Origin: Candidatus Bathyarchaeota archaeon
GTDB taxonomy: Archaea > Thermoproteota > Bathyarchaeia > Bathyarchaeales > Bathyarchaeaceae
Reading direction: 5' to 3'
DNA length: 64,000 bases
Assembly (NCBI GenBank): GCA_004376295.1
Contig: SOJZ01000041.1
Span: 1-64,000, forward strand
Shown here: one piece after another, positions 1 through 64,000 of the stretch
Position numbering within the stretch: position 1 is the first letter of the stretch
Layout: every line of letters begins with the position of its first letter
The notes under the pieces: generated by a model
The model's input: only the letters and a program-made list of their open reading frames with translations
The model's database searches: none
Told to the model about the DNA's origin: nothing
Position numbers and translations under genes: made by a program

Positions 1-55
1 TAGCAATGCTAACAGCCTCGTTAAAAGCTGGAATAATTATACTAACCTTACTCAT
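1..55 (-). CDS. Glycosyltransferase family 2, N-terminus only (cut by window edge)
   Basis: The minus strand from position 55 starts with ATG and reads MSKVSIIIPAFNEAVSIA before the window ends. The SIIIPAFNE segment is the nucleotide-sugar-binding first strand typical of GT-A family 2 glycosyltransferases. Only 18 codons are visible, so substrate and length cannot be judged. It lies close to, and diverges from, a decayed dolichol-phosphate-mannose-synthase-like gene, which suggests a surface-glycan or N-glycosylation neighbourhood. Confidence 0.75.
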   Translation of the reverse strand, partial: MSKVSIIIPAFNEAVSIA

Positions 56-282
56 GAGACACCATCTCGTCAATATCGCTCCTCAGATTTGATTATGAGA
101 ACTCAGATTCCTCCAATTAGATGTTTTTTCTAGGTTTATTAGTTAACAAATATAACCTTTTTTACATTTTATAAAGTACATCTATTCCCAATCTCAATCA
201 ACTACACGACACTGAATCGCTACTGTGTAATCTTAATGTTTAAAACAATAAGGGGTTAAAAGCTTTTAAAAGCTAAACATAA

Positions 283-997
283 GAGATCCCCCCAATTCTT
301 TCCTTTCCCAATCCACCCGGCTACATAGTAACCATGGACGCAGACTACTCCCACAACCCGCAAGACATACCCAAATTGATACATACCGCCCAAAAAGGAT
401 ACGATCCCGTAATCGGCAGCCGATACAGCCCGGGCGGCGAAATCATCGGATGGCACTTCGCTCGATTATTCATCAGCCGTTGCGCCAACCTCATCGCCTC
501 AACTATGGTGGGAATGCGGCCACATGACTGCACCAGCGGCTTCAGATGCTACACATCGCGCTATGTAAAAAGCGTTTTAGACAATCTGCACAGCCAAACA
601 TACGAGATTCAAATGAAAACGTGAAACAAGCTCGGCAAAAGGGTTTCTGATGAAGGAGGTTCCAATACCCTTTGTAAACAGAAAAAGAGGAAAATCAAAG
701 CTAACCAAAAACGAAATTCTGGGAATGGCGCCCTCACTTTTCGCCTCAAAAGACCAAACAAATCCGGAAATGCGCGAATACAGTCCAAAACTAGTCTTCA
801 CGTACACTAAAACTGAGACAAAATCTCTGGACACAATCATCATAGTAGCATCAGGATTAACAGTCACTATAGTGATCGCTTTTCTAGCTTACAAGTTCTC
901 AAAAAGACACAAAACAAAAACTCGACATCACAAAACACGGTCTAAATCACATCTCAGAGGGAGACAAAGAGTAGATGTGTGCACAGCTACCACCTAA
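283..997 (+). pseudogene. Degenerate dolichol-phosphate mannosyltransferase-like GT2 gene
   Basis: A conserved core reads GYIVTMDADYSHNPQDI from about 319 and continues through VIGSRY and TSGFRCY to YEIQMKT, where a TGA stops it at 622-624. One base over, the frame continues as VKQARQKGF. A second one-base shift then gives LMKEVPIPFVNRKRGKSKL, which is the expected family order. The N-terminal third, with the first nucleotide-binding strand, is missing because the frame is closed by a TAA at 280-282. The 3' part ends in one hydrophobic segment and a very basic tail. The gene therefore has an N-terminal truncation and two single-base deletions. Sequencing error could explain the shifts but not the missing 5' end. 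Confidence 0.75.
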
Positions 998-1304
998 AGC
1001 TCTTGATTATAATGTCTAGAAGAATTGCAGCAGCAAACACATTTGGATCAAAAATGCGCGCGCGCAGCTCTTTCACGGACACTAACCTGATCTTCAGAAC
1101 CCACATTCAAAACCTAAACTCTTCTCTGCATAGCCTCAAAGGCTGTCAAAACCCATAATCAAAACCCACGAACCACCTTCGAAGCCCCCCATAAAACGAA
1201 AATTGGCTCAAGAGACCCAGGGCCAATTTATTAAAGCATAAAACAACTACCTGAGAGATAGTAAGAACCACACCACATAACCACCTCATGGATGCGCATA
1301 GTTT
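998..1304. other. Intergenic stretch with one alternating purine-pyrimidine site
   Basis: No convincing gene is seen here. The stretch contains the site TGCGCGCGCGCA at 1055-1066, one of a recurring class of mostly intergenic alternating purine-pyrimidine sites in this window. It separates the decayed glycosyltransferase from the toxin-antitoxin cluster. Confidence 0.4.
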
Positions 1305-1784
1305 ATGGTTCGAGTTTATTTAGAGCTCTCTACACTCGTAGCCTTAGCTAACTCATTCGATTTATTCCATGACGAGACAAAGAAGTTTTTAGACAATATA
1401 AAACGTCTCGGCTTTGAACCGATATCATGCAAGCAGGCTGTAGAAATGGACTTAGCCATAGGTATAGCTAAGAGACCATTAAGAGTGGCTGACGCACTCA
1501 GAATGATGGAGGTAATTGATACCTGTAAAATTAAGCTCCTAAATACGCAGTCAAGAACCCTGCTTATGCTTGTTAAGGAGTATCTAAAAGAAGCGCGGTT
1601 AAACATAGGCGACTTATTACACTACGCTGGAGCAACCTTGTTGAATGCGGATTATCTTGCCTCTTGGAACACTGACGACTTTAACCCCCGCTTCGAGAAA
1701 TCTATAAACAGAGTTAACAGAAGAAAAAACCTTAAAACTATAAAAGTAGGTACACCAACTATCATTTCAGAGTGGTTATCATGA
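1305..1784 (+). CDS. PIN-domain protein (VapC-like ribonuclease candidate)
   Basis: This 159-residue protein has the layout of a PIN nuclease. It has an early acidic residue (E7 in VYLELSTLV), a helical middle, and a C-terminal region reading GDLLHYAGATLLNADYLASWNTDDF, the usual place of the last PIN acidic residues. The first conserved Asp of the family appears as Glu. Its stop overlaps the ATG of a 54-residue helical protein (ATGA), so the two are probably co-translated. This reverses the usual antitoxin-first order. It is the first of four toxin-antitoxin-type modules in a row. Function is inferred from fold only. Confidence 0.65.
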   Translation: MVRVYLELSTLVALANSFDLFHDETKKFLDNIKRLGFEPISCKQAVEMDLAIGIAKRPLRVADALRMMEVIDTCKIKLLNTQSRTLLMLVKEYLKEARLNIGDLLHYAGATLLNADYLASWNTDDFNPRFEKSINRVNRRKNLKTIKVGTPTIISEWLS

Positions 1785-1945
1785 GCAGCGTCGATGTAGT
1801 GAAACAGATACATAAAGATGTAGACCGCCTGCTTAAGGACTTGAGCATAGAGGATCAAGAGATAGTGCTCAAGGAAGCCCACAACGTAGTTGAGAGCCTG
1901 AAAAGGATAGAGCAGATAACAAGCAAAGTTAAAGCTGCTTTATAA
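1781..1945 (+). CDS. Small helical protein coupled to the PIN gene
   Basis: A 54-residue ORF starts MSSVDVVKQIHKDVDR and ends in TSKVKAAL. It overlaps the upstream PIN gene by four bases (ATGA), a typical coupling arrangement. The sequence is almost entirely charged amphipathic helix with no recognised DNA-binding motif. By position it could be an antitoxin or partner of the PIN protein, although antitoxins normally come first. It was found by reading the sequence past the PIN stop. Confidence 0.55.
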   Translation: MSSVDVVKQIHKDVDRLLKDLSIEDQEIVLKEAHNVVESLKRIEQITSKVKAAL

Positions 1946-1957
1946 TTCGCTAGTGCA

Positions 1958-2458
1958 TCATTCTTCTTCCCAAGTCCACTCCAGAGGATTCTCAACACTC
2001 AAGAACGTGTACTTTTTGAAATGTTGTTTGTTTTCTGTCCATATCGTGTCAACGTTCCCCTTCGCCGTGTAGGCCAACACGCAATCGAATACCTCACCGT
2101 CGACAGTCGACAATTCACCAACCCACTTGAACGCCTCACCGTATGCCTCAACGGTTGGAATAAGCTTTCCAATAGCCACACTCTTCTCATAGAGTTTGCA
2201 CAGTTCAGCGGCCTCTTTTGAAGTTAGCGGTTTCCTCACTCTTTTTCCCGTCATGACGGAGTAGAATTCCAAGAGGTTCTGATAAGAAACAAAAGTTTTG
2301 ATTAAACCGCTTATTGAAGCCTTGATAATAAGGGACGCCTCACCATGACATGTGTTTAAACTATCGTGGGCATAACACAGAATCATGGTGTCAAGCAAGA
2401 TACTCTTCTGAGCATGGACACTTTGAGCAACATCGATGCCATCAACCAACATCCTCAT
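1958..2458 (-). CDS. vapC: VapC-type PIN toxin
   Basis: This 166-residue PIN-domain protein carries the first catalytic Asp in SILLDTMILCYAHD (around residue 23) and later acidic residues in DGEVFDCVLAY and DTIWTENKQHF. The family cleaves RNA with a metal-dependent acidic cluster. It is downstream of an AbrB/SpoVT-fold antitoxin and overlaps its 3' end by 17 bases, the classic VapBC arrangement. The start is not certain: the first conserved strand begins about 18 residues in, so a downstream start is possible. Confidence 0.85.
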   Translation of the reverse strand: MRMLVDGIDVAQSVHAQKSILLDTMILCYAHDSLNTCHGEASLIIKASISGLIKTFVSYQNLLEFYSVMTGKRVRKPLTSKEAAELCKLYEKSVAIGKLIPTVEAYGEAFKWVGELSTVDGEVFDCVLAYTAKGNVDTIWTENKQHFKKYTFLSVENPLEWTWEEE

Positions 2459-2678
2459 AAATTTCCCTTCTTGTCAAGCCTCCCGGCACACCGATCTCAC
2501 GAGCATTCACCAAGGCATCAAGAATTTGCTCATCAGCCGTTTTTCGCTTCAACTCAACCTTAAAACTCTTCCTGTCTAAAACCGCCAAAGTTAGCTTATC
2601 CCCATTTCTCAAACCAATCTTCTCTCTCACCCCAGCCGGAACATAAATCTTCTTTTTATGATAAGTTGTTTCAACCAT
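2442..2678 (-). CDS. vapB: AbrB/SpoVT-fold antitoxin (VapB-type)
   Basis: This 78-residue protein has an N-terminal swapped-hairpin DNA-binding motif (KKIYVPAGVREKIGLRNGDKL) followed by a charged tail that normally wraps the toxin. The family represses its own operon and neutralises a PIN toxin. It overlaps the vapC gene by 17 bases, and both read on the minus strand. The divergent upstream region is AT-rich with repeated CCCACAT units near 2710-2730. Confidence 0.85.
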   Translation of the reverse strand: MVETTYHKKKIYVPAGVREKIGLRNGDKLTLAVLDRKSFKVELKRKTADEQILDALVNAREIGVPGGLTRREIYEDVG

Positions 2679-3352
2679 TCCAAGTCACCTTAACCAAGTA
2701 CTCCATACCCACATACCCACATATAAATGTACCCACACTAACACCAACCCACAAAATCTTAACTGTACACGCGAAGCACGTTGACAGGGGGGTTTTTGTA
2801 ATGATGTTCTACGGATTTACCGCCAAAATAGCTGAAAGACTTAGCACTGGATGATAAGGCATGAGAGAAAAATGGTTTAAGAAGCGGCCGTTCAAAGCTT
2901 GTTTAGGAAGGCCAGAGAGCTTAACACGGACTGTTATGACTACGTTAGACGCTGACTAGCAGCACGATCTTGGTGAACAAAACTCACGAGAAACATTCAT
3001 GGAACGCTGACTAGTACCAAAGGAGCCTTGTGGGAATTAGCCTTTAACACTCGATAGCCTTTACAATCCAATACGCGCAAAATAGGACATGGACAATAAT
3101 ATGAACCGATATTAGGTTCCCACTCTGTAAATGAAACTTTTGCTAAACCATTGATGAAATATATGAATAGCAGCGAGCTTTATCGTTGTTCCCAGCACGC
3201 ACATTCTAGACGGGTCAAAAAAATTCCTTAAAGGAATAACCGCTACGAGTAATATGGTAGAGATCAAAAACAACATGAAGCACTTGCAGTTTACACAGCA
3301 AAAAGAAAAGGAATATACTAAGACCATCTACAAGTCAAACAAAGCTTCAACA
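2679..3352. other. Intergenic stretch between toxin-antitoxin modules, no supported gene
   Basis: About 670 bases hold no convincing gene on either strand. Short open frames exist (for example 3112-3327 minus) but show no family features or good start sites. A plus-strand stretch around 2885-2955 reads AAVQSLFRKARELNTDCYDYVRR before a stop. It has the feel of a decayed helical or HEPN-like fragment, but this cannot be supported. Confidence 0.35.
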
Positions 3353-3796
3353 TTACGTCCTCTGCATGGTTGTTCTCTTGAGATGTTTCTCTATCTCATC
3401 GACAACAAATCTGGCATTGTCAATTATCGCTCTAGCTTTCTCTTGAGTATAATATTCCATGGGCGTCACCCACTCACCAGCCACCTTAAGAGGGTACCGT
3501 GCATACACAACTTCTCTTTGTATTTGCCTACCCCGGTCAATCAATTGCACATACCTTTCTTCCTTTAACAATTCTGGCTTCGCTCTCCTGAGGACAGCAG
3601 CCAAACCGCTGATTGCTCTATGATTTTTTGCTTCATCTCCTCCAAGCTTAAGAATCATAGCATTCGCAGCACTTTCAACAGCCATTGAAGCATGAAAAAC
3701 AGCAGAGTCACATTCACCAGCGTGAAAACGCTTTTCTGCTCTAGAAAGATTCACTTCAGCGATCCTTAATAACACTTCTACCTTACTTTCAACCAT
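3353..3796 (-). CDS. HEPN-domain protein (partner of MNT nucleotidyltransferase)
   Basis: This 147-residue all-helical protein has the HEPN hallmarks SRAEKRFHAGECDSAVFHASMAVESAANAMI, with the interaction helix seen in HEPN/MNT toxin pairs. The C-terminal part reads RGRQIQREVVYARYPL. No clear R-x4-6-H ribonuclease motif is present, so nuclease activity is doubtful. It overlaps the 3' end of the upstream nucleotidyltransferase gene by 19 bases, so the two form one operon. In this family the nucleotidyltransferase can act as antitoxin by adenylylating HEPN. Confidence 0.85.
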   Translation of the reverse strand: MVESKVEVLLRIAEVNLSRAEKRFHAGECDSAVFHASMAVESAANAMILKLGGDEAKNHRAISGLAAVLRRAKPELLKEERYVQLIDRGRQIQREVVYARYPLKVAGEWVTPMEYYTQEKARAIIDNARFVVDEIEKHLKRTTMQRT

Positions 3797-4416
3797 ATCC
3801 TTACTTCCTTCAAGTAATCATGGTTACGCTTAATTTCTTCAATTCTATTATGCAAAATTTGAGTGAATTCACCAGTTTTATCTACCAAAACCTCAAAGCC
3901 CTCAGCTACGCCGAAGATAATTCCACCTTCGTGCGAGTGAATGTTATCCAAAAAATCTTCTTCCGTTAAAACTAAGGGCTCAATTGTTATGTGATACTTC
4001 GATTCCAGCTCCGAAATTTTTGACATAACTTCCTCTCTCACTTTCTCCACAGGCTCACTCACAACAATTATCATATCTAAATCGCTGTATTCATGAGCTT
4101 TTTTCTGAGCCACCCCGCCAAAAAGGATAATCGTCCTAACAAAACGTAACTTTGCGAGTTCACCTGCCATTCGTTTGGCCTGGAAGTTCATATACAAACT
4201 CAATTCATAGCCGGAAACCGAAGGCTCCCCACTTAGACCATACCATTTCCCATTCTTCTCAACAACGCCTCTGCATTCCAACTCTTTAAGTTTGATTGTC
4301 AACCACCTGTCGCTCAATGCGGTTTCTAACCTCAACTCGCCGTAAGTGTGCTTCCCATGCTTCAAGGTTAGGACAATTCTCCCTTCAGGGGTTAAGGAAA
4401 CCAACTCCACTTTCAA
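3778..4416 (-). CDS. MNT-type nucleotidyltransferase with N-terminal winged helix
   Basis: This 212-residue protein carries the minimal nucleotidyltransferase motif ILFGGVAQKKAHEYSDLDMIIV, with the paired Asp residues of the Pol-beta fold, around residues 97-118. Residues 1-65 look like a winged helix (TYGELRLETALSDRWLTIKLKELECRGVVEKNG). The C-terminal half contains a strand with IEPLVLTEEDF. It is followed by an overlapping HEPN gene, so this is a HEPN/MNT module. The fused winged helix may make it its own transcriptional regulator. Confidence 0.85.
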   Translation of the reverse strand: MKVELVSLTPEGRIVLTLKHGKHTYGELRLETALSDRWLTIKLKELECRGVVEKNGKWYGLSGEPSVSGYELSLYMNFQAKRMAGELAKLRFVRTIILFGGVAQKKAHEYSDLDMIIVVSEPVEKVREEVMSKISELESKYHITIEPLVLTEEDFLDNIHSHEGGIIFGVAEGFEVLVDKTGEFTQILHNRIEEIKRNHDYLKEVRIWLKVR

Positions 4417-4477
4417 ACCTCTAGAGAAGGAGTAGAGAGAACCAATAAAAACTTTACTAAGTAAAGCAAAAGACTTT

Positions 4478-4500
4478 CACTCCTAGCGACGTGAGGAGTG
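4478..4500. promoter_or_regulatory. Inverted repeat upstream of AbrB gene (possible operator)
   Basis: CACTCCT (4478-4484) and AGGAGTG (4494-4500) form a perfect 7-bp inverted repeat around a 9-base spacer. It sits just upstream of a TATA-like AGTTTATTT (4506-4514). AbrB-fold antitoxins usually autoregulate through such sites, so this is a candidate operator; that role is inferred. Confidence 0.45.
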
Positions 4501-4538
4501 GGAAAGTTTATTTGGTGGGACGTGGGAGATATTTCTCG

Positions 4539-4793
4539 GTGGTACAGTTGAGTGAAGCAACAGTCAAGGTTGATGCAAAGGGAAGAATCGTCATACCTTC
4601 CAAGATTCGGAGGGAGCTGGACATAAGAAACATTGTAAAAATTAAAGTGGAAGGGGGCAAGATCACCTTGAAGCCCATTGAGGATCCCTTAAAGTCTTTG
4701 GAAAAACTTGTTGTTAAAGGTACAAAGGATGTGGAGAGAGAGATCAGAAGGCTACGTGAAGTTGCTAAGCGTGAACTCCTCACGAGGGCTTAA
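4539..4793 (+). CDS. AbrB/SpoVT-fold antitoxin
   Basis: The core ATVKVDAKGRIVIPSKIRRELDIRN is a textbook AbrB/MazE-type swapped-hairpin motif, followed by a charged helical tail. I chose the GTG at 4539 because a TATA-like box at 4506-4514 would place transcription start at about this codon (leaderless), and because homologous proteins start close to the AbrB core. A longer frame opens at GTG 4491, but that codon lies inside the inverted repeat. A PIN gene follows within a few bases. Confidence 0.8.
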   Translation: MVQLSEATVKVDAKGRIVIPSKIRRELDIRNIVKIKVEGGKITLKPIEDPLKSLEKLVVKGTKDVEREIRRLREVAKRELLTRA

Positions 4794-4795
4794 CG

Positions 4796-5212
4796 CTGCC
4801 CATCCTCATCGAAACAGATATCTTGCTTGCCCTTATATCACCCGAAGATAAACATCACACTGAGACAACAAGACTTCTCGACAAGATTCTCGGAGACTCA
4901 CGCCTCTCACCATACTCGCTTATAGAATTGGATCTACTGCTAAGGTCTGGAGAAATCGTCGTCAGAGAAGTTAAGACCTTCTATACAACGCTCAGCAATC
5001 TCTTCAAATATAGAGAAATAAGCTTGTTGCCAGCAAAACCTATCAATCACGGTGAAGCTTATGAACTGAGACGGAAGTATAAGGAGTTAACATACTTCGA
5101 CAGTCTTCATGCCGCGGTTGGAATAGCAGAAAACCTAGAACTTGTAAGCTACGACAAAGAATACGCAAAGATAACAGAGTTAGAGTATAACCATCCAAAC
5201 AAGCACATCTAA
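4796..5212 (+). CDS. PIN-domain toxin with probable CTG start
   Basis: The protein reads PILIETDILLALISPEDKHH and later YFDSLHAAVGIAENLELVSYDKEY, giving the four-acidic-residue PIN layout. The first catalytic Asp precedes the first ordinary start codon in this frame (TTG 4823), so a start at 4823 would remove it. Upstream in frame there is no ATG, GTG or TTG before a TGA at 4772. CTG at 4796 lies two bases after the AbrB stop and eight bases after GAGGG, so it is the best start. This is a VapC-like toxin paired with the preceding AbrB antitoxin. Confidence 0.8.
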   Translation: MPILIETDILLALISPEDKHHTETTRLLDKILGDSRLSPYSLIELDLLLRSGEIVVREVKTFYTTLSNLFKYREISLLPAKPINHGEAYELRRKYKELTYFDSLHAAVGIAENLELVSYDKEYAKITELEYNHPNKHI

Positions 5213-5260
5213 AGGATTAGCCCAAAATAGCCTCATCAACACCACAGCCAAAAATACGCC

Positions 5261-5311
5261 AAAAAATTATAGGGGGTCCAATAAACGAGAGAAACACGCA
5301 AATAACGTAAC
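5261..5311 (+). repeat. Dispersed intergenic module, copy A
   Basis: AATTATAGGGGGTCC, then GAGAGAAAC, then CGCAAATAACGTAAC are found here, about 85-135 bases upstream of an MBL-fold gene. The same ordered blocks occur at 45131-45183, and on the minus strand at 48371-48437. The orientation points toward the downstream gene, so a regulatory role is plausible but inferred. Confidence 0.6.
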
Positions 5312-5395
5312 AAAATTATCATACATCCCACGATAGGCACGAACACTCGTAGAAGAAACACATTTTAACACCAAATCTTTCTATGAAAAGATGCA

Positions 5396-6034
5396 ATGAT
5401 TGTAAAAATGTTAACTCTTGGAACACTGTACACGAACTGTTACGTCGTAGGCTGCGCTGAAACCAAAGAAGCATTAATCATTGACCCTGGATTTGAAGAA
5501 AATGAGGAAGCTGAGAGAGTTTTAAGAGAGGTAAATCAGCACGGTTTACGAGTTAAGTACATCGTGAATACACACGGTCACCCCGACCACATAGGGGGCA
5601 ACGGAATTATCAAAAAGGCGACTGGTGCTCCCATTCTGATTCATGAATATGACGCACCGATGTTGACAGGTGGGGCAGACAATGTGTCTGGGCTATTTGG
5701 GCTACGCGCAACGTCTCCGCCAGCTGATAAAATGCTTCACGAAGGAGACGTTATCCAGTTCGGAAAAATTACGCTCAGGGTTCTTCACACACCGGGACAC
5801 AGCAAAGGCAGCATATCCCTCTTAGGCGATGATGCTGTTTTCACTGGAGATACATTGTTCGCAGGGTCTATAGGCAGATACGATCTCCCAGGCGCATCCT
5901 ACAAAGAAATCATACGTTCCGTCAAAAGGTTAGCAACACTACCGGAGCATGTAAAAGTATATTCAGGGCACGGTCCGACATCCACAATAGGCACAGAGAA
6001 AAAGAGCAATCCCTTCTTGCAAATGAGCGCATGA
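5396..6034 (+). CDS. Metallo-beta-lactamase-fold hydrolase (glyoxalase II-like)
   Basis: This 212-residue single-domain MBL protein has the metal motif THGHPDH at about residues 59-65, the third-metal His in LHTPGHSKGS and the bridging Asp in FTGDTLFAGSIGRYDLPGAS. The sequence resembles hydroxyacylglutathione-hydrolase-like thioester hydrolases, with a probable two-metal centre. The substrate cannot be told from sequence. It is transcribed alone, with the dispersed GGGGGTC/CGCAAATAACG module upstream. Confidence 0.85.
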   Translation: MIVKMLTLGTLYTNCYVVGCAETKEALIIDPGFEENEEAERVLREVNQHGLRVKYIVNTHGHPDHIGGNGIIKKATGAPILIHEYDAPMLTGGADNVSGLFGLRATSPPADKMLHEGDVIQFGKITLRVLHTPGHSKGSISLLGDDAVFTGDTLFAGSIGRYDLPGASYKEIIRSVKRLATLPEHVKVYSGHGPTSTIGTEKKSNPFLQMSA

Positions 6035-6038
6035 TCGT

Positions 6039-6815
6039 TTACAAGGTTTCCTTGAACAGGTCTTCTTCTCTTGAAATGTTTAAATCCTCTATCGAGAAAG
6101 CCTCGTTTAGTTCTGTTCGAGTCAAGTTTTTGATAATAACTACCGGCATGGTTTCTTTTCCTTGCCCCATAACAAGCTCTGCAGCGGAAGCAATCTCATC
6201 TACTATAGCAACGTTTTTCACTTTTAACACATAATCAAACAGATCTTTTTGACCCCGATAATCCTTGAACGGATTGATGTCAGCTATTCCTATGGCGAAC
6301 TCAACCTGCGCTCTTCTAAACGGACGACTGTATGTGTCGCATATAACGACCGCTACTCTACTGCCAGTTAGTTTCATGATTTCAGACCGTATTCTTTTCG
6401 CGGATTCATCTGAGTTCTTGGGCAAGAGCGCATAAGAGTCTTCACCAGATACGTTAGATTTGTCTATTCCCGCGTTTATACATATCAAGCCACTTTCGTT
6501 TTCCACAATGAGTATCTCTGGAGAAACTTTCACTATTCTTTTCGCTTCCCTCAGCACCAACTCAACGAATCTGGGGTCCTTTGACGTAATTTTCGCTATT
6601 TCTTCTGCTCTTTCAGACGGTTTTACGTCTTCCAACTGGACTATTCTTCCCTCTGCCTTTGACACTACTTTTTGTGCAACAACCACAATGTCCCCATCGT
6701 CTATAGATACGCTGTTCTTTTTTGCAGTTTCAACAATTATTTTCGCTAGGTTGTCTCCGGCTCTCACTAAGGGAAAACCTACAAGACCTACGATGCTGAC
6801 AATTTTCGCCTGCAT
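6039..6815 (-). CDS. cofE: Coenzyme F420-0:L-glutamate ligase
   Basis: This protein of about 258 residues aligns by motif with CofE: an N-terminal VGLVGFPLVRAGDNLAKII, then GDIVVVAQKVVSKAEGR, SGLICINAGIDKSN, and VVICDTYSRPFRRAQVEFAIGIADINPFKDYRGQ. CofE adds gamma-linked glutamates to F420-0 with GTP, in the cytoplasm. I chose the ATG at 6815 rather than 6842 because GAAGGG precedes it at good spacing and known CofE proteins start about here. It converges on the MBL gene with four bases between stops. It indicates deazaflavin-dependent redox chemistry in this organism. Confidence 0.93.
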   Translation of the reverse strand: MQAKIVSIVGLVGFPLVRAGDNLAKIIVETAKKNSVSIDDGDIVVVAQKVVSKAEGRIVQLEDVKPSERAEEIAKITSKDPRFVELVLREAKRIVKVSPEILIVENESGLICINAGIDKSNVSGEDSYALLPKNSDESAKRIRSEIMKLTGSRVAVVICDTYSRPFRRAQVEFAIGIADINPFKDYRGQKDLFDYVLKVKNVAIVDEIASAAELVMGQGKETMPVVIIKNLTRTELNEAFSIEDLNISREEDLFKETL

Positions 6816-7015
6816 GTTATACCCTTCAAACCGAGTTCGCATGGTTGCCTTTTCTTATACAAGAACCTCAGTGATATATTTTCAATAATAGACTTGTAAA
6901 GGCTTGCATCAAAAAGAAACTGACGGCGTGGAAACTCGATTTTGTCGTGGTAAAGACGGGAAGAAAGCTTCCAAGGGTAGAACCGTGAACAAAGAAAATG
7001 CTTATTTAATGTGCT

Positions 7016-7930
7016 TTGTTCAAAAACCTTGATGCTAGCTTGGAGATTCAACTAAATCAGTTGGTCACGCCCTTCAGTTTAGAGCATACCTTAAGATGCG
7101 GTCAGTCGTTTCGATGGAGAAAACTGGGCGACTGGTGGTACGGTGTTGTCGATGAAAAAGTTGTTAAGATTAGACAGATCGACGATAAGTTGTGGTTTCA
7201 AACTTTTCCTGAAGAAGCGAATGCTGCGTTCATGAGAAACTACTTCAGGCTGAATGACAACTTACCGCACATACTGTCCCAAATCAGTAGAGATGAGCAC
7301 ATAAGAAGAGCTATCCAACGCTTCTCTGGGCTAAGAATCATCCGACAACAACCATGGGAATGCCTAATCTCTTATATCTGCGCAACATACAAGAACATTC
7401 CAGCAATCAAAGAAACGATTCTCAACTTATCCAAACGGTTTGGAACAAAAATAACATTTGACGACTATGATTTCTACACGTTTCCCAAACCCAGCGACTT
7501 GGCTAACTCAGATATCGAAGTCTTGAGAAAGTGTAAGCTAGGGTTTAGGGCAAAGCGGGTTTTGAAAACCTCTAGAATTATACACAAGGAAGAACTTGAT
7601 TTGGAAGCTTTGAGGAAAACGGATTATGAACACGCTAGAAACGAGCTCTTGTCACTGCCCGGGGTTGGACCGAAAGTTGCAGACTGCGTCCTCCTCTTCT
7701 CTTTAGACAAACTCGAGGCGTTTCCCGTGGACGTTTGGATGAGGCGCATAATCCTGGAATATTATTCTAGCCATTTTGAACCTTTGTTCATTGAAAAAAT
7801 TCGGAACAAAAGATCGCTTACACCTCGCGAATATAGAGAGATTAGCTTGTTTGGGCGAAGATATTTTGGGCGATACGCGGGGTATGCGCAGGAGTATCTG
7901 TTTCACTACGAAAGGCATCAATCAAGATAG
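7016..7930 (+). CDS. ogg: OGG1-type 8-oxoguanine DNA glycosylase/lyase
   Basis: This 304-residue protein has an N-terminal OGG1-like beta domain (TLRCGQSFRWRK, residues 25-36) and a helix-hairpin-helix domain with LSLPGVGPKVADCVLLFSL. Lys220 of GPKVADC matches the catalytic Lys of OGG1, and Asp239 of FPVDVW matches the conserved Asp. It removes 8-oxoguanine from DNA and cleaves the strand by beta-elimination. The start is TTG; no ATG or GTG lies in frame near the conserved N-terminus. It is followed by a convergent acetyltransferase gene. Confidence 0.92.
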   Translation: MFKNLDASLEIQLNQLVTPFSLEHTLRCGQSFRWRKLGDWWYGVVDEKVVKIRQIDDKLWFQTFPEEANAAFMRNYFRLNDNLPHILSQISRDEHIRRAIQRFSGLRIIRQQPWECLISYICATYKNIPAIKETILNLSKRFGTKITFDDYDFYTFPKPSDLANSDIEVLRKCKLGFRAKRVLKTSRIIHKEELDLEALRKTDYEHARNELLSLPGVGPKVADCVLLFSLDKLEAFPVDVWMRRIILEYYSSHFEPLFIEKIRNKRSLTPREYREISLFGRRYFGRYAGYAQEYLFHYERHQSR

Positions 7931-7939
7931 GATTTGATA

Positions 7940-8479
7940 TTATAGTTCTAACCTTACAAGAGGGAATTCTGGGTTTGTTTCGTCTTTTATGTGAAATCCT
8001 TTTTTGAGATAGATCTCGATTGGTCCGGAAGGGTTGTTAGACGACCCTCTTCTTGCAAATGTTTCAATAGCTTTGAAGCCTCGTTTCTTCAGGTCTAAGA
8101 TGATGCTTTCAAGTAGTTTCATGCCTATGCCTCTTCCACGTAAAGCCTTTTTGGTAATGTATAGGCAGGAAAGAAAAATGGTGCCGTCTCCTAACCGTCC
8201 AACTAGCTTAGACCCATAGCTACTGATATTAGGAAGATGAGTGACGGGTCCGTATTGAGCGTAACCCACTGCACTATCGTTATAGTAAACAATTTTGCCG
8301 CAGTTTCCAAACTCTCTCAACGTTTGGAGAAACCACTCTTTCTTCTTTCTTACCAACTCTGACTTCAGGAGCTTCGCCTTTTCGGAATCCTCGGGAAACT
8401 CCCAATACAGACAGCTTCTGCAAGGTTCTGGAACGTCATCTAAGTTTTCTCGCGTAATGCCCTTGACTACAGCCTTCAT
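7940..8479 (-). CDS. GNAT-family N-acetyltransferase
   Basis: This protein of about 179 residues has the GNAT acetyl-CoA pyrophosphate-binding loop in KKALRGRGIGMKLLESII, followed by the C-terminal strand-helix FKAIETFARRG and YLKKGFHIKD. An N-terminal CRSCLYWEFPED segment carries two cysteines. The acceptor substrate is unknown. ATG 8479 has GAGTGA just upstream; an alternative GTG lies at 8485. The gene is monocistronic. Confidence 0.8.
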   Translation of the reverse strand: MKAVVKGITRENLDDVPEPCRSCLYWEFPEDSEKAKLLKSELVRKKKEWFLQTLREFGNCGKIVYYNDSAVGYAQYGPVTHLPNISSYGSKLVGRLGDGTIFLSCLYITKKALRGRGIGMKLLESIILDLKKRGFKAIETFARRGSSNNPSGPIEIYLKKGFHIKDETNPEFPLVRLEL

Positions 8480-8618
8480 AATCACTCGCTCTCAAAGACT
8501 ATTTTGTCAGCGGTTCTCAAAAGCTTTTCAGAGCTTCCGTTTAACGCTTCTCAAATTATGCCTAACAGTTGAAGTAGAAAAAGAGGGTGGTAGGGTTCGA
8601 TGAAGAACTAAGGATGGT

Positions 8619-10103
8619 TTATCCCTTGACAACCCCTAGTGGAACCAAGCGGACCACACGTGTTGCGATTCCAACCTTGTCGCTCACTTTCGCCACTCTG
8701 TCCACATCTTTATATGCTAGGTCAGCTTCCTCAGCTAAAACAATAGAACTGGCAGCCCTAACCACGATTCCACGTTGTCCCAAAGCCTTTTTCACGTCTC
8801 CACCCCAGAACCTTCTTTTCGCAGCGGTTCGACTCATCATACGGCCTGCTCCATGAGCTGTGGATCCAAATGAAACATCCATGGCTTTAGATGTGCCAAC
8901 CATCAGCCATGAGCTGGTTCCCATGCTTCCGGGGATGAGTACAGGTTGTCCAACGTCTCGATAGTCTGCGGGAACTTCTACACGTCCGGGTCCAAACGAC
9001 CTTGTTGCTCCTTTCCTGTGAATCCAAACCTTTCTTCGTTGTCCATCTACCTTGTGTTCTTCAACCTTTGCGATGTTGTGAGCTACGTCATAGAGTAGAT
9101 GTAAGCCAAATTCGTCTGCTGGTCTTTTGAACACCTGTTCGAAGCTCTGGCGTACCCAGTGCGTAATTGCCTGTCGATTGCTGAATGCGTAGTTGACGGC
9201 GCAAGCCATGGCTTGATGGTAGTCTTCAGCCTCATTACTGGTGCCAGGTGCACAGGCGAGTTCTCGATCTGGCAAAACGATGTTATATTTATGAACTGCA
9301 CGTTCCATGACACGCAGATAGTCGGAGCATACTTGATGTCCGAATCCACGTGAACCACAGTGAATCATAACGGTCACCTGCCCCACATGAGTGACACCAA
9401 AAGTTTTGGCAACGCGAGGATCGTAAATTTTGTCGACTTTTTGAACTTCGAGGAAGTGGTTTCCTGATCCTAGAGTGCCAACTTGAGTCAGCCCTCTTCT
9501 TTTGGCGGTGGTTGAAACCTTGTCGGGGTTAGCGATTTCCATGCAGCCGTTTTCCTCGCAATGTTTAGCATCTTCAGACCAGCCTAGCCCTTGATCCACA
9601 ACCCATGGCACACCCTCAGCCATCAGCCGATCAAGCTCATGCGGGGTCAAGCGAAAGTCTTTTCGGCGACTGCCAAGTCCGCATGGAACATTAGTGAACA
9701 TAGCATCCGTAATTTCAGCGAGTTTGGGGCGAATGTCTTCTTCAGAGAGGTTTGAGATTAGCATACGAACTCCGCAGTTGATGTCGTATCCAACGCCGCC
9801 GGGACTGATCACACCTTCTTCGTAGTCGGTGGCTGCAACGCCGCCGATGGGAAAGCCATATCCCTCATGGCCGTCGGGTAAAGTGATGGCGTGTTTGTAG
9901 ATGCCGGGTAGGTGGGCGACATTGGAGCACTGTTCAAGGGTTCGGTCCGTTTTTATCTTTTGAAGTAGGTCTTCGTCGGCGAAGACTATGCCGGGAACTC
10001 GCATGCCGGGTTTGTATTTTTGAGGTATCCGCCAGCTGTATTCGTCGATTCTTTCAAGCGGGACTTTTGAAGGAGGTCTGCGGAATCTTTTTCCCCTACT
10101 CAT
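8619..10103 (-). CDS. rtcB: RNA-splicing ligase RtcB
   Basis: This protein of 494 residues, the usual RtcB length, has no intein. It shows the metal-binding PGGVGYDINCGVRM (Asp107, Cys110), the GSGNHFLEVQ loop and IHCGSRGFGHQ. It also has the nucleotidyl-acceptor His in HRKGATRSFGPG. RtcB joins 2',3'-cyclic-phosphate and 5'-OH RNA ends using GTP and completes tRNA splicing. ATG 10103 is preceded by AAAGGTGATTCA; an open frame extends upstream to 10181 but lacks conserved sequence. An intron-bearing tRNA-Ser at 18339-18456 and archease at 12165 fit its role. Confidence 0.96.
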   Translation of the reverse strand: MSRGKRFRRPPSKVPLERIDEYSWRIPQKYKPGMRVPGIVFADEDLLQKIKTDRTLEQCSNVAHLPGIYKHAITLPDGHEGYGFPIGGVAATDYEEGVISPGGVGYDINCGVRMLISNLSEEDIRPKLAEITDAMFTNVPCGLGSRRKDFRLTPHELDRLMAEGVPWVVDQGLGWSEDAKHCEENGCMEIANPDKVSTTAKRRGLTQVGTLGSGNHFLEVQKVDKIYDPRVAKTFGVTHVGQVTVMIHCGSRGFGHQVCSDYLRVMERAVHKYNIVLPDRELACAPGTSNEAEDYHQAMACAVNYAFSNRQAITHWVRQSFEQVFKRPADEFGLHLLYDVAHNIAKVEEHKVDGQRRKVWIHRKGATRSFGPGRVEVPADYRDVGQPVLIPGSMGTSSWLMVGTSKAMDVSFGSTAHGAGRMMSRTAAKRRFWGGDVKKALGQRGIVVRAASSIVLAEEADLAYKDVDRVAKVSDKVGIATRVVRLVPLGVVKG

Positions 10104-10283
10104 TGAATCACCTTTAATGAAGGAAGATTCTTGGTGCATATATAAACAATTTTGGTGTTTACACCAAAGATTTGAATCCACATATCACCTGAGGATGCGA
10201 CAGAGATAAACGCTTTGAGAGTGAAGTAATTCTGACTAGAGAACCGCGAAGCCTGAAGAAGAAAATAGGGGAAAACAAAGTTC

Positions 10284-11099
10284 ATGGTAGTAGTCAAAGA
10301 AATCTTGTGTAAATCGATGCTCAGCCGATCACGTATTCCTACCATAGACTATGCGGTCAATCCGTACAGAGGGTGTGAGCACAAGTGCGTCTACTGCTAC
10401 GCACGGTTCATGAAGCGGTTTACAGGTCACCAAGAGGAGTGGGGTGAATTTGTCGACGTGAAGATTAATGCGCCTCAAGTTTTGGCTCGAGAGCTTTCTA
10501 AGAAGGCTAAGGGACTTGTATATTTGAGCTCGGTCACCGATCCATATCAGCCTCTGGAGAAAAAGTACGAATTAACTAGGAAATGTCTGCAAAAACTGTT
10601 GGCACACAGTTTTCCCATAACCATTCAAACCAAGTCGTCGCTTGTTTTGAGAGATATCGACATGCTTGCCAAGTTCCCAGAGTGCGACGTAGGCTTCACC
10701 ATCACTTCGGTTGACGACGAAGTTGGAAGGAAGTATGAGCCGCGTTCATCTCCAGTAGAGGAGCGACTGGCCGCTCTAGAAGAGCTTCACGACCGAAAAA
10801 TAATGACTTACGCTTTCCTAGGGCCTATGTTGCCACATATCACAGATAACGAGGAAAGCCTACGCACCATGATTCAAAGCCTCGCTCAAGTGAAAGTGGA
10901 TTATGTCATGGTAGACCGCCTCAACATGCGCTGGGGCGTGTGGCCTTCTGTCACCAGCTTTCTGAAGCAACACTATCCGGAGTTGATACCGGAGTACAAG
11001 CGCATATTCTGGTCGAGAAACGATTACTTTGAGAAAATGAAATTGAAAATCTTAAAGTTATGCGATGAATACGGCGTTAGATGCGAATTTTGCTATTAG
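10284..11099 (+). CDS. Radical SAM protein, SPL-like family
   Basis: This 271-residue radical SAM protein has the cluster motif RGCEHKCVYCYARF (CxxxCxxC, about residues 30-43). Downstream it has YLSSVTDPYQPLEKKYELTRK, ITIQTKSSLVLRDIDML and the C-terminal RIFWSRNDYFEKM, which are typical of the spore-photoproduct-lyase-like radical SAM group. The substrate is unknown. A CEFC pair ends the protein. Its 3' end overlaps the convergent MBL gene by 23 bases. A decayed relative lies at 32224-32965. Confidence 0.85.
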   Translation: MVVVKEILCKSMLSRSRIPTIDYAVNPYRGCEHKCVYCYARFMKRFTGHQEEWGEFVDVKINAPQVLARELSKKAKGLVYLSSVTDPYQPLEKKYELTRKCLQKLLAHSFPITIQTKSSLVLRDIDMLAKFPECDVGFTITSVDDEVGRKYEPRSSPVEERLAALEELHDRKIMTYAFLGPMLPHITDNEESLRTMIQSLAQVKVDYVMVDRLNMRWGVWPSVTSFLKQHYPELIPEYKRIFWSRNDYFEKMKLKILKLCDEYGVRCEFCY

Positions 11100-12021
11100 A
11101 ATGGATTTCAGAAAATTTCTTGAAGTATTCGATGAAGCCTTGAATGTCCCGTGCCCTGAACTCCCTGAATACTACATGATTATCAACAAAATCAGCCACT
11201 TGCCTCATCGAAGCATCCTTTTCCAAAACTCTTTCATAAATAGTCGCAAACTTTTCCCCACATTTCACTCCATCAGAGACAATTTCTCCCCACAGTTTCA
11301 GTTGAGCTGTGTAAGCTTTCAGTTTCCTAACCGCGTCATCTGCTGGGCCAAAATGGGAATAATACAGTTTTTCGGGTGCCATTTCGACCAGTCGACTGAG
11401 TGAAGTTAAAGTCTTTTCGAGATGAAAGGGTGGAGGAGTAGTAGGCATCACTACGTCAAATTTGCTCAGATATATTCCAGCTGTGTCGCCAGTGAAAATT
11501 CCTCTCGCAGTATTTTCATAGAAGCTCAATTCATGCGAAGCATGTCCGGGCGAATCCAGAACCATTAGTTCAACACTTTCACCCAAGCTAATTATCATTC
11601 CATCTGTTACGGTGATTATTCGCTCTTTTGGAACGGGTTGAACTTCACCATACATTTCTGCTACCTTGCCCAAAGCCTGCTTAGTCTGCGTCCATAGTTT
11701 TTCGGGATTCACTAAATGTGGAGCACCTCGAGGGTGAACTAGCAGCTTTGCGTTAGGTAGATAGCGCAAAAGCGCTCCTGCACCGCCAGCGTGATCAACA
11801 TGAACGTGTGAAACTGCTAGGTAATCGACTTGCTCGTTTCTTATTCCTATTTCTTTTAGACCCGCCAGTAAATTTTCCACCGATGTTAGAGGTCCGCTTT
11901 CGATGATTGCCACTCTGCTTGCTTTTAAAACGTAGGAAGAGATCAGGTTCTCAATGTCTGCAGGTTTCAGATCGATCAGGTATATGAAATTGTTGAGTTT
12001 CTTGCTGTACACCGTTTTCAC
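11077..12021 (-). CDS. MBL-fold metallohydrolase
   Basis: This 314-residue protein carries the MBL signature SHVHVDHAGG (about residues 70-79), the later metal ligands DSPGHASHELSF and FTGDTAGIYLS, and a final His in YYSHFGPADD. The C-terminal 80 residues form a helical extension. It resembles the group of MBL hydrolases with a C-terminal helical domain. The substrate is not predictable. Its 3' end overlaps the convergent radical SAM gene. Confidence 0.85.
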   Translation of the reverse strand: MKTVYSKKLNNFIYLIDLKPADIENLISSYVLKASRVAIIESGPLTSVENLLAGLKEIGIRNEQVDYLAVSHVHVDHAGGAGALLRYLPNAKLLVHPRGAPHLVNPEKLWTQTKQALGKVAEMYGEVQPVPKERIITVTDGMIISLGESVELMVLDSPGHASHELSFYENTARGIFTGDTAGIYLSKFDVVMPTTPPPFHLEKTLTSLSRLVEMAPEKLYYSHFGPADDAVRKLKAYTAQLKLWGEIVSDGVKCGEKFATIYERVLEKDASMRQVADFVDNHVVFREFRARDIQGFIEYFKKFSEIHSNSKIRI

Positions 12022-12164
12022 CTTGGATAAGCAAAAGGCAATTTGGTTATTAATGTTTCCAGCTTGAGTACGACGACTATACTAGCTATATTGATTTATG
12101 GTGTTGGGCCAAAGAAGTTTAATTTTCGTTTTCATAAAACTGAAGACGGCATACATGCAGAATT

Positions 12165-12611
12165 TTAAATGTCTAAAATGAATTTTACGATTACCGATTT
12201 AGGCTTTTTCAGGATTTCCATTCGATGGTAAGTTACAGCCTTTACTCCAACTTTTCGTGGATGCTTCGCGAGGTTAAGAGGTTCTCCCCAGATTTTTGCC
12301 TTCAGTTTCAAACCGCTTGATGTTTCTTCTATGCTGAAAATCTTGAAGCGGGAGTATAGGTTGTCGGTCAAATCAAACTTGACTAAGAGTTTTTCCAACC
12401 AGCTGTAGAGGAGGGCATATTCATCGTGTCCCTCCACTTCCACGTCATCTTCGACTTTTAATTCAACCTTCTCGACATCTGTCATGACCTCAAAAGTGGC
12501 TAAGGCTGCGTTTTCAAAAGCTTCTTCTAGGGTTCTGCCGTAAGCGGCTACATAGGCGTCAGCAGTGTGTTCCAAAAACTCGAACCGTCTTCTCATTGGC
12601 ATATCGATCAC
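12165..12611 (-). CDS. Archease (RtcB activator)
   Basis: This 148-residue protein starts with RRRFEFLEHTADAYVAAYGRTLEEAFENAALATFEVMTD, the archease signature with its metal-binding acidic residues. It continues DEYALLYSWLEKLLVKFD and AVTYHRMEI. Archease speeds GTP-dependent activation of RtcB and widens its NTP use. It is near rtcB but not in its operon. GTG at 12611 follows AAGGAA; ATG 12602 is an alternative start. Confidence 0.93.
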   Translation of the reverse strand: MIDMPMRRRFEFLEHTADAYVAAYGRTLEEAFENAALATFEVMTDVEKVELKVEDDVEVEGHDEYALLYSWLEKLLVKFDLTDNLYSRFKIFSIEETSSGLKLKAKIWGEPLNLAKHPRKVGVKAVTYHRMEILKKPKSVIVKFILDI

Positions 12612-12737
12612 AGGGATTCCTTAACACATCGTAAACAACAATCATTTCATCTTAAAAGGTTAATAGAGTTTCTCTGAATACCATTAGATCTTTAACGTGG
12701 GAGGCAATGACATATCAGATGTTTTTTCAGTGGGATA

Positions 12738-13205
12738 TTAAGGTGGAGCGGTCATCTTCCATGTTGTTGTGTTGGAATATGAGTAATACCAGATGATGGA
12801 TTCGCTGGCACTTACGACGTATTTATCACATGCGGAACCTCCATGTGACCACCCGTATTCTGTCCAGGTCCACCAGCTCCAATATTTTGAATCCTCCGCC
12901 GATTCTTCTACGCCGTTGATTGAGGTTACATATAAGCCCATAACGCCGAATGAAGTGGCTTCAACATTCCATCCTGCCTGTGTCATAGCATCGTATAGCG
13001 TTGCTCCAATTGTTCCATTAAACCATTGCCGTGTTCCATTAGCATAGTCAACACTCAGGTTGATGGAGCCAGGTGCTCCGCCAATTCTGTCTACCAGATC
13101 TGTATATTGATAATAGTAGTATCCAAACGCTGAAAAAGCAACTATTGCCAAGCAAAGAACGACCATCGTAGCTAATATCCATTTATTTTTCAATAATGCC
13201 GTCAA
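12738..13205 (-). CDS. Membrane-anchored DUF4430-like protein
   Basis: This 155-residue protein has an N-terminal signal anchor (WILATMVVLCLAIVAFSAFGYYYY) and an extracellular beta-rich domain with ATLYDAMTQAGWNVEATSFGVMGLYVTSINGV and YWSWWTWTEYGW. That matches the transcobalamin-C-like DUF4430 fold. Four bases separate it from the upstream ECF S-component gene, so both are one operon. In such pairs the DUF4430 protein may capture the ligand outside the membrane. The ligand is unknown; cobalamin is tempting given the B12-dependent operon at 55-59 kb, but this is inference. Confidence 0.75.
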   Translation of the reverse strand: MTALLKNKWILATMVVLCLAIVAFSAFGYYYYQYTDLVDRIGGAPGSINLSVDYANGTRQWFNGTIGATLYDAMTQAGWNVEATSFGVMGLYVTSINGVEESAEDSKYWSWWTWTEYGWSHGGSACDKYVVSASESIIWYYSYSNTTTWKMTAPP

Positions 13206-13209
13206 CTTC

Positions 13210-13746
13210 TCACCTCTTCATAATTTTTCCAACTGCCTTAATGATTGGAAATGAACCGACAGCAAAGATTGTAGCATTACTGAGTTCATGCAAAATTGTA
13301 AATGGAGCACCAAGAGCGACTGTAACTATGATTGGCAGGCTGAATGTTAATGCGTAGACCACGTTTGTGATTAAATCATAAAATAATGTTAGAATAAATC
13401 CTGTGACCCCGAGGAAAATACTTAGTCTAAGACGTTGGTTATCGAAGTTATTTGAGACAAGGTTCTTTCCTAGAAGACCACCGATTAATCCATAAATTGC
13501 CTCTGAAAACATGGTTGCAAGCCAAATCTGCGGGATAAAGCCAAATGGATTTAGTGTCCCGTAAACTGCCCATGTGAAGATGCCTATTAAAGCTCCAGCA
13601 AGGGGTCCGAGACAAAATCCTCCAATGAAAACTATGAAATCCATCATCTTCACGTTTGGCACGCCTATCAAAGCATAGTTTGTTGCTACGCTGAGAGATA
13701 CAAGCATTGCGATGAGGGAAATTCTGTGAACGTTCATTTGTGACAT
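13210..13746 (-). CDS. ECF transporter S-component (substrate-binding membrane subunit)
   Basis: This 178-residue protein has about six membrane segments. It includes ATNYALIGVPNVKMMDFIVFIGGFCLGPLAGALIG, the pattern of ECF-type vitamin transporter S-components, with the small-residue helix that contacts the T subunit. No ATPase or T subunit is encoded nearby, so it probably shares a global energising module. It is cotranscribed with a DUF4430 protein. Substrate uncertain. Confidence 0.8.
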   Translation of the reverse strand: MSQMNVHRISLIAMLVSLSVATNYALIGVPNVKMMDFIVFIGGFCLGPLAGALIGIFTWAVYGTLNPFGFIPQIWLATMFSEAIYGLIGGLLGKNLVSNNFDNQRLRLSIFLGVTGFILTLFYDLITNVVYALTFSLPIIVTVALGAPFTILHELSNATIFAVGSFPIIKAVGKIMKR

Positions 13747-13818
13747 GGTTGGATTATCTATCCATGTATTTAACTGTTCCTACAATATTTAAGACGAAAA
13801 CAGACATAATTGAGAACG

Positions 13819-14457
13819 ATGAAAATGGAATCGCTAAAGGTTATAGAAAAAGTTGCGGAAAAGTTGGCGCCTGGACGGACACCCACTTTTACACAAGTTC
13901 ATATAATCAAAGCCTTGGAGACCATAAGCGCCGAGGAGGCTGTTGGCCGAATAAAGCTTTCAAAAACGTTGGGGTTAGGTGAAGGTGCAACACGTACCTT
14001 GGTGAAGCATCTTAAAAACGAAGGGATAATTGAGATCTCAAGGTCTGGCATTATTCTGTCAGAATCTGGCAGAAAACTGCTTTCCGTTCTGAAGTCTAAG
14101 ATTGGCGGGGAAACAGAGGTTCCTGAAAGCTCTCTGACAGTTGGATCGTTTAACGTGGCGGTTCTAATCAGAGACGAGGCTGACGCGGTAACGCATGGCT
14201 TGGAACAACGTGACGCGGCGATTAAGGCCGGAGCTTCTGGAGCTACAACACTGGTGTTCAGCCACAACAAGTTAGCCATGCCTGGTATAAGCGAGGATGT
14301 TTCCCAAAACATAAAGTCGATTCACGATATGCTCATATCAAAACTGAAACCAAAAGAAAACGATGTGATCATAATAGGAAGCGCTGAGGACAGATTCACA
14401 GCAGAGTTCGGAGCAAAAGCTGCAGTCCTTGAACTGTTAAAATCGAAGAAGAGGTGA
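13819..14457 (+). CDS. DUF4443-like protein with winged-helix N-terminus
   Basis: This protein of about 212 residues has residues 10-95 looking like a winged helix (AEEAVGRIKLSKTLGLGEGATRTLVKHLKNEGIIEISRSGIILSESGRKLL). The C-terminal domain of about 110 residues includes DAAIKAGASGATTLVFSHNKLAMPG and NDVIIIGSAEDRFTAEFGAKAAVLELL. This matches an archaeal family I know as DUF4443. It is probably a ligand-responsive transcription regulator; the ligand is unknown. ATG 13819 was chosen over the upstream TTG at 13810. Confidence 0.7.
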   Translation: MKMESLKVIEKVAEKLAPGRTPTFTQVHIIKALETISAEEAVGRIKLSKTLGLGEGATRTLVKHLKNEGIIEISRSGIILSESGRKLLSVLKSKIGGETEVPESSLTVGSFNVAVLIRDEADAVTHGLEQRDAAIKAGASGATTLVFSHNKLAMPGISEDVSQNIKSIHDMLISKLKPKENDVIIIGSAEDRFTAEFGAKAAVLELLKSKKR

Positions 14458-14571
14458 CGCCCTCTTAGTGAGGCTAACTGCACGAAAGCACTTCGGTTGT
14501 ATTGAAAACCCTTTTATCAGCCTAGAATAAATTTTAGGAAAGATCACTTACCGGGTAAGGAGGCGCGCGAA

Positions 14572-16377
14572 ATGAAACCGAAGTTTGATTTAGAAGAACT
14601 GTCTAAAGTTTGGCGTGTTGGCCCATTTGAGGTTTCTGCTGACGGAAAGAAAATTGCTTGTATGTGGGACAGAGAAGGATTTTGGGAAATCTTCACCTTA
14701 GAGCTCACTGATGACGGTGTTAGTGAACCAAAGAAAGTTTCCCCTGGTCCGGGAACCAAGTTGTATCCAGAGTGGACCCCCGTCGAAGACAAGGTTACCT
14801 ATATGAAGGACAACAACGGGGACGAAAAATACGAAATCTATCAGGTGCCTGCAAAGGGAGGAGAGGTAGTTAATCTTACAAATAGGCCAGATGTCTTGAA
14901 ACAGGCGATGAGCTGGAGTCCTGACGGAAAGAAAATCGCAATTGAAGGAAACTTTGATGGAAAATTCGCTCTTTGGATGCTAACGCTTGAAACGGGAGAA
15001 TACGAGAAGCTGGTGTATCATCCGCTTGGACGTTGGTTGAGGCCTCGGTTCTCTCCAGACGGAAAGTGGGTTGCATTCGCGGGAAATCGTACCAAAAACC
15101 CAAGAAACCAAGACCTATACGTTATTCCTAGCACAGGCGGCGCAGACGACAAATTGGTCTCTCTCTCAGACGATTCAGAAGATGCCATTACGTTCCGATG
15201 GTCTCCAGACTCAAACGGAATAGCCTTCGTTACCAACGTCTTTGGGTCCGAAGACATTGGAATCGCATCGTTAGAGGATAAATCCATAACTTGGATAGCG
15301 AAAAACAGATGGGAAAAAAGCAATCCAGTATTTTCTCCTGATGGAAAACGCCTATCCTACACCATTAATGTCAAAGGAAACTTTGACATATGCATCACTG
15401 AAATCTCAAGTATGAAAACTGAAAAGCTGGGCTTGCCAAAAGGCGTGAACTATAATCAAAGGTTCTCTCGTAACGGTGAAAACATAGTTTTTCTGCACTC
15501 TGGACCCAGATCGCCAGGTGATCTCTGGGAAATTTCGTTGGAAACGGGTGAGAAAAGACAATTAACTCACTCTCTGAGAGACGTTATTGATCCAAACTAC
15601 TTGCTGGAACCAGAAGTTGTGACGTACCGCTCTTTTGACGGACTTGAAATCTCTGCTTTTCTATATCTTCCGAAAGGAATGAAGAAGGGGCTCTTGCCTG
15701 CAATATTATGGATTCACGGAGGACCCACGGCGCAATGGGTGAACAGTTGGAAGCCAGGAGTCCAGTTCTTCGTCAGCTCGAGTTTCGCTGTTCTTGCCCC
15801 AAACTACAGAGGAAGCACCGGATATGGCAAGAAATTCAGAGACCTTAACTTGAAAGATTGGGGTGGAGGCGACCTAAAAGATGTGGTTGCAGGAGTAGAG
15901 TACCTGGAGAAACATGGAATCTCTCATAGGTCAAAGATTGGAATAATGGGAACCAGTTATGGCGGATACACAACTTGGATGGCCCTAACAAAAGCTCCAG
16001 AGCATTTCAGCGCTGGAGTCCCTATATGTGGAATGACCAACCTCATAACAGACTTCAACACGACCCGAGAAGACCTCCGTCTCTATTCTATTCAACAACT
16101 CGGCCACCCAGACGAGAACCCCAAACTATACCATGACAGATCACCAGTCAATTTCGCACAGAACATTCGTGCACCCGTATTCATCATTCACGGTGCACGT
16201 GACCCTAACGTCACCATGGGAAACACTGACGAGATAGAACCACTTTTGAAAAAATACAACAAGCCCTACGAAAAGAAGGTCTATCCAGATGAAGGACACG
16301 GGCTTATGAAACTCAAAAACAGGATCGACGCGTTGAAATTGACGCTAGACTTCTTCCAACGACACCTCCAACAATAG
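14572..16377 (+). CDS. S9-family prolyl oligopeptidase (acylaminoacyl-peptidase type)
   Basis: This 601-residue protein has an N-terminal beta-propeller made of repeats such as WSPDGKKIAIEGNFDG and RFSPDGKWVAFAGN, and a C-terminal alpha/beta hydrolase. The triad is visible: Ser462 in GTSYGGYTTW, Asp544 in HGARDPNV and His576 in DEGHGLMK. The oxyanion loop is in IHGGPTAQW. It is a cytosolic peptidase that trims short or acylated peptides. ATG follows a strong AAGGAGG. A paralogue lies at 49320-51128. Confidence 0.93.
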   Translation: MKPKFDLEELSKVWRVGPFEVSADGKKIACMWDREGFWEIFTLELTDDGVSEPKKVSPGPGTKLYPEWTPVEDKVTYMKDNNGDEKYEIYQVPAKGGEVVNLTNRPDVLKQAMSWSPDGKKIAIEGNFDGKFALWMLTLETGEYEKLVYHPLGRWLRPRFSPDGKWVAFAGNRTKNPRNQDLYVIPSTGGADDKLVSLSDDSEDAITFRWSPDSNGIAFVTNVFGSEDIGIASLEDKSITWIAKNRWEKSNPVFSPDGKRLSYTINVKGNFDICITEISSMKTEKLGLPKGVNYNQRFSRNGENIVFLHSGPRSPGDLWEISLETGEKRQLTHSLRDVIDPNYLLEPEVVTYRSFDGLEISAFLYLPKGMKKGLLPAILWIHGGPTAQWVNSWKPGVQFFVSSSFAVLAPNYRGSTGYGKKFRDLNLKDWGGGDLKDVVAGVEYLEKHGISHRSKIGIMGTSYGGYTTWMALTKAPEHFSAGVPICGMTNLITDFNTTREDLRLYSIQQLGHPDENPKLYHDRSPVNFAQNIRAPVFIIHGARDPNVTMGNTDEIEPLLKKYNKPYEKKVYPDEGHGLMKLKNRIDALKLTLDFFQRHLQQ

Positions 16378-16867
16378 CGATAAAAACGCTTTGATGCTTG
16401 CAAAGGAACCGCAACAGTTTTTCGTGGCATTTGACCCTTCTCCAGCGAAAGTGTTCTTTCAACCCTCTTATTTTGAATTTTCCTCGAATAACACTACAGT
16501 AACGGAAACAAAAACAAAGATTGCTACTACGGGTTCATCAAAAACCATGTCGTTGGCGCCAGGAATTAGGTTCACACTCACGTTTATATTCCACGTTTTT
16601 TGCGTAGTGATTGACTCCGAAGCGAGTTGCCTATTTTTGAAAGAGATAAAGAAAAAAGAAGGTTTGGGTGTTCTTGTGGGTTCTTCTTATGCTTGTTGTA
16701 ATGTTTCGATATTGGAGATTATGTGGTCGATGATTACGCACAAGTCAGACTGGGTGGTTGAGTGGAGTTTGTTCTCGTCGATTACTTCTTCCTTCATGTC
16801 ATTGAGCTTCTCAATGGAACCTTTTGAACCGTTAAGTATTTAAATTATTACCACCACAGTAATATTC
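16378..16867. other. Intergenic stretch with one doubtful 36-residue minus-strand ORF
   Basis: No family-level gene is seen in these 490 bases. A plus-strand open frame (16391-16843) has low-complexity, non-protein-like composition. On the minus strand 16687-16797 would encode a 36-residue peptide starting MKEEVIDENKLHSTTQSDL and ending ISNIETLQQA. It is helical and charged, but the start and ribosome site are weak. Confidence 0.3.
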
Positions 16868-17494
16868 ATGTCATACTACGACTTGTGGAACATATTGTGG
16901 AACTGGAAGAAAGAATTCACAGTAAGGGAATTTACTTCAGTCTTCGTTAGTCCTCACCCTAACAAAGTTTTGCATGACATGACGAAAAAAGGTTTGTTAG
17001 AAAGATCTGGCTGGGGAAAATACAAGGTTAATTCTTCTGAAGAATACTTGGCTAAACAAATCAACGTATCTCAAGCCTACGATTTGTTAACTCAAGCTAC
17101 GATGAAGTATGCTTTTAATGGACCTGATGCTGTATTCTTCTGGACTAAGGGAGGATATCAAGTTGACAGATTTTTCGGTTTTTATCCCATCCATTTGAAG
17201 GTCAGAAAGAACAGTTTGAAAAAGTGGAAGGGTTTCTTCAGGTCTAAGAAGCAGAGGTTTCATGTCAAGGATCACCCTATTAGGCAGACGTTGTTTGGTT
17301 TGTTCTACGTATTGTATCCTGAAGTTGACTTCAAACCTGAGGAGATAAATGGCTTTCATGTTATTCCATTGAAAGAAACCGTGGATTTTTGCAAGAGAAA
17401 TATCTATTCTTACGATCCGGCTTTGGAAATGTTGGATGAGATGTATGGTTTAGGCTTGAATGTAAGATATAGAGAAGCCAAAACCAACTTCTAG
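16868..17494 (+). CDS. AbiEi-like winged-helix protein (antitoxin candidate)
   Basis: This 208-residue protein has an N-terminal winged helix (WKKEFTVREFTSVFVSPHPNKVLHDMTKKGLLERSGWGKYKV) of the type in AbiEi-like antitoxins. A basic alpha/beta C-terminal half includes YAFNGPDAVFFWTKGGYQVDRF. Its stop TAG overlaps a GTG in frame with the next gene, an AbiEii-like nucleotidyltransferase. The pair is therefore a type IV AbiE-like module, with this protein the likely repressor and antitoxin. Confidence 0.7.
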   Translation: MSYYDLWNILWNWKKEFTVREFTSVFVSPHPNKVLHDMTKKGLLERSGWGKYKVNSSEEYLAKQINVSQAYDLLTQATMKYAFNGPDAVFFWTKGGYQVDRFFGFYPIHLKVRKNSLKKWKGFFRSKKQRFHVKDHPIRQTLFGLFYVLYPEVDFKPEEINGFHVIPLKETVDFCKRNIYSYDPALEMLDEMYGLGLNVRYREAKTNF

Positions 17495-17502
17495 TGTTTA
17501 AA

Positions 17503-18198
17503 ATGGAATTCGTGAAAAGAGAGAACGAGATACTTCGAATGCTTAAGAGGTTAACAGAGGAGAAAATGGATTTAATAGTAGTTGGCGGATATGCAGTTAG
17601 CGGCTTGGCGAAACATAGGTTTTCCGCGGATTGTGATATAGTTGTGCCAAAAAGAGAATTGAAAAGGCTTGAAAAAGTTCTGGAGAAAGAGGAATTCGAG
17701 AAACATGTTAGGAGAACTGGATTCGACGAAATGTATGCTGGAGAGTTTGTTAGTTACAGAAAAGAGGTCAATGGACTTCCAGTTACGTTTGATCTTCTTG
17801 TTGGAAGTTTAGTTTGCAGAGCAACAGGGGCTGCGTGGAGTTTTGATTACGTCAAGAAGAGTTCAATTGAGGCTAACATTGCTGGTATCGAAACTTCAGT
17901 AATTTGTAGGATTCCTGAAAAGGAATTACTCATCGCTTTCAAAGTTCATTCAGCTAGAAGGGCAGATATACGAGATATAGTAATGTTGAGAGAAGATGCA
18001 AACCTTGAGAAGGTTTTGAAGCATACAAGGAAAGGTAGAGAAGAGGCGCTAAAAGAACAAATCCAAGGGATAATCGAAGCGCTTGAAGATCCAAAACTGG
18101 TAGACTCCTTGAAAGGTGTTTTCGCTTTGAGTATAGACGTTAAGAAACAGATTGAGAACACTCGAAAAAAAATGGAAACACTCTCAAAAGCAATTTAA
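17503..18198 (+). CDS. AbiEii-like nucleotidyltransferase
   Basis: This protein of about 231 residues has the nucleotidyltransferase motif LIVVGGYAVSGLAKHRFSADCDIVVPKRELKRLEKVLEK. The GGYA loop and the D-x-D pair appear as DCD. A later acidic strand lies in VTFDLLVGSL, and there is a Lys-rich helical C-terminus. AbiEii toxins add nucleotides, often to tRNA ends. ATG 17503 was taken; GTG 17494 overlapping the upstream stop is an alternative. It forms one operon with the AbiEi-like gene. Confidence 0.78.
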   Translation: MEFVKRENEILRMLKRLTEEKMDLIVVGGYAVSGLAKHRFSADCDIVVPKRELKRLEKVLEKEEFEKHVRRTGFDEMYAGEFVSYRKEVNGLPVTFDLLVGSLVCRATGAAWSFDYVKKSSIEANIAGIETSVICRIPEKELLIAFKVHSARRADIRDIVMLREDANLEKVLKHTRKGREEALKEQIQGIIEALEDPKLVDSLKGVFALSIDVKKQIENTRKKMETLSKAI

Positions 18199-18338
18199 CG
18201 CCGCGCGCTAACATGTTTATGCAGCGATAACGGAATTCTATTCATCAACAGAACAGCCTTGAGTCAGGCGATGAGTACTGACCAGGAAACATAACATATA
18301 ATGGTTAAGAAAGGATGTGGTGTTTGTGAATGGATCTG

Positions 18339-18456
18339 TGGCGCCGGGAATGGGATTCGAACCCATGCGGACCAACAGGTCCACGGGCTCTCAAGGCCCG
18401 CGCATTATCCACTCTGCCCACGGGATGCAAGACTACACGTCTATCATTATCCCGGC
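18339..18456 (-). tRNA. tRNA-Ser (anticodon UGA) with a 30-nt intron and encoded CCA
   Basis: On the minus strand the acceptor GCCGGGA pairs with TCCCGGC, followed by G and an encoded CCA. The anticodon arm is CGGGC-CTTGAGA-GCCCG, so the anticodon is UGA. The long variable arm GGACC-TGTT-GGTCC is typical of tRNA-Ser, and the T arm is ATGGG-TTCGAAT-CCCAT. The exon D arm GCA...TGC is separated from the acceptor by a 30-nt insert with a bulge-helix-bulge fold. Removing it leaves U8-G9 and an 88-nt tRNA. Confidence 0.93.
18419..18448 (-). other. Intron in tRNA-Ser between positions 8 and 9
   Basis: The precursor folds as outer helix TGC/GCA, a 3-base bulge TGG on the 3' side, a 4-bp central helix CGGG/CCCG, a 3-base bulge ATA on the 5' side, and inner helices ATG/CAT and AGAC/GTCT. 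Cleavage inside each bulge removes 30 bases. This is the splicing-endonuclease motif; the position is not the common 37/38 site. Confidence 0.75.
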
Positions 18457-18631
18457 ACAGCTCGTCCCGGCCCATCAAACGAGCTTAACTAATCCGCGCC
18501 ATCTTAAAACGTTTACTTGCAACATTAATCCAAACAACGCGTTGAAAACCGTTTCATGTGCGCGCGAAGATTGGAGTTGGCCCCACACTGACTAGAAAAT
18601 ATTAATATTCCTAGGACATATTTGTTATCCG

Positions 18632-18889
18632 GTGAACCGTTTGTCAGAGGAGAAATTTCCCGTCTCTGAAACCCTAAAGGTAATTGAAGGCCTAAACTTG
18701 TATAAGACAGAGAAATGGTGGTGTGCCGCAGTTCTCATGGAAGCTTTTGGAAAAAAACAAATAGGAGTGTATTTGTGGAATAGAAAGGCCGATCAATGGA
18801 AAAGAAGACAGAAATTTGTCATTCACAATAAAGATGAATGGGTGCGCATTAAGGAGAAAGTGGAGAAGCTAATTCCGAATTTGCAATAG
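18632..18889 (+). CDS. Small hypothetical archaeal protein
   Basis: This 85-residue protein, with GTG start, contains the compact globular-looking segment LNLYKTEKWWCAAVLMEAFGKKQIGVYLWNRKADQWKRRQKFVIHNKDEW. It is rich in Trp, Lys and aromatic residues. I do not recognise the family. It looks like a soluble alpha/beta protein with a basic face, perhaps nucleic-acid binding. It stands alone between the tRNA-Ser and a coiled-coil gene. Confidence 0.6.
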   Translation: MNRLSEEKFPVSETLKVIEGLNLYKTEKWWCAAVLMEAFGKKQIGVYLWNRKADQWKRRQKFVIHNKDEWVRIKEKVEKLIPNLQ

Positions 18890-19100
18890 GCTTATGTCGA
18901 GTTTTGCATTTTTTGCGCGCGCGAGAGAGTTTCGCGTGTCAACGATTAAGGCTATATTTGCGTTGCTAATCTATGTGCATTTAGAACTATTTTGTGAAGA
19001 AAAACGAGAAATAAGGTGATTTTGACAGTTAGCGCTATATCTACATGTTAATAAAGGTTATTTCGTTCTTTTATGCTAGCATTGGGCAGGGTGTATAGAT

Positions 19101-19970
19101 TTGATTTCATGGGAGTATTCCTTTGAGAAAATAAGCAAGGATTTGGAATTAGCGAAGAAAAAGAAACAGGCTCTTGACGATCTGTTTGGTACAGGCAAAA
19201 TCTCGCAGTTTACTTATGACTCCTTTAACAAGGGGCTCACGGACACCATCGCAGAGATTGAAACTCATCGGAAAGCCTTGGCTGAAAAAATGACCTCCAA
19301 AATCACTGAACTCGAGCAACAGGTCAACACGTTAGAGATGTTTCTCGCAAACGCAGAGATACTTTATGCCGCTGGGGAAATCGATGATGAACTACACACG
19401 CGTGAGAGCAATGCCTTCACTCAAGGACTCGAAGCCACAAAGCAAGAATTAGAGGTCATAAAAGAGGTTGTCGCTAATCTCATGCCGGAAAAAATGGAGC
19501 TCACACTTCCACCCGCACCAGGAGAAATTGTAGAAGCACCGTCGGCAGAAGAGGTTCTTGAAGAAACACCTGAAATACCTACAGAAGTGCCGATCGAAGC
19601 ACCAGTTGAAGCACAAGTGGAAGTAGAAACCGAAAACATCTCTGAAGAAACGGAAATTGAGCAACCAATGGAAGTACAAGCAGAAGAAGCATCTACAGAA
19701 GAGACATTAGCTGAAGAGACACCTAATGAAGGATTCGAAGGGATCGAAGAGAACGCATCTGAAACGCCAATAGAAGAACAGTCCTCATCATCCGAGGAAG
19801 TTGATGAAGAACCGGTAGTTTCCCCAGAAGTTGCCACCGAAACAATTGTAGAAGAGACTCCAATCGAAGGAGAAACTGAAGTGGAAGTTGAAGCAGAGGC
19901 CGAAGATACCTCTTCTTCTCAAGACGAAGAAGAGGAGGCAACAGCTGAAGAGCAAGAGGAAGAAGAATAG
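19101..19970 (+). CDS. CdvA-like coiled-coil protein with acidic repetitive tail
   Basis: This 289-residue protein has a TTG start after GGTG. Residues 1-130 form a charged coiled coil (DLELAKKKKQALDDLFGTGKISQFTYDSF, then ITELEQQVNTLEMFLANAE). Its layout resembles CdvA-like coiled-coil proteins of TACK archaea. Residues 140-289 are a low-complexity Glu/Pro/Thr/Val tail with repeated EETPxE-type units and no predicted fold. A cytoskeletal or division role is suggested by the coiled coil only. A T-tract follows the stop. The window also encodes SepF at 47907-48287. Confidence 0.55.
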   Translation: MISWEYSFEKISKDLELAKKKKQALDDLFGTGKISQFTYDSFNKGLTDTIAEIETHRKALAEKMTSKITELEQQVNTLEMFLANAEILYAAGEIDDELHTRESNAFTQGLEATKQELEVIKEVVANLMPEKMELTLPPAPGEIVEAPSAEEVLEETPEIPTEVPIEAPVEAQVEVETENISEETEIEQPMEVQAEEASTEETLAEETPNEGFEGIEENASETPIEEQSSSSEEVDEEPVVSPEVATETIVEETPIEGETEVEVEAEAEDTSSSQDEEEEATAEEQEEEE

Positions 19971-20000
19971 GTACTAAAAAGTCTTCCACGAATTTCTTCC

Positions 20001-20007
20001 TTTTTTT
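20001..20007 (+). terminator. T-tract terminator after CdvA-like gene
   Basis: A run of seven T residues lies about 30 bases past the stop codon. Archaeal RNA polymerase terminates at such tracts without a required hairpin. Confidence 0.5.
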
Positions 20008-20086
20008 GTTTCAATCCGCACTAGCGCAGCTTTTTTCGTAGTTCTTTTCATTTTTATGATGAGAACGAACGTTCGACCTTTAAGAA

Positions 20087-20094
20087 TTTATAAG
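20087..20094 (+). promoter_or_regulatory. TATA box for deacetylase-family gene
   Basis: TTTATAAG matches the archaeal TATA consensus. It lies about 64 bases before the chosen TTG, leaving a leader of roughly 40 bases that includes GGAGAG. Confidence 0.5.
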
Positions 20095-20157
20095 CTCTTG
20101 CTGAATAAGAGTGCTCCATGTGAACATTTTTGATCAACGAGCTTGGAGAGAACCCGT

Positions 20158-21225
20158 TTGAAGGTGGGTATAGCCTATCATGAAAAATATTGCCAGTACG
20201 ATTTAGGACCAGGCCACCCTTTTAGAGGCGATCGATTTGTCAACACCATACGTCTTTTTGAAGAGCAAGGACTGTTTCGATTGCCTAACGTGACCATGCT
20301 AGAACCCAAGCCGGTCACTAAACAAGACTTGCTCAAAGTTCATGACAAAGATTATGTAGACCTAATCTTCCGTTTGGCGGAAAAAAGCAAACCATACGAC
20401 GTGGAAACGCCTGTCTCTCCACAGATCCTTGAGGCTGCTCGACTGATAATAGGCGGAGCCCTAGAAGCGGGGAAAGCGGTATATGAGGGAAAAGTTGAAC
20501 GTGCGGTAGCGTTGGGCTGTGGCTATCACCATGCAGGTAGAAATTATGGGGGAGGTTTCTGCTTGTTCAACGACATAGCTGTTCTGGTGGAACATCTCCG
20601 CGACAAGTATGGACTTAAGCGCGCATTGATCCTAGATTACGATGTGCACTTTGGAAACGGAACTAGTGACATCTATTATTCAGATTCAAGTGTTCTTTAC
20701 ATTTCGTTACATCAGGATCCGAGAACTATTTATCCAGGCACGGGATTCGTCGAACAAATCGGAAAAGGTGTAGGAGAGGGATACAATGTCAATGTGCCTC
20801 TGCCGCCTGGAACAGGTGATCAAACCTACCTCTACGCGCTGAGAGAGATTCTTGTTCCTCTTGCAGAAGAGTTTAAGCCAGACCTTATCGTGGCTAACGG
20901 AGGAAGCGATCCTCATTTTGCCGACACGCTTGGAAGCCTTAGACTCACGGTGAACGGTTTCTTCAACTTATCCCAGACCATAGCTCATGTAGCAGAAAAA
21001 GTGTGCCAAAACAAACTAGTCCTCATGCCTGGCAGCGGATACAACCCAACGGTTCTACCGCCATGTTGGTACGCTCTCACGACAGGAGTAGTTGGCTTAG
21101 AAACTATCGATGTAAGCGACCCATACACTCCGCCGGTTGAGTCCGACATGGCCCGTAGAACAGTTAAAAACACGCTTGCAAACCTAAAGCAAATTCTAAA
21201 GAAATACTGGAAGTGTTTTAAGTGA
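20158..21225 (+). CDS. Histone-deacetylase-family (arginase-deacetylase fold) hydrolase
   Basis: This protein of about 355 residues shows the class I/II deacetylase core. The catalytic His pair is in GCGYHHAGRNYGGGFCLFND, the zinc ligands are in LILDYDVHFGNGT, and the remaining ligand region is NGGSDPHFADTLG. Such archaeal enzymes act on acetyl-lysine, acetylpolyamines or small amides; the substrate cannot be set here. I chose TTG 20158 because GGAGAG lies seven bases upstream and the family starts with KVGIAYH. TTG 20143 is an alternative. Single-gene transcript. Confidence 0.9.
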   Translation: MKVGIAYHEKYCQYDLGPGHPFRGDRFVNTIRLFEEQGLFRLPNVTMLEPKPVTKQDLLKVHDKDYVDLIFRLAEKSKPYDVETPVSPQILEAARLIIGGALEAGKAVYEGKVERAVALGCGYHHAGRNYGGGFCLFNDIAVLVEHLRDKYGLKRALILDYDVHFGNGTSDIYYSDSSVLYISLHQDPRTIYPGTGFVEQIGKGVGEGYNVNVPLPPGTGDQTYLYALREILVPLAEEFKPDLIVANGGSDPHFADTLGSLRLTVNGFFNLSQTIAHVAEKVCQNKLVLMPGSGYNPTVLPPCWYALTTGVVGLETIDVSDPYTPPVESDMARRTVKNTLANLKQILKKYWKCFK

Positions 21226-21265
21226 AGGTTATATTTTTTGGAATAACGTTCTGGTGTGCCACTTT

Positions 21266-21406
21266 TTGACTTCTTATGGGATTTCTCGGAGGGGGGTTGA
21301 TGATTTTGTGGAGAAGAATAGGGTGGTTGCGTTTTGGTTGGCATATTATGATGGACATAGCAGAAGTGGGAGATCCTCGAGGAACTTTCAAAGGGTACAC
21401 CTATGA
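21266..21406 (+). CDS. Doubtful 46-residue ORF
   Basis: From TTG 21266 the frame reads TSYGISRRGVDDFVEKN and then VVAFWLAYYDGHSRSGR. This has protein-like composition, unlike its surroundings. There is no ribosome site or recognised family. It may be a small gene or the remnant of a longer one. Confidence 0.25.
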   Translation: MTSYGISRRGVDDFVEKNRVVAFWLAYYDGHSRSGRSSRNFQRVHL

Positions 21407-21466
21407 TTCCATGGTTCAAAAACGTTGAAAAAGTTACAGTCGTCGAAGAGACATGAAAGTCTTGTA

Positions 21467-21796
21467 TTATATGAAGAGATTAATCATAAAGTCTAACATT
21501 TTATCCTTAAGCTCCAAAAAGGCCTTAACCGTTTTCTCGCCTTCCTCGGTCAGCCTATAAACCCTTTTCCTCTTAGTCCCCGTTCCCTCTATCAACTTAT
21601 TCCTTTCAAGATGGTATAAACGAGCATAGATGGTTCCCGAACTAAGCATCACAGACAATTTACGATGTAATAACCTCATGACGTCGTAGCCGCCGAGGTG
21701 GTCTTTCCTCAACTCCATCAAGATCAGTGTGCCCAAGAAATTTTTAACAATCTTCCTCTGCGTCTTCCTGAATGGTTCCGATTCCAAAACTGGCAC
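21467..21796 (-). CDS. PadR-family transcriptional regulator
   Basis: This 109-residue protein has the PadR winged helix: LIL(M)ELRKDHLGGYDVMRLLHRKLSVMLSSGTIYARLYHLERNKLIEGTGTKRKRVYRLTEEGEK. A short C-terminal helix (MLDFMINLFI) probably dimerises. PadR proteins repress nearby or stress-response genes in response to small molecules. It diverges from a gene for a small secreted protein, which is a plausible target. Confidence 0.88.
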   Translation of the reverse strand: MPVLESEPFRKTQRKIVKNFLGTLILMELRKDHLGGYDVMRLLHRKLSVMLSSGTIYARLYHLERNKLIEGTGTKRKRVYRLTEEGEKTVKAFLELKDKMLDFMINLFI

Positions 21797-21894
21797 CTAG
21801 CAATCTTCTAGAACTTAACTCCATATAGCTTTTTTCCTTTCCATCCCGATATGGATTATTCTGGGATGAAAAAACAAAGAAGGGAGGTGAGAAA

Positions 21895-22089
21895 TTGAAC
21901 CTAAAAGCTGCATTATTGTTATTCATGATATTCTTCGCTTCAACGATCACCACTGTAGCAATGGCTATCGGCATACCCACACCAGACGGTTTCAGCGCAA
22001 CAAAAACCGCATTCGCAATCCACAACATGGAGCCCGGCAGAGTTGAGCTGACAGGCGACCCAATCGACGATCCTTTGATTGCCAGTTGA
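21895..22089 (+). CDS. Small secreted or membrane-anchored peptide
   Basis: This 64-residue ORF has a TTG start placed seven bases after a strong GGAGGTGA. An N-terminal signal-like helix (AALLLFMIFFASTITTVAMA) is followed by about 40 residues ending DPIDDPLIAS. The good ribosome site argues for translation. Function unknown. It diverges from a PadR regulator gene. Confidence 0.55.
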   Translation: MNLKAALLLFMIFFASTITTVAMAIGIPTPDGFSATKTAFAIHNMEPGRVELTGDPIDDPLIAS

Positions 22090-22156
22090 GAATTAAAATT
22101 TAAAGCACTAATAACACCTATAAAGTAGTGCAACAAGCCCAAGATGGTCAACTGAA

Positions 22157-23278
22157 ATGCCCCCAAAATTTGACTATTCAGATTTGAGAATCCTAGAAGG
22201 ATTGGGGAAATATGGACCTCGGAATGTGACAGAAGTTGCTAGGAAATTAGACATGCCTGCGGAAACTTTGCGGAAAAGGTTGAAACACCTTACTTCCCAA
22301 TTTTTTTTAAGGTTTCACGTGAATATTTACCATACCTATCTTGGCTTAAAGAAAGCTTTGGTCTTTGCCGAAGCAGCTCCTGGATACGAAGATTTGCTCT
22401 TCAACTGCCTAAGACAAAATGATTTCTGGATTAGTTTAGTCAGATGTTATGGCATGTTTGAGGGTTGCGTCGGAGTTTTTACCGTTCCTAACGATCATTG
22501 CGTCGAGTTTGAGCAATTTCTTGAGGAAGTGGTAAAACTGGGAGTGGCTAGGAAGAGTCAGGTTTTCTGGTGTACTTGTTTTCACGCTGTCCATTCAAGA
22601 TGTAAGTGGTTTGATCAAAAGTCTCAAACTTGGAATTTTCGGTGGGATGAATGGATTAAAAAAATTCCAGCTGAAGATATGGAATTGCCCTACACGTTAG
22701 TCGACCCAAAGGATTTTCCCATTAAAGGGGATTACATTGATGTGTTCATTTTAAAAGAATTGGAGAAGGATGCAACAACCAGCTTTGCTGGCATAGCAAA
22801 GATGCTTGGAGTGTCTCCACAGCTAATTGGGTATCATTATCGTAACCATCTTATAAAACGAGGTATTCTTGAAAGCTTCGAGGTAACTGATTTTCGTTTT
22901 GGCACAACTACTTCTAACTTTTTTTGCTTCTTGTTTAAGTTTGACAGCGCAGAGAAGCTTACCAAGTTCACATCATCTCTCCTAAACAAACCATTTGTGA
23001 GGACGCTAGGTAAGGTTCTCGGACAAAATGCTCTCTACGGATACATATATCTCCCAAAGCCTGAGTTCAGAAGATTTGTAGACTCTTTGTCTAAACTGAT
23101 CAGAACAGAATTCCTGCAAAGCTATAGTTACGCGATTCAAGACCTCCAAAAATCTTCGCGTCAAACGATTTCATATGAGTATTTCAGACGCGGAACATGG
23201 ATATACGATCATAAAAAACATATTCATAATCTCCATGACTTGATAAAGCAAACCGCACCCGAACTACATACAAACTAG
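22157..23278 (+). CDS. Lrp/AsnC-like regulator with two winged-helix units
   Basis: This 373-residue protein appears to be a tandem arrangement. The first AsnC-type HTH is at residues 5-50 (LRILEGLGKYGPRNVTEVARKLDMPAETLRKRLKHL), followed by an alpha/beta effector-like region. A second HTH lies around residues 198-235 (DVFILKELEKDATTSFAGIAKMLGVSPQLIGYHYRNHLIKRG), with another effector-like region. Double Lrp-like proteins are common in archaea. Targets are unknown. A TATA-like CCTATAAAG lies about 35 bases upstream. Confidence 0.75.
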   Translation: MPPKFDYSDLRILEGLGKYGPRNVTEVARKLDMPAETLRKRLKHLTSQFFLRFHVNIYHTYLGLKKALVFAEAAPGYEDLLFNCLRQNDFWISLVRCYGMFEGCVGVFTVPNDHCVEFEQFLEEVVKLGVARKSQVFWCTCFHAVHSRCKWFDQKSQTWNFRWDEWIKKIPAEDMELPYTLVDPKDFPIKGDYIDVFILKELEKDATTSFAGIAKMLGVSPQLIGYHYRNHLIKRGILESFEVTDFRFGTTTSNFFCFLFKFDSAEKLTKFTSSLLNKPFVRTLGKVLGQNALYGYIYLPKPEFRRFVDSLSKLIRTEFLQSYSYAIQDLQKSSRQTISYEYFRRGTWIYDHKKHIHNLHDLIKQTAPELHTN

Positions 23279-23580
23279 AAAATCGTTTGATATGCACCGT
23301 AGTTTTAGCATATACCTAGAAGGTTCTAAAGCTCCCTACTACATATACTAACAATATATACAAAAACCCACTAAACAAACCATACTATCCAATTTTCACG
23401 TAGTCCATGTATAAAGAATTCAGATGATCACTGGCTAAACAGAACCTCCAACAAGCTCAGACCAGCAAACAACACCACAGAAACAAACAGAACAAAACAC
23501 CACGCTAGACCACCCTCTACATAGTCTCAAAAAAATATTTTTTTAAAAAACGCAAATAACGTAACAAACACAAACGACAA
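23279..23580. other. AT-rich intergenic stretch with half of the dispersed module (copy F)
   Basis: No gene is seen. At 23550-23565 the sequence CGCAAATAACGTAAC repeats the 3' block of the modules at 5261, 45131 and 48371. The GGGGGGTCTA block is absent. It lies between the converging 3' ends of the Lrp-like and YbjQ-family genes. Confidence 0.45.
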
Positions 23581-23937
23581 TTACTCTGTTTTCTTTACGG
23601 GTTTAACTATCACTGCGGTTCCCCACGCAGCGAACACCGTTGCTGAACCTTGTAGAATGTCGCTTGTTTCAAAGTCTGCGCCGATAATTGCGTTGGCTCC
23701 CATTCTAGCGGCGTTATCAATTAATCTTCTCAGAGACTCTTTTCGTGCTTTTTCACATTCCGAAGTGTACGAGGTTACTTCGCCGCCGAAAACGCCTTCG
23801 ATTCCAGCTATGATTTTTCCTCCAACACCCCTTGTCCTCACGGTCATCCCGTGAACTGTACCTAAAACTTTCGTAATCTCGTAGCCGGGCATTGTTGGGG
23901 TAGTGACAACAATTAAAGAGGTTTCTTTTCCACTCAA
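23581..23937 (-). CDS. YbjQ-family (DUF74 / heavy-metal-binding-like) protein
   Basis: This 118-residue protein reads VVTTPTMPGYEITKVLGTVHGMTVRTRGVGGKI, then EARMGANAIIGADFETSD-type sequence (seen as DNAARMGANAIIGADFETSDI) and a final GTAVIVKP. This is the pentameric YbjQ fold, whose role is uncertain. TTG start at 23937, with GGGATGA upstream. Its TATA box lies inside the target-site duplication of the adjacent casposon-like element, so the element inserted directly in its promoter. Confidence 0.85.
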   Translation of the reverse strand: MSGKETSLIVVTTPTMPGYEITKVLGTVHGMTVRTRGVGGKIIAGIEGVFGGEVTSYTSECEKARKESLRRLIDNAARMGANAIIGADFETSDILQGSATVFAAWGTAVIVKPVKKTE

Positions 23938-23970
23938 ACTTCATCCCTATACCTTGTTCGTCTACAGTTT

Positions 23971-23978
23971 GATATTAA
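23971..23978 (-). promoter_or_regulatory. TATA box of YbjQ-family gene
   Basis: On the minus strand TTTAATATC is located about 35-40 bases before the TTG start. The sequence upstream of it is now the left end of the inserted element, so the upstream promoter context has changed. Confidence 0.5.
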
Positions 23979-23986
23979 ACTTTGGT
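23973..23986 (+). repeat. Target-site duplication, left copy
   Basis: TATTAAACTTTGGT is repeated exactly at 30188-30201, outside the opposite inverted repeat. One base is shared with the right inverted repeat, so the duplication is 13 or 14 bp, within or just under the 14-15 bp usual for casposons. Confidence 0.9.
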
Positions 23987-23987
23987 A

Positions 23988-24008
23988 AAACCCAAACCCA
24001 AACCCAAA
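23988..24008 (+). repeat. Terminal inverted repeat, left
   Basis: Three AAACCC units followed by AAA match the right terminus (30168-30188) perfectly in inverted orientation. One additional A lies outside it, next to the target duplication. Confidence 0.92.
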
Positions 24009-24053
24009 AAAAAGGGAGTATCGTAAGAAATCATATTAGGGTTGTCTAACAAA

Positions 24054-24072
24054 CTATAACTATAAGTTATAG
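24054..24072. repeat. Hairpin near left terminus
   Basis: CTATAACT and AGTTATAG form a perfect 8-bp inverted repeat around ATA. It is in the 150-base non-coding stretch between the left terminal repeat and the 3' end of cas1, so it may be a protein-binding site of the element. Confidence 0.5.
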
Positions 24073-24096
24073 AAATGTCTGGGAACGGATCATTGT

Positions 24097-24111
24097 GCTC
24101 TCGGCGAGAGC
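24097..24111. terminator. GC-rich hairpin after cas1 operon
   Basis: GCTCTC-GGC-GAGAGC is a perfect 6-bp stem about 50 bases past the cas1 stop codon. No T-tract follows on the minus strand, so a role in termination or end recognition remains open. Confidence 0.35.
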
Positions 24112-24158
24112 AAGGTTTTGTCATTTTGTTTTCCTCATTTTATAAAAAGGGAGAATGT

Positions 24159-25214
24159 TTATGCAGGAAGAGAGGCCGTTCGAGGCTGCCATGTTTTTCT
24201 TTCACCTCTTAGAAAACGTGCAAGTAACATGGCCTCTTCATTAACCAGGGTTTCAATAGTTTGACTTTTACTATGGCCTCTACCTCTCACACGTGGAATC
24301 ATGGTTTTAAACTCGAAACAGTCATGCAAACACCTTTCAAATTCCCTATGTTTCTCCTTCTTCAAGAACAGTCTGGGATACTTGTTCCGCTTGTTTGGAT
24401 AGCCGAAATAAACCCTTCTGAAATCACCTTTCCTCAAAGTTTCACCAAACCGGATCAAACAATCATCAATGAAGTAACGATACAACTCCATCAGATCACA
24501 CACCAAACTACTCTTACCAAACTGCATGGAATGTAGAAAGCCTAAGTACGGCTCTAATCTTGCCCTCAAAACAGCATGATAACATTTCCAATACAGTATT
24601 GAATAGCCAAAATTGAAAAGGTTGTTCAAGCCATCATATGCCCCTTTTGTCCTCCGATAGTTACATCTAAGCCACAACGGAAACAACAGAAACACCTCTT
24701 TAAAATAATTCTTAGACGTTGCACCTTCAATACCTAACAAACGCTTTCTCACAGCCACCAAGTTTGATTCCTCAACATTGTTAATCCTGTTTTTTATCCC
24801 AAACAAATCATACTGCCTGAATCCATGTTTCCGTAAGACCTTGTTCTGGCCTTCAAGTTTAGCATACACAATTTTTTTAGCTATGTCCATGCCTAATCCG
24901 TTGCTGACGCTTTCATACTGACCGATCCTAGTTTTAACGTGGCTGTCATCATCTAAGGCTTTTAAAATGCCTACGGGTTCACCGTTCCAACGTGTAACAA
25001 CCATTGAAATTTTCCATTCTAAAGCTGTTACTAAAGCGTTTGTAGAAACCAAGTTTCCACCTTTCAACACTATCTCGCTGATCTCTTTATGCTCAATATC
25101 CCATGAGCCTTTCTCTTCTCTGTTTTTATCGTTAAGGAAAAACTCGTTGGCCCGAAAGCCCAAGTATTCTCCTTTGTCGGTTACAAAGATTTTTTTGGTC
25201 CGCTGCCTAACCAT
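24159..25214 (-). CDS. cas1: Cas1 integrase (casposase-like), solo
   Basis: This 351-residue Cas1 has the N-terminal beta domain (FVTDKGEYLGFRANEFFL) and the helical catalytic domain. The conserved metal-binding residues are present: Glu163 in LLGIEGATSKNYF, His228 in GFLHSMQFGKSSL and Asp240 in VCDLMELYRYF. Cas1 cuts and joins DNA ends; in casposons it integrates the whole element. The gene sits next to the left inverted repeat, five bases after a winged-helix gene in the same operon. No other cas gene or CRISPR array lies in the window. The C-terminal 60 residues are basic and may hold an extra DNA-binding unit. Confidence 0.93.
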   Translation of the reverse strand: MVRQRTKKIFVTDKGEYLGFRANEFFLNDKNREEKGSWDIEHKEISEIVLKGGNLVSTNALVTALEWKISMVVTRWNGEPVGILKALDDDSHVKTRIGQYESVSNGLGMDIAKKIVYAKLEGQNKVLRKHGFRQYDLFGIKNRINNVEESNLVAVRKRLLGIEGATSKNYFKEVFLLFPLWLRCNYRRTKGAYDGLNNLFNFGYSILYWKCYHAVLRARLEPYLGFLHSMQFGKSSLVCDLMELYRYFIDDCLIRFGETLRKGDFRRVYFGYPNKRNKYPRLFLKKEKHREFERCLHDCFEFKTMIPRVRGRGHSKSQTIETLVNEEAMLLARFLRGERKTWQPRTASLPA

Positions 25215-25219
25215 TCATT

Positions 25220-25615
25220 TCACATCTCCAGTAACTTTATTGTTGTTTCCACTAGGGATTTGTTGACTTGTTTTTTAAGGTCGGGAAACGTCAGCAGCAG
25301 CATAACAGCATGGCTAAAGTCTTGTTCAATTTCTTTTATTATCTCTTGCTCCGGCACATGTGGAACTGTATAGATGATCCTATTTTTGTCATGCACGTTT
25401 GGATCAAGCACCTTCTTAATCCAACCGTTCTCACACATGTAAACCAGGTGATGCCACAACGTTGCCTTAGATACAGAAACCATGTCAAGCAGTTCTCGGA
25501 ATGTTAAAGCCTTCTTATCCTGCCACGCTTTAAAGACTATCATAAAGATTTTCATTCTGTTTTGTTTGGCTATTAGCGTTGATTTTGATCCTAACCGTTT
25601 TTTTGTTGTTGTCAT
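25220..25615 (-). CDS. Winged-helix regulator in operon with cas1
   Basis: This 131-residue protein has a winged helix at residues 18-75 (MKIFMIVFKAWQDKKALTFRELLDMVSVSKATLWHHLVYMCENGWIKKV), similar to ArsR/MarR-like archaeal regulators. It has an amphipathic C-terminal helix. GAGGT precedes ATG 25615. It is five bases upstream of cas1 and probably controls the divergent promoters between itself and the ribbon-helix-helix gene, setting transposition against cargo expression. Confidence 0.75.
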   Translation of the reverse strand: MTTTKKRLGSKSTLIAKQNRMKIFMIVFKAWQDKKALTFRELLDMVSVSKATLWHHLVYMCENGWIKKVLDPNVHDKNRIIYTVPHVPEQEIIKEIEQDFSHAVMLLLTFPDLKKQVNKSLVETTIKLLEM

Positions 25616-25651
25616 TTCGTTTACCTCTAAACATAGTTTAGGTTAAAGAGG

Positions 25652-25659
25652 TATATAAA
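25652..25659 (-). promoter_or_regulatory. TATA box for the winged-helix/cas1 operon
   Basis: TTTATATA on the minus strand is about 37 bases before ATG 25615, giving a short leader that contains GAGGT. Confidence 0.6.
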
Positions 25660-25707
25660 CGTTATCCCACAAGCATACACAAACTAAAACAGTTTAGGGA
25701 AACAAAC

Positions 25708-25717
25708 CTTTAAATAG
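25708..25717 (+). promoter_or_regulatory. TATA box for the rightward cargo operon
   Basis: CTTTAAATAG is about 40 bases before ATG 25757 and about 28 before the alternative TTG at 25745. The divergent promoters are 50 bases apart. Confidence 0.55.
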
Positions 25718-25756
25718 GGGAAGCAAACATACCTATATTTAGAGTTGGTTAAAACC

Positions 25757-26428
25757 ATGTCTGAAAAAACATTAAGGAAACTTCCTCCAAAAGAGGAAGA
25801 GATAGAAGATTTGGAAACCGGAGAAACACCAGAAACCAAAAAGGAAGCCATAAAGCCGACACCACAAAAAAAGCTACCATTACCAAAAATAACAGTTGAG
25901 GACCTAGACACGCCAGAAGCCAAAACCAAAAAAGTTCTAGTGTTCTTAACAACCGATCAACACAAAAAGCTGAAGGCCGAAGCATACGAAAAAACCGTTA
26001 CGATGGGAACAATAGTTAGAGAAAGCATAGACACGCACTTCGGAGACATCAAAACAGTAAAAGCTAATCCTGATAACGATCCGGAGACTATCGCAAAAAT
26101 CGAAGCTTGTATGAAAGAGGCAACTGGCTTTTTTGGATCGGTTGATCTTGAAGCCTTCTTAATTTGTTGTCAAGAGAATGAACTTGTTGCTGACGTTTGG
26201 AATAAAGAGCTAATTGAAGTCTATCTGAAACCTAAGATAATCGAAGCTTCAAAGGGAATGTTCAGCGAGAGCCTAAAGGATAATACAACCGGTGTTGTAA
26301 CGCTACTGCAACTCAACGAAGAGAACGCAACTTTTCTCTGTAAACAACTAGGCTTAACCTATGACGTGACAGAAGCAGAAGCGGAAACAGAAGAAGAGAA
26401 AAAAGGCTTGTTTGAAGAGCTGATTTAA
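25757..26428 (+). CDS. Ribbon-helix-helix protein with long helical C-terminus
   Basis: This protein of 223 residues starts with an acidic, Pro/Lys-rich disordered region (residues 1-50). A ribbon-helix-helix unit follows (KKVLVFLTTDQHKKLKAEAYEKTVTMGTIVRESIDTHF), then a helical domain of about 130 residues and an acidic tail. Such proteins bind palindromic DNA as dimers and often control plasmid or virus operons. ATG 25757 was taken; TTG 25745 is in frame. It is the first gene of the rightward operon in the casposon-like element. Confidence 0.65.
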   Translation: MSEKTLRKLPPKEEEIEDLETGETPETKKEAIKPTPQKKLPLPKITVEDLDTPEAKTKKVLVFLTTDQHKKLKAEAYEKTVTMGTIVRESIDTHFGDIKTVKANPDNDPETIAKIEACMKEATGFFGSVDLEAFLICCQENELVADVWNKELIEVYLKPKIIEASKGMFSESLKDNTTGVVTLLQLNEENATFLCKQLGLTYDVTEAEAETEEEKKGLFEELI

Positions 26429-26430
26429 AC

Positions 26431-26544
26431 ATGCTCGGCAACATCTGGAATCGACAATTCAGCTTAACAGTTCTACTGCTCGTTGCTATAATCTGTTTCA
26501 TCGCAGGTTGCTACTTAGACACTTACGTAAAAGAGGCTATGTAA
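26431..26544 (+). CDS. Small single-pass membrane protein
   Basis: A 37-residue ORF starts two bases after the preceding stop. It reads MLGNIWNRQF, then one membrane helix (SLTVLLLVAIICFIAGCYL), then DTYVKEAM. Operon position and clear hydrophobic helix support it; no homologue is recognised. Confidence 0.5.
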   Translation: MLGNIWNRQFSLTVLLLVAIICFIAGCYLDTYVKEAM

Positions 26545-26648
26545 CATGCTTGAGCATACGGTTTCCTATTCCCCACTTTTTTCAAATTCCATTTACTCTT
26601 ACAGAGTCCAGATGGACACGTTAATCCACATGGAGAGTTGATTAAAAA

Positions 26649-27002
26649 ATGAGTTTTCATCAAGCCTCTGGAGAGGCCCTCAAACGAACAACCACTATTA
26701 AAGACTTGTTAGTGGCTGCTTATAAAAGTTCCGACCATTATAAAAAGTTTATTAATGGTTTTGTGCCACAAGTTAAAGAGTGGATGTTGGCTAATGACGT
26801 TCAAAAAGTGGAGATAGATAAAAAGGGAAAAACGGTATCAACTGTTGAGCATAGAGGCAACGATGATGAAACAGCTTTTTTGAATATGTGGTTTGAAGGC
26901 GACATAACAACTAAACGGTTTACTGAACTTCTGGGCCTAGAGTTTTGCAACGTTGAGTACGACCTAAAAAGTTTCGTTGAGATGATAAGTGATGAAGGCT
27001 AA
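26649..27002 (+). CDS. Element-encoded protein of unknown function
   Basis: This 117-residue ORF is mainly helical: KRTTTIKDLLVAAYKSSDHYKKFINGFVPQVKEWML, followed by a short beta hairpin (VQKVEIDKKGKTVSTVEHRG) and more helix ending FVEMISDEG. I do not recognise the family. GGAGAG lies before ATG 26649. It is a cargo gene of the casposon-like element. Confidence 0.6.
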   Translation: MSFHQASGEALKRTTTIKDLLVAAYKSSDHYKKFINGFVPQVKEWMLANDVQKVEIDKKGKTVSTVEHRGNDDETAFLNMWFEGDITTKRFTELLGLEFCNVEYDLKSFVEMISDEG

Positions 27003-27045
27003 TTTAGTTTTATTGTCTAAACTGTTTTTGGCAACAAAACATTTA

Positions 27046-27114
27046 TTAGTAACCATACCACCTACCCTATGGATACATGTAGGAAACCAAAGGTAGCGAA
27101 CATGTGGTTACTAA
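27046..27114. repeat. Long imperfect stem-loop upstream of the ATPase gene
   Basis: TTAGTAACCA (27046-27055) and TGGTTACTAA (27105-27114) are a perfect 10-bp inverted repeat. An inner pair CTACC (27062-27066) / GGTAG (27092-27096) extends the fold. It occupies the gap before the ATPase start and could be an operator, a structured leader or an origin. Confidence 0.55.
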
Positions 27115-27139
27115 CATATCATAAAGAAAGGTGTCAAAA

Positions 27140-27949
27140 ATGAAGGCAAAAACGAACTCGATGATAAAAATTGAACCGTTAAAGAAGGCGATAGAATGTG
27201 CCTTAATCAGCCCTTACATAAAAAATGAAAAACCTATTTCTCTACTGATTGTTGCGAAAGCTGAAAGCGGAAAATCCTCTGTTATGAAATTGTATCGAGA
27301 AAATAAGGGAATAGTGTACATGACCGACTGCACGGCCTACGGAATAACAAGAGACGTACTGCCAAAAATGGTTTCTGGGGAAATTAAAACGTTGATGATA
27401 CCAGACTTGTTGACACCTTTATCGAAAGCAACGAAAACAAGGCTTAGTTTTGTTGCTTTTCTTAATAATCTGATTGAGGAAGGCGTTGCTAAAATAAAGA
27501 CGTATGCTATGATCTGGGATAAAGACGTTAAAGGTAACATTATAACGGCTGTTACTGATGAAGCGTTAGAGGATAGCCGTCATGGTTGGGGAAAAATAGG
27601 GTTTTTAAGTCGGTTTGTCATGTTCAGTTATTCTTATAACATGTCAACTATTTCAAAAATCTTAAATTATTACAGCGAATTTGGTTGTGTTGATACACCG
27701 ATTAAGGTTGATTTGCCGAAAAAACAACGGAATATTGAGTTACCTGTTGAGTTAGCTAACAGACTTGATCCTATTGCGATGAAGATTGGGGAACAGTTTG
27801 GGATTTATGGGATTAGGGCTAAAATTAATTTTCGCAGTTTGGTTAAGGCCCTTGCTTTTAGAAATGGGTGTAAGTGTGTGAGGGAGAAAGAGTTTGCCGA
27901 GTTTTTGGAGTTGGCTGATTTTATGAATTTTAAGTTTAATCCGTTGTGA
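27140..27949 (+). CDS. P-loop ATPase of the casposon-like element
   Basis: This protein of 269 residues has a Walker A region LLIVAKAESGKSSVMKLY (about residues 36-53) and a Walker B-like IKTLMIPDLLTPLSK. A later DSRHGWGKIGFLSRFVMFSYSYN could supply sensor or arginine-finger residues. The fold looks AAA+/DnaB-neighbourhood, of the kind carried by plasmids and viruses. It is the only recognisable enzyme besides Cas1 and might support replication, DNA loading or packaging. ATG 27140 follows AAAGGTG; GTG 27131 is in frame. Confidence 0.7.
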   Translation: MKAKTNSMIKIEPLKKAIECALISPYIKNEKPISLLIVAKAESGKSSVMKLYRENKGIVYMTDCTAYGITRDVLPKMVSGEIKTLMIPDLLTPLSKATKTRLSFVAFLNNLIEEGVAKIKTYAMIWDKDVKGNIITAVTDEALEDSRHGWGKIGFLSRFVMFSYSYNMSTISKILNYYSEFGCVDTPIKVDLPKKQRNIELPVELANRLDPIAMKIGEQFGIYGIRAKINFRSLVKALAFRNGCKCVREKEFAEFLELADFMNFKFNPL

Positions 27950-27963
27950 ATGGTGTTTGAAAA

Positions 27964-28083
27964 ATGAGTAAGCAGAAAGCAACGCCGGAACTGATAGAGA
28001 AATATCATAAATGGTTGATAGAAATTGCAGAAGAAAGAAGAAAGAGGCCTCTACCTCAAAAATGTGAAAGGTGTCTTGAATGA
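27964..28083 (+). CDS. 39-residue protein with CxxC
   Basis: The ORF reads MSKQKATPELIEKYHKW and ends RPLPQKCERCLE. It is charged and helical with a terminal CxxC. Its TGA overlaps the ATG of the next gene (ATGA), indicating translational coupling. Family unknown. Confidence 0.5.
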   Translation: MSKQKATPELIEKYHKWLIEIAEERRKRPLPQKCERCLE

Positions 28084-28574
28084 CTTGGATTAGGCCGGAA
28101 GGCCATAATGACGTTGACAGCGTTTGGAACGAAGAGGCTAAAGCCTATGATGGAGACTTAGAGACTTATTCGTCAACCTCTATCAATATTTTGCAGTGGA
28201 GTAGTTTTCTATATTTCTATTTGCCTCCGACAAAAGCGGATAAGGTCCGGTTCTATGTGAACTACTCTCACGTTTTGAGTTTGGTTGACGTTGACGTTAA
28301 GATTGGAGGCACATGGGTTGACGTTTATGAAGGCACTTTCACACGAAAGACATGGATCGAAAAACTGTTTGGTTCTGGTGTTGTGAATCATGTTAGAATT
28401 AGGTTTTACAGATCGGGTAGTGTGCCGATCAGCCTTATTCAACTTAGCGAAGTTATGCTTCATGCAGTAGATGATAAAGTCAACGGAAAGCCTCCAGACT
28501 ATGCTGTTTCGATACCATTAATTCTTTTTGTCGGGTTAGTGTTGCTATTCTTATTTTTGGGAGGGCTACCATAA
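28080..28574 (+). CDS. Beta-rich (discoidin-like) protein with C-terminal membrane anchor
   Basis: This 164-residue protein begins MTWIRPEGHNDVDSVW and has a beta-sandwich-like pattern reminiscent of galactose-binding/discoidin folds (AKAYDGDLETYSS, VRFYVNYSH, VNHVRIRFYRSG). It ends in a single membrane helix (VSIPLILFVGLVLLFLFLGG). No N-terminal signal is evident, so it may be tail-anchored. Archaeal viruses often carry such anchored beta proteins in the virion; that role is only suggested. It overlaps both neighbouring genes by a few bases. Confidence 0.6.
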   Translation: MTWIRPEGHNDVDSVWNEEAKAYDGDLETYSSTSINILQWSSFLYFYLPPTKADKVRFYVNYSHVLSLVDVDVKIGGTWVDVYEGTFTRKTWIEKLFGSGVVNHVRIRFYRSGSVPISLIQLSEVMLHAVDDKVNGKPPDYAVSIPLILFVGLVLLFLFLGGLP

Positions 28575-28930
28575 TGTCAGCGACTAGCCTTTATGGAACT
28601 GCAAAACGTAAAATCACTTACAAAAAAAGAGTCAAACACAAAATAGAACCATACACTAGAAAAGGCAAACTAGTAAAAGGCTACACCGCAAGGCGATGGC
28701 ATAAAATAACACGCATCACCAAAAAACCATTGACTAAGAGGTTTACGTTCTATGGAACGGCTAAAGACATAGAGAAAGCCAAACGCATAATGGAGAAAGA
28801 AGGGTTAATTCCTAGACAGAAATATGAAGATCAAATAAATGCTTACAAGTTTTGGAAGGATAGACAGTACCGAAAAAGACACAGTGTAGAAGGGGATTGG
28901 ACAGATTTTGAAGAAACAGAAAGCCCCTAA
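28574..28930 (+). CDS. Highly basic small protein
   Basis: This 118-residue protein is very rich in Lys, Arg and Tyr (KRKITYKKRVKHKIEPYTRKGKLVKGYTARRWHKITRITKKPLTKRF). Its C-terminal half is acidic and helical. The N-terminal half could bind DNA or RNA. Its start overlaps the preceding stop (TAATG) and its end overlaps the next gene by 23 bases, so it is an operon member. Function unknown. Confidence 0.6.
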   Translation: MSATSLYGTAKRKITYKKRVKHKIEPYTRKGKLVKGYTARRWHKITRITKKPLTKRFTFYGTAKDIEKAKRIMEKEGLIPRQKYEDQINAYKFWKDRQYRKRHSVEGDWTDFEETESP

Positions 28931-29354
28931 GTACATAGCAGGATACACCACATCTCAAGGTGTACTCTTGGATTTAGATAGAACAACCTTACAAGAAACT
29001 CTAGATATAGCTAAAAGGCTAATGAAGAAACATGGTCTAGAGGGATACCTCATAATAGAGTCAAGTGATCTGAACCATCAAATTGTGTTCAACAAAAAAA
29101 CTACGTGGAAAAAAGTTTTGGAGATTATTTTTAAACTTGTTTGGAGTCATCATTACTATCAACATCAAGATATGTCATCGTTAACGAATTGGGCTGTGCT
29201 GCAAGTTTGTAAGGGTTCATGTACTCTCAGGGTAAATGGTAAATATTTGAAGGGTTCTCCGAAAATTTTGATGCGATTTGGGAGACAGGATAAGATCATT
29301 AAGGAATATTTGGAGATATACGGTTTGTTCAATAAGTGTTGTAAGGGTGTTTGA
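28908..29354 (+). CDS. Element-encoded alpha/beta protein, unknown function
   Basis: This 148-residue protein, with a TTG start inside the previous gene, reads GYTTSQGVLLDLDRTTLQETLDIAKRLMKKHGLEGYLIIESSDLNHQIVFNKK and later ALRQVCKGSC-like sequence (AVLQVCKGSCTLRVNGKYL). The strand pattern with ESSDLNHQIVF hints at an RRM-like or primase/Rep-like core, but no catalytic motif can be assigned. It ends in YGLFNKCCKGV. It overlaps the next gene by one base. Confidence 0.55.
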   Translation: MKKQKAPKYIAGYTTSQGVLLDLDRTTLQETLDIAKRLMKKHGLEGYLIIESSDLNHQIVFNKKTTWKKVLEIIFKLVWSHHYYQHQDMSSLTNWAVLQVCKGSCTLRVNGKYLKGSPKILMRFGRQDKIIKEYLEIYGLFNKCCKGV

Positions 29355-29938
29355 TGTTGGGGAAGGTCGAGGAAAAGATTGTCGTTGACGACACACATGT
29401 CGTCATTGATGACACTTATCCATGTTGGGTACAACCTGAGTTGAACAGGAAATATTTTCCGTCTATTCAACTTTTTGACGTTTCAGACCATCCGTACTTT
29501 ATATCGGAAGATGAAAGTTTTCCTAATTTGGTGTTTGACGGTTTCTTTTTGTATTTAGTAAGCATGAAAAAGCCTGAACGTGAAAGTAATGGAAAATATC
29601 TTTTCTTTAGTGGAGATAACCGTAGATTATTTGATGTTGCTGTTAACGAGATACAGAATCATGGGTTCTGTAAGGCTCAGTTGGTTATGTGTCTTATGAA
29701 AGGGTTTAGTGAGTATGTCTTGTTTATTCATTGGTGCGATGGCTCTCGGTGTCATGAGTTGTTTGAAAGAAATAGGCTGGAGTATCATGTGAAGTTTAGA
29801 GGTTGGAAAAGCTATGCTAAAACGAAAGTGTGGCATAGTGAAGGCTACTTGAAGAAACTTGAGGGGTTGTATGGTGTTGGTTACAAAAAGAAAATTGAAG
29901 TTGAAAGGGAGAAAAGAATACGTGAACGAACAATTTAA
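29354..29938 (+). CDS. Last cargo gene of the element, unknown function
   Basis: This 194-residue protein begins MLGKVEEKIVVDDTHVVIDDTYPCWVQPELNRKYFP. It has a beta-rich middle (FDGFFLYLVSMKKP, KYLFFSGDNRRLFDVAV) and a basic helical tail. Its first codons contain an inverted-repeat site that recurs after its stop. No family is recognised. It may form a pair with the preceding gene, which it overlaps. Confidence 0.55.
   Translation: MLGKVEEKIVVDDTHVVIDDTYPCWVQPELNRKYFPSIQLFDVSDHPYFISEDESFPNLVFDGFFLYLVSMKKPERESNGKYLFFSGDNRRLFDVAVNEIQNHGFCKAQLVMCLMKGFSEYVLFIHWCDGSRCHELFERNRLEYHVKFRGWKSYAKTKVWHSEGYLKKLEGLYGVGYKKKIEVEREKRIRERTI
29385..29404. repeat. GACGACA–TGTCGTC palindrome, copy 1
   Basis: GACGACA and TGTCGTC flank CACA. 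The 18-base core with two leading T residues recurs at 29994-30013 with three changes. This copy is inside the coding region of the last cargo gene. Confidence 0.55.
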
Positions 29939-30167
29939 AAGTTGGAGGAGGCCTAAAAAATATCAACGATGACACCATGTCTTTTGTTTGTCATTGACGA
30001 CACGTATGTCGTTTGTTGTTTTGTTGTTGGGTTGCTTGGGTTTTAATTTCTTGTCTTTTTGTCCTAAAACAATGGACTTTCTACACTTTTTGTTCCTCTT
30101 TTTTTCTTGGTATATATAGTTTACTACACAACATTGTAGTTTAGTACACAACATCGTAGTTTAGTAC
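29939..30167. other. Right-end non-coding region of the element
   Basis: This T-rich region between the last gene and the right inverted repeat has no ORF of note. It contains the second GACGACA palindrome, several T-tracts (from about 30042), and three 20-bp direct repeats adjoining the terminal repeat. It probably serves termination and end recognition. Confidence 0.5.
29994..30013. repeat. GACGACA–TGTCGTT palindrome, copy 2
   Basis: TTGACGACACGTATGTCGTT differs from copy 1 at three positions. It lies 55 bases after the stop of the last cargo gene. A weaker relative, GACACCATGTC, lies just upstream near 29970. Confidence 0.55.
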
Positions 30168-30176
30168 TTTGGGTTT
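30117..30176 (+). repeat. Three tandem 20-bp repeats at the right end
   Basis: Units at 30117, 30137 and 30157 share TAGTTTA(C/G)TAC; the first two continue ACAACAT(T/C)G. The third unit runs into the right terminal inverted repeat. Regular spacing of 20 bp places each copy on the same DNA face, as expected for protein-binding iterons. Confidence 0.7.
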
Positions 30177-30188
30177 GGGTTTGGGTTT
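30168..30188 (+). repeat. Terminal inverted repeat, right
   Basis: TTT followed by three GGGTTT units is the exact reverse complement of 23988-24008. Confidence 0.92.
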
Positions 30189-30201
30189 ATTAAACTTTGG
30201 T
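30188..30201 (+). repeat. Target-site duplication, right copy
   Basis: TATTAAACTTTGGT is identical to 23973-23986. Joining the flanks through one copy restores a continuous intergenic region between the YbjQ-family gene and a rightward small ORF. Confidence 0.9.
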
Positions 30202-30274
30202 GTCTATAGGTCTGGTTGAAGGAACAAAGAGAAAGGAGACTTGTTAGAAGATATGCTCGCTAATTACGAAAGCA

Positions 30275-30457
30275 GTGGATGAAATGCAAAATATGTCAGT
30301 CAAAAATCAGGTTGATAACTCAGATATAAAGGCCAAGGCAAAAGCTCTTAGATCAATCATTCAAGACATAGCTTCCAAATCTGGCATGCATGCAGATGGG
30401 GTGTGCACTCTTTTAACGAATACTGCGTTCCGCAGAGTAAAAGGAGATATTCTCTGA
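30275..30457 (+). CDS. Small hypothetical protein
   Basis: This 60-residue ORF has a GTG start (ATG 30284 in frame). It reads SDIKAKAKALRSIIQDIASKSGMHADGVCTLLTN and is helical and soluble. Its 3' end overlaps the convergent membrane-protein gene by 45 bases. It lies just outside the right target duplication. Family unknown. Confidence 0.4.
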   Translation: MDEMQNMSVKNQVDNSDIKAKAKALRSIIQDIASKSGMHADGVCTLLTNTAFRRVKGDIL

Positions 30458-31012
30458 TGAAGCCTTTTTGCCGTGACATATGAATACAGTTAAATCGGTT
30501 CTCTTTTTGAAGTTCCAAAGGGGAATAAAGCGGCCTAAAACGCTGCCTGACGCGTAGCCACTTGAAACAAAAAAGAGAAGAACACCTAGCTTAGTAATGA
30601 CAAAATGGTAAATCACAATAGTAAAGAAAGAGTATGCTAACAGCAGCGGGGCCGAAGCGACTAAAAACAAGATTGAAGAATACTTAAAGATATGTGGTCC
30701 TCTCTTTAATGCGCTGACAAGATGGATTGCCCATCTTCTGCAGACAAAAAAGCCAGCGATAAATGACGCAAAAATGATGATTCCAACGATCTCTGGGATG
30801 TAAGCTACGAGACCAAGCCCTTCCCAAAGGTTTCTGTCAAGTGTAGGAACCTCAGTATAGAAGAGATTAGAAACTACACTAATACCATACCAGACCAACC
30901 CTATAATACCAATTAAGGTGTCAAAAAAGAAAAAAAGGGGGTTAGAGAGTAGGCGAACTCGTCTAGTGACGGTTACGTCAGCAAGTTTGTCTGATCCAGA
31001 GTTGCTATTCAA
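30413..31012 (-). CDS. Multi-pass membrane protein, coupled to the secreted protein upstream
   Basis: This protein of about 199 residues has four hydrophobic segments (PLFFFFDTLIGIIGLVWYGISVV, LGLVAYIPEIVGIIIFASFIAGFFV, SILFLVASAPLLLAYSFFTIVIYHF, ITKLGVLLFFVSSGYASGSVLG). I placed the start at TTG 31012, one base after the TAG of the upstream gene. The open frame extends to 31219 but overlaps that gene and lacks protein-like features. Function unknown. Confidence 0.55.
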   Translation of the reverse strand: MNSNSGSDKLADVTVTRRVRLLSNPLFFFFDTLIGIIGLVWYGISVVSNLFYTEVPTLDRNLWEGLGLVAYIPEIVGIIIFASFIAGFFVCRRWAIHLVSALKRGPHIFKYSSILFLVASAPLLLAYSFFTIVIYHFVITKLGVLLFFVSSGYASGSVLGRFIPLWNFKKRTDLTVFICHGKKASSENISFYSAERSIR

Positions 31013-31013
31013 C

Positions 31014-31874
31014 CTAACCAGGCCAGGTAAAGCTGATTCCAAACCAGATATCTCTCCAAGCACCAAAGGAAACTCCGAAGGTGACTGAGCTCCACCAGAA
31101 GATCCACCAGCCCCAATGGCTGTAAGTTCCTGGATCAACCCATGCCCACCCGTCGCCATTTTCCGCTTTAATGACGAATTCGGTGAAAACCGTCCACAAG
31201 AAGCCAAGGCCACCCACAACCGCAGCGATCATGCCCACGATTGCAGCTACCACCCAGCCTGGGGGACCGAAATACAGAGCAGCAGCCACAATGCCAACCA
31301 ACACCCCTAGAACGCCGGTCACCGCACCGTAAGTTAGCATTTCGTTTATATCACTTTGTGAGAAATGGTGGTGTACAATTCCGGAGCCGTCATAACTAGA
31401 CAGGTCATAAGCTCTATTCCACTGTAAAGGATAATACGTCTCGTAGTTGTCTGGATGGTCATATTTCACCCACTGATATACTGTTCCAGGGGCCTGTACG
31501 AAGAGTCGGCTATGCCACCAGTATTTTGAGAAACCATAACTCTGTATGGCAAAGGTGTCTAGTTCTGTGCTACTTTTCCTGTTTGGAATGTTAATGGTCA
31601 CAGTTGCCTCAGCATTCTGAACAGTTCCGTCTGCAGAAGTTACTATAATCTCGAACGTTATCTGATAATTACGTGAATTACGTAGCTTGGTTGTCAGCGT
31701 ACGATATGACAAAATTATTTTATAGCCGTCCGATATCATGGATAGAGATTCTTGCTTCATAGCTTGCTGATTTGCATGGACGGTTGACGGAATTAAGCCA
31801 AGAATTATCACGGCGCAAAGAGTCACAAGTATCGGCTTTGGAAATATCTTTACGAAGTCCATTTTTTGAGTCAT
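31014..31874 (-). CDS. Secreted/membrane protein with signal peptide and glycine-rich membrane region
   Basis: This protein of about 286 residues starts at ATG 31874, directly after GGAGG. A signal peptide (PILVTLCAVIILGLIPSTVHA) is followed by a beta-rich extracellular region (ITFEIIVTSADGTVQNAEATVTINIP). A hydrophobic Gly/Val-rich segment (GVLGVLVGIVAAALYFGPPGWVVAAIVGMIAAVVGGLGFL) follows, then a Trp-rich tail. The glycine-rich helix pair recalls pore-forming or bacteriocin-like proteins, but this is a weak analogy. It is coupled to a membrane-protein gene, possibly a partner or immunity protein. Confidence 0.6.
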   Translation of the reverse strand: MTQKMDFVKIFPKPILVTLCAVIILGLIPSTVHANQQAMKQESLSMISDGYKIILSYRTLTTKLRNSRNYQITFEIIVTSADGTVQNAEATVTINIPNRKSSTELDTFAIQSYGFSKYWWHSRLFVQAPGTVYQWVKYDHPDNYETYYPLQWNRAYDLSSYDGSGIVHHHFSQSDINEMLTYGAVTGVLGVLVGIVAAALYFGPPGWVVAAIVGMIAAVVGGLGFLWTVFTEFVIKAENGDGWAWVDPGTYSHWGWWIFWWSSVTFGVSFGAWRDIWFGISFTWPG

Positions 31875-31910
31875 TTTTTCCTCCATTCTTGTTATTTTTC
31901 TGATATCTAG

Positions 31911-31919
31911 ATATAAATT
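31911..31919 (-). promoter_or_regulatory. TATA box of the secreted-protein operon
   Basis: On the minus strand AATTTATAT lies about 40 bases before ATG 31874. Confidence 0.5.
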
Positions 31920-31922
31920 TTT

Positions 31923-32231
31923 ATGTTTTGCTACAAACATGGAATTTTTTGGGATCACACGAGCCTTACAGTGGATTCTTTGGGCAAGAAGAGTTATCTG
32001 AGAGCGACAGATGGGGACACACCTTATATCTCCATGTCTATACGCATGCTCTGTTTGGACACGCCTGAAGTTCACTACCCGGGCGTTCAGAAGCCCTCCA
32101 AGCAGGATGCAAACCTCGCCAATTGGCATCTTGGATCAAACAGGGAAAAGCGCCGGTACAACGCGGTCTGGGTGACCATCTATATTCGAAACTGGCTACA
32201 GGAAAAGCTGGGACACTTCAAGAATAATCTA
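31923..32231 (+). pseudogene. Decayed thermonuclease-like (SNase) gene fragment
   Basis: The frame reads RATDGDTPYISMSIRMLCLDTPEVHYPGVQKPSKQDANLA, which is the SNase signature DGDT...IRxLxxDTPE. A one-base shift near 32117 switches to ASWIKQGKAPVQRGLGDHLYSKLATGKAGTLQE. The 3' half with the second catalytic region is lost, and the sequence runs straight into a radical SAM fragment. Confidence 0.65.
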
Positions 32232-32965
32232 TGTGAAGACTGACGCTCCAGACCTCATCAAAAAAGAAGTAAAAAAGGCACACAGAGATGTTGTCGCTCT
32301 GAGCGGAGTAACAGACCCGTACCAGCCTGCGGAGAAGAAATACAAGATTACAAGAAAGATTTTGGAAATTCTGAGAGACAACGAGTTCCCAGTTCACATC
32401 GGAACAAAGTCTGATCTTGTTTTGAAAGATATAAATCTCTTATCTGAAATATCAGAAAACTCTTGGTGCAAGGTACATCTTACCCAGCAGCGGAATGACC
32501 CTGAGAAGCAACCAAAGAGTTCGTTTCCTCGGATTACTCAGAGAAAACTGGCCGAATCTTGTGCCGAAATACAAAAAACTTTACGGCAACTTGGAAAACC
32601 CGCTTTCATGGTACGTAACCGCGATAAACAAGAAAACGTTTCAACTATGCAAAGAATTTCGCATTCCTGATTACATAGAGCCTCCTATTTTTAAAAGACC
32701 ACTTCAGAAGAATTTTGAGGTAGCCAATCTCCTTTTGCTCATAGCCTACTTCAAGGAAAAGAGAACAGGAAACCCTTATGGCACCTGGGCATACCACAAA
32801 GCGGCTCAAAACATCGAAAAACTCCAAGAAGATATTCGAATCTATCATAAGAACGATAACCTGATAGCTATCCCTGGAGTTGGTAAGAGCTTAGCCAGCG
32901 TCATAGCCGAGTTTTGGGATACTGGAGAATGCAAAAAACTTGAAAGGTTAAAGAGTGAGTGGTAA
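32224..32965 (+). pseudogene. Decayed SPL-like radical SAM gene with helix-hairpin-helix tail
   Basis: The 5' part reads IIYVKTDAPDLIKKEVKKAHRDVVALSGVTDPYQPAEKKYKITRK, a relative of the intact protein at 10284-11099, but the CxxxCxxC part is missing. About 80 internal residues are deleted and the frame shifts near 32470-32510. The remainder (FLGLLRENWPNLVPKYKKLY) continues into a region with IAIPGVGKSLASVIAEFWDTGECKKLERL. That resembles the helix-hairpin-helix unit of PolX-type or related repair proteins. Confidence 0.7.
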
Positions 32966-32977
32966 ACTTTTCGCTCG

Positions 32978-34168
32978 TCAAGTCGTATAAGGCTTAAACT
33001 CCCATTTTTCTCGCTCTAAGCAAAGTTTCTTCATGATTTCTACAGCCGTTTCTTCAGGTATAGACATCATAATCTTGCCCACGTGTTTGCAAAACTGTTT
33101 GACGGGTATGCATCTGCTCCAATCCGCGCAATCATGAAGCACGGTTTGATTAGGAATGTCGATTAGCACGTGATACTTGCGAATCAACGCGCTAACTCGT
33201 TCATCCGCAACCTCTTGAATTATGACCTCGCTATCCTTGATGCCCTTGGCGCGCTTAATTTTGTAAACGGGCATCAATACTTGGAGAAGCTCTTGGAAAC
33301 CCATTTTCTCAATTTTTTCAGGCATGAAAGCGTTCAAAGCCAAAGTCCGCTTCTCCATCGGCGGTGCCGTAGCTTTGGTTTCAAAATATGTCTCCACGGT
33401 CTTTTTTGCTTCTTTTTGTTTTGGCGTTAGTATGTCAAGCATTTCTAATACTTGTAAGCAGTTTTTCACCGCGTAGCCATGGTAGTGGTTGTTGAAGTAG
33501 CCGTACACGGTTTTGGCTTTTTTTGCAGTTTCCTTAACCTTCGGAATCCAAGGTTCTAGTTCCTCCGTCTTGTAGCAGTAATTGTACCAGGGGCGTTCTC
33601 CTCTTCCATGCCACCTTATGTAAGCTATGTCACTTGTTACCTTCACTTCGGGCGGAAGCAACGGCTCATCTACAATCGTGTACGCAACCCTATACTTTTC
33701 AAGAAGCCGCCAAGTTTCATCTCTCAACCAAGAAGGATCTCGAAACTCGATGGCGAATTTGAACTCCGTGGGCAAAAATTTGAAGAAAGTCTCCATTAGA
33801 TCGAGGTCAAATTTTATGCTTGGAGGCAACTGAATGAGCACACATCCAAGTTTTCCGTTCAACTGTAACGGTTGCATCAGTTCACAGAAGCGTTGAATAT
33901 CCTCCTCCACACCCTGTTTTGGGTCCAACTTCTTTTTATGCGTGATCAGTCTCGGAAGCTTGGCCGCGTACACAAAATTTGGCTTAGTATACTTGAGCCA
34001 GCCCATGACCATGCCCTTTGAAGGGTATGCGTAGAAAGTGGAGTTAATTTCGGCTGTCTTGAAAACTTCTGAATATGCCTTGAGCTTACTCGCTTTCTCA
34101 ACCTTATAAAAAGGGCCTACCCAATCTTTGTAGAACCATCCAGAGCACCCTAACAATATGTCGGTCAT
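32978..34168 (-). CDS. DUF72-family protein with C-terminal extension
   Basis: This 396-residue protein has residues 1-245 as a DUF72 TIM-barrel-like domain (LLGCSGWFYKDWVGPFYK, AEINSTFYAYPS, VLIQLPPSIKFD, FAIEFRDPSWL, YIRWHGRGERPWYNY, YGYFNNHYHGYAVKN). The last 120 residues form a separate alpha/beta unit with several Cys and His (LHDCADWSRCIPVKQFCKHVG). The biochemical function of DUF72 is not settled. Single gene. Confidence 0.88.
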   Translation of the reverse strand: MTDILLGCSGWFYKDWVGPFYKVEKASKLKAYSEVFKTAEINSTFYAYPSKGMVMGWLKYTKPNFVYAAKLPRLITHKKKLDPKQGVEEDIQRFCELMQPLQLNGKLGCVLIQLPPSIKFDLDLMETFFKFLPTEFKFAIEFRDPSWLRDETWRLLEKYRVAYTIVDEPLLPPEVKVTSDIAYIRWHGRGERPWYNYCYKTEELEPWIPKVKETAKKAKTVYGYFNNHYHGYAVKNCLQVLEMLDILTPKQKEAKKTVETYFETKATAPPMEKRTLALNAFMPEKIEKMGFQELLQVLMPVYKIKRAKGIKDSEVIIQEVADERVSALIRKYHVLIDIPNQTVLHDCADWSRCIPVKQFCKHVGKIMMSIPEETAVEIMKKLCLEREKWEFKPYTT

Positions 34169-34324
34169 TGTACGGTTACCTATTTCCCCAGATTTGATTG
34201 TACAACTTTAGTAAAATCGTGTTTTTGCATTAATAGCTTTCCTTCTGAGCTTCGCTTTGCATTCTGGTGTTTGTTTGCTCATGCTGATATAGAGCACTCA
34301 TTGTGGGCGGGGGAAGGGGTACAA

Positions 34325-34353
34325 GGGGAAACTGCGCTTCGGGGGGTTTCCCC
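34325..34353. repeat. GC-rich hairpin upstream of rep
   Basis: GGGGAAAC (34325-34332) pairs perfectly with GTTTCCCC (34346-34353) around a 13-base loop. It sits in a G-rich stretch just before the HUH Rep gene, where rolling-circle replicons often carry their double-strand origin. Confidence 0.55.
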
Positions 34354-34394
34354 CTGTTTTTGAGTGCGGTTCGGTGTGGGGGCGGGTGGTGGGC

Positions 34395-35390
34395 TTGAAT
34401 AGCAAAGCGACCAGCTTTGCGGATAGCATTGGCGAGATGTTTGATGTTTCTCCGTCCAAGTCTCACACTTCACTTGATGATGAGGAGTTTCTGTCTCGTA
34501 TCAGAGGTTCTTATTTGGTGTGGGTGCAGAATGTTCTTTGGGTCATATTGCGGGGATACGATGTTCTTAGAGATGAGATGCGGTATATGGCCATACGGTC
34601 TGTTAAGCGTGGAGACTCGTTCTATGCAGGTCGCGTTATGAGGCGTTTTAATCGTTTTACTCATGAATTAGAGTCCGAGTCAGAGTTTTTTAGTCACAAG
34701 ACCAGGGGTCTTGCTAGGACGTCTTTGTTGTTTTTCTCGCTGACCGTTGATGCCAAAAAGTATTCGATTGAAGAGGCTTGGTTGTCTATTGGAGTGTTGT
34801 TTAACCGTTTTCTTAGCAGCCTAAAAAGAAAGTATGGTAAGATTTCTATTGTCCGAGTGTGGGAATCTACCTATAGGGGATATCCTGATATCCATTGTAT
34901 TATTTTGTTTCAAGATAAAGAGTTTGAAGGTTTCCGAGATAGAAAGAACAAGTTTCGTGTTAAATGGGAGCGAGAGCGCCTTTCTGAAGGTTGGTCTATG
35001 GGCTTCGCTGATATTCAGATGGTTTATTCTATCGGTGGTGGTATGCGGTACCTCGGTAAGTACCTTAGCAAGTCTGTTTGTTATGAGAATGCAAGTGATA
35101 AGACCCTTAACTGTTTAGCGTTATGTTGGTACTTTCATAAGAGAGCCTTCTCTCTTGGTGGTGACTTTGTTGCGGTATATAACGACTTGATAGGGACAAG
35201 CAGTAATTCAAACGTGAAGTGGGTTCAGGTGCGGTTTGAGGGTGATCCAGTACCTGTTTCAGGTGTTTTGAAATGGGTTGTACTTGCTTTTCTACCTGGC
35301 GACCGTGTTGGTTGGGGGCGCTTCCATATGTTGTCTAGGTCTGATATGGTTGAAGTAGCAGATGATTTCATGTATGCACGCATAAAATAG
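34395..35390 (+). CDS. HUH-type rolling-circle Rep protein (solitary)
   Basis: This protein of about 331 residues shows the Rep motif order. Motif 1 is TSLLFFSLTVDAKK, motif 2 is YRGYPDIHCIILF, and motif 3 is MRYLGKYLSKSV with the nucleophile-type Tyr and Lys. Motif 2 has PDIH where PHxH is usual, so the first metal His is Asp. Such proteins nick and rejoin DNA at plasmid or virus origins. The start is uncertain (GTG 34374 or TTG 34395); hairpins at 34325-34353 and 34402-34420 flank it. No helicase or other replicon genes are adjacent, so this is an isolated remnant or a very small integrated replicon. Confidence 0.75.
   Translation: MNSKATSFADSIGEMFDVSPSKSHTSLDDEEFLSRIRGSYLVWVQNVLWVILRGYDVLRDEMRYMAIRSVKRGDSFYAGRVMRRFNRFTHELESESEFFSHKTRGLARTSLLFFSLTVDAKKYSIEEAWLSIGVLFNRFLSSLKRKYGKISIVRVWESTYRGYPDIHCIILFQDKEFEGFRDRKNKFRVKWERERLSEGWSMGFADIQMVYSIGGGMRYLGKYLSKSVCYENASDKTLNCLALCWYFHKRAFSLGGDFVAVYNDLIGTSSNSNVKWVQVRFEGDPVPVSGVLKWVVLAFLPGDRVGWGRFHMLSRSDMVEVADDFMYARIK
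34402..34420. repeat. Hairpin at the start of rep
   Basis: GCAAAGC-GACCA-GCTTTGC is a perfect 7-bp stem with a 5-base loop overlapping the first codons of rep. It could be an origin hairpin or limit rep translation. Confidence 0.5.
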
Positions 35391-35527
35391 GGTTTAGATG
35401 CACCTTTACCAGGGTAATGCGCGCGCATGATCTTGGAGTATTGTAGCGTTGTTGATTTGTTTAAGGATATTCCATATAATCCGCCTTAGGTGGATGTAAG
35501 TGGATTTCTTCACGCGCCCATACAGAG

Positions 35528-36646
35528 CTATTTGCTGGCACGCGATGTTATCCTCGATAGTGAACCTTCTGAAAATGTCCAGTGTGTGAATCTTATCGCA
35601 CCCATCAACGCGTTTCGTGCTTCTCTTTCTCCAACCTGCATGGAGCTTCTGTGAACTGAAGCAATACGACTTTGGTTAACAAGATTAATGTCGTTACGCG
35701 TTTTAGGTGGGAATTTCTGTTTTTTTTCAATTTTGTCTCGCAATGCTCCTAGCGGATCTGGAGGCGCAATTTTGTGGAATTGTTCTTCGTAGATTTCAGC
35801 GAGTATGCTTTCCACTGCGATTGCGGAAAGGATTATTGAGATTCTCCATTCTTGTTTTTCCCAATATCTAATAGAGCCATCAAAGAAATTTAGGAGGTCT
35901 TCAGGAATCGTTCCGTAGGCAATGGTGGATGTCCATAGCATTGCCGCAGCAGGATATGGTTCATAGCAGTAGCGGGAGGAGTGTTTTTTCCCTCTTTCTA
36001 TGATTTCCGCTTTCTCACCAATGATTGGAATAGAATCTATGAGTTTTCTAAACGTTTGAGAACCACTTTGCTTGACTGAGAAGACATCAATAATGAGATT
36101 TGGAGAATGGAAAGAGGGTTTGACGCTAATTGCATCCATTGTGTTGAGCAGGCAGATATTCGGTTTAAGATAAGCATCGGGAAAAAATGCTCCAGTTGAC
36201 TTGTCTATTTGTGCTCTTCGGCGAATGAATCCTAGGTATTGTGTTGTAACTAGAGTTTGAGGGCGTAAGATTTTGCTTGAAAGAATGCCTTCTTTTGGCT
36301 CGTAGATGTTTAGATGATTCAATGCTTTGCTGAGGTCTTCAATTGCCCATTGAGTCACAGCTTCGGAACTATAGTGAGAAGGGATTTCACGCTCAAGGAG
36401 TTTGAAATCTTGCGTTCTTCCCACCTCGGTTTTTTTGTCAAATTCGTGGATTTCTTGAAAAAGTTTCTTCAAGCTTGAAATACTTATCTCGACTGTTGTA
36501 AAATATACGCCGAGTTTGTTTGGGTCAAAAAGATAATTCATAATTTCATTCATGCTTTTAAAAGGCAGAATGAAACCTAATAATTGTTTCGCATTTGTGT
36601 ACCAGACATTCAACGATAATGGAGAACCATATAGTTTAAAAGACAA
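35528..36646 (-). CDS. Large protein with C-terminal HEPN-like ribonuclease domain
   Basis: This 372-residue protein has no recognisable N-terminal domain. Residues 265-360 are helical, with WRISIILSAIAVESILAEIYEEQF and an R-x4-H motif in NQSRIASVHRSSM, then ARNALMGAIRFTHWTF. That is the pattern of HEPN ribonucleases in defence and toxin systems. The N-terminal 250 residues could be a sensor. Its start is 19 bases from the start of a divergent membrane-protein gene. A defence function is inferred. Confidence 0.55.
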   Translation of the reverse strand: MSFKLYGSPLSLNVWYTNAKQLLGFILPFKSMNEIMNYLFDPNKLGVYFTTVEISISSLKKLFQEIHEFDKKTEVGRTQDFKLLEREIPSHYSSEAVTQWAIEDLSKALNHLNIYEPKEGILSSKILRPQTLVTTQYLGFIRRRAQIDKSTGAFFPDAYLKPNICLLNTMDAISVKPSFHSPNLIIDVFSVKQSGSQTFRKLIDSIPIIGEKAEIIERGKKHSSRYCYEPYPAAAMLWTSTIAYGTIPEDLLNFFDGSIRYWEKQEWRISIILSAIAVESILAEIYEEQFHKIAPPDPLGALRDKIEKKQKFPPKTRNDINLVNQSRIASVHRSSMQVGEREARNALMGAIRFTHWTFSEGSLSRITSRASK

Positions 36647-36665
36647 TCTTCTATGATTAGATTAT

Positions 36666-37508
36666 ATGATTCAGATTCTTGAGTTGTTAGCATTTGTGGC
36701 GATTGGTCTGATGGCGATTACAATTCCTACATATGCAATTGGGGCACCCGTACAAGCAAGAGAAACTCTACTAATTCTCAAGGAAATGAAAAGAAGAAAA
36801 AAAGCTTTGAGCAGCAAACTTGAATTACTCGCACGGGGAGATGCAAGTGCTGACGCTCTGAGAAAAGAGATTGACCGCTATGAGAAAGATATTAGTGAAC
36901 TTGGAAGCAGAAAGAAATCATTATCTGTTAAGGGAGCAGTTGGATACCCATTTGCGTCTTTCCTATTAGCATTATTTAGCGCATCATGCGGAATTTACAT
37001 CTATCCCATTCAATCGGAAATCTGCGTCGTTGGTTCTGTATTCTTCAACGGAATAGGCATCTATTTACTAAAGAGGAGTTTGATAGCAATTGAAAAAGCG
37101 GTCATGAGACCAAAAGAAGAGTTGTTACCTAAATTTAGAACTTCTTTTCTAAATGGGTCAAAAACTGAAGAGTATAACGCAGAAAAGGAAGTGAAGGTGG
37201 AATTGGTTGTTCATAATGATGGAGATGAAGTAGCTGAAAACGTACTTGTAATGTTCGCATTTCCACCCGAATTTGAAACACAACCCGGTCTAGGATATGA
37301 AATAGTTAAACAATTACCGACTTCGCAACACCCAGAATATAACGCAGTGACCTTCAGAACAAAAATAATTCACTCTAGACTGACCATGACACTTAGTCCA
37401 GTCACTCTGAAGACTCCAAAGGTGAAGAAATCGTATCTGATTCCCGTAAATATTAGAGCCCAGAAGATACGAGTTTACGAAGATAAACTTGAAATAAAAA
37501 TCATTTGA
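36666..37508 (+). CDS. Membrane protein with coiled coil and beta-sandwich C-terminus
   Basis: This 280-residue protein begins with a membrane helix (IQILELLAFVAIGLMAITIPTYAIG). A charged coiled coil (residues 35-85) and two more hydrophobic segments follow (YPFASFLLALFSASCGIYIYPI, ICVVGSVFFNGIGIYLL). An Ig-like C-terminal domain contains VKVELVVHNDGDEVAENVLVMFAFPPEF. I know no family for the whole protein. It diverges from the HEPN gene with 19 bases between starts, so the two are probably co-regulated. Confidence 0.55.
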   Translation: MIQILELLAFVAIGLMAITIPTYAIGAPVQARETLLILKEMKRRKKALSSKLELLARGDASADALRKEIDRYEKDISELGSRKKSLSVKGAVGYPFASFLLALFSASCGIYIYPIQSEICVVGSVFFNGIGIYLLKRSLIAIEKAVMRPKEELLPKFRTSFLNGSKTEEYNAEKEVKVELVVHNDGDEVAENVLVMFAFPPEFETQPGLGYEIVKQLPTSQHPEYNAVTFRTKIIHSRLTMTLSPVTLKTPKVKKSYLIPVNIRAQKIRVYEDKLEIKII

Positions 37509-37546
37509 TAAGTTGTTGCTGCAAATCCTCTTTCGTATGTATGTTT

Positions 37547-37642
37547 CTATTCTTTGGCTTTTTTCTTCTTTTGTTTTTCGTAATCTTCCTTTGCATGCAT
37601 TTCCCGGCTCTCTTCTACCAATGCCTCCAAGGGTGCATACAT
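37547..37642 (-). pseudogene. Fragment of an integrase 3' end
   Basis: The minus strand reads MYAPLEALVEESREMHAKEDYEKQKKKKAKE before a stop. This matches the last 27 residues of the integrase fragment at 37982-38419, with about 80% identity. Everything upstream is missing. It is a second integrase remnant or a partial duplication. Confidence 0.65.
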
Positions 37643-37784
37643 GCAAAATCTATTAAATTATTGTAACAAATAATCTGTTTCTGGTGAATGCGCGCGCAAG
37701 CTTATAAGCAACTCTAAGGTAAGCATTCCAGAATTAGTGTTCTGACGAAACTAGTTCTTTCAGCGAATCGGAGGTGCAATCTAG

Positions 37785-37934
37785 ATGTCATATGGAAGAA
37801 GAGAAATGCATAAGGCAGTTTGTGCTGAGTGTAAACAGGAATGTGAAGTTCCGTTCAAACCTGATGGAAGCAGACCCGTATACTGCCGAGAATGCTATGC
37901 AAAGAGAAGACCCCCAAGAAGAAATGGATATTAA
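37785..37934 (+). CDS. Small zinc-ribbon protein
   Basis: This 49-residue protein starts eight bases after GGAGGTG. It has two knuckles, CAECKQEC and CRECYAKR, separated by 17 residues, with a basic tail (RRPPRRNGY). Proteins of this type are common in archaea and may bind RNA or DNA. It is intact and lies between two integrase remnants. T-tracts follow its stop. Confidence 0.75.
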   Translation: MSYGRREMHKAVCAECKQECEVPFKPDGSRPVYCRECYAKRRPPRRNGY

Positions 37935-37981
37935 ACTCACAAGATGATTTCCTATTCTTCATTCACAATCCTTTTTCTTTT
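37935..37981 (+). terminator. T-rich terminator after the zinc-ribbon gene
   Basis: Several T-tracts (CTTTTTC, CTTTTTTAT) follow within 50 bases of the stop. The region is shared with the 3' end of the convergent integrase fragment. Confidence 0.4.
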
Positions 37982-38419
37982 TTATCTTTTTTTCTTTTGT
38001 TTTTCGTAATCTTCCTTTACATGCATTTCCAAGCTCTCTTCTACCCATGCCTTCAAGGGTGCACGCATGCGGTCGGAAAGACCGTCGATGATGAAGTCTA
38101 AGGTTCTTTTGAGGTTTTCTGGGGTATCATAGCTGTTCACAAACTCCACCAAAGGCTGTAGTTTGGCCATTTTTCCCTCCAAGGCGTTAATCTCTTTGTC
38201 TCTCGCTTTCAATTGCTCTCTCAATTCCTCTATCGTCTTCTCAGTTTCTGTCGGAGTAGCGGTTTCAAGCCTTAGGAATGGCATAGCCTTCTCAGCATAC
38301 AGTTTCCTATGAAATTCCACGTCAGTAGGTCTGTAATGTTCATCTTGTCCAGCGTTAACTATGTGTCCCATCCAGAACTGCACTAGCTCAAAGCCAGCAG
38401 TATCTTTGTCGAGTTTTTC
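37982..38419 (-). pseudogene. C-terminal remnant of a tyrosine-recombinase integrase
   Basis: The open part reads FELVQFWMGHIVNAGQDEHYRPTDVEFHRKLYAEKAMPFLRL. This is the C-terminal box of archaeal Xer-like integrases with the catalytic Tyr in DEHYRPTD. A coiled-coil tail follows. The catalytic Arg and His boxes upstream are gone: the frame closes at 38420 and the sequence becomes an unrelated acetyltransferase-like fragment. From ATG 38383 it would still encode 133 residues. Confidence 0.65.
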
Positions 38420-38523
38420 TCAAATTTCCAATCAAGAATGAAAAAATGGTGATGAGGAACATCTTGATACACGTGGTTCCAAAAAACGTCCTCAAGCCTA
38501 GAGTCAAGGGGCAGTATTTCCAT
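38383..38523 (-). pseudogene. N-terminal fragment resembling an acetyltransferase
   Basis: A 46-residue frame reads LEDVFWNHVYQDVPHHHFFILDWKFE, then STKILLALS, and stops. From memory this resembles the first strand-helix region of archaeal GNAT-like proteins. It meets the integrase remnant in another frame, which suggests a deletion joined two genes. The identification is tentative. Confidence 0.35.
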
Positions 38524-38621
38524 TTAAAATCACTCGTCTTTTCTACGTTTTCCCCTTTTTTGATATTACAACCGAAAAAGTCAAAAGCACAGGCTTTGTT
38601 ATACGTTTCGGTTACTTAACA

Positions 38622-39350
38622 ATGTGTCCTGCAAGGAAGAAAACGGCTATTAAAAAGAGCGACTTCATCATCATCAACTATGTAGGTAGAGTTAAAGAAA
38701 CAGGAGAAGTCTTTGACACCACCTTCGAGGACGTAGCAAAAAAGGAAAAACTGTACAAAGAGGGCGAAATCTATGAACCGAAACTGGTCGTTATCGGAGA
38801 AGGATGGGTGTTAAAAGCCTTAGATGAGAGTCTACTAAATTCTAAGGTGAAGAAAGCTTCTTCTGTCGAGATCCCTCCAGAAAAGGCATTCGGACTCCGG
38901 GATCCAGAAAAGGTCAAAATGGTCGCCCTTCGGAGACTAATCTCCCGCGGAATCACGCCTAAGATGGGAATGCGTCTCGAAGTTGACGGAAAACTCGCCA
39001 CCATAAGAACTATGGGATCTGGAAGAGTTCAACTGGACTATAACCCTCCCTTAGCTGGCAAAACCTTGGTTTACGACGTTACGGTTGAGAAAAAGCTTGA
39101 GACAAAAGCAGAAAAAATTGCTGCCCTTATCCATCGAAGGATACCTTCAGTAGACATGAAAATGTTTCGTTTGAAGATAGGAAAAACGGGTGTGGTGATA
39201 AACGTGCCTGAGGAAGCGTTCTATGTGGAAGGACTACAGCTTGCGAAAAGAGGCATTGCTACCGACACACAAAGGTTTTTCCCGGAGACAACAACAGTAA
39301 AGTTCGTCGAAGCGTTCAAGAAGAAGGAAGCCAGTGCAAAAAAGACTTGA
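38622..39350 (+). CDS. FKBP-type peptidyl-prolyl isomerase, long archaeal type
   Basis: This 242-residue protein has FKBP segments: FIIINYVGRVKETGEVFDTTFED, LVVIGEGWVLKALDESLL, KKASSVEIPPEKAFG (the IF-insert side) and NPPLAGKTLVYDVTVEK. The insert-in-flap chaperone domain lies between. A C-terminal extension of about 80 residues (RIPSVDMKMFRLKIGKTGVVINVPEEAFY) matches the archaeal long form. It assists folding in the cytoplasm as prolyl isomerase and chaperone. Confidence 0.92.
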   Translation: MCPARKKTAIKKSDFIIINYVGRVKETGEVFDTTFEDVAKKEKLYKEGEIYEPKLVVIGEGWVLKALDESLLNSKVKKASSVEIPPEKAFGLRDPEKVKMVALRRLISRGITPKMGMRLEVDGKLATIRTMGSGRVQLDYNPPLAGKTLVYDVTVEKKLETKAEKIAALIHRRIPSVDMKMFRLKIGKTGVVINVPEEAFYVEGLQLAKRGIATDTQRFFPETTTVKFVEAFKKKEASAKKT

Positions 39351-39431
39351 TGAGTGACAAAAATTTCACCAGTTTATCTGAGATCGACAAGGGTGACCGT
39401 AGGCTTTCATTGAACCAACGCCACCCCTGTT

Positions 39432-40484
39432 TTAATCTATCACACCCGTGGCTTTTGCAATTTTCTCCGCAGAATCATAATCCAATCTTTTTTCTTCCAA
39501 AATCGTATATCGCTCAGGACGAATTGCACGAGCTCGCACTAAAGCCTGTACAATATACTTCGGTTCTATTCCAAGCTCCGCAGCAGTGGTTGGAGCACCC
39601 ACTTTTCGCAACGTCTCCTTGACGCGTTTCCAATTCATTTCATAAAGGTACGCCATCATTATTGTCCCTACACCACACTGTTCCCCATGCAAGCCTGGTT
39701 CTGACGCAATAAGATCAAGAGCGTGGCTGAATAAATGTTCGGAGCCACTGCAAGGTCTACTGCTTCCCGCGATGCTCATGGCGACGCCACAACTTATCAA
39801 CGCTTCCAAGAGAACCCGAACCCCCTCTTCAATTCTACGTTCCATTATACCTGCATTTTTCGCAACAAGCTTTGCGCTCATCAACGCTAAACTTGCAGCA
39901 TATTCACCATAATACTCGTTTTTTACGCTGTTGGCCAATTTCCAGTCGCGAACCGCTGTGAATTTAGATATTGCATCTCCACATCCGCTTGCTGTGAAAC
40001 GATGCGGCGCTTGGGTGATGATACTGGTATCCGCAATGATAGCCATGGGGGACTGTGCCATTTCAGAGTAAGGTTTGTTCAACCCTTTAACTGAAGCGAG
40101 GGGGCTCGCAATTCCATCGTGAGAGGCAGCGGTTGGTATGCTTATGAATGGAATGTTTTGACGTGCAGAGCTAAGTTTTGCAACGTCGATTTTGGTGCCA
40201 CCACCGACTCCAAGAACCACTTGTGGTTCTAATTCACGTATCCTTTCTTCAACGAACTCGACATCTTTCATGGTGGAAGAGTTTACGATTATTTGATCAA
40301 CATTCATTCCCACGTCATCGAGTAGATCAATGATTTTTTGACCTGCGATGGAACGTGTGCGAGGACCTGTCACCGCAAGCGCAGATTCCGAAAAGCCAAG
40401 TTTTTTGCAGATATCCCATACAAGTTCTAAGGTTTCGTTTCCCACAATGACTTCTCTCGGAAGTTGCATGCGATGTAGCTTCAT
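39432..40484 (-). CDS. egsA: sn-Glycerol-1-phosphate dehydrogenase
   Basis: This protein of about 350 residues has the NAD(P)-binding VVLGVGGGTKIDVAKLSS and the substrate/metal region FISIPTAASHDGIASPLASVKG. The zinc His ligands lie in SGSEHLFSHALD and LHGEQCGVGT. It reduces dihydroxyacetone phosphate to G1P, setting the archaeal lipid backbone. ATG 40484 was chosen; an open frame extends to 40496. The neighbouring UbiA prenyltransferase and PadR regulators fit a lipid cluster. Confidence 0.95.
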   Translation of the reverse strand: MKLHRMQLPREVIVGNETLELVWDICKKLGFSESALAVTGPRTRSIAGQKIIDLLDDVGMNVDQIIVNSSTMKDVEFVEERIRELEPQVVLGVGGGTKIDVAKLSSARQNIPFISIPTAASHDGIASPLASVKGLNKPYSEMAQSPMAIIADTSIITQAPHRFTASGCGDAISKFTAVRDWKLANSVKNEYYGEYAASLALMSAKLVAKNAGIMERRIEEGVRVLLEALISCGVAMSIAGSSRPCSGSEHLFSHALDLIASEPGLHGEQCGVGTIMMAYLYEMNWKRVKETLRKVGAPTTAAELGIEPKYIVQALVRARAIRPERYTILEEKRLDYDSAEKIAKATGVID

Positions 40485-40597
40485 AGTCAAGTGCAATCAC
40501 TGTTTCAAGGTCTCATTTTAGTGAGTCTCAAAGCATTTTTAAACTAGTCGGTGAAGTGACCACAAGGTTAAATTTGTATTTACTTTAGTAAAACGAG

Positions 40598-40969
40598 CTA
40601 TTCAGCTGCAGTTTCCCCAAGAAAGTCTTTTAGCACTTGTTGCACTGGCATTTCGAAAAGTTCCCGCAGTCGTTCCAGCAATTTCGTTCCTTCTTCTGTT
40701 ATCGAGTAGTAATTGATGCGTCTTCTACCCTTTTGCATCCACTTGCTGACGGTGAACCCTTTTTCTTCCAGTTCGTAGAGTAGGGGATACACTATGCCCG
40801 GATGGAAACTTTGACCAGTTAATCTCTCCATCTCCTTCACAATTCTGTACCCTGACATAGGCTCTTGGCTAACTAGCCAAAGAATAATGGCTCTACTAAA
40901 ACCTCTGACGGTGGCTTTAATCAAGTCTTTCTCCACGTCAGCCAATGATGAAGCCTCTCCCCACCTCAT
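40598..40969 (-). CDS. PadR-family regulator 1 of a tandem pair
   Basis: This 123-residue protein has the PadR winged helix (IILWLVSQEPMSGYRIVKEMERLTGQSFHPGIVYPLLYELEEKGFTVSKWMQKGRRRINYYSITEEG) and a C-terminal dimer helix. It is about 60% similar by eye to the next protein upstream. Tandem duplication is probable, and both may control the divergent UbiA gene. Confidence 0.88.
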   Translation of the reverse strand: MRWGEASSLADVEKDLIKATVRGFSRAIILWLVSQEPMSGYRIVKEMERLTGQSFHPGIVYPLLYELEEKGFTVSKWMQKGRRRINYYSITEEGTKLLERLRELFEMPVQQVLKDFLGETAAE

Positions 40970-41077
40970 TAGATTTCCTCAGACCTTGATATGGTTTACG
41001 TACAAGGTCAGTTGAAGCCTTTTCCACAAGCATAGGAGATCCGTGAAACTACAATTTTCAAACGCTTATACATCAAA

Positions 41078-41419
41078 CTAGTTGATCTTGCCTTTTTCAG
41101 CTAACATATCTGTAATGAGCTCTTTGATTGGCATACTGAAAAAATTACGAATTCTATCCAGAAGATTCTCGCCTTTTTTGGTTAGTGAGTAATATTTTAT
41201 TTTACGTTTACCTTTTTCGATCCATTTGCTTACGGTGAAACCGCCTTTTTCTAAATGGTGAAGAAAAGGATATACTATTCCAGGCTTCAACTTTTGCCCG
41301 GTTAGTTTAGTGAACTCCTTCATGAGCTCGTATCCAGATCTGGGCTTAACATACAAAAGCCATAATATTATTGGCTTATTAAGCCCCCGTATGAAAGCAT
41401 AAACGAAGTTTTTGACCAT
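41078..41419 (-). CDS. PadR-family regulator 2 of a tandem pair
   Basis: This 113-residue PadR protein has IILWLLYVKPRSGYELMKEFTKLTGQKLKPGIVYPFLHHLEKGGFTVSKWIEKGKRKIKYYSLTKKG, nearly the same order of residues as its neighbour at 40598-40969. It diverges from the UbiA gene, so that gene is a likely target. The two PadR genes each have their own upstream gap. Confidence 0.88.
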   Translation of the reverse strand: MVKNFVYAFIRGLNKPIILWLLYVKPRSGYELMKEFTKLTGQKLKPGIVYPFLHHLEKGGFTVSKWIEKGKRKIKYYSLTKKGENLLDRIRNFFSMPIKELITDMLAEKGKIN

Positions 41420-41565
41420 GCACTCACCAAGTAGTAAATCTTATATGTATCAAAATTTAAATGTTTTGCAATTCGTAATACGAAATCTCGGGGGCTGTTT
41501 GAACGTTTCAATATCTCAAGGCTTGCAGGGTTGATAGCTGGATCGGATGGGCCTTCAGTTTTGGT

Positions 41566-42384
41566 TTGGGAAGCACCATTTTTGACCTTCCTCCTTTTGA
41601 ACGCATTGCTATAGTTTTTACAGCTTTCCTGCTTGTTACAGCCAGCGTCTTCGTTTTAAATCAATACATTGACCGTGAAGCGGATCGAAGAAACAAAGTC
41701 AAGTCACGTCTACCTGTTGCATCTGGAAGAATAACACCACGTAATGCGTTGATTTTTTCCTTATTGCTGGTCATCCTAGGTTTAACTCTGGTTTTCGTAG
41801 TCGATGTTTATCTTTCTGCGTTGTTTCTTATATATCTCGGACTGTGGACCGCCTATTCCACTCCACCTTTCAGACTCAAGGCTCTGCCAGTTGTAGACCT
41901 CGTCGTTTCAGGTTTAGGTGCCGGGTTTCTACCATTCTTCATGGGTTTAGGAGTGACCCAGCACCTAAGCACAGACGTTTCATCAATTATGTTAGTTGCC
42001 ATACCGCTAACATTGATTCATTCAGGAGGCCACATAATTCAAGCCGTCGGAGACTATGAAGCAGACAGCGAAATGGGGATTAACACCTCCGCCGTTAAGT
42101 ATGGAAAGAAAAAAACTGTTATACTTGCTGGGCTTATGATACTTACAGCAGTTCTCTCGCCATTTGTATACTCAGCTTTTGGTTTACTCGCTTACAGACA
42201 CCTACTTTTGTTTTTCATACTTTTTCCGCTTTCCATACCTGTTGTTATGCGATATGCAGATGTGTTAAGAGATCCTTCAACAAAAAGCGTTGTTAACCTA
42301 CAGAAAACAGCTGGAAAGTACGGGACCATCGCGATAGCCGTAGTGTGGGCTTATGCAGTGTTTACAAAGATAGCTGGCTTCTAA
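41566..42384 (+). CDS. ubiA: UbiA-family prenyltransferase
   Basis: This is a protein of 272 residues from TTG, with about eight membrane helices. Motif 1 is NQYIDREADRRNKVKSRLPVASGRI (Asp-rich), and motif 2 is QAVGDYEADSEMGINTSAVKYGKKKT. Such enzymes attach prenyl chains to aromatic or phosphoglycerol acceptors, for example in archaeal ether-lipid synthesis. Conserved N-terminal sequence (YLKACRVDSWIGWAFSFGLGS) continues in frame back to 41503 without any ATG, GTG or TTG. The true start is therefore non-standard, or a frameshift exists there. It diverges from two PadR genes. Confidence 0.88.
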   Translation: MGSTIFDLPPFERIAIVFTAFLLVTASVFVLNQYIDREADRRNKVKSRLPVASGRITPRNALIFSLLLVILGLTLVFVVDVYLSALFLIYLGLWTAYSTPPFRLKALPVVDLVVSGLGAGFLPFFMGLGVTQHLSTDVSSIMLVAIPLTLIHSGGHIIQAVGDYEADSEMGINTSAVKYGKKKTVILAGLMILTAVLSPFVYSAFGLLAYRHLLLFFILFPLSIPVVMRYADVLRDPSTKSVVNLQKTAGKYGTIAIAVVWAYAVFTKIAGF

Positions 42385-42454
42385 AAGCTTAACATAGAAC
42401 GGACAAAGTGTTAATGGCTAATCTCAACGTCAAAAAAAAGCTGGGAGGTTTACG

Positions 42455-42832
42455 CTAATCGATTTCCCATCGCTTGGTAACTTTGACTATTATAAAGATT
42501 ACGAAGGCTACAATGAGAAAGGTTATCGACGCACCAACGAAGTGTCCAACTAGAAACGGACCAACTAATATCTCATCCCACTTGCCCATACCTGGAACTA
42601 ACTGTATTACCGGCATGATTAAGTCGTCAACAAGTGCTTTAACCAATTCACCGAGATAAATGCCCATAATGAAAGCTACTGCTAATCCCATGACCTTATA
42701 TTTTGAGAGGAAATCTAAGAACTCGGCCCACACCCCTTTGGGTGTTGGGGTAGGTGGAGCAGGTTTAGGTTCAACAGCTTCCCTAATCTTCTTAAGTTCT
42801 TCCAACATTTCCTTCTCAATAGAGTTTGACAC
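42455..42832 (-). CDS. mscL: Large-conductance mechanosensitive channel-like protein (MscL)
   Basis: This 125-residue protein has a charged N-terminal helix with a Pro-rich linker (EPKPAPPTPTPKG). Two membrane helices follow: KVMGLAVAFIMGIYLGELVKALVDDLIMPVIQL and VGHFVGASITFLIVAFVIFIIVKV. The first contains the MscL pore pattern AxAFIxGxxxxxxVxxLVxDxIMP. It protects against osmotic downshock. The cytoplasmic bundle lies at the N-terminus rather than the C-terminus. Confidence 0.85.
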   Translation of the reverse strand: MSNSIEKEMLEELKKIREAVEPKPAPPTPTPKGVWAEFLDFLSKYKVMGLAVAFIMGIYLGELVKALVDDLIMPVIQLVPGMGKWDEILVGPFLVGHFVGASITFLIVAFVIFIIVKVTKRWEID

Positions 42833-42935
42833 TTAATTCCCTCAAAACTATCTTTTCGATCCATGTTCAGTTTTAAATGTTTCGAAAAAAGAAACCTATA
42901 GAACGTGAAAAAGTTTGAAATGACAATTGCACAAA

Positions 42936-43253
42936 CTAAATGATATTTTCCAACTCGAAAGCCATGAACTCATCTGCATCTGGGTAAAGTTCTCTCGTTG
43001 CCCTAACAGCTTCAAACACGGTTGAGGCTTCAGGAAATATTCGCTTATAGTTTACATCTTTAAAGATTCTCGCTAGTGATCCCCTATGAACCTTCGTGAT
43101 CCTCTTTCTAAGAAGGTTTTTTCCACATTGAATAGTAGCTATGTCTCCTACCTTGCTGTTTTTCCATTGAGGCTTGACTGCTCTCAAATCCACATCTCTC
43201 TTGCCAAACCTGCACGAGTCAAAAGCTTCTTTCTTCACCATGAATAAAGGCAT
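42936..43253 (-). CDS. ASCH/PUA-like domain protein
   Basis: This 105-residue protein has FDSCRFGKRDVDLRAVKPQWKNSKVGDIATIQCGKNLLRKRITKVHRG and then FMAFELENI. This is the ASCH beta-barrel layout (GxKxxE-like early strand, VGD turn, V.xV strand). The fold binds RNA or modified bases. Function unknown. Single gene. Confidence 0.7.
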   Translation of the reverse strand: MPLFMVKKEAFDSCRFGKRDVDLRAVKPQWKNSKVGDIATIQCGKNLLRKRITKVHRGSLARIFKDVNYKRIFPEASTVFEAVRATRELYPDADEFMAFELENII

Positions 43254-43448
43254 AACATCACAATTTTCATTATAGCATTTACTCTTTGAAAGTCTTGTGC
43301 ATCATTCAAATATCTTAGGAACTATAGTTCATCTAGAAATTCAATTGAACTTGGAAGAGGAAGTAACCATCTTAGTGGCAGAAACTAAATATACATAGTT
43401 ACTCACACGCTTACTGCTTATAATAAGCATGAGTTATGGGATCCTAAA

Positions 43449-44162
43449 ATGGGAACAAACAGGCAAGGAAAGGGTATCCATCTCGGAATAATACCTGACG
43501 GCAGCAGGCGTTGGGCCAAGATGAAGAGAATCAAGAATTACGATGGTAGACAGTCAGGAGAGATAATGGACAAGATAGTGAGGCATGTATTTGATAAACA
43601 TCCCGAGGTGAGCGACCTCTCAATATGGGCGCTCTCAACCGAGAATATGGAAAGAGCTGAAGAAGACAAAGAGCTTATTTACAGGCTGCTGAAAAGGAAG
43701 ATGAAAGACCTGCTGTGCTCCCCCGAAACCCACGAACAGAACATAAAGGTTAACATAGTCGGGTCGAGATTGGGAGAAATGCCGCCGGACATAAGGGAGC
43801 TGGCGCAAGCTATCGTCTTGGAGACAAAGGATCATAAAGGCGGGACACTCAACATATGTATAGGATATGGCGGAAGGGAAGAAATACTCAACGCTGTCAT
43901 GGAGGCGTCCAAATGGCTCAGAAAGAAAACCTTGATAGAAAAACTACACCAGAACGTCTTCGAGCGATTTCTGCTTATACCCAAACCGCTGGATATAATG
44001 ATTAGGACAGGTGGAGAGAAGAGGCTTTCCGGATTCATGCTTTACCAGATTGAGTACGCCGAGCTGTTTTTCACGGACACCCTGTGGCCCGACTTCACCA
44101 CAGGCGAGCTTGACAAGATAATGAAAGAGTTCTCAGAAAGAAACAGGCGGTTTGGCAGATAG
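43449..44162 (+). CDS. uppS: cis-Prenyltransferase (polyprenyl diphosphate synthase)
   Basis: This 237-residue protein has GIIPDGSRRWAKMKRIKNYDGRQSG (catalytic Asp in PDGSRRWA), LSIWALSTENMERAEED and LNICIGYGGREEILNA. The IMIRTGGEKRLSGFMLYQIEYAELFFTDTLWPDF end follows. It makes the long polyprenyl diphosphate that becomes the dolichol-type glycan carrier. Codon choice (many AGG, ATA) looks a little different from neighbours. A transfer event is possible but not shown. Confidence 0.92.
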   Translation: MGTNRQGKGIHLGIIPDGSRRWAKMKRIKNYDGRQSGEIMDKIVRHVFDKHPEVSDLSIWALSTENMERAEEDKELIYRLLKRKMKDLLCSPETHEQNIKVNIVGSRLGEMPPDIRELAQAIVLETKDHKGGTLNICIGYGGREEILNAVMEASKWLRKKTLIEKLHQNVFERFLLIPKPLDIMIRTGGEKRLSGFMLYQIEYAELFFTDTLWPDFTTGELDKIMKEFSERNRRFGR

Positions 44163-44293
44163 CTGAGTTTCATTTCTTTTTATCTGCACACATGGGTTGA
44201 GTATGCACGCGCATTATGGATATTCCGTGTTTTATTCGTATATATTTGGGTCATATAGTAGACATCGGTAGAAGTCTGCGAGTTTATGTTCTA

Positions 44294-44785
44294 TCAGCTC
44301 TCTTTAAGCTGATCCATCAACCTTACGCCATGGTTCACACACCACTCGACAAACTTGGAACAAACCTTATCCTGCACCTTTTGAGAACGAAATCTAAGAC
44401 GCTCCTCCTCAACCCTCAGATCAGTCCCAATCAAATCCCTACAAGAACTCGAACCAAACCCCCTCTCAAATTCCCCAATCATCCTCGAAACCAAATCATA
44501 GGCCCTATACTTCCGCTCCAAATCATCAGCCCTACGATGCCAAACCATCAATCCAACAGCCTTCACAGCCCCACTCAAAGCCCCACAAGTCCCACCTGAT
44601 CTACCAATTCCGCCACCAAAACCAGTCGCAACAGAAGGAACAGCCCTACCACAAGACCTACCCAGCTTCCCCATCCTCTCACACAAGACAGCCAAAACAG
44701 CCTCAGCACAGTTAAAACCCGAACTAAACAACATGACAGCCCTGTCAGCTTCATTGGCAATACCCCTCTCCAAACCTATCACCAT
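44294..44785 (-). CDS. C_GCAxxG_C_C-family redox protein
   Basis: This 163-residue protein has FNCAEAVLAVLCERMG, then GFGGGIGRSGGTCGALSGAVKAVGL, then SSCRDLIGTDL and DKVCSKFVEWC. That is the cysteine order of the C-GCAxxG-C-C family. Members are thought to bind a metal cluster or redox centre. Partner genes are not obvious. Confidence 0.85.
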   Translation of the reverse strand: MVIGLERGIANEADRAVMLFSSGFNCAEAVLAVLCERMGKLGRSCGRAVPSVATGFGGGIGRSGGTCGALSGAVKAVGLMVWHRRADDLERKYRAYDLVSRMIGEFERGFGSSSCRDLIGTDLRVEEERLRFRSQKVQDKVCSKFVEWCVNHGVRLMDQLKES

Positions 44786-44897
44786 CCAACAAACCTTAAT
44801 TACGCCAAAACAATAAAACTTTTCACCGAAAACTCACATAATCAAAGCGTAAACAGAGCCTTCAGCAGGTTTAGAAACAAAATCCAAACCACAAATC

Positions 44898-44927
44898 TGA
44901 CACAAGCCACGACCCCCTAGGTAGGGG
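44898..44927 (+). repeat. Dispersed repeat, copy E (5' block)
   Basis: TGACACAAGCCACGACCCC followed by CTAGGTAGGGG matches the minus strand of 48411-48437 almost exactly. The downstream GTCTA block is absent here. Confidence 0.6.
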
Positions 44928-44990
44928 AACTCGTTAAGGACCCTGCGCGTTTACAACATCATATGAAAACCTGCATTCTCTGATACAGCC

Positions 44991-45070
44991 GCCATCTTTT
45001 CCTATCTTTTCGTATCTTTTTCTATCTTTCTGTATCTTTTCCTATCTTTTCCCATCTATTCCTATCGTGG
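44991..45070 (+). repeat. 10-bp tandem array, eight units
   Basis: The units follow the pattern NNTATCTTTT at exact 10-bp spacing (GCCATCTTTT, CCTATCTTTT, CGTATCTTTT and so on). On the opposite strand this reads AGATANGAAA. The period equals about one helical turn, so runs of A/T are in phase. A related array is at 59243-59342. Confidence 0.8.
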
Positions 45071-45130
45071 GGTAAACCGTTTTCAAGCTTATTTTCAAAA
45101 AACCAACCAAAAACAAGCTCTGTGAAAAAC

Positions 45131-45183
45131 TAAAAAAATTATAGGGGGGTCTATAAGAGAGAGACTAACGCAAATAACGTGAC
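45131..45183 (+). repeat. Dispersed intergenic module, copy B
   Basis: AAATTATAGGGGGGTCTATAAG, with GAGAGAGAC and then CGCAAATAACGTGAC, ends 85 bases before psmB. The TCTATAAG part could act as TATA box in this copy. Confidence 0.65.
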
Positions 45184-45267
45184 AACACACACAGAAAACA
45201 CATCTATTCCTAACAAGGCAACTTCTCACAAACCACCACAAAGACAAAAAAATAACGTAAAGTTTTT

Positions 45268-45987
45268 ATGCAAACACGCTATGAATACATTTCTCTCACT
45301 TCTCCCGAGAAAATCTCTTGGGAACAATTAATTATCCGGGAGGAACAAAAAACGTATCAAAATCCAGATCGTCCAACACTAAAAGGAACAACAACAATAG
45401 GAGTAATCTGCAAAGACGGAGTCATCCTAGCATCAGACACCCGCGTAACAATGGGATACTTCGTAGCCCACAAAAAAGGAAAAAAAGTATACAGAATCGA
45501 CAACCACCTAGCAATGACCATCTCAGGAAGCGTCGCCGACGCACAACGAACAGTAGACATCCTCAAAGCAAACGCACAACTATACAAACTAAACACCAGA
45601 CGCCCAATACCAATAAACTCAGCAGCCAGACTCATCGCAAACCTTCTGTTCTCAGCCCGCCTAGCCCCACTGATAGCCCAAGTCCTCATCGGAGGCATCG
45701 ACGACACAGGACCACACATATTCTCGTTAGACCCCTTCGGCAGCCTCACCGAAGAAAAATGCGTCGCCACCGGTTCAGGCTCGCCCATAGCCTACGGAGT
45801 ACTGGAAGACAAATACAAAGAAAATATGACAATCAAGGATCTCCTATCTGTAGTCGTGCGTGCCGTTGACTCAGCTATGAAAAGAGACGCTGCAAGCGGA
45901 GACAGCTTCGACGTAGCAATCATAGACGAGAAAGGATTTCACGAATTAAACGATGAAGAAAAAGGAAACATTCTAGGAGGCTCGTGA
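45268..45987 (+). CDS. psmB: 20S proteasome beta subunit
   Basis: This 239-residue protein has a propeptide of about 40 residues that ends LKG before Thr41 of TTTIGVICKDGVILASDTRVTMG. The mature protein thus has an N-terminal Thr nucleophile. Other core residues are seen in HLAMTISGSVADAQ, GSGSPIAYGVLEDKY and AVDSAMKRDAASGDSFDVAII. It forms the proteolytic beta rings. The next gene encodes aCPSF1, 16 bases away, an arrangement I associate with several archaea. Confidence 0.95.
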   Translation: MQTRYEYISLTSPEKISWEQLIIREEQKTYQNPDRPTLKGTTTIGVICKDGVILASDTRVTMGYFVAHKKGKKVYRIDNHLAMTISGSVADAQRTVDILKANAQLYKLNTRRPIPINSAARLIANLLFSARLAPLIAQVLIGGIDDTGPHIFSLDPFGSLTEEKCVATGSGSPIAYGVLEDKYKENMTIKDLLSVVVRAVDSAMKRDAASGDSFDVAIIDEKGFHELNDEEKGNILGGS

Positions 45988-46003
45988 GGAGCGATAAAGA
46001 AGC

Positions 46004-47920
46004 GTGCCAGCACTCGACAAAACAAAAGTAGAAATCAGCAAATCCATACTAGAACGCGTTCCTAAAGAAGCAGAAATCACACGAATAGAATTTGAAGGCC
46101 CAGCTCTAGCGGTTTACACAAAAAAGCCCGAAGTTCTCATCGAACAAAGTTACATAATCGCAGACATTGTCAACCTGATCAGAAAACGAATCGTTGTACG
46201 TTCCGACCCATCGGTTAGACTGCCAGAGAAAGACACAGAAAGAATCATACAAGAAGTAGTTCCTTCGGAAGCACAAATTTCAGAAATGAGTTTTGATCCC
46301 AGCCTCGGCGAGGTTATTATCGAAGCCGAAAAGCCCGGCTTGGTCATTGGAAAAAACGGGGTTACCCTACAAGAGATCATAAAACAGTCACGATGGAGAC
46401 CCCGCGTTCTAAGGAGTCCTCCAATACCATCCAAAATCATGGCCCACATGCGACATTATCTCCACACCGAAAGCAAGGAACGAGAAAGAATACTCCGTAC
46501 AGTGGGCGAAAGGATTTTCAGACCAACAGTTTACGGAGTCGGAGACATCCGAATCTCTGCATTAGGTGGCTTTCAACAGGTGGGAAGATCTTCCAGCCTT
46601 GTACAAACAAGAGAAAGCCAAGTCCTACTGGATTGTGGCATAAACCCAGGCTCCTCAAATTCGCTCTTAACCTTCCCAAGACTCGACGCACCTCAGTTTG
46701 ATTTAGACACGTTAGATGCTGTTGTAATAAGTCACTCACATCTAGATCACTGCGGCTTCCTTCCATTTCTTTTTAAATATGGATATGATGGTCCGGTTTA
46801 TTGTTCAGCGCCCACATCAAATCTAATGACTTTGCTCCAATTAGACTATCTTGACGTAGCGAGTAAACAAGGGGTGATGCCGCCATACGATCAAAGAGAT
46901 GTACGGCAAACCGTGTTACACACCATCCCACTGCGATACGGCGCCGTAACTGACATAGCTCCAGATGTTCGTTTAACCCTTCACAACGCTGGACACATTT
47001 TGGGTTCATCGATCGTTCATTTGCATATTGGAGAAGGTTTGCATAACATCGTCTATACTGGCGATTACAAATACGGGAAAACGATGCTTCTTGAACCTGC
47101 GGTCGCAGAGTTTCCCAGAGTAGAGACGATATTAACTGAAAGCACGTATGGAGCTCCACAAGATGTAATGCCATCTAGAGTCGAAGTTGAAGAAAAACTT
47201 ACGGCGGTCATAAATAGCACTTTAGACAGGGGAGGCAAAGTTTTAATCCCAGTTCCAGCAGTCGGCAGAGCTCAGGAGATTATGCTGGTCATTGATGGGT
47301 ATATGCGGCGAGGACTGATGAGGGAAGCGCCCGTGTTTATTGAGGGTATGATTTCTGAGGCAACTGCTATCCACACGGCTTATCCAGAGTATTTGGCAAG
47401 GGAAGTGCGAAACAGCATTCTGCATGAGGGCGTTAACCCGTTTCAATCGGATTATTTCACCCTTGTGGAGCATCCCAGTGCCCGAGAAGAAATTGTGGAC
47501 GGAAAGCAATGCATTATCATAGCAACTTCAGGTATGCTTGAGGGTGGACCAGTGATAGATTACTTTAAGCGTTTGGCATCAGATAAACGTAATACAATAA
47601 TTTTTGTGAGTTATCAAATTGAGGGAACACGAGGGCGTAGGGTGCAAAAGGGTCTGGCAGAAACGCCTATAATAAATAATGAAGGAAGAATTGAAATCAT
47701 AAAATCAAATATGAAGGCTGAAACTATTAATGGGTTTTCTGGGCATTCCGATAGGAGGCAGATCATTAATTACATTCGCCGAGTCACGCCGAAACTTGAG
47801 AGAATAATTGTGTGCCATGGCGAGAGAACAAAATGTTTGGGCCTGGCAAACTTTTTCCGGAGAAGGTATAATATTGAAACGTTAGTGCCAGAGGTCTTAG
47901 AAACTGTCAAGCTGCGGTAG
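46004..47920 (+). CDS. aCPSF1/FttA: KH-domain MBL/beta-CASP ribonuclease, transcription terminator
   Basis: This 638-residue protein has two N-terminal KH-like domains (PGLVIGKNGVTLQEI at 111-125). The MBL domain has SHSHLDHCGFLP (His244, His246, Asp248, His249), then NAGHILGSS and YTGDYKYG. The beta-CASP domain has LIPVPAVGRAQEIM, ATSGMLEGGP and GFSGHSDRRQ. It cleaves nascent RNA 3' ends and ends transcription in archaea. GTG start. It follows psmB closely. Its 3' end overlaps the convergent sepF by 14 bases. Confidence 0.95.
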   Translation: MPALDKTKVEISKSILERVPKEAEITRIEFEGPALAVYTKKPEVLIEQSYIIADIVNLIRKRIVVRSDPSVRLPEKDTERIIQEVVPSEAQISEMSFDPSLGEVIIEAEKPGLVIGKNGVTLQEIIKQSRWRPRVLRSPPIPSKIMAHMRHYLHTESKERERILRTVGERIFRPTVYGVGDIRISALGGFQQVGRSSSLVQTRESQVLLDCGINPGSSNSLLTFPRLDAPQFDLDTLDAVVISHSHLDHCGFLPFLFKYGYDGPVYCSAPTSNLMTLLQLDYLDVASKQGVMPPYDQRDVRQTVLHTIPLRYGAVTDIAPDVRLTLHNAGHILGSSIVHLHIGEGLHNIVYTGDYKYGKTMLLEPAVAEFPRVETILTESTYGAPQDVMPSRVEVEEKLTAVINSTLDRGGKVLIPVPAVGRAQEIMLVIDGYMRRGLMREAPVFIEGMISEATAIHTAYPEYLAREVRNSILHEGVNPFQSDYFTLVEHPSAREEIVDGKQCIIIATSGMLEGGPVIDYFKRLASDKRNTIIFVSYQIEGTRGRRVQKGLAETPIINNEGRIEIIKSNMKAETINGFSGHSDRRQIINYIRRVTPKLERIIVCHGERTKCLGLANFFRRRYNIETLVPEVLETVKLR

Positions 47921-48287
47921 GCGTTTCCTCTTCGGAGACAGCAGTTTTTTCTCGCCATATTCGAACGAAGGGGGGAGTGATGACGACGCGTTCTTCGCCT
48001 AGTCGGGCTATGTCTCCTCCTACTGATTCAGTGAATTTGCATAGCTCGTTTACTGCGCGTTTGATGTCTTCGATGCTCTTTTTTGCGAGTGGGCTAACTC
48101 TTAGGATGAGGATGTTTCCTGATTTGACTTCGCGTTTGACTGTGTCTACGTCGTCAAGGTTGCGTAGAGGTAGGGCTCTTAGGTAAACTTTGGCGGGAAG
48201 ACCTGTGGAAGGAGTTTGTTCGGTTAGTTTTTCGGTTCTCTTGATTCTGTCGACAAATTTGTCGATTGCTTTTCCAAAACTTGACAA
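47907..48287 (-). CDS. sepF: SepF-like cell-division protein
   Basis: This 126-residue protein has the SepF core VYLRALPLRNLDDVDTVKREVKSGNILILRVSPLAKKSIEDIKRAVNELCKFTESVGGDIARLGEERVVITP. The N-terminal SSFGKAIDKFVDRI can form the membrane-targeting amphipathic helix. SepF anchors FtsZ at mid-cell. The upstream region holds dispersed-module copy C in the same orientation. Confidence 0.92.
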   Translation of the reverse strand: MSSFGKAIDKFVDRIKRTEKLTEQTPSTGLPAKVYLRALPLRNLDDVDTVKREVKSGNILILRVSPLAKKSIEDIKRAVNELCKFTESVGGDIARLGEERVVITPPFVRIWREKTAVSEEETPTAA

Positions 48288-48597
48288 GTTTATTTCTCCT
48301 CATCTAGTTTGGTTGTGGCTTGGAGTTTAAGTTTTTCCTTTTTTCGGCATTTAAGCATGTGTGTATGTTTGTCACGTTATTTGCACTAGTCTCTCTCTTT
48401 CTAGACCCCCCTACCTAGGGGGGTCGCGGCTTGTGTCAAAGTTGTTTTTTGTGTTTCGGTTCTATCTCTAAGCGTTGTGGATGTTCTGTCTAGGTGGTGA
48501 TCTATGTGAGATTTGTATGATAGCGTGGGCTTTTGGGACGTGAAATACTAGTTTGACGATAACATATAATGCGCATTCTGAATTGAACTTGTGGAGT
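48288..48597. other. Intergenic region upstream of sepF with module copy C
   Basis: No gene is seen. The region holds dispersed-module copy C (48371-48437), reading toward sepF on the minus strand, about 85 bases from its ATG. Confidence 0.55.
48371..48437 (-). repeat. Dispersed intergenic module, copy C (longest)
   Basis: Read on the minus strand: TGACACAAGCCGCGACCCC, CCTAGGTAGGGGGG, TCTAGAAAGAGAGAGAC, TAGTGCAAATAACGTGAC. It joins the blocks seen singly in copies E and B, so it shows the full module. Confidence 0.7.
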
Positions 48598-49053
48598 CTA
48601 AGCTTGTTGTTCTCCGAAAATAAACTCGCAGTGTTTGTCTCCTTTTCCAGCGCATTTTTCCTCGGTTACAATGATTGTTTTCTTGAACAGTTCTGAGAGA
48701 AAACCCGCTATGAAACCTCTGAAGAAATGGCAACTTGGCTGATTCGTTTTGCGAGCCATTGCCTCAAATGAGTCGTCTATTATTACTCGTCCGGACCCGT
48801 TTTTGAGGTCAACTTCTTGGAAAGACATTTTTCCCCAGTTCTCTTCTTTTTTCAATGAGGAAAGATAGTTGAGTGCCTCTTCTTTTTTGTTAAATTCTTT
48901 TTTTGTTTTTTGGTATAAGTGTACGCCGCATTTTATTGCCGTTGTGTATAGTATCGCTGAAGTTGCGGAAGGAGAGAAAATGAGTTCTAGGGCATTTTCT
49001 ATTTGACCGAACGTTTCGAACTGGAACGTGAAATTTCCTTCTCTTGCTTTCAA
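48598..49053 (-). CDS. V4R (4-vinyl-reductase-like) domain protein
   Basis: This 151-residue protein has an alpha/beta N-terminal part and the V4R end GFIAGFLSELFKKTIIVTEEKCAGKGDKHCEFIF. Two Cys and a His lie in the usual metal/ligand positions. V4R domains bind small hydrophobic or tetrapyrrole-like molecules and often act as sensors. No partner domain or nearby regulator gene is evident. Confidence 0.8.
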   Translation of the reverse strand: MKAREGNFTFQFETFGQIENALELIFSPSATSAILYTTAIKCGVHLYQKTKKEFNKKEEALNYLSSLKKEENWGKMSFQEVDLKNGSGRVIIDDSFEAMARKTNQPSCHFFRGFIAGFLSELFKKTIIVTEEKCAGKGDKHCEFIFGEQQA

Positions 49054-49319
49054 ATTACGTGTTCACCTTTGTGTTTGCCAATATGAAATTATGGTTAATG
49101 CTATGTGAGTATATAATTTTTGAGAGTAAACGACATTGTCTGATTCTGAATTCGATTTTGTCTTATGCGTTCAGATATTGACGGAATAATTGTAAAATCC
49201 TTATCCTGACCTTTAGTTAAACTGCTGTCCAGCTTCTGATGATTTTCCTCTGATGAATTCTTCTTGAAAGCAAAAATTTTTTAGTTTCTGTTTAGACTAA
49301 GCAAGTTGTTGTGATAAAG

Positions 49320-51128
49320 ATGGATCTCTTTGAGAAGATCAAACTAATAATCGAAACACAGGGTTACATCCCGTTTGATATTGGGAATGTAAAGAAATTG
49401 TTTACTGGGCTTTTTCTAACACCAAATAATGCTTTTATCTTACATCTGACATCTTTGGAAAATCCAAATGATCATAGTCCTATTCTTCCAGAAAATGCCT
49501 ATACTATTGACGCCGAATTTTCTCCGGATGACTCTTGGATTGCGATTCCTGTTGATTACACTGGAAAAGAAGAAAGTGCACTATATCGGTTATCTACGGC
49601 AAATCCTGAACGCCCAATACCTATAGAACGCCTTAGCAAAATTGCAGGAAGGCATTTAGGTTTTGACTGGAGTCCAGATGGGAAAAAAATCGCTTGGGGA
49701 TTTTCCAAACAGAAGAAAAATCACGTAGCAATTCAACCAAACGAAGCTGAAACCCATGAACATTCTTTATGGGAAGGAGATGAGATGGTTCAAGTTTTCC
49801 ACTGGAAACATCCCAATTTTTTGAAATTCACTCGAGTAAATGGTAAAACCAATGAATTTGATGAAATAATAATGAACCCCAACTCAGGCGAGATCATTCG
49901 AACTATTCCAGTCGTCAGTTCTTTTACTTTTGATGGTTCATGGCATCCCCAGAAACCGACTATTCCGTTTCTCAATAAAGAAGATGGCAAATTAACGATG
50001 TTGAATGTGGATTCTGGTGAAAAAATAACCTTACCACAGCCAGAAGGAGAAATAGAAAAAGTTGTTTGGAGTACTGATGGTGAGACTCTTTATTTGTCGG
50101 CAACAAAAGATGCAAGAGACAAAATTTATTCAATTAATCTAGATTCACTAGAACTGAATTCTCTTCCATTGCCACAGGGGATTAACAAAATAGGCAAATT
50201 ACGAAAAATGGGCAACGAAGAAATTCTGTTTTTTGTTCATGCGGATGCGACTACACGTATGAATTTGTGGAAGTTCGACTTGGAGTCACGTAGTGTTGAA
50301 CAGTTAACAAGAAAACGTTCTCCCAAAATTGGAACAGACGAGTTTCCTTTGGTTAATTCAATTAGTGAACACTGGAACTCGAAAGATGGACTTGGAATCC
50401 ACGGTTTTGTTATGGTCCCTCAGTCTCCACCGCCTGTAGAAGGATATCCTGCCATTGTTTTTGTTCATGGTGGGCCTATGGGGCAAGATGTAGACTCTTT
50501 TGTGGGAACGTATCAAATTTTAGTACAGGAAGGCTTTGTTGTCTTTCGTCCTAATTTTCGTGGCTCAACAGGATATGGTGCGGCTTTTCAAAGAGCCAAC
50601 TATAGAGAGATAGGGAAAGCAGATTTGGTGGATATAGTTACTGGGGTCGGGATGCTAATCGAAAAATACAAAGTGAATCCTAAGAAGGTGGCTATAACTG
50701 GAGGATCATATGGCGGGTATATGACTTTGCGAGCTCTAACTAAACCTGAAGTATTTGAGTTTGCCGCAGGTTGGGCAACTGCAGCTATTTCAGATTTTGA
50801 ATACCTGTGCGATAGTAGTGATGCCTTATTCCGTGATTTCATTGCTTATCTTTTTGGTCCAATAGAAGAAAGTCGCTCATTCCTAAAAGAAGCCTCCCCT
50901 ATAACGGACTGGGAAAAAGTTAGAAAGCCTTTAGGAATAGCCCAGTTTGCTAATGACACCAGAACTCCACTGAAACCAGTATGGGATTTCGCAAACAAGC
51001 TTGTTGAAAGAGGCAACCATGTTGAATTTCATGTTGAACCAGCGATGGGACATGCTAACATACCTAAGGGATATTTAGTTCGTTCAGTTGCTCGGCAGAT
51101 TCAATTCTTTCAAAAAGTAATGAAATGA
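49320..51128 (+). CDS. S9-family prolyl oligopeptidase, second paralogue
   Basis: This protein of about 602 residues has a beta-propeller followed by an alpha/beta-hydrolase. The triad is Ser463 in GGSYGGYMTL, Asp546 in FANDTRTPLKP and His578 in AMGHANIPKG. The oxyanion region is FVHGGPMGQDVDSF. It shares the plan of the protein at 14572-16377 but is clearly divergent, so the two are not a recent duplication. ATG 49320 was chosen over GTG 49311. Confidence 0.9.
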   Translation: MDLFEKIKLIIETQGYIPFDIGNVKKLFTGLFLTPNNAFILHLTSLENPNDHSPILPENAYTIDAEFSPDDSWIAIPVDYTGKEESALYRLSTANPERPIPIERLSKIAGRHLGFDWSPDGKKIAWGFSKQKKNHVAIQPNEAETHEHSLWEGDEMVQVFHWKHPNFLKFTRVNGKTNEFDEIIMNPNSGEIIRTIPVVSSFTFDGSWHPQKPTIPFLNKEDGKLTMLNVDSGEKITLPQPEGEIEKVVWSTDGETLYLSATKDARDKIYSINLDSLELNSLPLPQGINKIGKLRKMGNEEILFFVHADATTRMNLWKFDLESRSVEQLTRKRSPKIGTDEFPLVNSISEHWNSKDGLGIHGFVMVPQSPPPVEGYPAIVFVHGGPMGQDVDSFVGTYQILVQEGFVVFRPNFRGSTGYGAAFQRANYREIGKADLVDIVTGVGMLIEKYKVNPKKVAITGGSYGGYMTLRALTKPEVFEFAAGWATAAISDFEYLCDSSDALFRDFIAYLFGPIEESRSFLKEASPITDWEKVRKPLGIAQFANDTRTPLKPVWDFANKLVERGNHVEFHVEPAMGHANIPKGYLVRSVARQIQFFQKVMK

Positions 51129-51173
51129 TTCTTCTAAAATTTTGAGCTAACCCTCTTATCTTTCCATCCAATA

Positions 51174-51950
51174 ATGCACGCACGCATACATACATGTTTG
51201 GGTTTGGGATTAAAGTTTAAATTTCTACAAGTACAATCAAACGGTGGAAAAAGGAAGGAAAACTGCAGGGTTACAGCTGGAAAAGTCTTTAAGCTGGTTA
51301 AGCCCACTCCGTTGTCTGATCTGGCTTCTAGGCTTAGTGGCTACAAAAGGGAGGAACCTTACGAAGAAGGCGACTACAAGTTCACATTAATCACAGAGAT
51401 TGTTCGTCTCGCGCCTCGTGGCAACACACTCACAGGCGTATATTCTTACGACTATGTCACCCAAGCGTTTCATCGGGGGAAAACGATCCCGCTTCCGCGA
51501 ACCGTTGAGGCATTATTCAGCTTTGCACAACGTGAAGACCGAGCGTTTTTGACGGTTGTTGAAAAGAAGAAAATAGCCAACTCCATCGCCAACAAACTCA
51601 GTGAAACTATCTATGAAAGAGTTGGACACGTCTTGGAAGCACGAATACCTCCAGAAAGCCTTCGAGATTTCCATATGAAAAATCCTGAGGACACGAAGAT
51701 TACTTTTTTTGATAACGTGGACATTCCTAACATAAATAAGCTTTCTTTGTATGGGCCAGACTTGGTGGGCATAACGCTTTTTGAGGATTATGGAAAACAC
51801 GGTGACCTGTGGTACGTTGTGGCAAGGTCTAAAGAATATGGATATGTGGTTGGAGTGACACGGGATGCCTCGGTTACGATTTTCAACGTCACCGACAAAG
51901 ACAAGTATCTAGAGTATGTTGCGAAGGAAATTTACCCACTAGTCATTTAG
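51174..51950 (+). CDS. Conserved-looking protein of unknown function
   Basis: The 258-residue frame looks real from about residue 34 (AGKVFKLVKPTPLSDLASRLSGYKREEPYEEGDYKFTLITEIVRL). It continues through TGVYSYDYVTQAFHRGKTIPLPRTVEALF to LYGPDLVGITLFEDYG and VVGVTRDASVTIFNVTDKDKYLEYVAKEI. The first 33 residues overlap an alternating purine-pyrimidine site and look non-coding. No good internal start codon precedes AGKVF, so the true start is unclear. I do not recognise the family. Confidence 0.6.
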   Translation: MHARIHTCLGLGLKFKFLQVQSNGGKRKENCRVTAGKVFKLVKPTPLSDLASRLSGYKREEPYEEGDYKFTLITEIVRLAPRGNTLTGVYSYDYVTQAFHRGKTIPLPRTVEALFSFAQREDRAFLTVVEKKKIANSIANKLSETIYERVGHVLEARIPPESLRDFHMKNPEDTKITFFDNVDIPNINKLSLYGPDLVGITLFEDYGKHGDLWYVVARSKEYGYVVGVTRDASVTIFNVTDKDKYLEYVAKEIYPLVI

Positions 51951-52172
51951 TTTTTCCACTGATATTGCAACTCGCCCAAAACCCTCACTCGTTAACACTT
52001 GTGCCCTAAAATATCTATGTTCAAATAGTGCGCTCCAGAGTCAAGAATCCGTTGCTGCATGCATGCAACACCCAAAACATGGTTTACTGAATTGGAAGGA
52101 ATAGGTGACAGCTACATAGAAGATGAGTTTTTGGCGTTCAGCTATTAGAAAGAGCTAGAAAAAGATGACCAA

Positions 52173-52180
52173 TTTATATA
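52173..52180 (+). promoter_or_regulatory. TATA box for parvulin gene (leaderless)
   Basis: TTTATATA is 27-34 bases before ATG 52207, so transcription should begin at or next to the start codon. Confidence 0.65.
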
Positions 52181-52206
52181 TAAATGAATTAGCGTAACCA
52201 CTTCTT

Positions 52207-52482
52207 ATGCCAAACAAAGTTCATTGCGCCCACATCCTTGTAAAGACCGAGAAAGAGGCAAACGAGGTTTTGGAACGGTTGAAGAAAGGAGAAAAGTTTG
52301 CAAACATCGCCAAAGGAGTTTCGCTCTGTCCCTCAGGAAAACGTGGCGGAGACCTCGGAACCTTCGGCAGAGGAAAAATGGTGAAGGAATTCGAGAACGC
52401 CGCTTTCGCCCTTCAGAAAGGACAAATTTCGCCCACTGTAAAAACGAAGTTTGGATACCACGTGATAAAGAGGCTTGAATAG
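52207..52482 (+). CDS. Parvulin-type peptidyl-prolyl isomerase
   Basis: This 91-residue single-domain parvulin has KVHCAHILVKTEKEANEVLERLKKGEKFANIAKGVSLCPSGKRGGDLGTFGRGKMVKEFENAAFALQKGQISPTVKTKFGYHVIKRL. All catalytic-pocket segments (HILV, GGDLG, F/M/F, GYHVI) are present. It is cytosolic, because no signal peptide is seen. Its promoter appears leaderless. Confidence 0.95.
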   Translation: MPNKVHCAHILVKTEKEANEVLERLKKGEKFANIAKGVSLCPSGKRGGDLGTFGRGKMVKEFENAAFALQKGQISPTVKTKFGYHVIKRLE

Positions 52483-52730
52483 CCAAAATTCTCCTTCGTA
52501 CAATCATGTCTAAAGACCAAATGCTGGTTGTGTAGAGCTAGTTGTGGCACGGTGACCACGCGTTACGCGTTGGATTTAACCCAATTTTCCTTCGCACTTG
52601 CTAAACCTTTTTATATGAGGGCTGCTGTTTAGTCGGGTTGTCACATTAACTCATGTTGAATTAAAGAAGCTTTTGAAGGCTTTTGAAAGATTACATGCGG
52701 AATTTTTGTGACAGGAGAAGTGAAATATAT

Positions 52731-53840
52731 ATGCAAATAGAATGCTTCAAAGATTTGCCTTTGAGTTCAGAAGTTATGAGAGGCATTGAAGAGCTTGGAT
52801 TCAGTAATCTTTTTCCAATTCAAGCTCAAGCAATAATCCCATTACTTGAAGGAAAAGATGTCATTGGACAGGCAAAGACTGGAACAGGAAAAACTGCGGC
52901 TTTCGGAATTCCGATGATTGAACGCTTAGACCCAAGAATTAACCGTGTTCAAGGCTTGGTCTTGGAGCCAACACGCGAACTTGCCATACAGGTTGCAGAA
53001 CACATAAGTCGACTCAACAAATACGCGTCATTCAAGGTTTTGCCAATTTACGGCGGAGAATCTATCCGAAAACAGATATACGCATTGGAAAGAGGCGTGC
53101 ACATTGTTGTGGGCACGCCGGGTCGCATGATAGATCATCTGAAACGAGGAACCCTAAGTCTGGCGTCAGTGAAAATTGTGGTTCTTGATGAGGCTGATAG
53201 AATGCTTGATATGGGGTTCATAGACGATATAGAATACATACTTTCAAAAGTGCCAGCGGACAGGCAGACAAGCCTCTTCTCGGCAACAATAGACAAGTCT
53301 GTAATGAATATATGCAACAGATACATGAGGAACCCTGAAAAAATCCTTGTAAGCAAAGACGAAATAGCCCTTACACAGATAGATCAGTATTACATGGTTG
53401 TAAACCCTAAGAGCAAATTTAGAATCCTGTGTGACATATTAGACGAAAATCATATAGAACGGGCCATAATATTCTGTAGAACACGCATAGGCACAAGTAC
53501 ACTAGCAGATAAATTGAGGGAAAGAGGCTACGACGCAAAACCTTTACATGCTGGTTTCACACAATCGCAAAGAGACTTCGTTCTTAACTCTTTTAGAAAC
53601 AGAAAACTGAAACTGCTTGTTGCAACGGATGTTGCTGCGAGAGGTTTAGACATTCAGGAAATAACCCACATAATAAACTATGACATCCCGTTAGATGCGT
53701 TAGTGTACTTTCACAGGATTGGACGAACAGCTAGAGTGGGACGCAAAGGAACAGCCATTACACTTGTGGGCTACGGGGAAATATCAGAATTTGACCGGAT
53801 AAAATCTTTGACGAAAACTACTATAGAACAGTTGGAATAA
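52731..53840 (+). CDS. DEAD-box ATP-dependent RNA helicase
   Basis: This protein of 369 residues has the Q motif (GFSNLFPIQAQAI), motif I AKTGTGKT (48-55), PTRELA, TPGR, DEAD (DEADRMLD), SAT, ARGLDI and the final HRIGRTARVG. It is a minimal core helicase without extra domains, of the type used in RNA unwinding and cold adaptation. I took ATG 52731 after AGGAGAAGTGA; the frame opens upstream at 52683 without conserved sequence. Confidence 0.95.
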   Translation: MQIECFKDLPLSSEVMRGIEELGFSNLFPIQAQAIIPLLEGKDVIGQAKTGTGKTAAFGIPMIERLDPRINRVQGLVLEPTRELAIQVAEHISRLNKYASFKVLPIYGGESIRKQIYALERGVHIVVGTPGRMIDHLKRGTLSLASVKIVVLDEADRMLDMGFIDDIEYILSKVPADRQTSLFSATIDKSVMNICNRYMRNPEKILVSKDEIALTQIDQYYMVVNPKSKFRILCDILDENHIERAIIFCRTRIGTSTLADKLRERGYDAKPLHAGFTQSQRDFVLNSFRNRKLKLLVATDVAARGLDIQEITHIINYDIPLDALVYFHRIGRTARVGRKGTAITLVGYGEISEFDRIKSLTKTTIEQLE

Positions 53841-54018
53841 AGCGAAGCACAGACAAAATGGAAGAATTTGTGAGGATATATCACCGCTTTGTTTGCGAAA
53901 CTACTTGATGCTTGCAGAGAGGGTGGTCATTTTTTCCCAGAAAAGATAACCGTAGTGACCAAGACGATTATTAGATTGAAATGTAAGTAAGCCAATAATA
54001 GGCATAAACGCAGGAGCA

Positions 54019-55302
54019 ATGCGATTGCCGATAATCTCTAGGTTGAAGGAAGAATTCTCTTTCATTCAAGGGAACTATGCCATTCTTGTGTTAAGCTGGA
54101 TCATCATGGATTTTGCTATGGAAATGCCAGGCACATACTACTCTCTTTACGTTATCGATCCTGCGTTGGGGGGCACAGAGACAATCCTCGGGATCATAGG
54201 ATTTGTTTCTTTCCTGGCCTTAGCTCTGGTTCAGTTTCCTGGGGGTTACTTGGCGGACAGACATGGAAGAAAATGGTTGATTTCAACTATGACTTTCGGA
54301 GTAGCGCTGTCATATATTTTTTATGCTTTAGCTCCCAGTTGGCATTCGATTTTGGTTGGAGCTATGGTTGGAGGTCTTTGCTTAATCTATCAGCCGGCTC
54401 TTTTGGCTATGGTCGCAGATTCGCTTCCGTCCGAGAAAAGGGGGATGGGTTTCTCGATTATCACTCTTATTACACGTGTTGCGACGACTCCTGCTCCTGC
54501 AGTAGCTGCTTTTATGATAACCTTTTACGAGTTTGTCCCTGGTATGAGAATATGTTATTTCATTCTGGTGGCTCTTTTCTTGACTGCAGCTACTTTGAGG
54601 TCACGATTGCGAGAAACTGTGGGTGAGGGTGGGAGTATAGATCGTCGAGAGTTCGTGAGCTCTTATCCTAGAGCTATAAGAGAGGGTGTGGCTGTTTGGA
54701 GGAAGGTGCCTCGTTCAATGTACTATCTTTTCTTATCCAATATCTTAGGAACACTCGGTTTTGCTATGGGTATGCTTCTTTTCAATGTCTATGCGGTGGA
54801 CACTTATGATGCGTACGGGAACCTCGTGCACGCATCTGTGCTACATATTTCAACTGTTGACTGGGCGATATTAGGGATGTTCCTTTTTGTAACAATGATA
54901 ATATTCGCCATTCCTGTTGGCAAACTTGTTGATAAAGTGGGAAGAAAGATTCCGATACTACTAGGGCTAGGGCTCCTTGCGCCTTCCAGTTTGCTCTTTG
55001 TCTATGGAGATTTGGCAAAGTTGTATATCTGTATGCCATTATTTGGTCTAGCACAAATACTACTGATGGTTGGATTTTCAGCACTGCAAGCTGACTTAGT
55101 TCCCAAAGAGCAGCGAGGAAAAATCATTGGGTCTTCAAACTTCGTTAACTACATCATAATGGCACTCGGTACGTTGTCTGGAGGTTTCATCTATGAACAT
55201 GTCTCTCCTCAACTTCCGTTTCTCATTCCGGTAGTGTTTGTTGTTCCCGAGATCTTGATAATTCTGTTTCTAGTGCATGAACCCGAGAAAAGAGAAGAAT
55301 AA
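54019..55302 (+). CDS. Major facilitator superfamily transporter
   Basis: This 427-residue protein has about twelve hydrophobic segments. The MFS loop motif is present in GGYLADRHGRKWL between segments 2 and 3, and repeated as GKLVDKVGRKIPIL in the second half. The substrate is unknown. GCAGGAGCA precedes the ATG. It is convergent with the CobO-MeaB-mutase operon and is not part of it. Confidence 0.9.
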   Translation: MRLPIISRLKEEFSFIQGNYAILVLSWIIMDFAMEMPGTYYSLYVIDPALGGTETILGIIGFVSFLALALVQFPGGYLADRHGRKWLISTMTFGVALSYIFYALAPSWHSILVGAMVGGLCLIYQPALLAMVADSLPSEKRGMGFSIITLITRVATTPAPAVAAFMITFYEFVPGMRICYFILVALFLTAATLRSRLRETVGEGGSIDRREFVSSYPRAIREGVAVWRKVPRSMYYLFLSNILGTLGFAMGMLLFNVYAVDTYDAYGNLVHASVLHISTVDWAILGMFLFVTMIIFAIPVGKLVDKVGRKIPILLGLGLLAPSSLLFVYGDLAKLYICMPLFGLAQILLMVGFSALQADLVPKEQRGKIIGSSNFVNYIIMALGTLSGGFIYEHVSPQLPFLIPVVFVVPEILIILFLVHEPEKREE

Positions 55303-55362
55303 GACGAGTGCGGGTTAACCGATTTCTTGATAGAGAAATCACTTTGTTTTAATAATGTTGTT

Positions 55363-55902
55363 CTAGTATTCGATTCCTTTTCTGCCGAGTGCGCCTTGAG
55401 TATAAGGATGCTTGACTTCCCTCATCTCGGTGACTAGGTCAGCTACCTCAATTATTTCGGAAGGAGCATAGCGACCAGTTAGAACCAATTCAATGTGTTT
55501 TGGCTTGTTTTCAATTAGTTCAACCACTTCATTGGTTTTTATCAATTTTAAGTGTAGAGCTACGTTGATTTCATCCAGAATGACGATGTCGTATTCACCG
55601 CTGTTAATGATTTTTCTGGCAAACTTTAGGGCTTTTTCGGCTAATTTGATATCCTCTTCGAGGGGAGGGTCCTCCGTAATGTATCTGCCTCGGCCGAAAG
55701 CCTTCAGTTTGAAGTCTGGGAGTTGCTCGATAATGTGGAGTTCACCATGTTTGAAGTCGCCGCCTTTGATGAACTGGATCATATGAACTTTGAAACCCCA
55801 TCCTATGGCGCGTAATGCTAGTCCGAGAGCGGCTGATGTCTTGCCTTTTCCATTTCCTGTGTAGACCTGAGTTAGTCCTTTTTCTAATCGTTGTTTCGTC
55901 AT
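55363..55902 (-). CDS. cobO: Cob(I)alamin adenosyltransferase, CobO/BtuR type
   Basis: This protein of about 179 residues has the P-loop VYTGNGKGKTSAALGLALRAIGWG near the N-terminus, QFIKGGDFKHGE, and DIVILDEINVALHLKLI with the Walker B Asp. It closes with VLTGRYAPSEIIEVADLVTEM. It transfers adenosyl from ATP to cobalamin and makes the cofactor for the mutase encoded upstream. ATG 55902 was taken (GTG 55905 is adjacent). It is the last gene of the mutase operon, 16-19 bases after meaB. Confidence 0.94.
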   Translation of the reverse strand: MTKQRLEKGLTQVYTGNGKGKTSAALGLALRAIGWGFKVHMIQFIKGGDFKHGELHIIEQLPDFKLKAFGRGRYITEDPPLEEDIKLAEKALKFARKIINSGEYDIVILDEINVALHLKLIKTNEVVELIENKPKHIELVLTGRYAPSEIIEVADLVTEMREVKHPYTQGALGRKGIEY

Positions 55903-55920
55903 CACGGTTTCTCCATTATT

Positions 55921-56886
55921 TTACCGGTGTGTTTTGAATCCTTTCAGCCTCTCTTCAAGTAATGTATCTGCAGCTGAATATGGATCTGTTTCCTTTGCCA
56001 AGATTTTTTCAACGAGTTTTTCTAATTCGCCCTTGCGCCTCAACTCGTCTATGATAGAATCAGTTGTCTTCTGTTTGATTGCTTCAACAAGTTCTGTTTC
56101 AGCCTTTTGTCTTCGCTGTGTGTCAATGGGCTCTTTTTTCAGGTATTTCATGTGTTGGTTTATGTGGTTGAGAAGTTCTGTGGTTCCTTCGTCTTTGGTG
56201 GCTGTTGTTTTGATGACTGGTGGCTTCCATTTTTCTTTCTCTGAACTCATGTTCAACATTGTTTCTATGTCAATCACAGCCTCATCTGCGTTCTCGCGGT
56301 CAGCTTTATTCACCACAAAGATGTCTCCTATTTCCATCATGCCAGCTTTGATGGCTTGTATGTCATCGCCTAATCCTGGAGCCAGCACAACAACTACGGT
56401 GTGAGCGATTTTTATGATGTCAACTTCGGATTGTCCGGCTCCAACGGTTTCAACTATGACTACGTCTTTGCCTGAAGCGTCTAACACTTTAACTGCATCT
56501 TTCGTAGCCCTCGCTAGTCCGCCGGGGCTGTTTCTTGTTGCCATGCTTCGAATGAAAACTTCTTTGTCGGTGCTGAGTTTTTGCATGCGTATGCGGTCTC
56601 CGAGGAATGCTCCGCCTGTGAATGGGCTGCTTGGGTCGACTGCGATTATGCCTACGCGTTTTCGTTTTCTTCTTAGTTCTTCGACCAGTCTTTTTATTAG
56701 TGTGCTTTTTCCTGAGCCTGTGGGTCCGGTTATGCCTATTATGTGTGCTTTGCCTGTGTGTAGGTAGAGTTTTGATATGGCTTTTTGGGCTTCTGTTGGG
56801 TTGTTTTCGATGAGGGTGATGGTTTTGGCTATGGATCTGCGGTTGCCTTTGAGTACGCCGTTGACGAGTTGTTTGATTTGGTTCAA
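55921..56886 (-). CDS. meaB: MeaB/ArgK G3E GTPase, mutase chaperone
   Basis: This 321-residue protein has the P-loop GITGPTGSGKSTLIKRLVEELRR, switch region DPSSPFTGGAFLGDRIRMQ, ETVGAGQSEVDI, and the base motif NKADRENAD. It gates adenosylcobalamin delivery and protects methylmalonyl-CoA mutase from inactivation. TTG start. It lies between the mutase small subunit and CobO in one operon. Confidence 0.95.
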   Translation of the reverse strand: MNQIKQLVNGVLKGNRRSIAKTITLIENNPTEAQKAISKLYLHTGKAHIIGITGPTGSGKSTLIKRLVEELRRKRKRVGIIAVDPSSPFTGGAFLGDRIRMQKLSTDKEVFIRSMATRNSPGGLARATKDAVKVLDASGKDVVIVETVGAGQSEVDIIKIAHTVVVVLAPGLGDDIQAIKAGMMEIGDIFVVNKADRENADEAVIDIETMLNMSSEKEKWKPPVIKTTATKDEGTTELLNHINQHMKYLKKEPIDTQRRQKAETELVEAIKQKTTDSIIDELRRKGELEKLVEKILAKETDPYSAADTLLEERLKGFKTHR

Positions 56887-56918
56887 TGTGGGTCCCGTGT
56901 TTTTGGGGAGTTGGTGGA

Positions 56919-57323
56919 CTATGTTTTTTGTGTGTGTTTTTTGATGAATTTTATGATTGTGTTTGTGGGGGTGTCTGGTCCGAATATTTCGGCTATGCCG
57001 ATTTTCTTTAATGCAGGGATGTCTTCATCTGGTATGACGCCTCCTCCGAGTATTAGGATGTCGTTTAGTCCTTTTTGTTTCATTAATTTGGTTATTTTTG
57101 GGAAGAGTGTCATGTGTGCGCCTGATAGTATGCTTAGGGCGACTACGTCTACGTCTTCTTGTAGTGCAGTTTCTACGATTTGTTCGGGTGTTTGCCATAG
57201 CCCGGTATAGATGACTTCCATGCCGGCGTCTCTAAACGCTCTTGCGATGACTTTGGCTCCTCTGTCGTGGCTGTCAAGTCCTGGTTTTGCGACTACGATT
57301 CTGATTTTTCTTTTTGTGCTCAT
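56919..57323 (-). CDS. mcmA2: Methylmalonyl-CoA mutase small (B12-binding) subunit
   Basis: This 134-residue protein has the cobalamin-binding motif [11 protein letters not shown] (Asp17-x-His19-x-x-Gly22) and later SILSGAHM and [27 protein letters not shown]. His19 is the lower-axial cobalt ligand. In this archaeal type the B12 domain is a separate chain from the TIM-barrel subunit encoded 17 bases upstream. AGAGGAG precedes the ATG. Confidence 0.95.
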
Positions 57324-57340
57324 TTTTTTGGTTCTCCTCT

Positions 57341-59041
57341 CTAAATTATGATTTGTTCTTTATATTCTCCGTAGATGTTTCTGAGTACGTCGCAGATTTC
57401 TCCAATCGTAGCATATGCTTTTACGGCTTCTATTATTGTGGGCATCAGGTTTTCGTCATGTTCAGCGGCTTTGTGGAGTTTGTCAAGCATCTGTTTTGCT
57501 TTTTTGTTGTTTCGTTTCTTTTTCAGCCTTTCTAGTCCGTCTACTTGTTCTTTTTCTGCTTGCTGCTTTATTCTCAACAGTTTTATGGGTATCCAGTCTC
57601 GCTCTACCGTGTATTCGTTGACTCCGACTAGGGTTCTTTCTTTGTTCTCTATTTCCCTTTGGTATTTGTAGGCGCTGTCTGCAATTTCTTTTTGGAAGAA
57701 TCCATTTTCTATTCCAGCGATTACGCCGCCCATTGAATCTATTTTGTCGATGTATTCCATTGCGTGTTCTTCCATTTTGTTTGTTAGGGTTTCTATGCAG
57801 TATGATCCTGCGAGTGGGTCTATGGTGTCTGTTACTCCGGTTTCGTGGGCGATTATTTGTTGAGTTCGTAGTGCTACTCTGACTGCCTCTTCAGATGGTA
57901 GGGCTAGTGCTTCGTCGAATGAGTTTGTGTGTAGTGATTGTGTGCCTCCTAGTACTGCTGCTAAGGATTGAAATGCGACTCGTATGACATTGTTGATAGG
58001 TTGCGTTGCTGTTAGTGTGCATCCTGATGTTTGGATGTGCATTCTCATCCATTGTGATCGTGGTTTTGTGGCTTTGAATCGTTGTTTCATGATCTTAGCC
58101 CATAGTCTTCGTGCTGCTCTGAATTTGGCTATTTCTTCTAGGAAGTTGTTGTGGGCTGCGAAGAAGAATGATAGTCTGGGTGCGAATTGGTCTACTTTTA
58201 ATCCGCGTTCAAGTGCGGATTCTACATAAGCGATTCCGTCTGCTAGTGTAAATGCGAGTTCTTGCACTGCGTTTGAGCCTGCTTCTCGGATGTGGTATCC
58301 GCTGATGCTTATGGGGTTCCATTTAGGCAAATGTTTAGCACAGTATTCTGTGATGTCTGTGACGAGTTTGACTGAGGGTTTTGGTGGAAATATGCATAGT
58401 TTTTGTGCGTGGAATTCTTTTAGGTTGTCGTTTTGGGTTGTTCCGCCCAGCTGTTCTCTGGGCACTCCTTGCATGTCTCCTATTGCGATGTACATTGCTA
58501 GTAGCATGGTTGCTGGTCCGTTGATGGTCATGGATGTGGTTACCTTGTTTAGTGGTATTCCGTCAAACAGGACTTCCATGTCTTGTAGAGAAGAAACTGC
58601 TACTCCGCATTTGCCTACTTCGCCCAGTGACAATGGGTGGTCTGCGTCTAGGCCTAGTATGGTTGGGTAGTCGAATGCGATGCTTAGTCCGGTTTCGCCT
58701 TCTTTTAGCAGGTATTTGAATCGTTTGTTTGTTTGTTGGGCTGTTCCGTATCCTGAGAATTGTCTCATGGTCCATAGGCGTCCTCGGTACATGGTTGCGT
58801 GTAAGCCTCTTGTGAATGGGGGTTCTCCTGGGAAGCCTAGGTCTCGTGTGTAGTCGATGTTTTTGATGTCTTCTGGTGTGTATAATCTTTTGATGTGTAT
58901 GTTTGATGAAGTGTGAAAATCGTTTTTTCTTTCAGGGTGTCTGCTTATCCATTCTGGAACTGTTTTTTCTTTCCAGTTTTTCTTTTTTTTCTGGATTTCG
59001 CTGAGTTTGTGTTCGTCAAACACTTGATTTTCTGCCTCCAA
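57341..59041 (-). CDS. mcmA1: Methylmalonyl-CoA mutase large (catalytic) subunit
   Basis: This 566-residue TIM-barrel subunit has [79 protein letters not shown], and [49 protein letters not shown]. It interconverts methylmalonyl-CoA and succinyl-CoA, as in propionate or branched-chain degradation or carbon assimilation. TTG start at 59041; GTG at 59023 after GGAGG is an alternative. It is first in the operon with the small subunit, MeaB and CobO. Confidence 0.96.
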
Positions 59042-59138
59042 CGATTTTGGTTACCATATTATTGTTCGTCCTAAAAAGTTGTTTCTACTTGATTCTTCGT
59101 GTTTGTGGTGTTCTGTTTTGCTTTTGTGTTTGGGTCTT

Positions 59139-59187
59139 TCTCATTCTCTCTTATTCTCTCTCTAGACCCCCCTACCTATTTTTTTGG
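59139..59187 (-). repeat. Dispersed intergenic module, copy D
   Basis: On the minus strand AAAAAAATAGGTAGGGGGG, TCTAGAGAGAGAATAAG and further AGAGAGAATG follow. The GCAAATAACGTGAC block is absent in this copy. Confidence 0.6.
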
Positions 59188-59242
59188 AAAAGCTTGAAAT
59201 GGGCTTCTTTTTGTGAACAGCGTTCAAATATTGCTTAAGTCA

Positions 59243-59342
59243 CGATAGGATTAGATGGGAATAGATGGGGAAAGATGCAGAAAGATACAAAAAGATATAG
59301 AAAGATAGGAAAAGATACGAAAAGATGGGAAAAGATATGAAA
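59243..59342 (+). repeat. 10-bp tandem array, ten units
   Basis: Units of the form AGATANGAAA (AGATGGGAAT, AGATACAAAA, AGATAGGAAA and so on) repeat at exact 10-bp spacing. The array is the reverse complement in type of that at 44991-45070. Confidence 0.8.
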
Positions 59343-59431
59343 AGGTGAGCCTGTTTGCCTTTAAATCAAGCTGTGAGCTTTAAAGCTGTTGTTCAGAAGA
59401 ATCGGAGGATACATATTCCAGTCTTGGTCAG

Positions 59432-59704
59432 GTGGCGGTTCAAGCTGGAGTTGGGGAAATATTTAAGGTGCATCTTAAGCTTGACCACCGTTATGAAGAT
59501 TTTTATGGTCGCATGGACGCAGACGGCAGACTGACGGTTCCGAAGGTTACTGCTAAGGAGTTTTTGAAGTCCGAGAGAGAAGAGCAGATGAGTATTCAGA
59601 AGTTTGGCGATGATCATAAACGCTATATTAAACGCTACATGGAAAAGGTGCCAAGAATGAACCTCATTGCTGGGGTTTTTAGACTGGCGCAACGTAGAAA
59701 GTAG
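59432..59704 (+). CDS. Small protein of unknown function
   Basis: This 90-residue ORF has a GTG start. It reads AVQAGVGEIFKVHLKLDHRYEDFYGRMDADGRLTVPKVTAKEFL and ends in a basic helix KRYIKRYMEKVPRMNLIAGVFRLAQRRK. The DGRLTVPK turn is reminiscent of AbrB-fold strands, but the rest does not fit. No ribosome site is clear. It lies between the mutase regulatory region and a permease pair. Confidence 0.5.
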   Translation: MAVQAGVGEIFKVHLKLDHRYEDFYGRMDADGRLTVPKVTAKEFLKSEREEQMSIQKFGDDHKRYIKRYMEKVPRMNLIAGVFRLAQRRK

Positions 59705-59822
59705 CCAATTATGCATTGCATTAGAGATCTGAACGTTGAATGATGTCAAGTGTGTATGCACGCGATGAGTAAGCATCCTTAAAAGAATGTTTATCCATAT
59801 CGGAAAGGGCGAGAAGGTAACC

Positions 59823-60242
59823 ATGAAGGAAAAAGTGGCGTATGTCTGTATAGACTCTCTGAAGGAGATGAAAACTATCATCCCTGCTTTCTTCATTGCA
59901 ACTCTGATAGGTGTAACGCTTGAGTTCTATTTGCCCGAGGAGATTGCGTTTACTGTGTTGGGGAAGAACCCTTTTCTATCAATCCCATTAGCGACGATCA
60001 TAGGCATCGCTCTTCCCATTCCGAGATACGCCACGTATCCAATTGCTTTCTCATTATTCCAGAAAGGGGCAAGTATTGGGACTATTTTTGCTCTGATCTC
60101 TGGAGAGGTTATCCTCGGTTCTCCAGACAGGGACATTATGGAATTCAAGTACTTCGGGTGGAAAGCCTTCGTATTGAGGCTAATTCTATGCACGGCATTT
60201 GTCACCGTAGGAGGTCTTATAGCGGAGGTCTTAGTGTGGTAA
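59823..60242 (+). CDS. ArsP/YraQ-like permease, first half
   Basis: This protein of 139 residues has four hydrophobic segments, including IPLATIIGIALPIPRYATYPIAFSLFQKGASIGTIFALISGEVIL. This matches one half of the ArsP_1 permease family, whose usual P-C-S-C motif is here ALPIPRYATYP without cysteines. ATG 59823 follows GAAGGT; the frame opens at 59787. It overlaps the next gene by seven bases, and the two halves presumably form one transporter. Confidence 0.7.
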   Translation: MKEKVAYVCIDSLKEMKTIIPAFFIATLIGVTLEFYLPEEIAFTVLGKNPFLSIPLATIIGIALPIPRYATYPIAFSLFQKGASIGTIFALISGEVILGSPDRDIMEFKYFGWKAFVLRLILCTAFVTVGGLIAEVLVW

Positions 60243-60688
60243 CCGACATACTCTACCTTACATTAGAAAGATTCTTGGGGTTTTTGCCTATCCTAGTGGT
60301 TGCCATTGTGGTAGGCAAGGTTCTCAGCCTATATATTTCGGAAGACAAAATGGGGATGCTGCTTAAAGGAGAGAGAAGAAATATTATGGGAGCTTCACTA
60401 TTGGGCTTGGTGACGCCCGGACCACTTGCTTCCTATCTCCCCCTCTTGAAGGTGCTACAAAGTGGTGGCTTGTCACTTAGTGTTGTGGCCGCCTTCATCA
60501 CCAGTCAAACCTTGGTGGGGCCAATTCGCGCTTTTCTGGAAGTAGACATGTTCGGACTAGCCTTCTTTATCTTTAGGGTGGCTGCCTCATTTGTCATTGC
60601 CATCAGTGTCGGAGTATGTTTCCAATTGCTTAATAAACATGTGAGACCAAAAACTCCGTCATCAGAAAGAAAAGTAAACCATAAATGA
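60236..60688 (+). CDS. ArsP/YraQ-like permease, second half
   Basis: This protein of 150 residues starts at GTG 60236, six bases after GGAGGT and overlapping the previous stop. It has four or five hydrophobic segments with GASLLGLVTPGPLASYLPLLKVLQSGGLSLSVVAAFITSQTLVGPIRAFLEVDMFG, parallel to the first half. The family exports metals, metalloids or organics. The substrate is unknown. It is a natural split of a normally single-chain permease. Confidence 0.7.
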   Translation: MVTDILYLTLERFLGFLPILVVAIVVGKVLSLYISEDKMGMLLKGERRNIMGASLLGLVTPGPLASYLPLLKVLQSGGLSLSVVAAFITSQTLVGPIRAFLEVDMFGLAFFIFRVAASFVIAISVGVCFQLLNKHVRPKTPSSERKVNHK

Positions 60689-60796
60689 CCAGTGCGCGTG
60701 CGGTTGTTAGTTATCTGCAAGATGCATGCAGTTTGTTTTGATTTCCTCTTTGCTAGCTAGATTCCAATTGCTAGACAACCTATAATGCATGCAATC

Positions 60797-61039
60797 TTAG
60801 GATTCAGGGGTGCTGATAAGCCCCCTAAACACCTCTACCTCTTCCCTAAGCGTCCCCACTTCCTCTCGTAACTTGTCTACTCTCTCCTTCCCCCTTGCTT
60901 TAAGGTCTTCTATCTCCTCGAAAAGGCTCTCTTTCTCCCTTTCCAGCTTCTCCAGCTCCTTACGCAACTTTCTGAGAGTGTCAGCAAGCCCTCGTTCAAT
61001 CTTCTTCAAATTGTGTACACTCGAATTTATGCTTATCAT
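60797..61039 (-). CDS. Coiled-coil protein
   Basis: This 80-residue protein is almost wholly a charged coiled coil (LADTLRKLRKELEKLEREKESLFEEIEDLKARGKERVDKLREEVGTLREEVEVF). There is no enzymatic domain. It lies downstream of the ParB-like gene on the same strand and may interact with that protein's coiled coil. Confidence 0.6.
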   Translation of the reverse strand: MISINSSVHNLKKIERGLADTLRKLRKELEKLEREKESLFEEIEDLKARGKERVDKLREEVGTLREEVEVFRGLISTPES

Positions 61040-61113
61040 GTTGGTTCCAGTGCTAGAATTGAACTTCAGCTACAGCAATCAGGAAGCCAATGCTGAAGAC
61101 CTGCATGTCAGAA

Positions 61114-62289
61114 CTAGTTCGATCGCTTCAAAGGTAGTGTATTGGGTGTAGATGGCACAACTGGTTTTTCAGGGACAATAGAAACTGTTGCGCTCCTTTT
61201 CACCAAGTAGCGGTCCCCCTTCCTGTATACAACGCATGGATTTCGGCAGTGAGGGCAGTCAAAGTTCAATGCTTCTAAGAAAAACGCTTTCTCTTTAAGG
61301 AAACTAGTCTTCGCCTTCTCCAATTTCTTGATCTTTCCCGTTAGGCTTCTCATTTCTTTTTGGACTTCAGTGATGTTTATCTTCATCTCCTTTTTTGCTT
61401 CCTCTTTAATACGACGTCTTTCCTCTTCTTTGAATCGCTGAGCCATTTTCTTGGCTTCTTCTCTTATCCGGAGCCTTTCAAGTCTCTTCCTCTCCTTCTC
61501 CATGAGCTTCTTTTTCTCCAGCTTTTGCTTGTTCATAACCTCTGCAGCAGCCTTCTCCTTCGGAGTTAGGGCTTTCTCTTGCTTCTTTCTTGCCATCTTC
61601 TTCAGTGTTTTAGCTGCTTCTTCAAAGTCTTTTGCAGTTTCAAGTTTGACAACCTTTGGAGCAACCTTGGTCAAAACCTTCTTGGCTGCATCTATACGCA
61701 TTTCCTCAACTTTTTCTTTCTGCTTAAGGATAATTTTCTTAGTTTCCCTCAAGGTTAATTTCCTATTGATAATCTCATTAATGACGACGCGGGCTTCTTT
61801 GATACTCCTACCTATGACGTTTTCTAGAGCAACCATGTGTGAAACGCTGATCTTCCCGGCCCACAATGCTTTCTGGATGCTATCAGGAAACTTGAATATG
61901 TTGAGGTGTGCTAAGACCCAATGGAAATCAACGTTGAGCTCTTTGCTTATCTCCCAAGGTGTCATGTTTTCATCTGTAAGTTTCTTGAAATACTTCGCCT
62001 CCTCCTCAACAGTGTAATTCTCTCGGATCTTGTTTAGTTTGTACACCGAACGTCTGATAATCCCTTGTTTTAGTTGGACAACTCGGACAGGCGCAGTCTT
62101 CCAACCGAGTTTTTTGAGGGCTCTCAATCTTCTCTCACCATCAATTAATTCGTAAGCTTTGCCTTGTTTGCGGACGACCAGTTCAGTAAGAAGCCCATCT
62201 CTTTCTATCTCTTGCTTTAGCTCATCTACATCAAAGATTAACCTCGGTTGATAGGGACTCGGTTTGATTGAATTTATGTCAACTTTCAT
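61114..62289 (-). CDS. ParB-like protein with long coiled coil and zinc knuckle
   Basis: This 391-residue protein has the ParB/sulfiredoxin fold at residues 1-75 (INSIKPSPYQPRLIFDVDELKQEIERDGLLTELVVRKQGKAYELIDGERRLRALKKLGW). The HTH follows at residues 90-180 (TPWEISKELNVDFHWVLAHLNIF, SVSHMVALENVIG). A long Lys/Glu coiled coil occupies residues 185-335, and a C-terminal CPHCRNPC knuckle comes last. No ParA is adjacent. It may organise chromosomal DNA or regulate transcription. Confidence 0.85.
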   Translation of the reverse strand: MKVDINSIKPSPYQPRLIFDVDELKQEIERDGLLTELVVRKQGKAYELIDGERRLRALKKLGWKTAPVRVVQLKQGIIRRSVYKLNKIRENYTVEEEAKYFKKLTDENMTPWEISKELNVDFHWVLAHLNIFKFPDSIQKALWAGKISVSHMVALENVIGRSIKEARVVINEIINRKLTLRETKKIILKQKEKVEEMRIDAAKKVLTKVAPKVVKLETAKDFEEAAKTLKKMARKKQEKALTPKEKAAAEVMNKQKLEKKKLMEKERKRLERLRIREEAKKMAQRFKEEERRRIKEEAKKEMKINITEVQKEMRSLTGKIKKLEKAKTSFLKEKAFFLEALNFDCPHCRNPCVVYRKGDRYLVKRSATVSIVPEKPVVPSTPNTLPLKRSN

Positions 62290-62572
62290 TTACTATTCCC
62301 CAATCTTACTGCGAGATTCTAACTTAGATAATAAGAAGCTTACTAAGAACCAACGATACATCAGGTTAACATCGTTCACTAAAAGACACAACAGAATTGA
62401 AATATCGTCTCAAAAAAGTAGTGTATCTTGTAACATAGTAGGTTGGGATTGCATACGTGAATGTTAAAATATAATGCATGCATTTAGCTTTGGCAAACTT
62501 TATGCGCGTGGATCTTCATTGTTTGAGAACAGAAATGGCTGAGTATTCAGTTTTTGGGTACGTGGTTTATGG
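62290..62572. other. Divergent intergenic region with alternating purine-pyrimidine sites
   Basis: No gene is seen. ATGCATGCAT at 62474-62483 and ATGCGCGTG near 62502 are present upstream of the endonuclease IV gene. TTTAGCTTTGG between them gives no clear TATA box. Confidence 0.4.
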
Positions 62573-63427
62573 ATGCGTGATGGTGTGAAAGTGAAGTTGG
62601 GTTTGCATTTGTCAATTGCGGGCACGATTGATAGAGCTGTTGATAGAGCTGTGGAGCGGGGGTGTGATACATTGCAGATGTTCTCTCGTAATCCGCGTGG
62701 TTGGCGGTCCAAGGAGTTGGGTTTCAGGGAGGTTGAGGGTTTCAGAAGGAAGTTGAAGCAGAGTGGGGTATGGCCAGTTTTTATTCACACGTCTTATCTT
62801 TTGAATCTTGCTTCTCCGAAGGAGGATGTTTATCGTAAATCGGTTGAGGCTCTTGGAGATGAGTTGCGTAGAGCTGGGGAGTTGGGTGTTCCCTACGTTG
62901 TCACCCATCTTGGTAGCCACTTGGGTCATGGGAAGAAAGAGGGGTTCAAAAGAATCATTGCGTCAGTTAACAGCTCTTTTTCTGAGGTCGATAATGAGGT
63001 GGTTCTTCTTTTGGAGAATACTGCTGGAACGAGGAATAGCACGGGGTCTTCCTTTGAGGACATCGAGTATATCGCTTCAAGAATCAAGGATAGAGAACGA
63101 ATTGGCGTGTGCTTGGATACAGCACATGCTTTCGCTGCAGGATACGACTTGGTTTCTCGAGGAGCTGTTGAACATACGTTGCGGAGATTCGATGAGACAA
63201 TAGGTCTTAAAGAGCTTAAGCTTGTTCATCTCAATGATTCCAAGGGTGGTCTTGGTTCCAGACTTGATAGGCATGAACATATTGGGATGGGAAAAATTGG
63301 GGAGAGAGGTTTCAGAAATATCCTGAAGAGCCCGTTGGGACGACTACCCTTGATCTTGGAAACTCCTGTTGACGAAAGGAGGAGCGATGTTGAAAACCTG
63401 AGAGTTGTGAGAGAACTCGCCAAATGA
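62573..63427 (+). CDS. nfo: Endonuclease IV (AP endonuclease)
   Basis: This 284-residue TIM-barrel protein has LGLHLSIAGTIDRAVDRAVERGCDTLQMFSRNPRGW, FIHTSYLLNLASP, YVVTHLGSHLGHGK, LLLENTAGTRNSTGSSFEDIEYI, GVCLDTAHAFAAGYDL, LVHLNDSKGGLGSRLDRHEHIGMGKIG and LILETPVDE. These are the metal and catalytic boxes of Nfo. It cuts DNA at abasic sites and pairs functionally with the OGG1-like glycosylase at 7016-7930. Confidence 0.96.
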   Translation: MRDGVKVKLGLHLSIAGTIDRAVDRAVERGCDTLQMFSRNPRGWRSKELGFREVEGFRRKLKQSGVWPVFIHTSYLLNLASPKEDVYRKSVEALGDELRRAGELGVPYVVTHLGSHLGHGKKEGFKRIIASVNSSFSEVDNEVVLLLENTAGTRNSTGSSFEDIEYIASRIKDRERIGVCLDTAHAFAAGYDLVSRGAVEHTLRRFDETIGLKELKLVHLNDSKGGLGSRLDRHEHIGMGKIGERGFRNILKSPLGRLPLILETPVDERRSDVENLRVVRELAK

Positions 63428-63495
63428 TGTGGTGCATGCATAAATACTTCGCTTTGAATACTTTCTGGTGTACTGAAATGGAGGTGAAGAAGAAA

Positions 63496-63687
63496 ATGCG
63501 TGAAGAATGTTGTTGTGGTCAACCTCATCATGAGTGGAAGCACGGACACAGACATGGGCATGGACATGGGTATGCTAGGCGATTCTTTACCAAAGCAGAA
63601 AAGGTCGAGAAGTTGAAGAACTACGTAGAAGAGCTGAGGAAGGAACTGAGGGCAGTCGAGGAGCACATCAAGGAGTTACAGAGCTAG
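63496..63687 (+). CDS. His/Cys-rich small protein with coiled-coil tail
   Basis: This 63-residue protein has its start after GGAGGTGAAG. The N-terminus has ECCCGQPHHEWKHGHRHGHGHG, a Cys and His cluster suited to metal binding. The rest is a helix (KAEKVEKLKNYVEELRKELRAVEEHIKEL). It could be a small metal-binding or sensing protein. ATG 63478 is an alternative start. Confidence 0.65.
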   Translation: MREECCCGQPHHEWKHGHRHGHGHGYARRFFTKAEKVEKLKNYVEELRKELRAVEEHIKELQS

Positions 63688-63894
63688 GAGCATGCATGCA
63701 AATCTAGCATTTGCGCGAGCAATCAGCTTTTCTATTGCATGATATAGTTGCTTGTGACTTTGGCTTTAGCTCTTAATGTTGCTCCGACAGAGCAGTATTT
63801 GGTTCCATTTCGCCATACTAGTTATCCCCAACAAAGAAAACTAGCGTATGCAGGCATATCTTGGTTAGGCTTCAAAGTTTGATCAATTGAATTG
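63688..63894. other. Short intergenic gap
   Basis: No gene is seen. CATGCATGCA (63691-63700) and TTGCGCGAGC (63711) belong to the recurring alternating purine-pyrimidine class. Confidence 0.35.
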
Positions 63895-64000
63895 TTATGG
63901 CCCATTCTTCATCTGATTAATGATGTTGCAGATTTTTTCTGGGTTATTTGAAGAAAAGACGAATTGTCTTCCTCTCCGCAGGACTATTTTCACCGCATTG
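63895..64000 (-). CDS. C-terminal end of a gene cut by the window edge
   Basis: The minus strand reads AVKIVLRRGRQFVFSSNNPEKICNIINQ and ends MKNGP before TAA. The strand-turn-helix end (RRGRQFVFSSNNPEKI) resembles bacterial PH-like domains at the C-terminus of membrane proteins. Only 34 residues are visible. Confidence 0.55.
   Translation of the reverse strand, partial: NAVKIVLRRGRQFVFSSNNPEKICNIINQMKNGP

Follow-up and report, generated by a model that had tools for sequence, protein, structure and literature searches.

The window analysed here, a stretch of 64,000 nucleotides from a sediment archaeon of the class Bathyarchaeia (TACK), contains an element of 6.2 kb at positions 23973-30201. 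It is bounded by two copies of TATTAAACTTTGGT, the left and right target site duplications (TSDs; 23973..23986 and 30188..30201). Within these lie terminal inverted repeats (TIRs) of sequence AAACCCAAACCCAAACCCAAA, the left one, (AAACCC)3AAA, at 23988..24008 (+) and the right one at 30168..30188 (-), and the pair is perfect (21/21). Because the first T of TATTAAACTTTGGT doubles as the last T of the right TIR, the duplication amounts to 13-14 bp. A first-pass annotation of this DNA had described 21-bp TIRs and a duplication of this length, and both withstood a shuffle control: the direct and inverted repeats scored 14 + 21, against a best of 13 + 7 among 100 first-order Markov shuffles of 16 kb. 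The 21-bp end sequence had no other occurrence in the host genome with one mismatch allowed, and an IMG/VR search with this low-complexity end matched 78 contigs. By the right end lie two tandem 20-bp repeats, 90% alike (30117..30156), which could possibly serve as binding or origin repeats.

Near the left TIR, the cas1 gene (24159..25214, minus strand) encodes a transposase/integrase of 351 aa that matched the Pfam Cas_Cas1 (1.9e-47) and TIGR00287 (3.9e-49) profiles. The residues Glu163, His228 and Asp240, which had already been picked out in the annotation, are invariant across 8 family members, as is E243. Directly upstream of cas1 is a gene for a winged-helix regulator (25220..25615, minus strand); such a gene recurs among the elements, with helix-turn-helix (HTH) genes at the same place in several relatives. 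All remaining ORFs are on the plus strand. The first two, one with a weak match to phrog_35906 (25745..26428; 2e-6) and one with no assigned function (26649..27002), have no homologue found in other elements. They are followed by an MCM-type AAA+ ATPase core with Walker A, Walker B and the Arg finger LSRF (27140..27949), and by an element-specific ORF with a hydrophobic segment at its C-terminus (28080..28574). A small archaeo-eukaryotic-primase (AEP)-like protein with DxD, S..H and LR motifs is encoded at 28908..29354; it overlaps a small, basic, conserved partner ORF (28574..28930) that has homologues in other elements. The last ORF is element-specific and has no assigned function (29351..29938). 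Profile searches found no PolB, HNH, Cas2 or Cas4 in the ORFs of this element, and there was no CRISPR array within the window, in agreement with the absences listed earlier. The P-loop ATPase that had been credited to the element is indeed there and can be described more precisely as having an MCM-type AAA+ core.

Empty sites were sought by querying the joined flanks against related genomes. Contig 6 of G026, a genome of the same genus, reads GATATTAAACTTTGGTGTCTATAG, with a single TATTAAACTTTGGT joining both flanks at ~95% identity. Clean empty sites were also found in genome G120 for L219 and L225, both of which are in genome G119, and in G119 for L220, which is in G120. The length polymorphism that the first-pass annotation had proposed looking for was thus found at this locus and at three relatives, and four insertion sites have an empty counterpart in sister genomes. 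These sites refute the explanation that a relic CRISPR adaptation gene lies by chance between repeats, to which the similarity of this Cas1 to archaeal CRISPR Cas1 might have pointed; such a relic is hardly credible also in view of the lack of an array, Cas2 and Cas4, and of a TIR/TSD structure that recurs in 14 elements. The TIR/TSD structure, the empty site and the bathyarchaeal host agree with the Cas1-borne transposon in a TACK archaeon that had been proposed, and the anatomy of the element strongly supports the prediction that Cas1 drives its integration. Just past the empty site, G026 has 372 bp that are missing in the window genome; they hold the front half of a 225-aa gene whose tail is the window ORF at 30275-30457.

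A profile built from eight Cas1s was then run against 257 genomes of the class, and thirteen further Cas1 elements of the same architecture (3.3-12.6 kb; TSDs of 13-15 bp) were delimited in Bathyarchaeia by TIR and TSD. Family Cas1s scored >400 bits and CRISPR-type Cas1s ~75-150 bits, with partial copies in between; a scan of genome contigs with a single Cas1 protein missed relatives that a 4-row alignment recovered. Among 398 genomes sampled from the phylum, no member turned up beyond Bathyarchaeia. The closest relative, L133, has a Cas1 that is 75% identical and is inserted at TATTAAACTTTCTT. One of the 14 elements, L132, has a decayed cas1, which leaves 13 elements with cas1, and three loci with contig-end cuts or frameshifts (L138, L217 and L224) lie outside the delimited set. 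Cas1 C-terminal remnants are present in many genomes, and at many of them no clean TIR/TSD was obtained.

The only gene universal to the elements is cas1, encoding a protein with an intact active site. This argues against the element being a passenger that another transposase, or homologous recombination, moved in trans, as do a TSD length that fits a casposase-type Cas1 and the finding of no other transposase or recombinase in the ORFs scanned. Trans-mobilisation does occur within the family, as L115 shows: here a cas1 element lies in tandem with a 673-bp unit that lacks cas1, both at the same target, with three target copies; as an account of the element itself, we consider a trans-mobilised passenger very improbable. 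With good confidence, the locus is a single member of a bathyarchaeal family of DNA transposons mobilised by Cas1, for which we infer strand joining by Cas1 and primase-based replication.

The ends of the relatives had been named as a point to check, and they proved to be conserved in kind, as simple repeats, with a varying unit. Their TIRs are 5-72 bp long when counted as exact matches and consist of simple-sequence tracts throughout. The repeat unit is AAACCC, CCAA, CCCAA, CA, CCT, TC or TTCC, depending on the element, and a single element may have unequal numbers of units at its left and right ends, as in L220 and L115. The TSD core is 13-15 bp in 14 elements, and the 13-bp target cores have in common the AT-rich motif ATnAAARTTTAAT. 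This motif reached 8.76 bits, versus a mean of 4.90 for shuffled TSDs and 3.23 for 13-mers from the flanks (0/300 for each control), where the cores of a few elements had been picked by eye from 14-18 bp repeats and the controls involved no such choice. By ORF calls, all sites (14/14) appear intergenic, between neighbours that are divergent, co-directional or convergent. The motif is TATA-like, but an archaeal BRE/TATA promoter as the general target was rejected, since at least 4 of the 14 sites lie between convergent genes.

Across the 13 elements with cas1, the largest ORF is at most 362 aa, and therefore none of them carries PolB. In contrast, casposase loci of Nitrososphaeria, processed with a similar script, contain ORFs of 850-940 aa, with PF00136 matches in 3 of the 8 large ORFs scanned. 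A primase-like protein (117-223 aa; DxD, S..H and LR..K motifs) is encoded in 11/13 elements. Its D22 and D24 are invariant among the 11 members and S53 is nearly so; the H is present in most relatives, the sequence here being SSDLNHQ, and the position of the third catalytic motif is LR..K, with no clear acidic residue. The PF24387 'AEP-like' profile was matched by 8/16 primase-like members, below threshold (best 1.2e-4). The predicted structure is an alpha/beta model (pLDDT 88). By fold it best matched proteins, none of them named, from Pyrobaculum filamentous virus 1 and from Beppu filamentous viruses (E 2e-4, TM 0.53-0.57). Against the PDB it gave weak matches to LigD and PrimPol-type AEP polymerases and none at E <= 0.001. 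Given its RRM-like fold and the DxD and sxH motifs on it, the product of 28908-29354 is a putative member of the archaeo-eukaryotic primase superfamily, and we call it primase-like.

The MCM-type ATPase was found in 5/13 elements, including this one. All 50 of the 50 PDB matches listed for its model were MCM proteins (best 6e-8), and its 269 aa comprise the ATPase core only, the N-terminal DNA-binding domain of replicative MCM being absent. The suggestion of a 'minimal' element that relies on host replication is contradicted by the primase-like gene in most relatives and the MCM-like ATPase here. L133 and L220 lack both genes, which are thus no strict requirement in cis; these two elements must make do with help that comes in trans or from the host. 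The cargo is otherwise variable, with DNA methylases, restriction enzymes (ThaI and Mrr), a lipocalin and ParB-like proteins among its products.

The resemblance of the AEP-like fold to small proteins of filamentous archaeal viruses would also suit a virus or satellite that had integrated by means of its Cas1 and whose unassigned ORFs encode virion proteins. Such ORFs are many, one of them with the C-terminal hydrophobic segment, and L133 and L220 have in common an unannotated protein of 181-208 aa. However, capsid, terminase and other virion families were not matched, Cas1 queries found no relative among IMG/VR contigs at the sensitivity used, and elements of 3.3-12.6 kb change their cargo wholesale, restriction-modification genes included. 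A viral origin is thus unlikely.

For a transposon mobilised by Cas1, the course of events can be sketched by analogy with casposases. Cas1, assumed to recognise the ends alone, would join each 3' end of the element to one of the target strands, at points ~13 bp apart, and gap filling by the host would produce the target duplication. Casposase Cas1 attacks target strands ~14 bp apart with the element 3' ends, and casposon excision can restore one clean target (PMC6977970, PMC10359463). After excision or copying, the element is probably replicated by its own primase-like protein, which would prime; the MCM-like ATPase, in those copies that have it, would act as helicase, and this module would stand in for the PolB that casposons carry. 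Slippage or end synthesis during replication may keep up the simple-repeat ends. For study, the family also provides a putative Cas1 integrase that is compact and whose target is short and AT-rich.

To our knowledge, all known Cas1 transposons (casposons) carry a DNA polymerase. CRISPR adaptation is held to derive from casposons, for which PolB serves as a hallmark and whose TSDs have a median of ~15 bp. Casposon families 1-4 (Krupovic et al. 2014, PMC4046053; thaumarchaeal families 1 and 2, PMC6563490; review, PMC9939771) resemble the family described here in that their Cas1 stands alone and keeps its catalytic residues, and in having TIRs, TSDs of ~14 bp, HTH genes, restriction/methylation cargo and tandem insertions at one target. 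They differ in carrying PolB, which is lacking here, as is any HNH nuclease that we could find, and in targeting the 3' ends of tRNA or EF-2 genes, whereas the family here uses AT-rich intergenic sites. Simple-repeat TIRs, an AEP-like protein and, in part of the elements, an MCM-like ATPase further set it apart from casposons. The casposase of family 2 has a C-terminal HTH extension that this Cas1 lacks. MetMaz-C1 of M. mazei (PMC10359463, PMC6977970) likewise has a 14-bp TSD and can leave a clean single site after excision, comparable to our empty sites, but its target begins with CGCA at a tRNA-Leu gene, and it carries PolB and HNH. In CAPP (PMC8211822), an AEP-type protein is also encoded beside Cas1; CAPPs, however, are large multi-domain proteins of CRISPR adaptation operons with Cas2, in contrast to an AEP-like protein of 120-220 aa in a transposon. 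Cas1-solo group 1 of Methanomicrobiales (PMC4046053) shares a Cas1 outside CRISPR loci, but there the catalytic set is incomplete and no mobility is seen, whereas the Cas1 here is complete and mobile. The element works like a casposon and, because PolB is absent, is not one by the published definition, in which the original authors made PolB defining (PMC4046053). It is best seen as belonging to a new variant of casposon-like transposon. A family that lacks PolB and usually has a small primase-like protein instead is previously undescribed; no description of casposons in Bathyarchaeia was found in the literature covered, a scope that left out preprints and most subscription papers.

The host, placed in Candidatus Bathyarchaeota by its named relatives, has a genome (1.89 Mb, 99.8% complete) that contains no second Cas1. 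In a maximum-likelihood (ML) tree of 65 proteins, with casposases represented by A. boonei 6OPM, ten from Nitrososphaeria and one bathyarchaeal protein (from G026), the family formed one clade (100/100) and the casposases another (100/99), so that this Cas1 falls outside the sampled casposase clade. Arrays (>=4 repeats) adjoin 13/20 CRISPR-type cas1 loci of the same class versus 0/14 element loci. The tree that the first-pass annotation had called for separates the family from the casposases without rejecting their union (p = 0.058). Of the new minimal casposon class it had suggested, the mobile Cas1 transposon stands, and the label of casposon is not fully supported, with PolB absent and the Cas1 not placed within the casposase clade.

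The family clade, which has a long stem (1.4), joins archaeal CRISPR Cas1s in the ML trees (support 90/93 and 92), and in PDB profile matches A. fulgidus CRISPR Cas1 scored 125 bits versus 90 bits for the A. boonei casposase. One possible reading is that a Cas1 from the CRISPR branch, not a casposase, turned transposase in Bathyarchaeia, where it was joined to a primase/MCM module and telomere-like simple-repeat ends. If true, Cas1 became a mobile-element enzyme at least twice, or returned from immunity to transposition. The tree position and the profile scores speak against a fifth family of true casposons, in which Cas1 would descend from casposases, PolB would have been swapped for an AEP primase (and MCM ATPase) and the tree position would be a long-branch effect. 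The TIRs, too, do not resemble the thaumarchaeal casposon ends, of the GGGGTATAGA... type, that a similar script returned. However, forcing the union of family and casposases cost 5.6 log units and was not rejected (AU p = 0.058), and TSD length and tandem insertion are like those of casposons. Two bathyarchaeal loci, G026:C27 and G152:C23, would be a natural intermediate: at both, the same MCM-like ATPase accompanies a longer, casposase-like Cas1 of canonical type, and G026:C27 has an AEP-like ORF as well, with no PolB recognised there. We regard descent from casposases as possible.

A widespread family of PolB-less Cas1 transposons, with another replication module and a Cas1 closer to CRISPR Cas1 than the sampled casposases are, bears directly on the direction and number of Cas1 recruitments. 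The boundaries of G026:C27 (L120) were looked for and not found. With the same ATPase beside a canonical-type casposase at G026:C27 and G152:C23, replication modules and Cas1 integrases appear to have been exchanged. In the profile check, six primase-only loci and some ATPase-only loci were also seen.

Comparison of the right flank of the window element (30202-30457) with contig 6 of G026, the same-genus genome that carries the empty site, showed that the window genome lacks 372 bp to the right of the insertion. This absence truncates a 225-aa gene, whose surviving tail is the window ORF at 30275-30457. Inside the element, two palindromic 25-bp repeats (29379-29403 and 29988-30012; 88% alike), built around TTGACGACACACATGTCGT, flank the last ORF, one on each side.

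Among the further delimited Cas1 elements, that of L219 was inserted within a copy of a dispersed motif approximating AGTTATAGCCCCCCTTATAWATAGGTTGAAT, and that of L225, in the same genome (G119), within a diverged copy. The motif is intergenic, often immediately 3' of genes, and is dispersed in the related G119 and G120 genomes (L337-L356) at ~20 or more copies per genome. At L115, the cas1 element stands in tandem with a 673-bp unit without cas1 (8660-9332), which has (CA)n ends and a membrane/zinc-ribbon ORF; both used the same target. The two elements without a primase-like gene, L133 and L220, share a protein of 181-208 aa (12411-13034 and 12837-13379, respectively; 44% identical), for which database searches returned no match.

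Canonical-type casposase-like Cas1 proteins of 404 and 408 aa were encoded near the same MCM-like ATPase as in the window element, at L120 in G026 (6636-10923) and at L323 (7016-11112), respectively, with an AEP-like ORF also present at L120. These loci are possibly casposons of the classical Cas1 branch that lack PolB. Separately, short tracts in which purines and pyrimidines alternate (ATGCATGC, GCGCGC) come after the Cas1 C-terminal ends or remnants at L113, L114, L118, L125, L127, L128 and L129.
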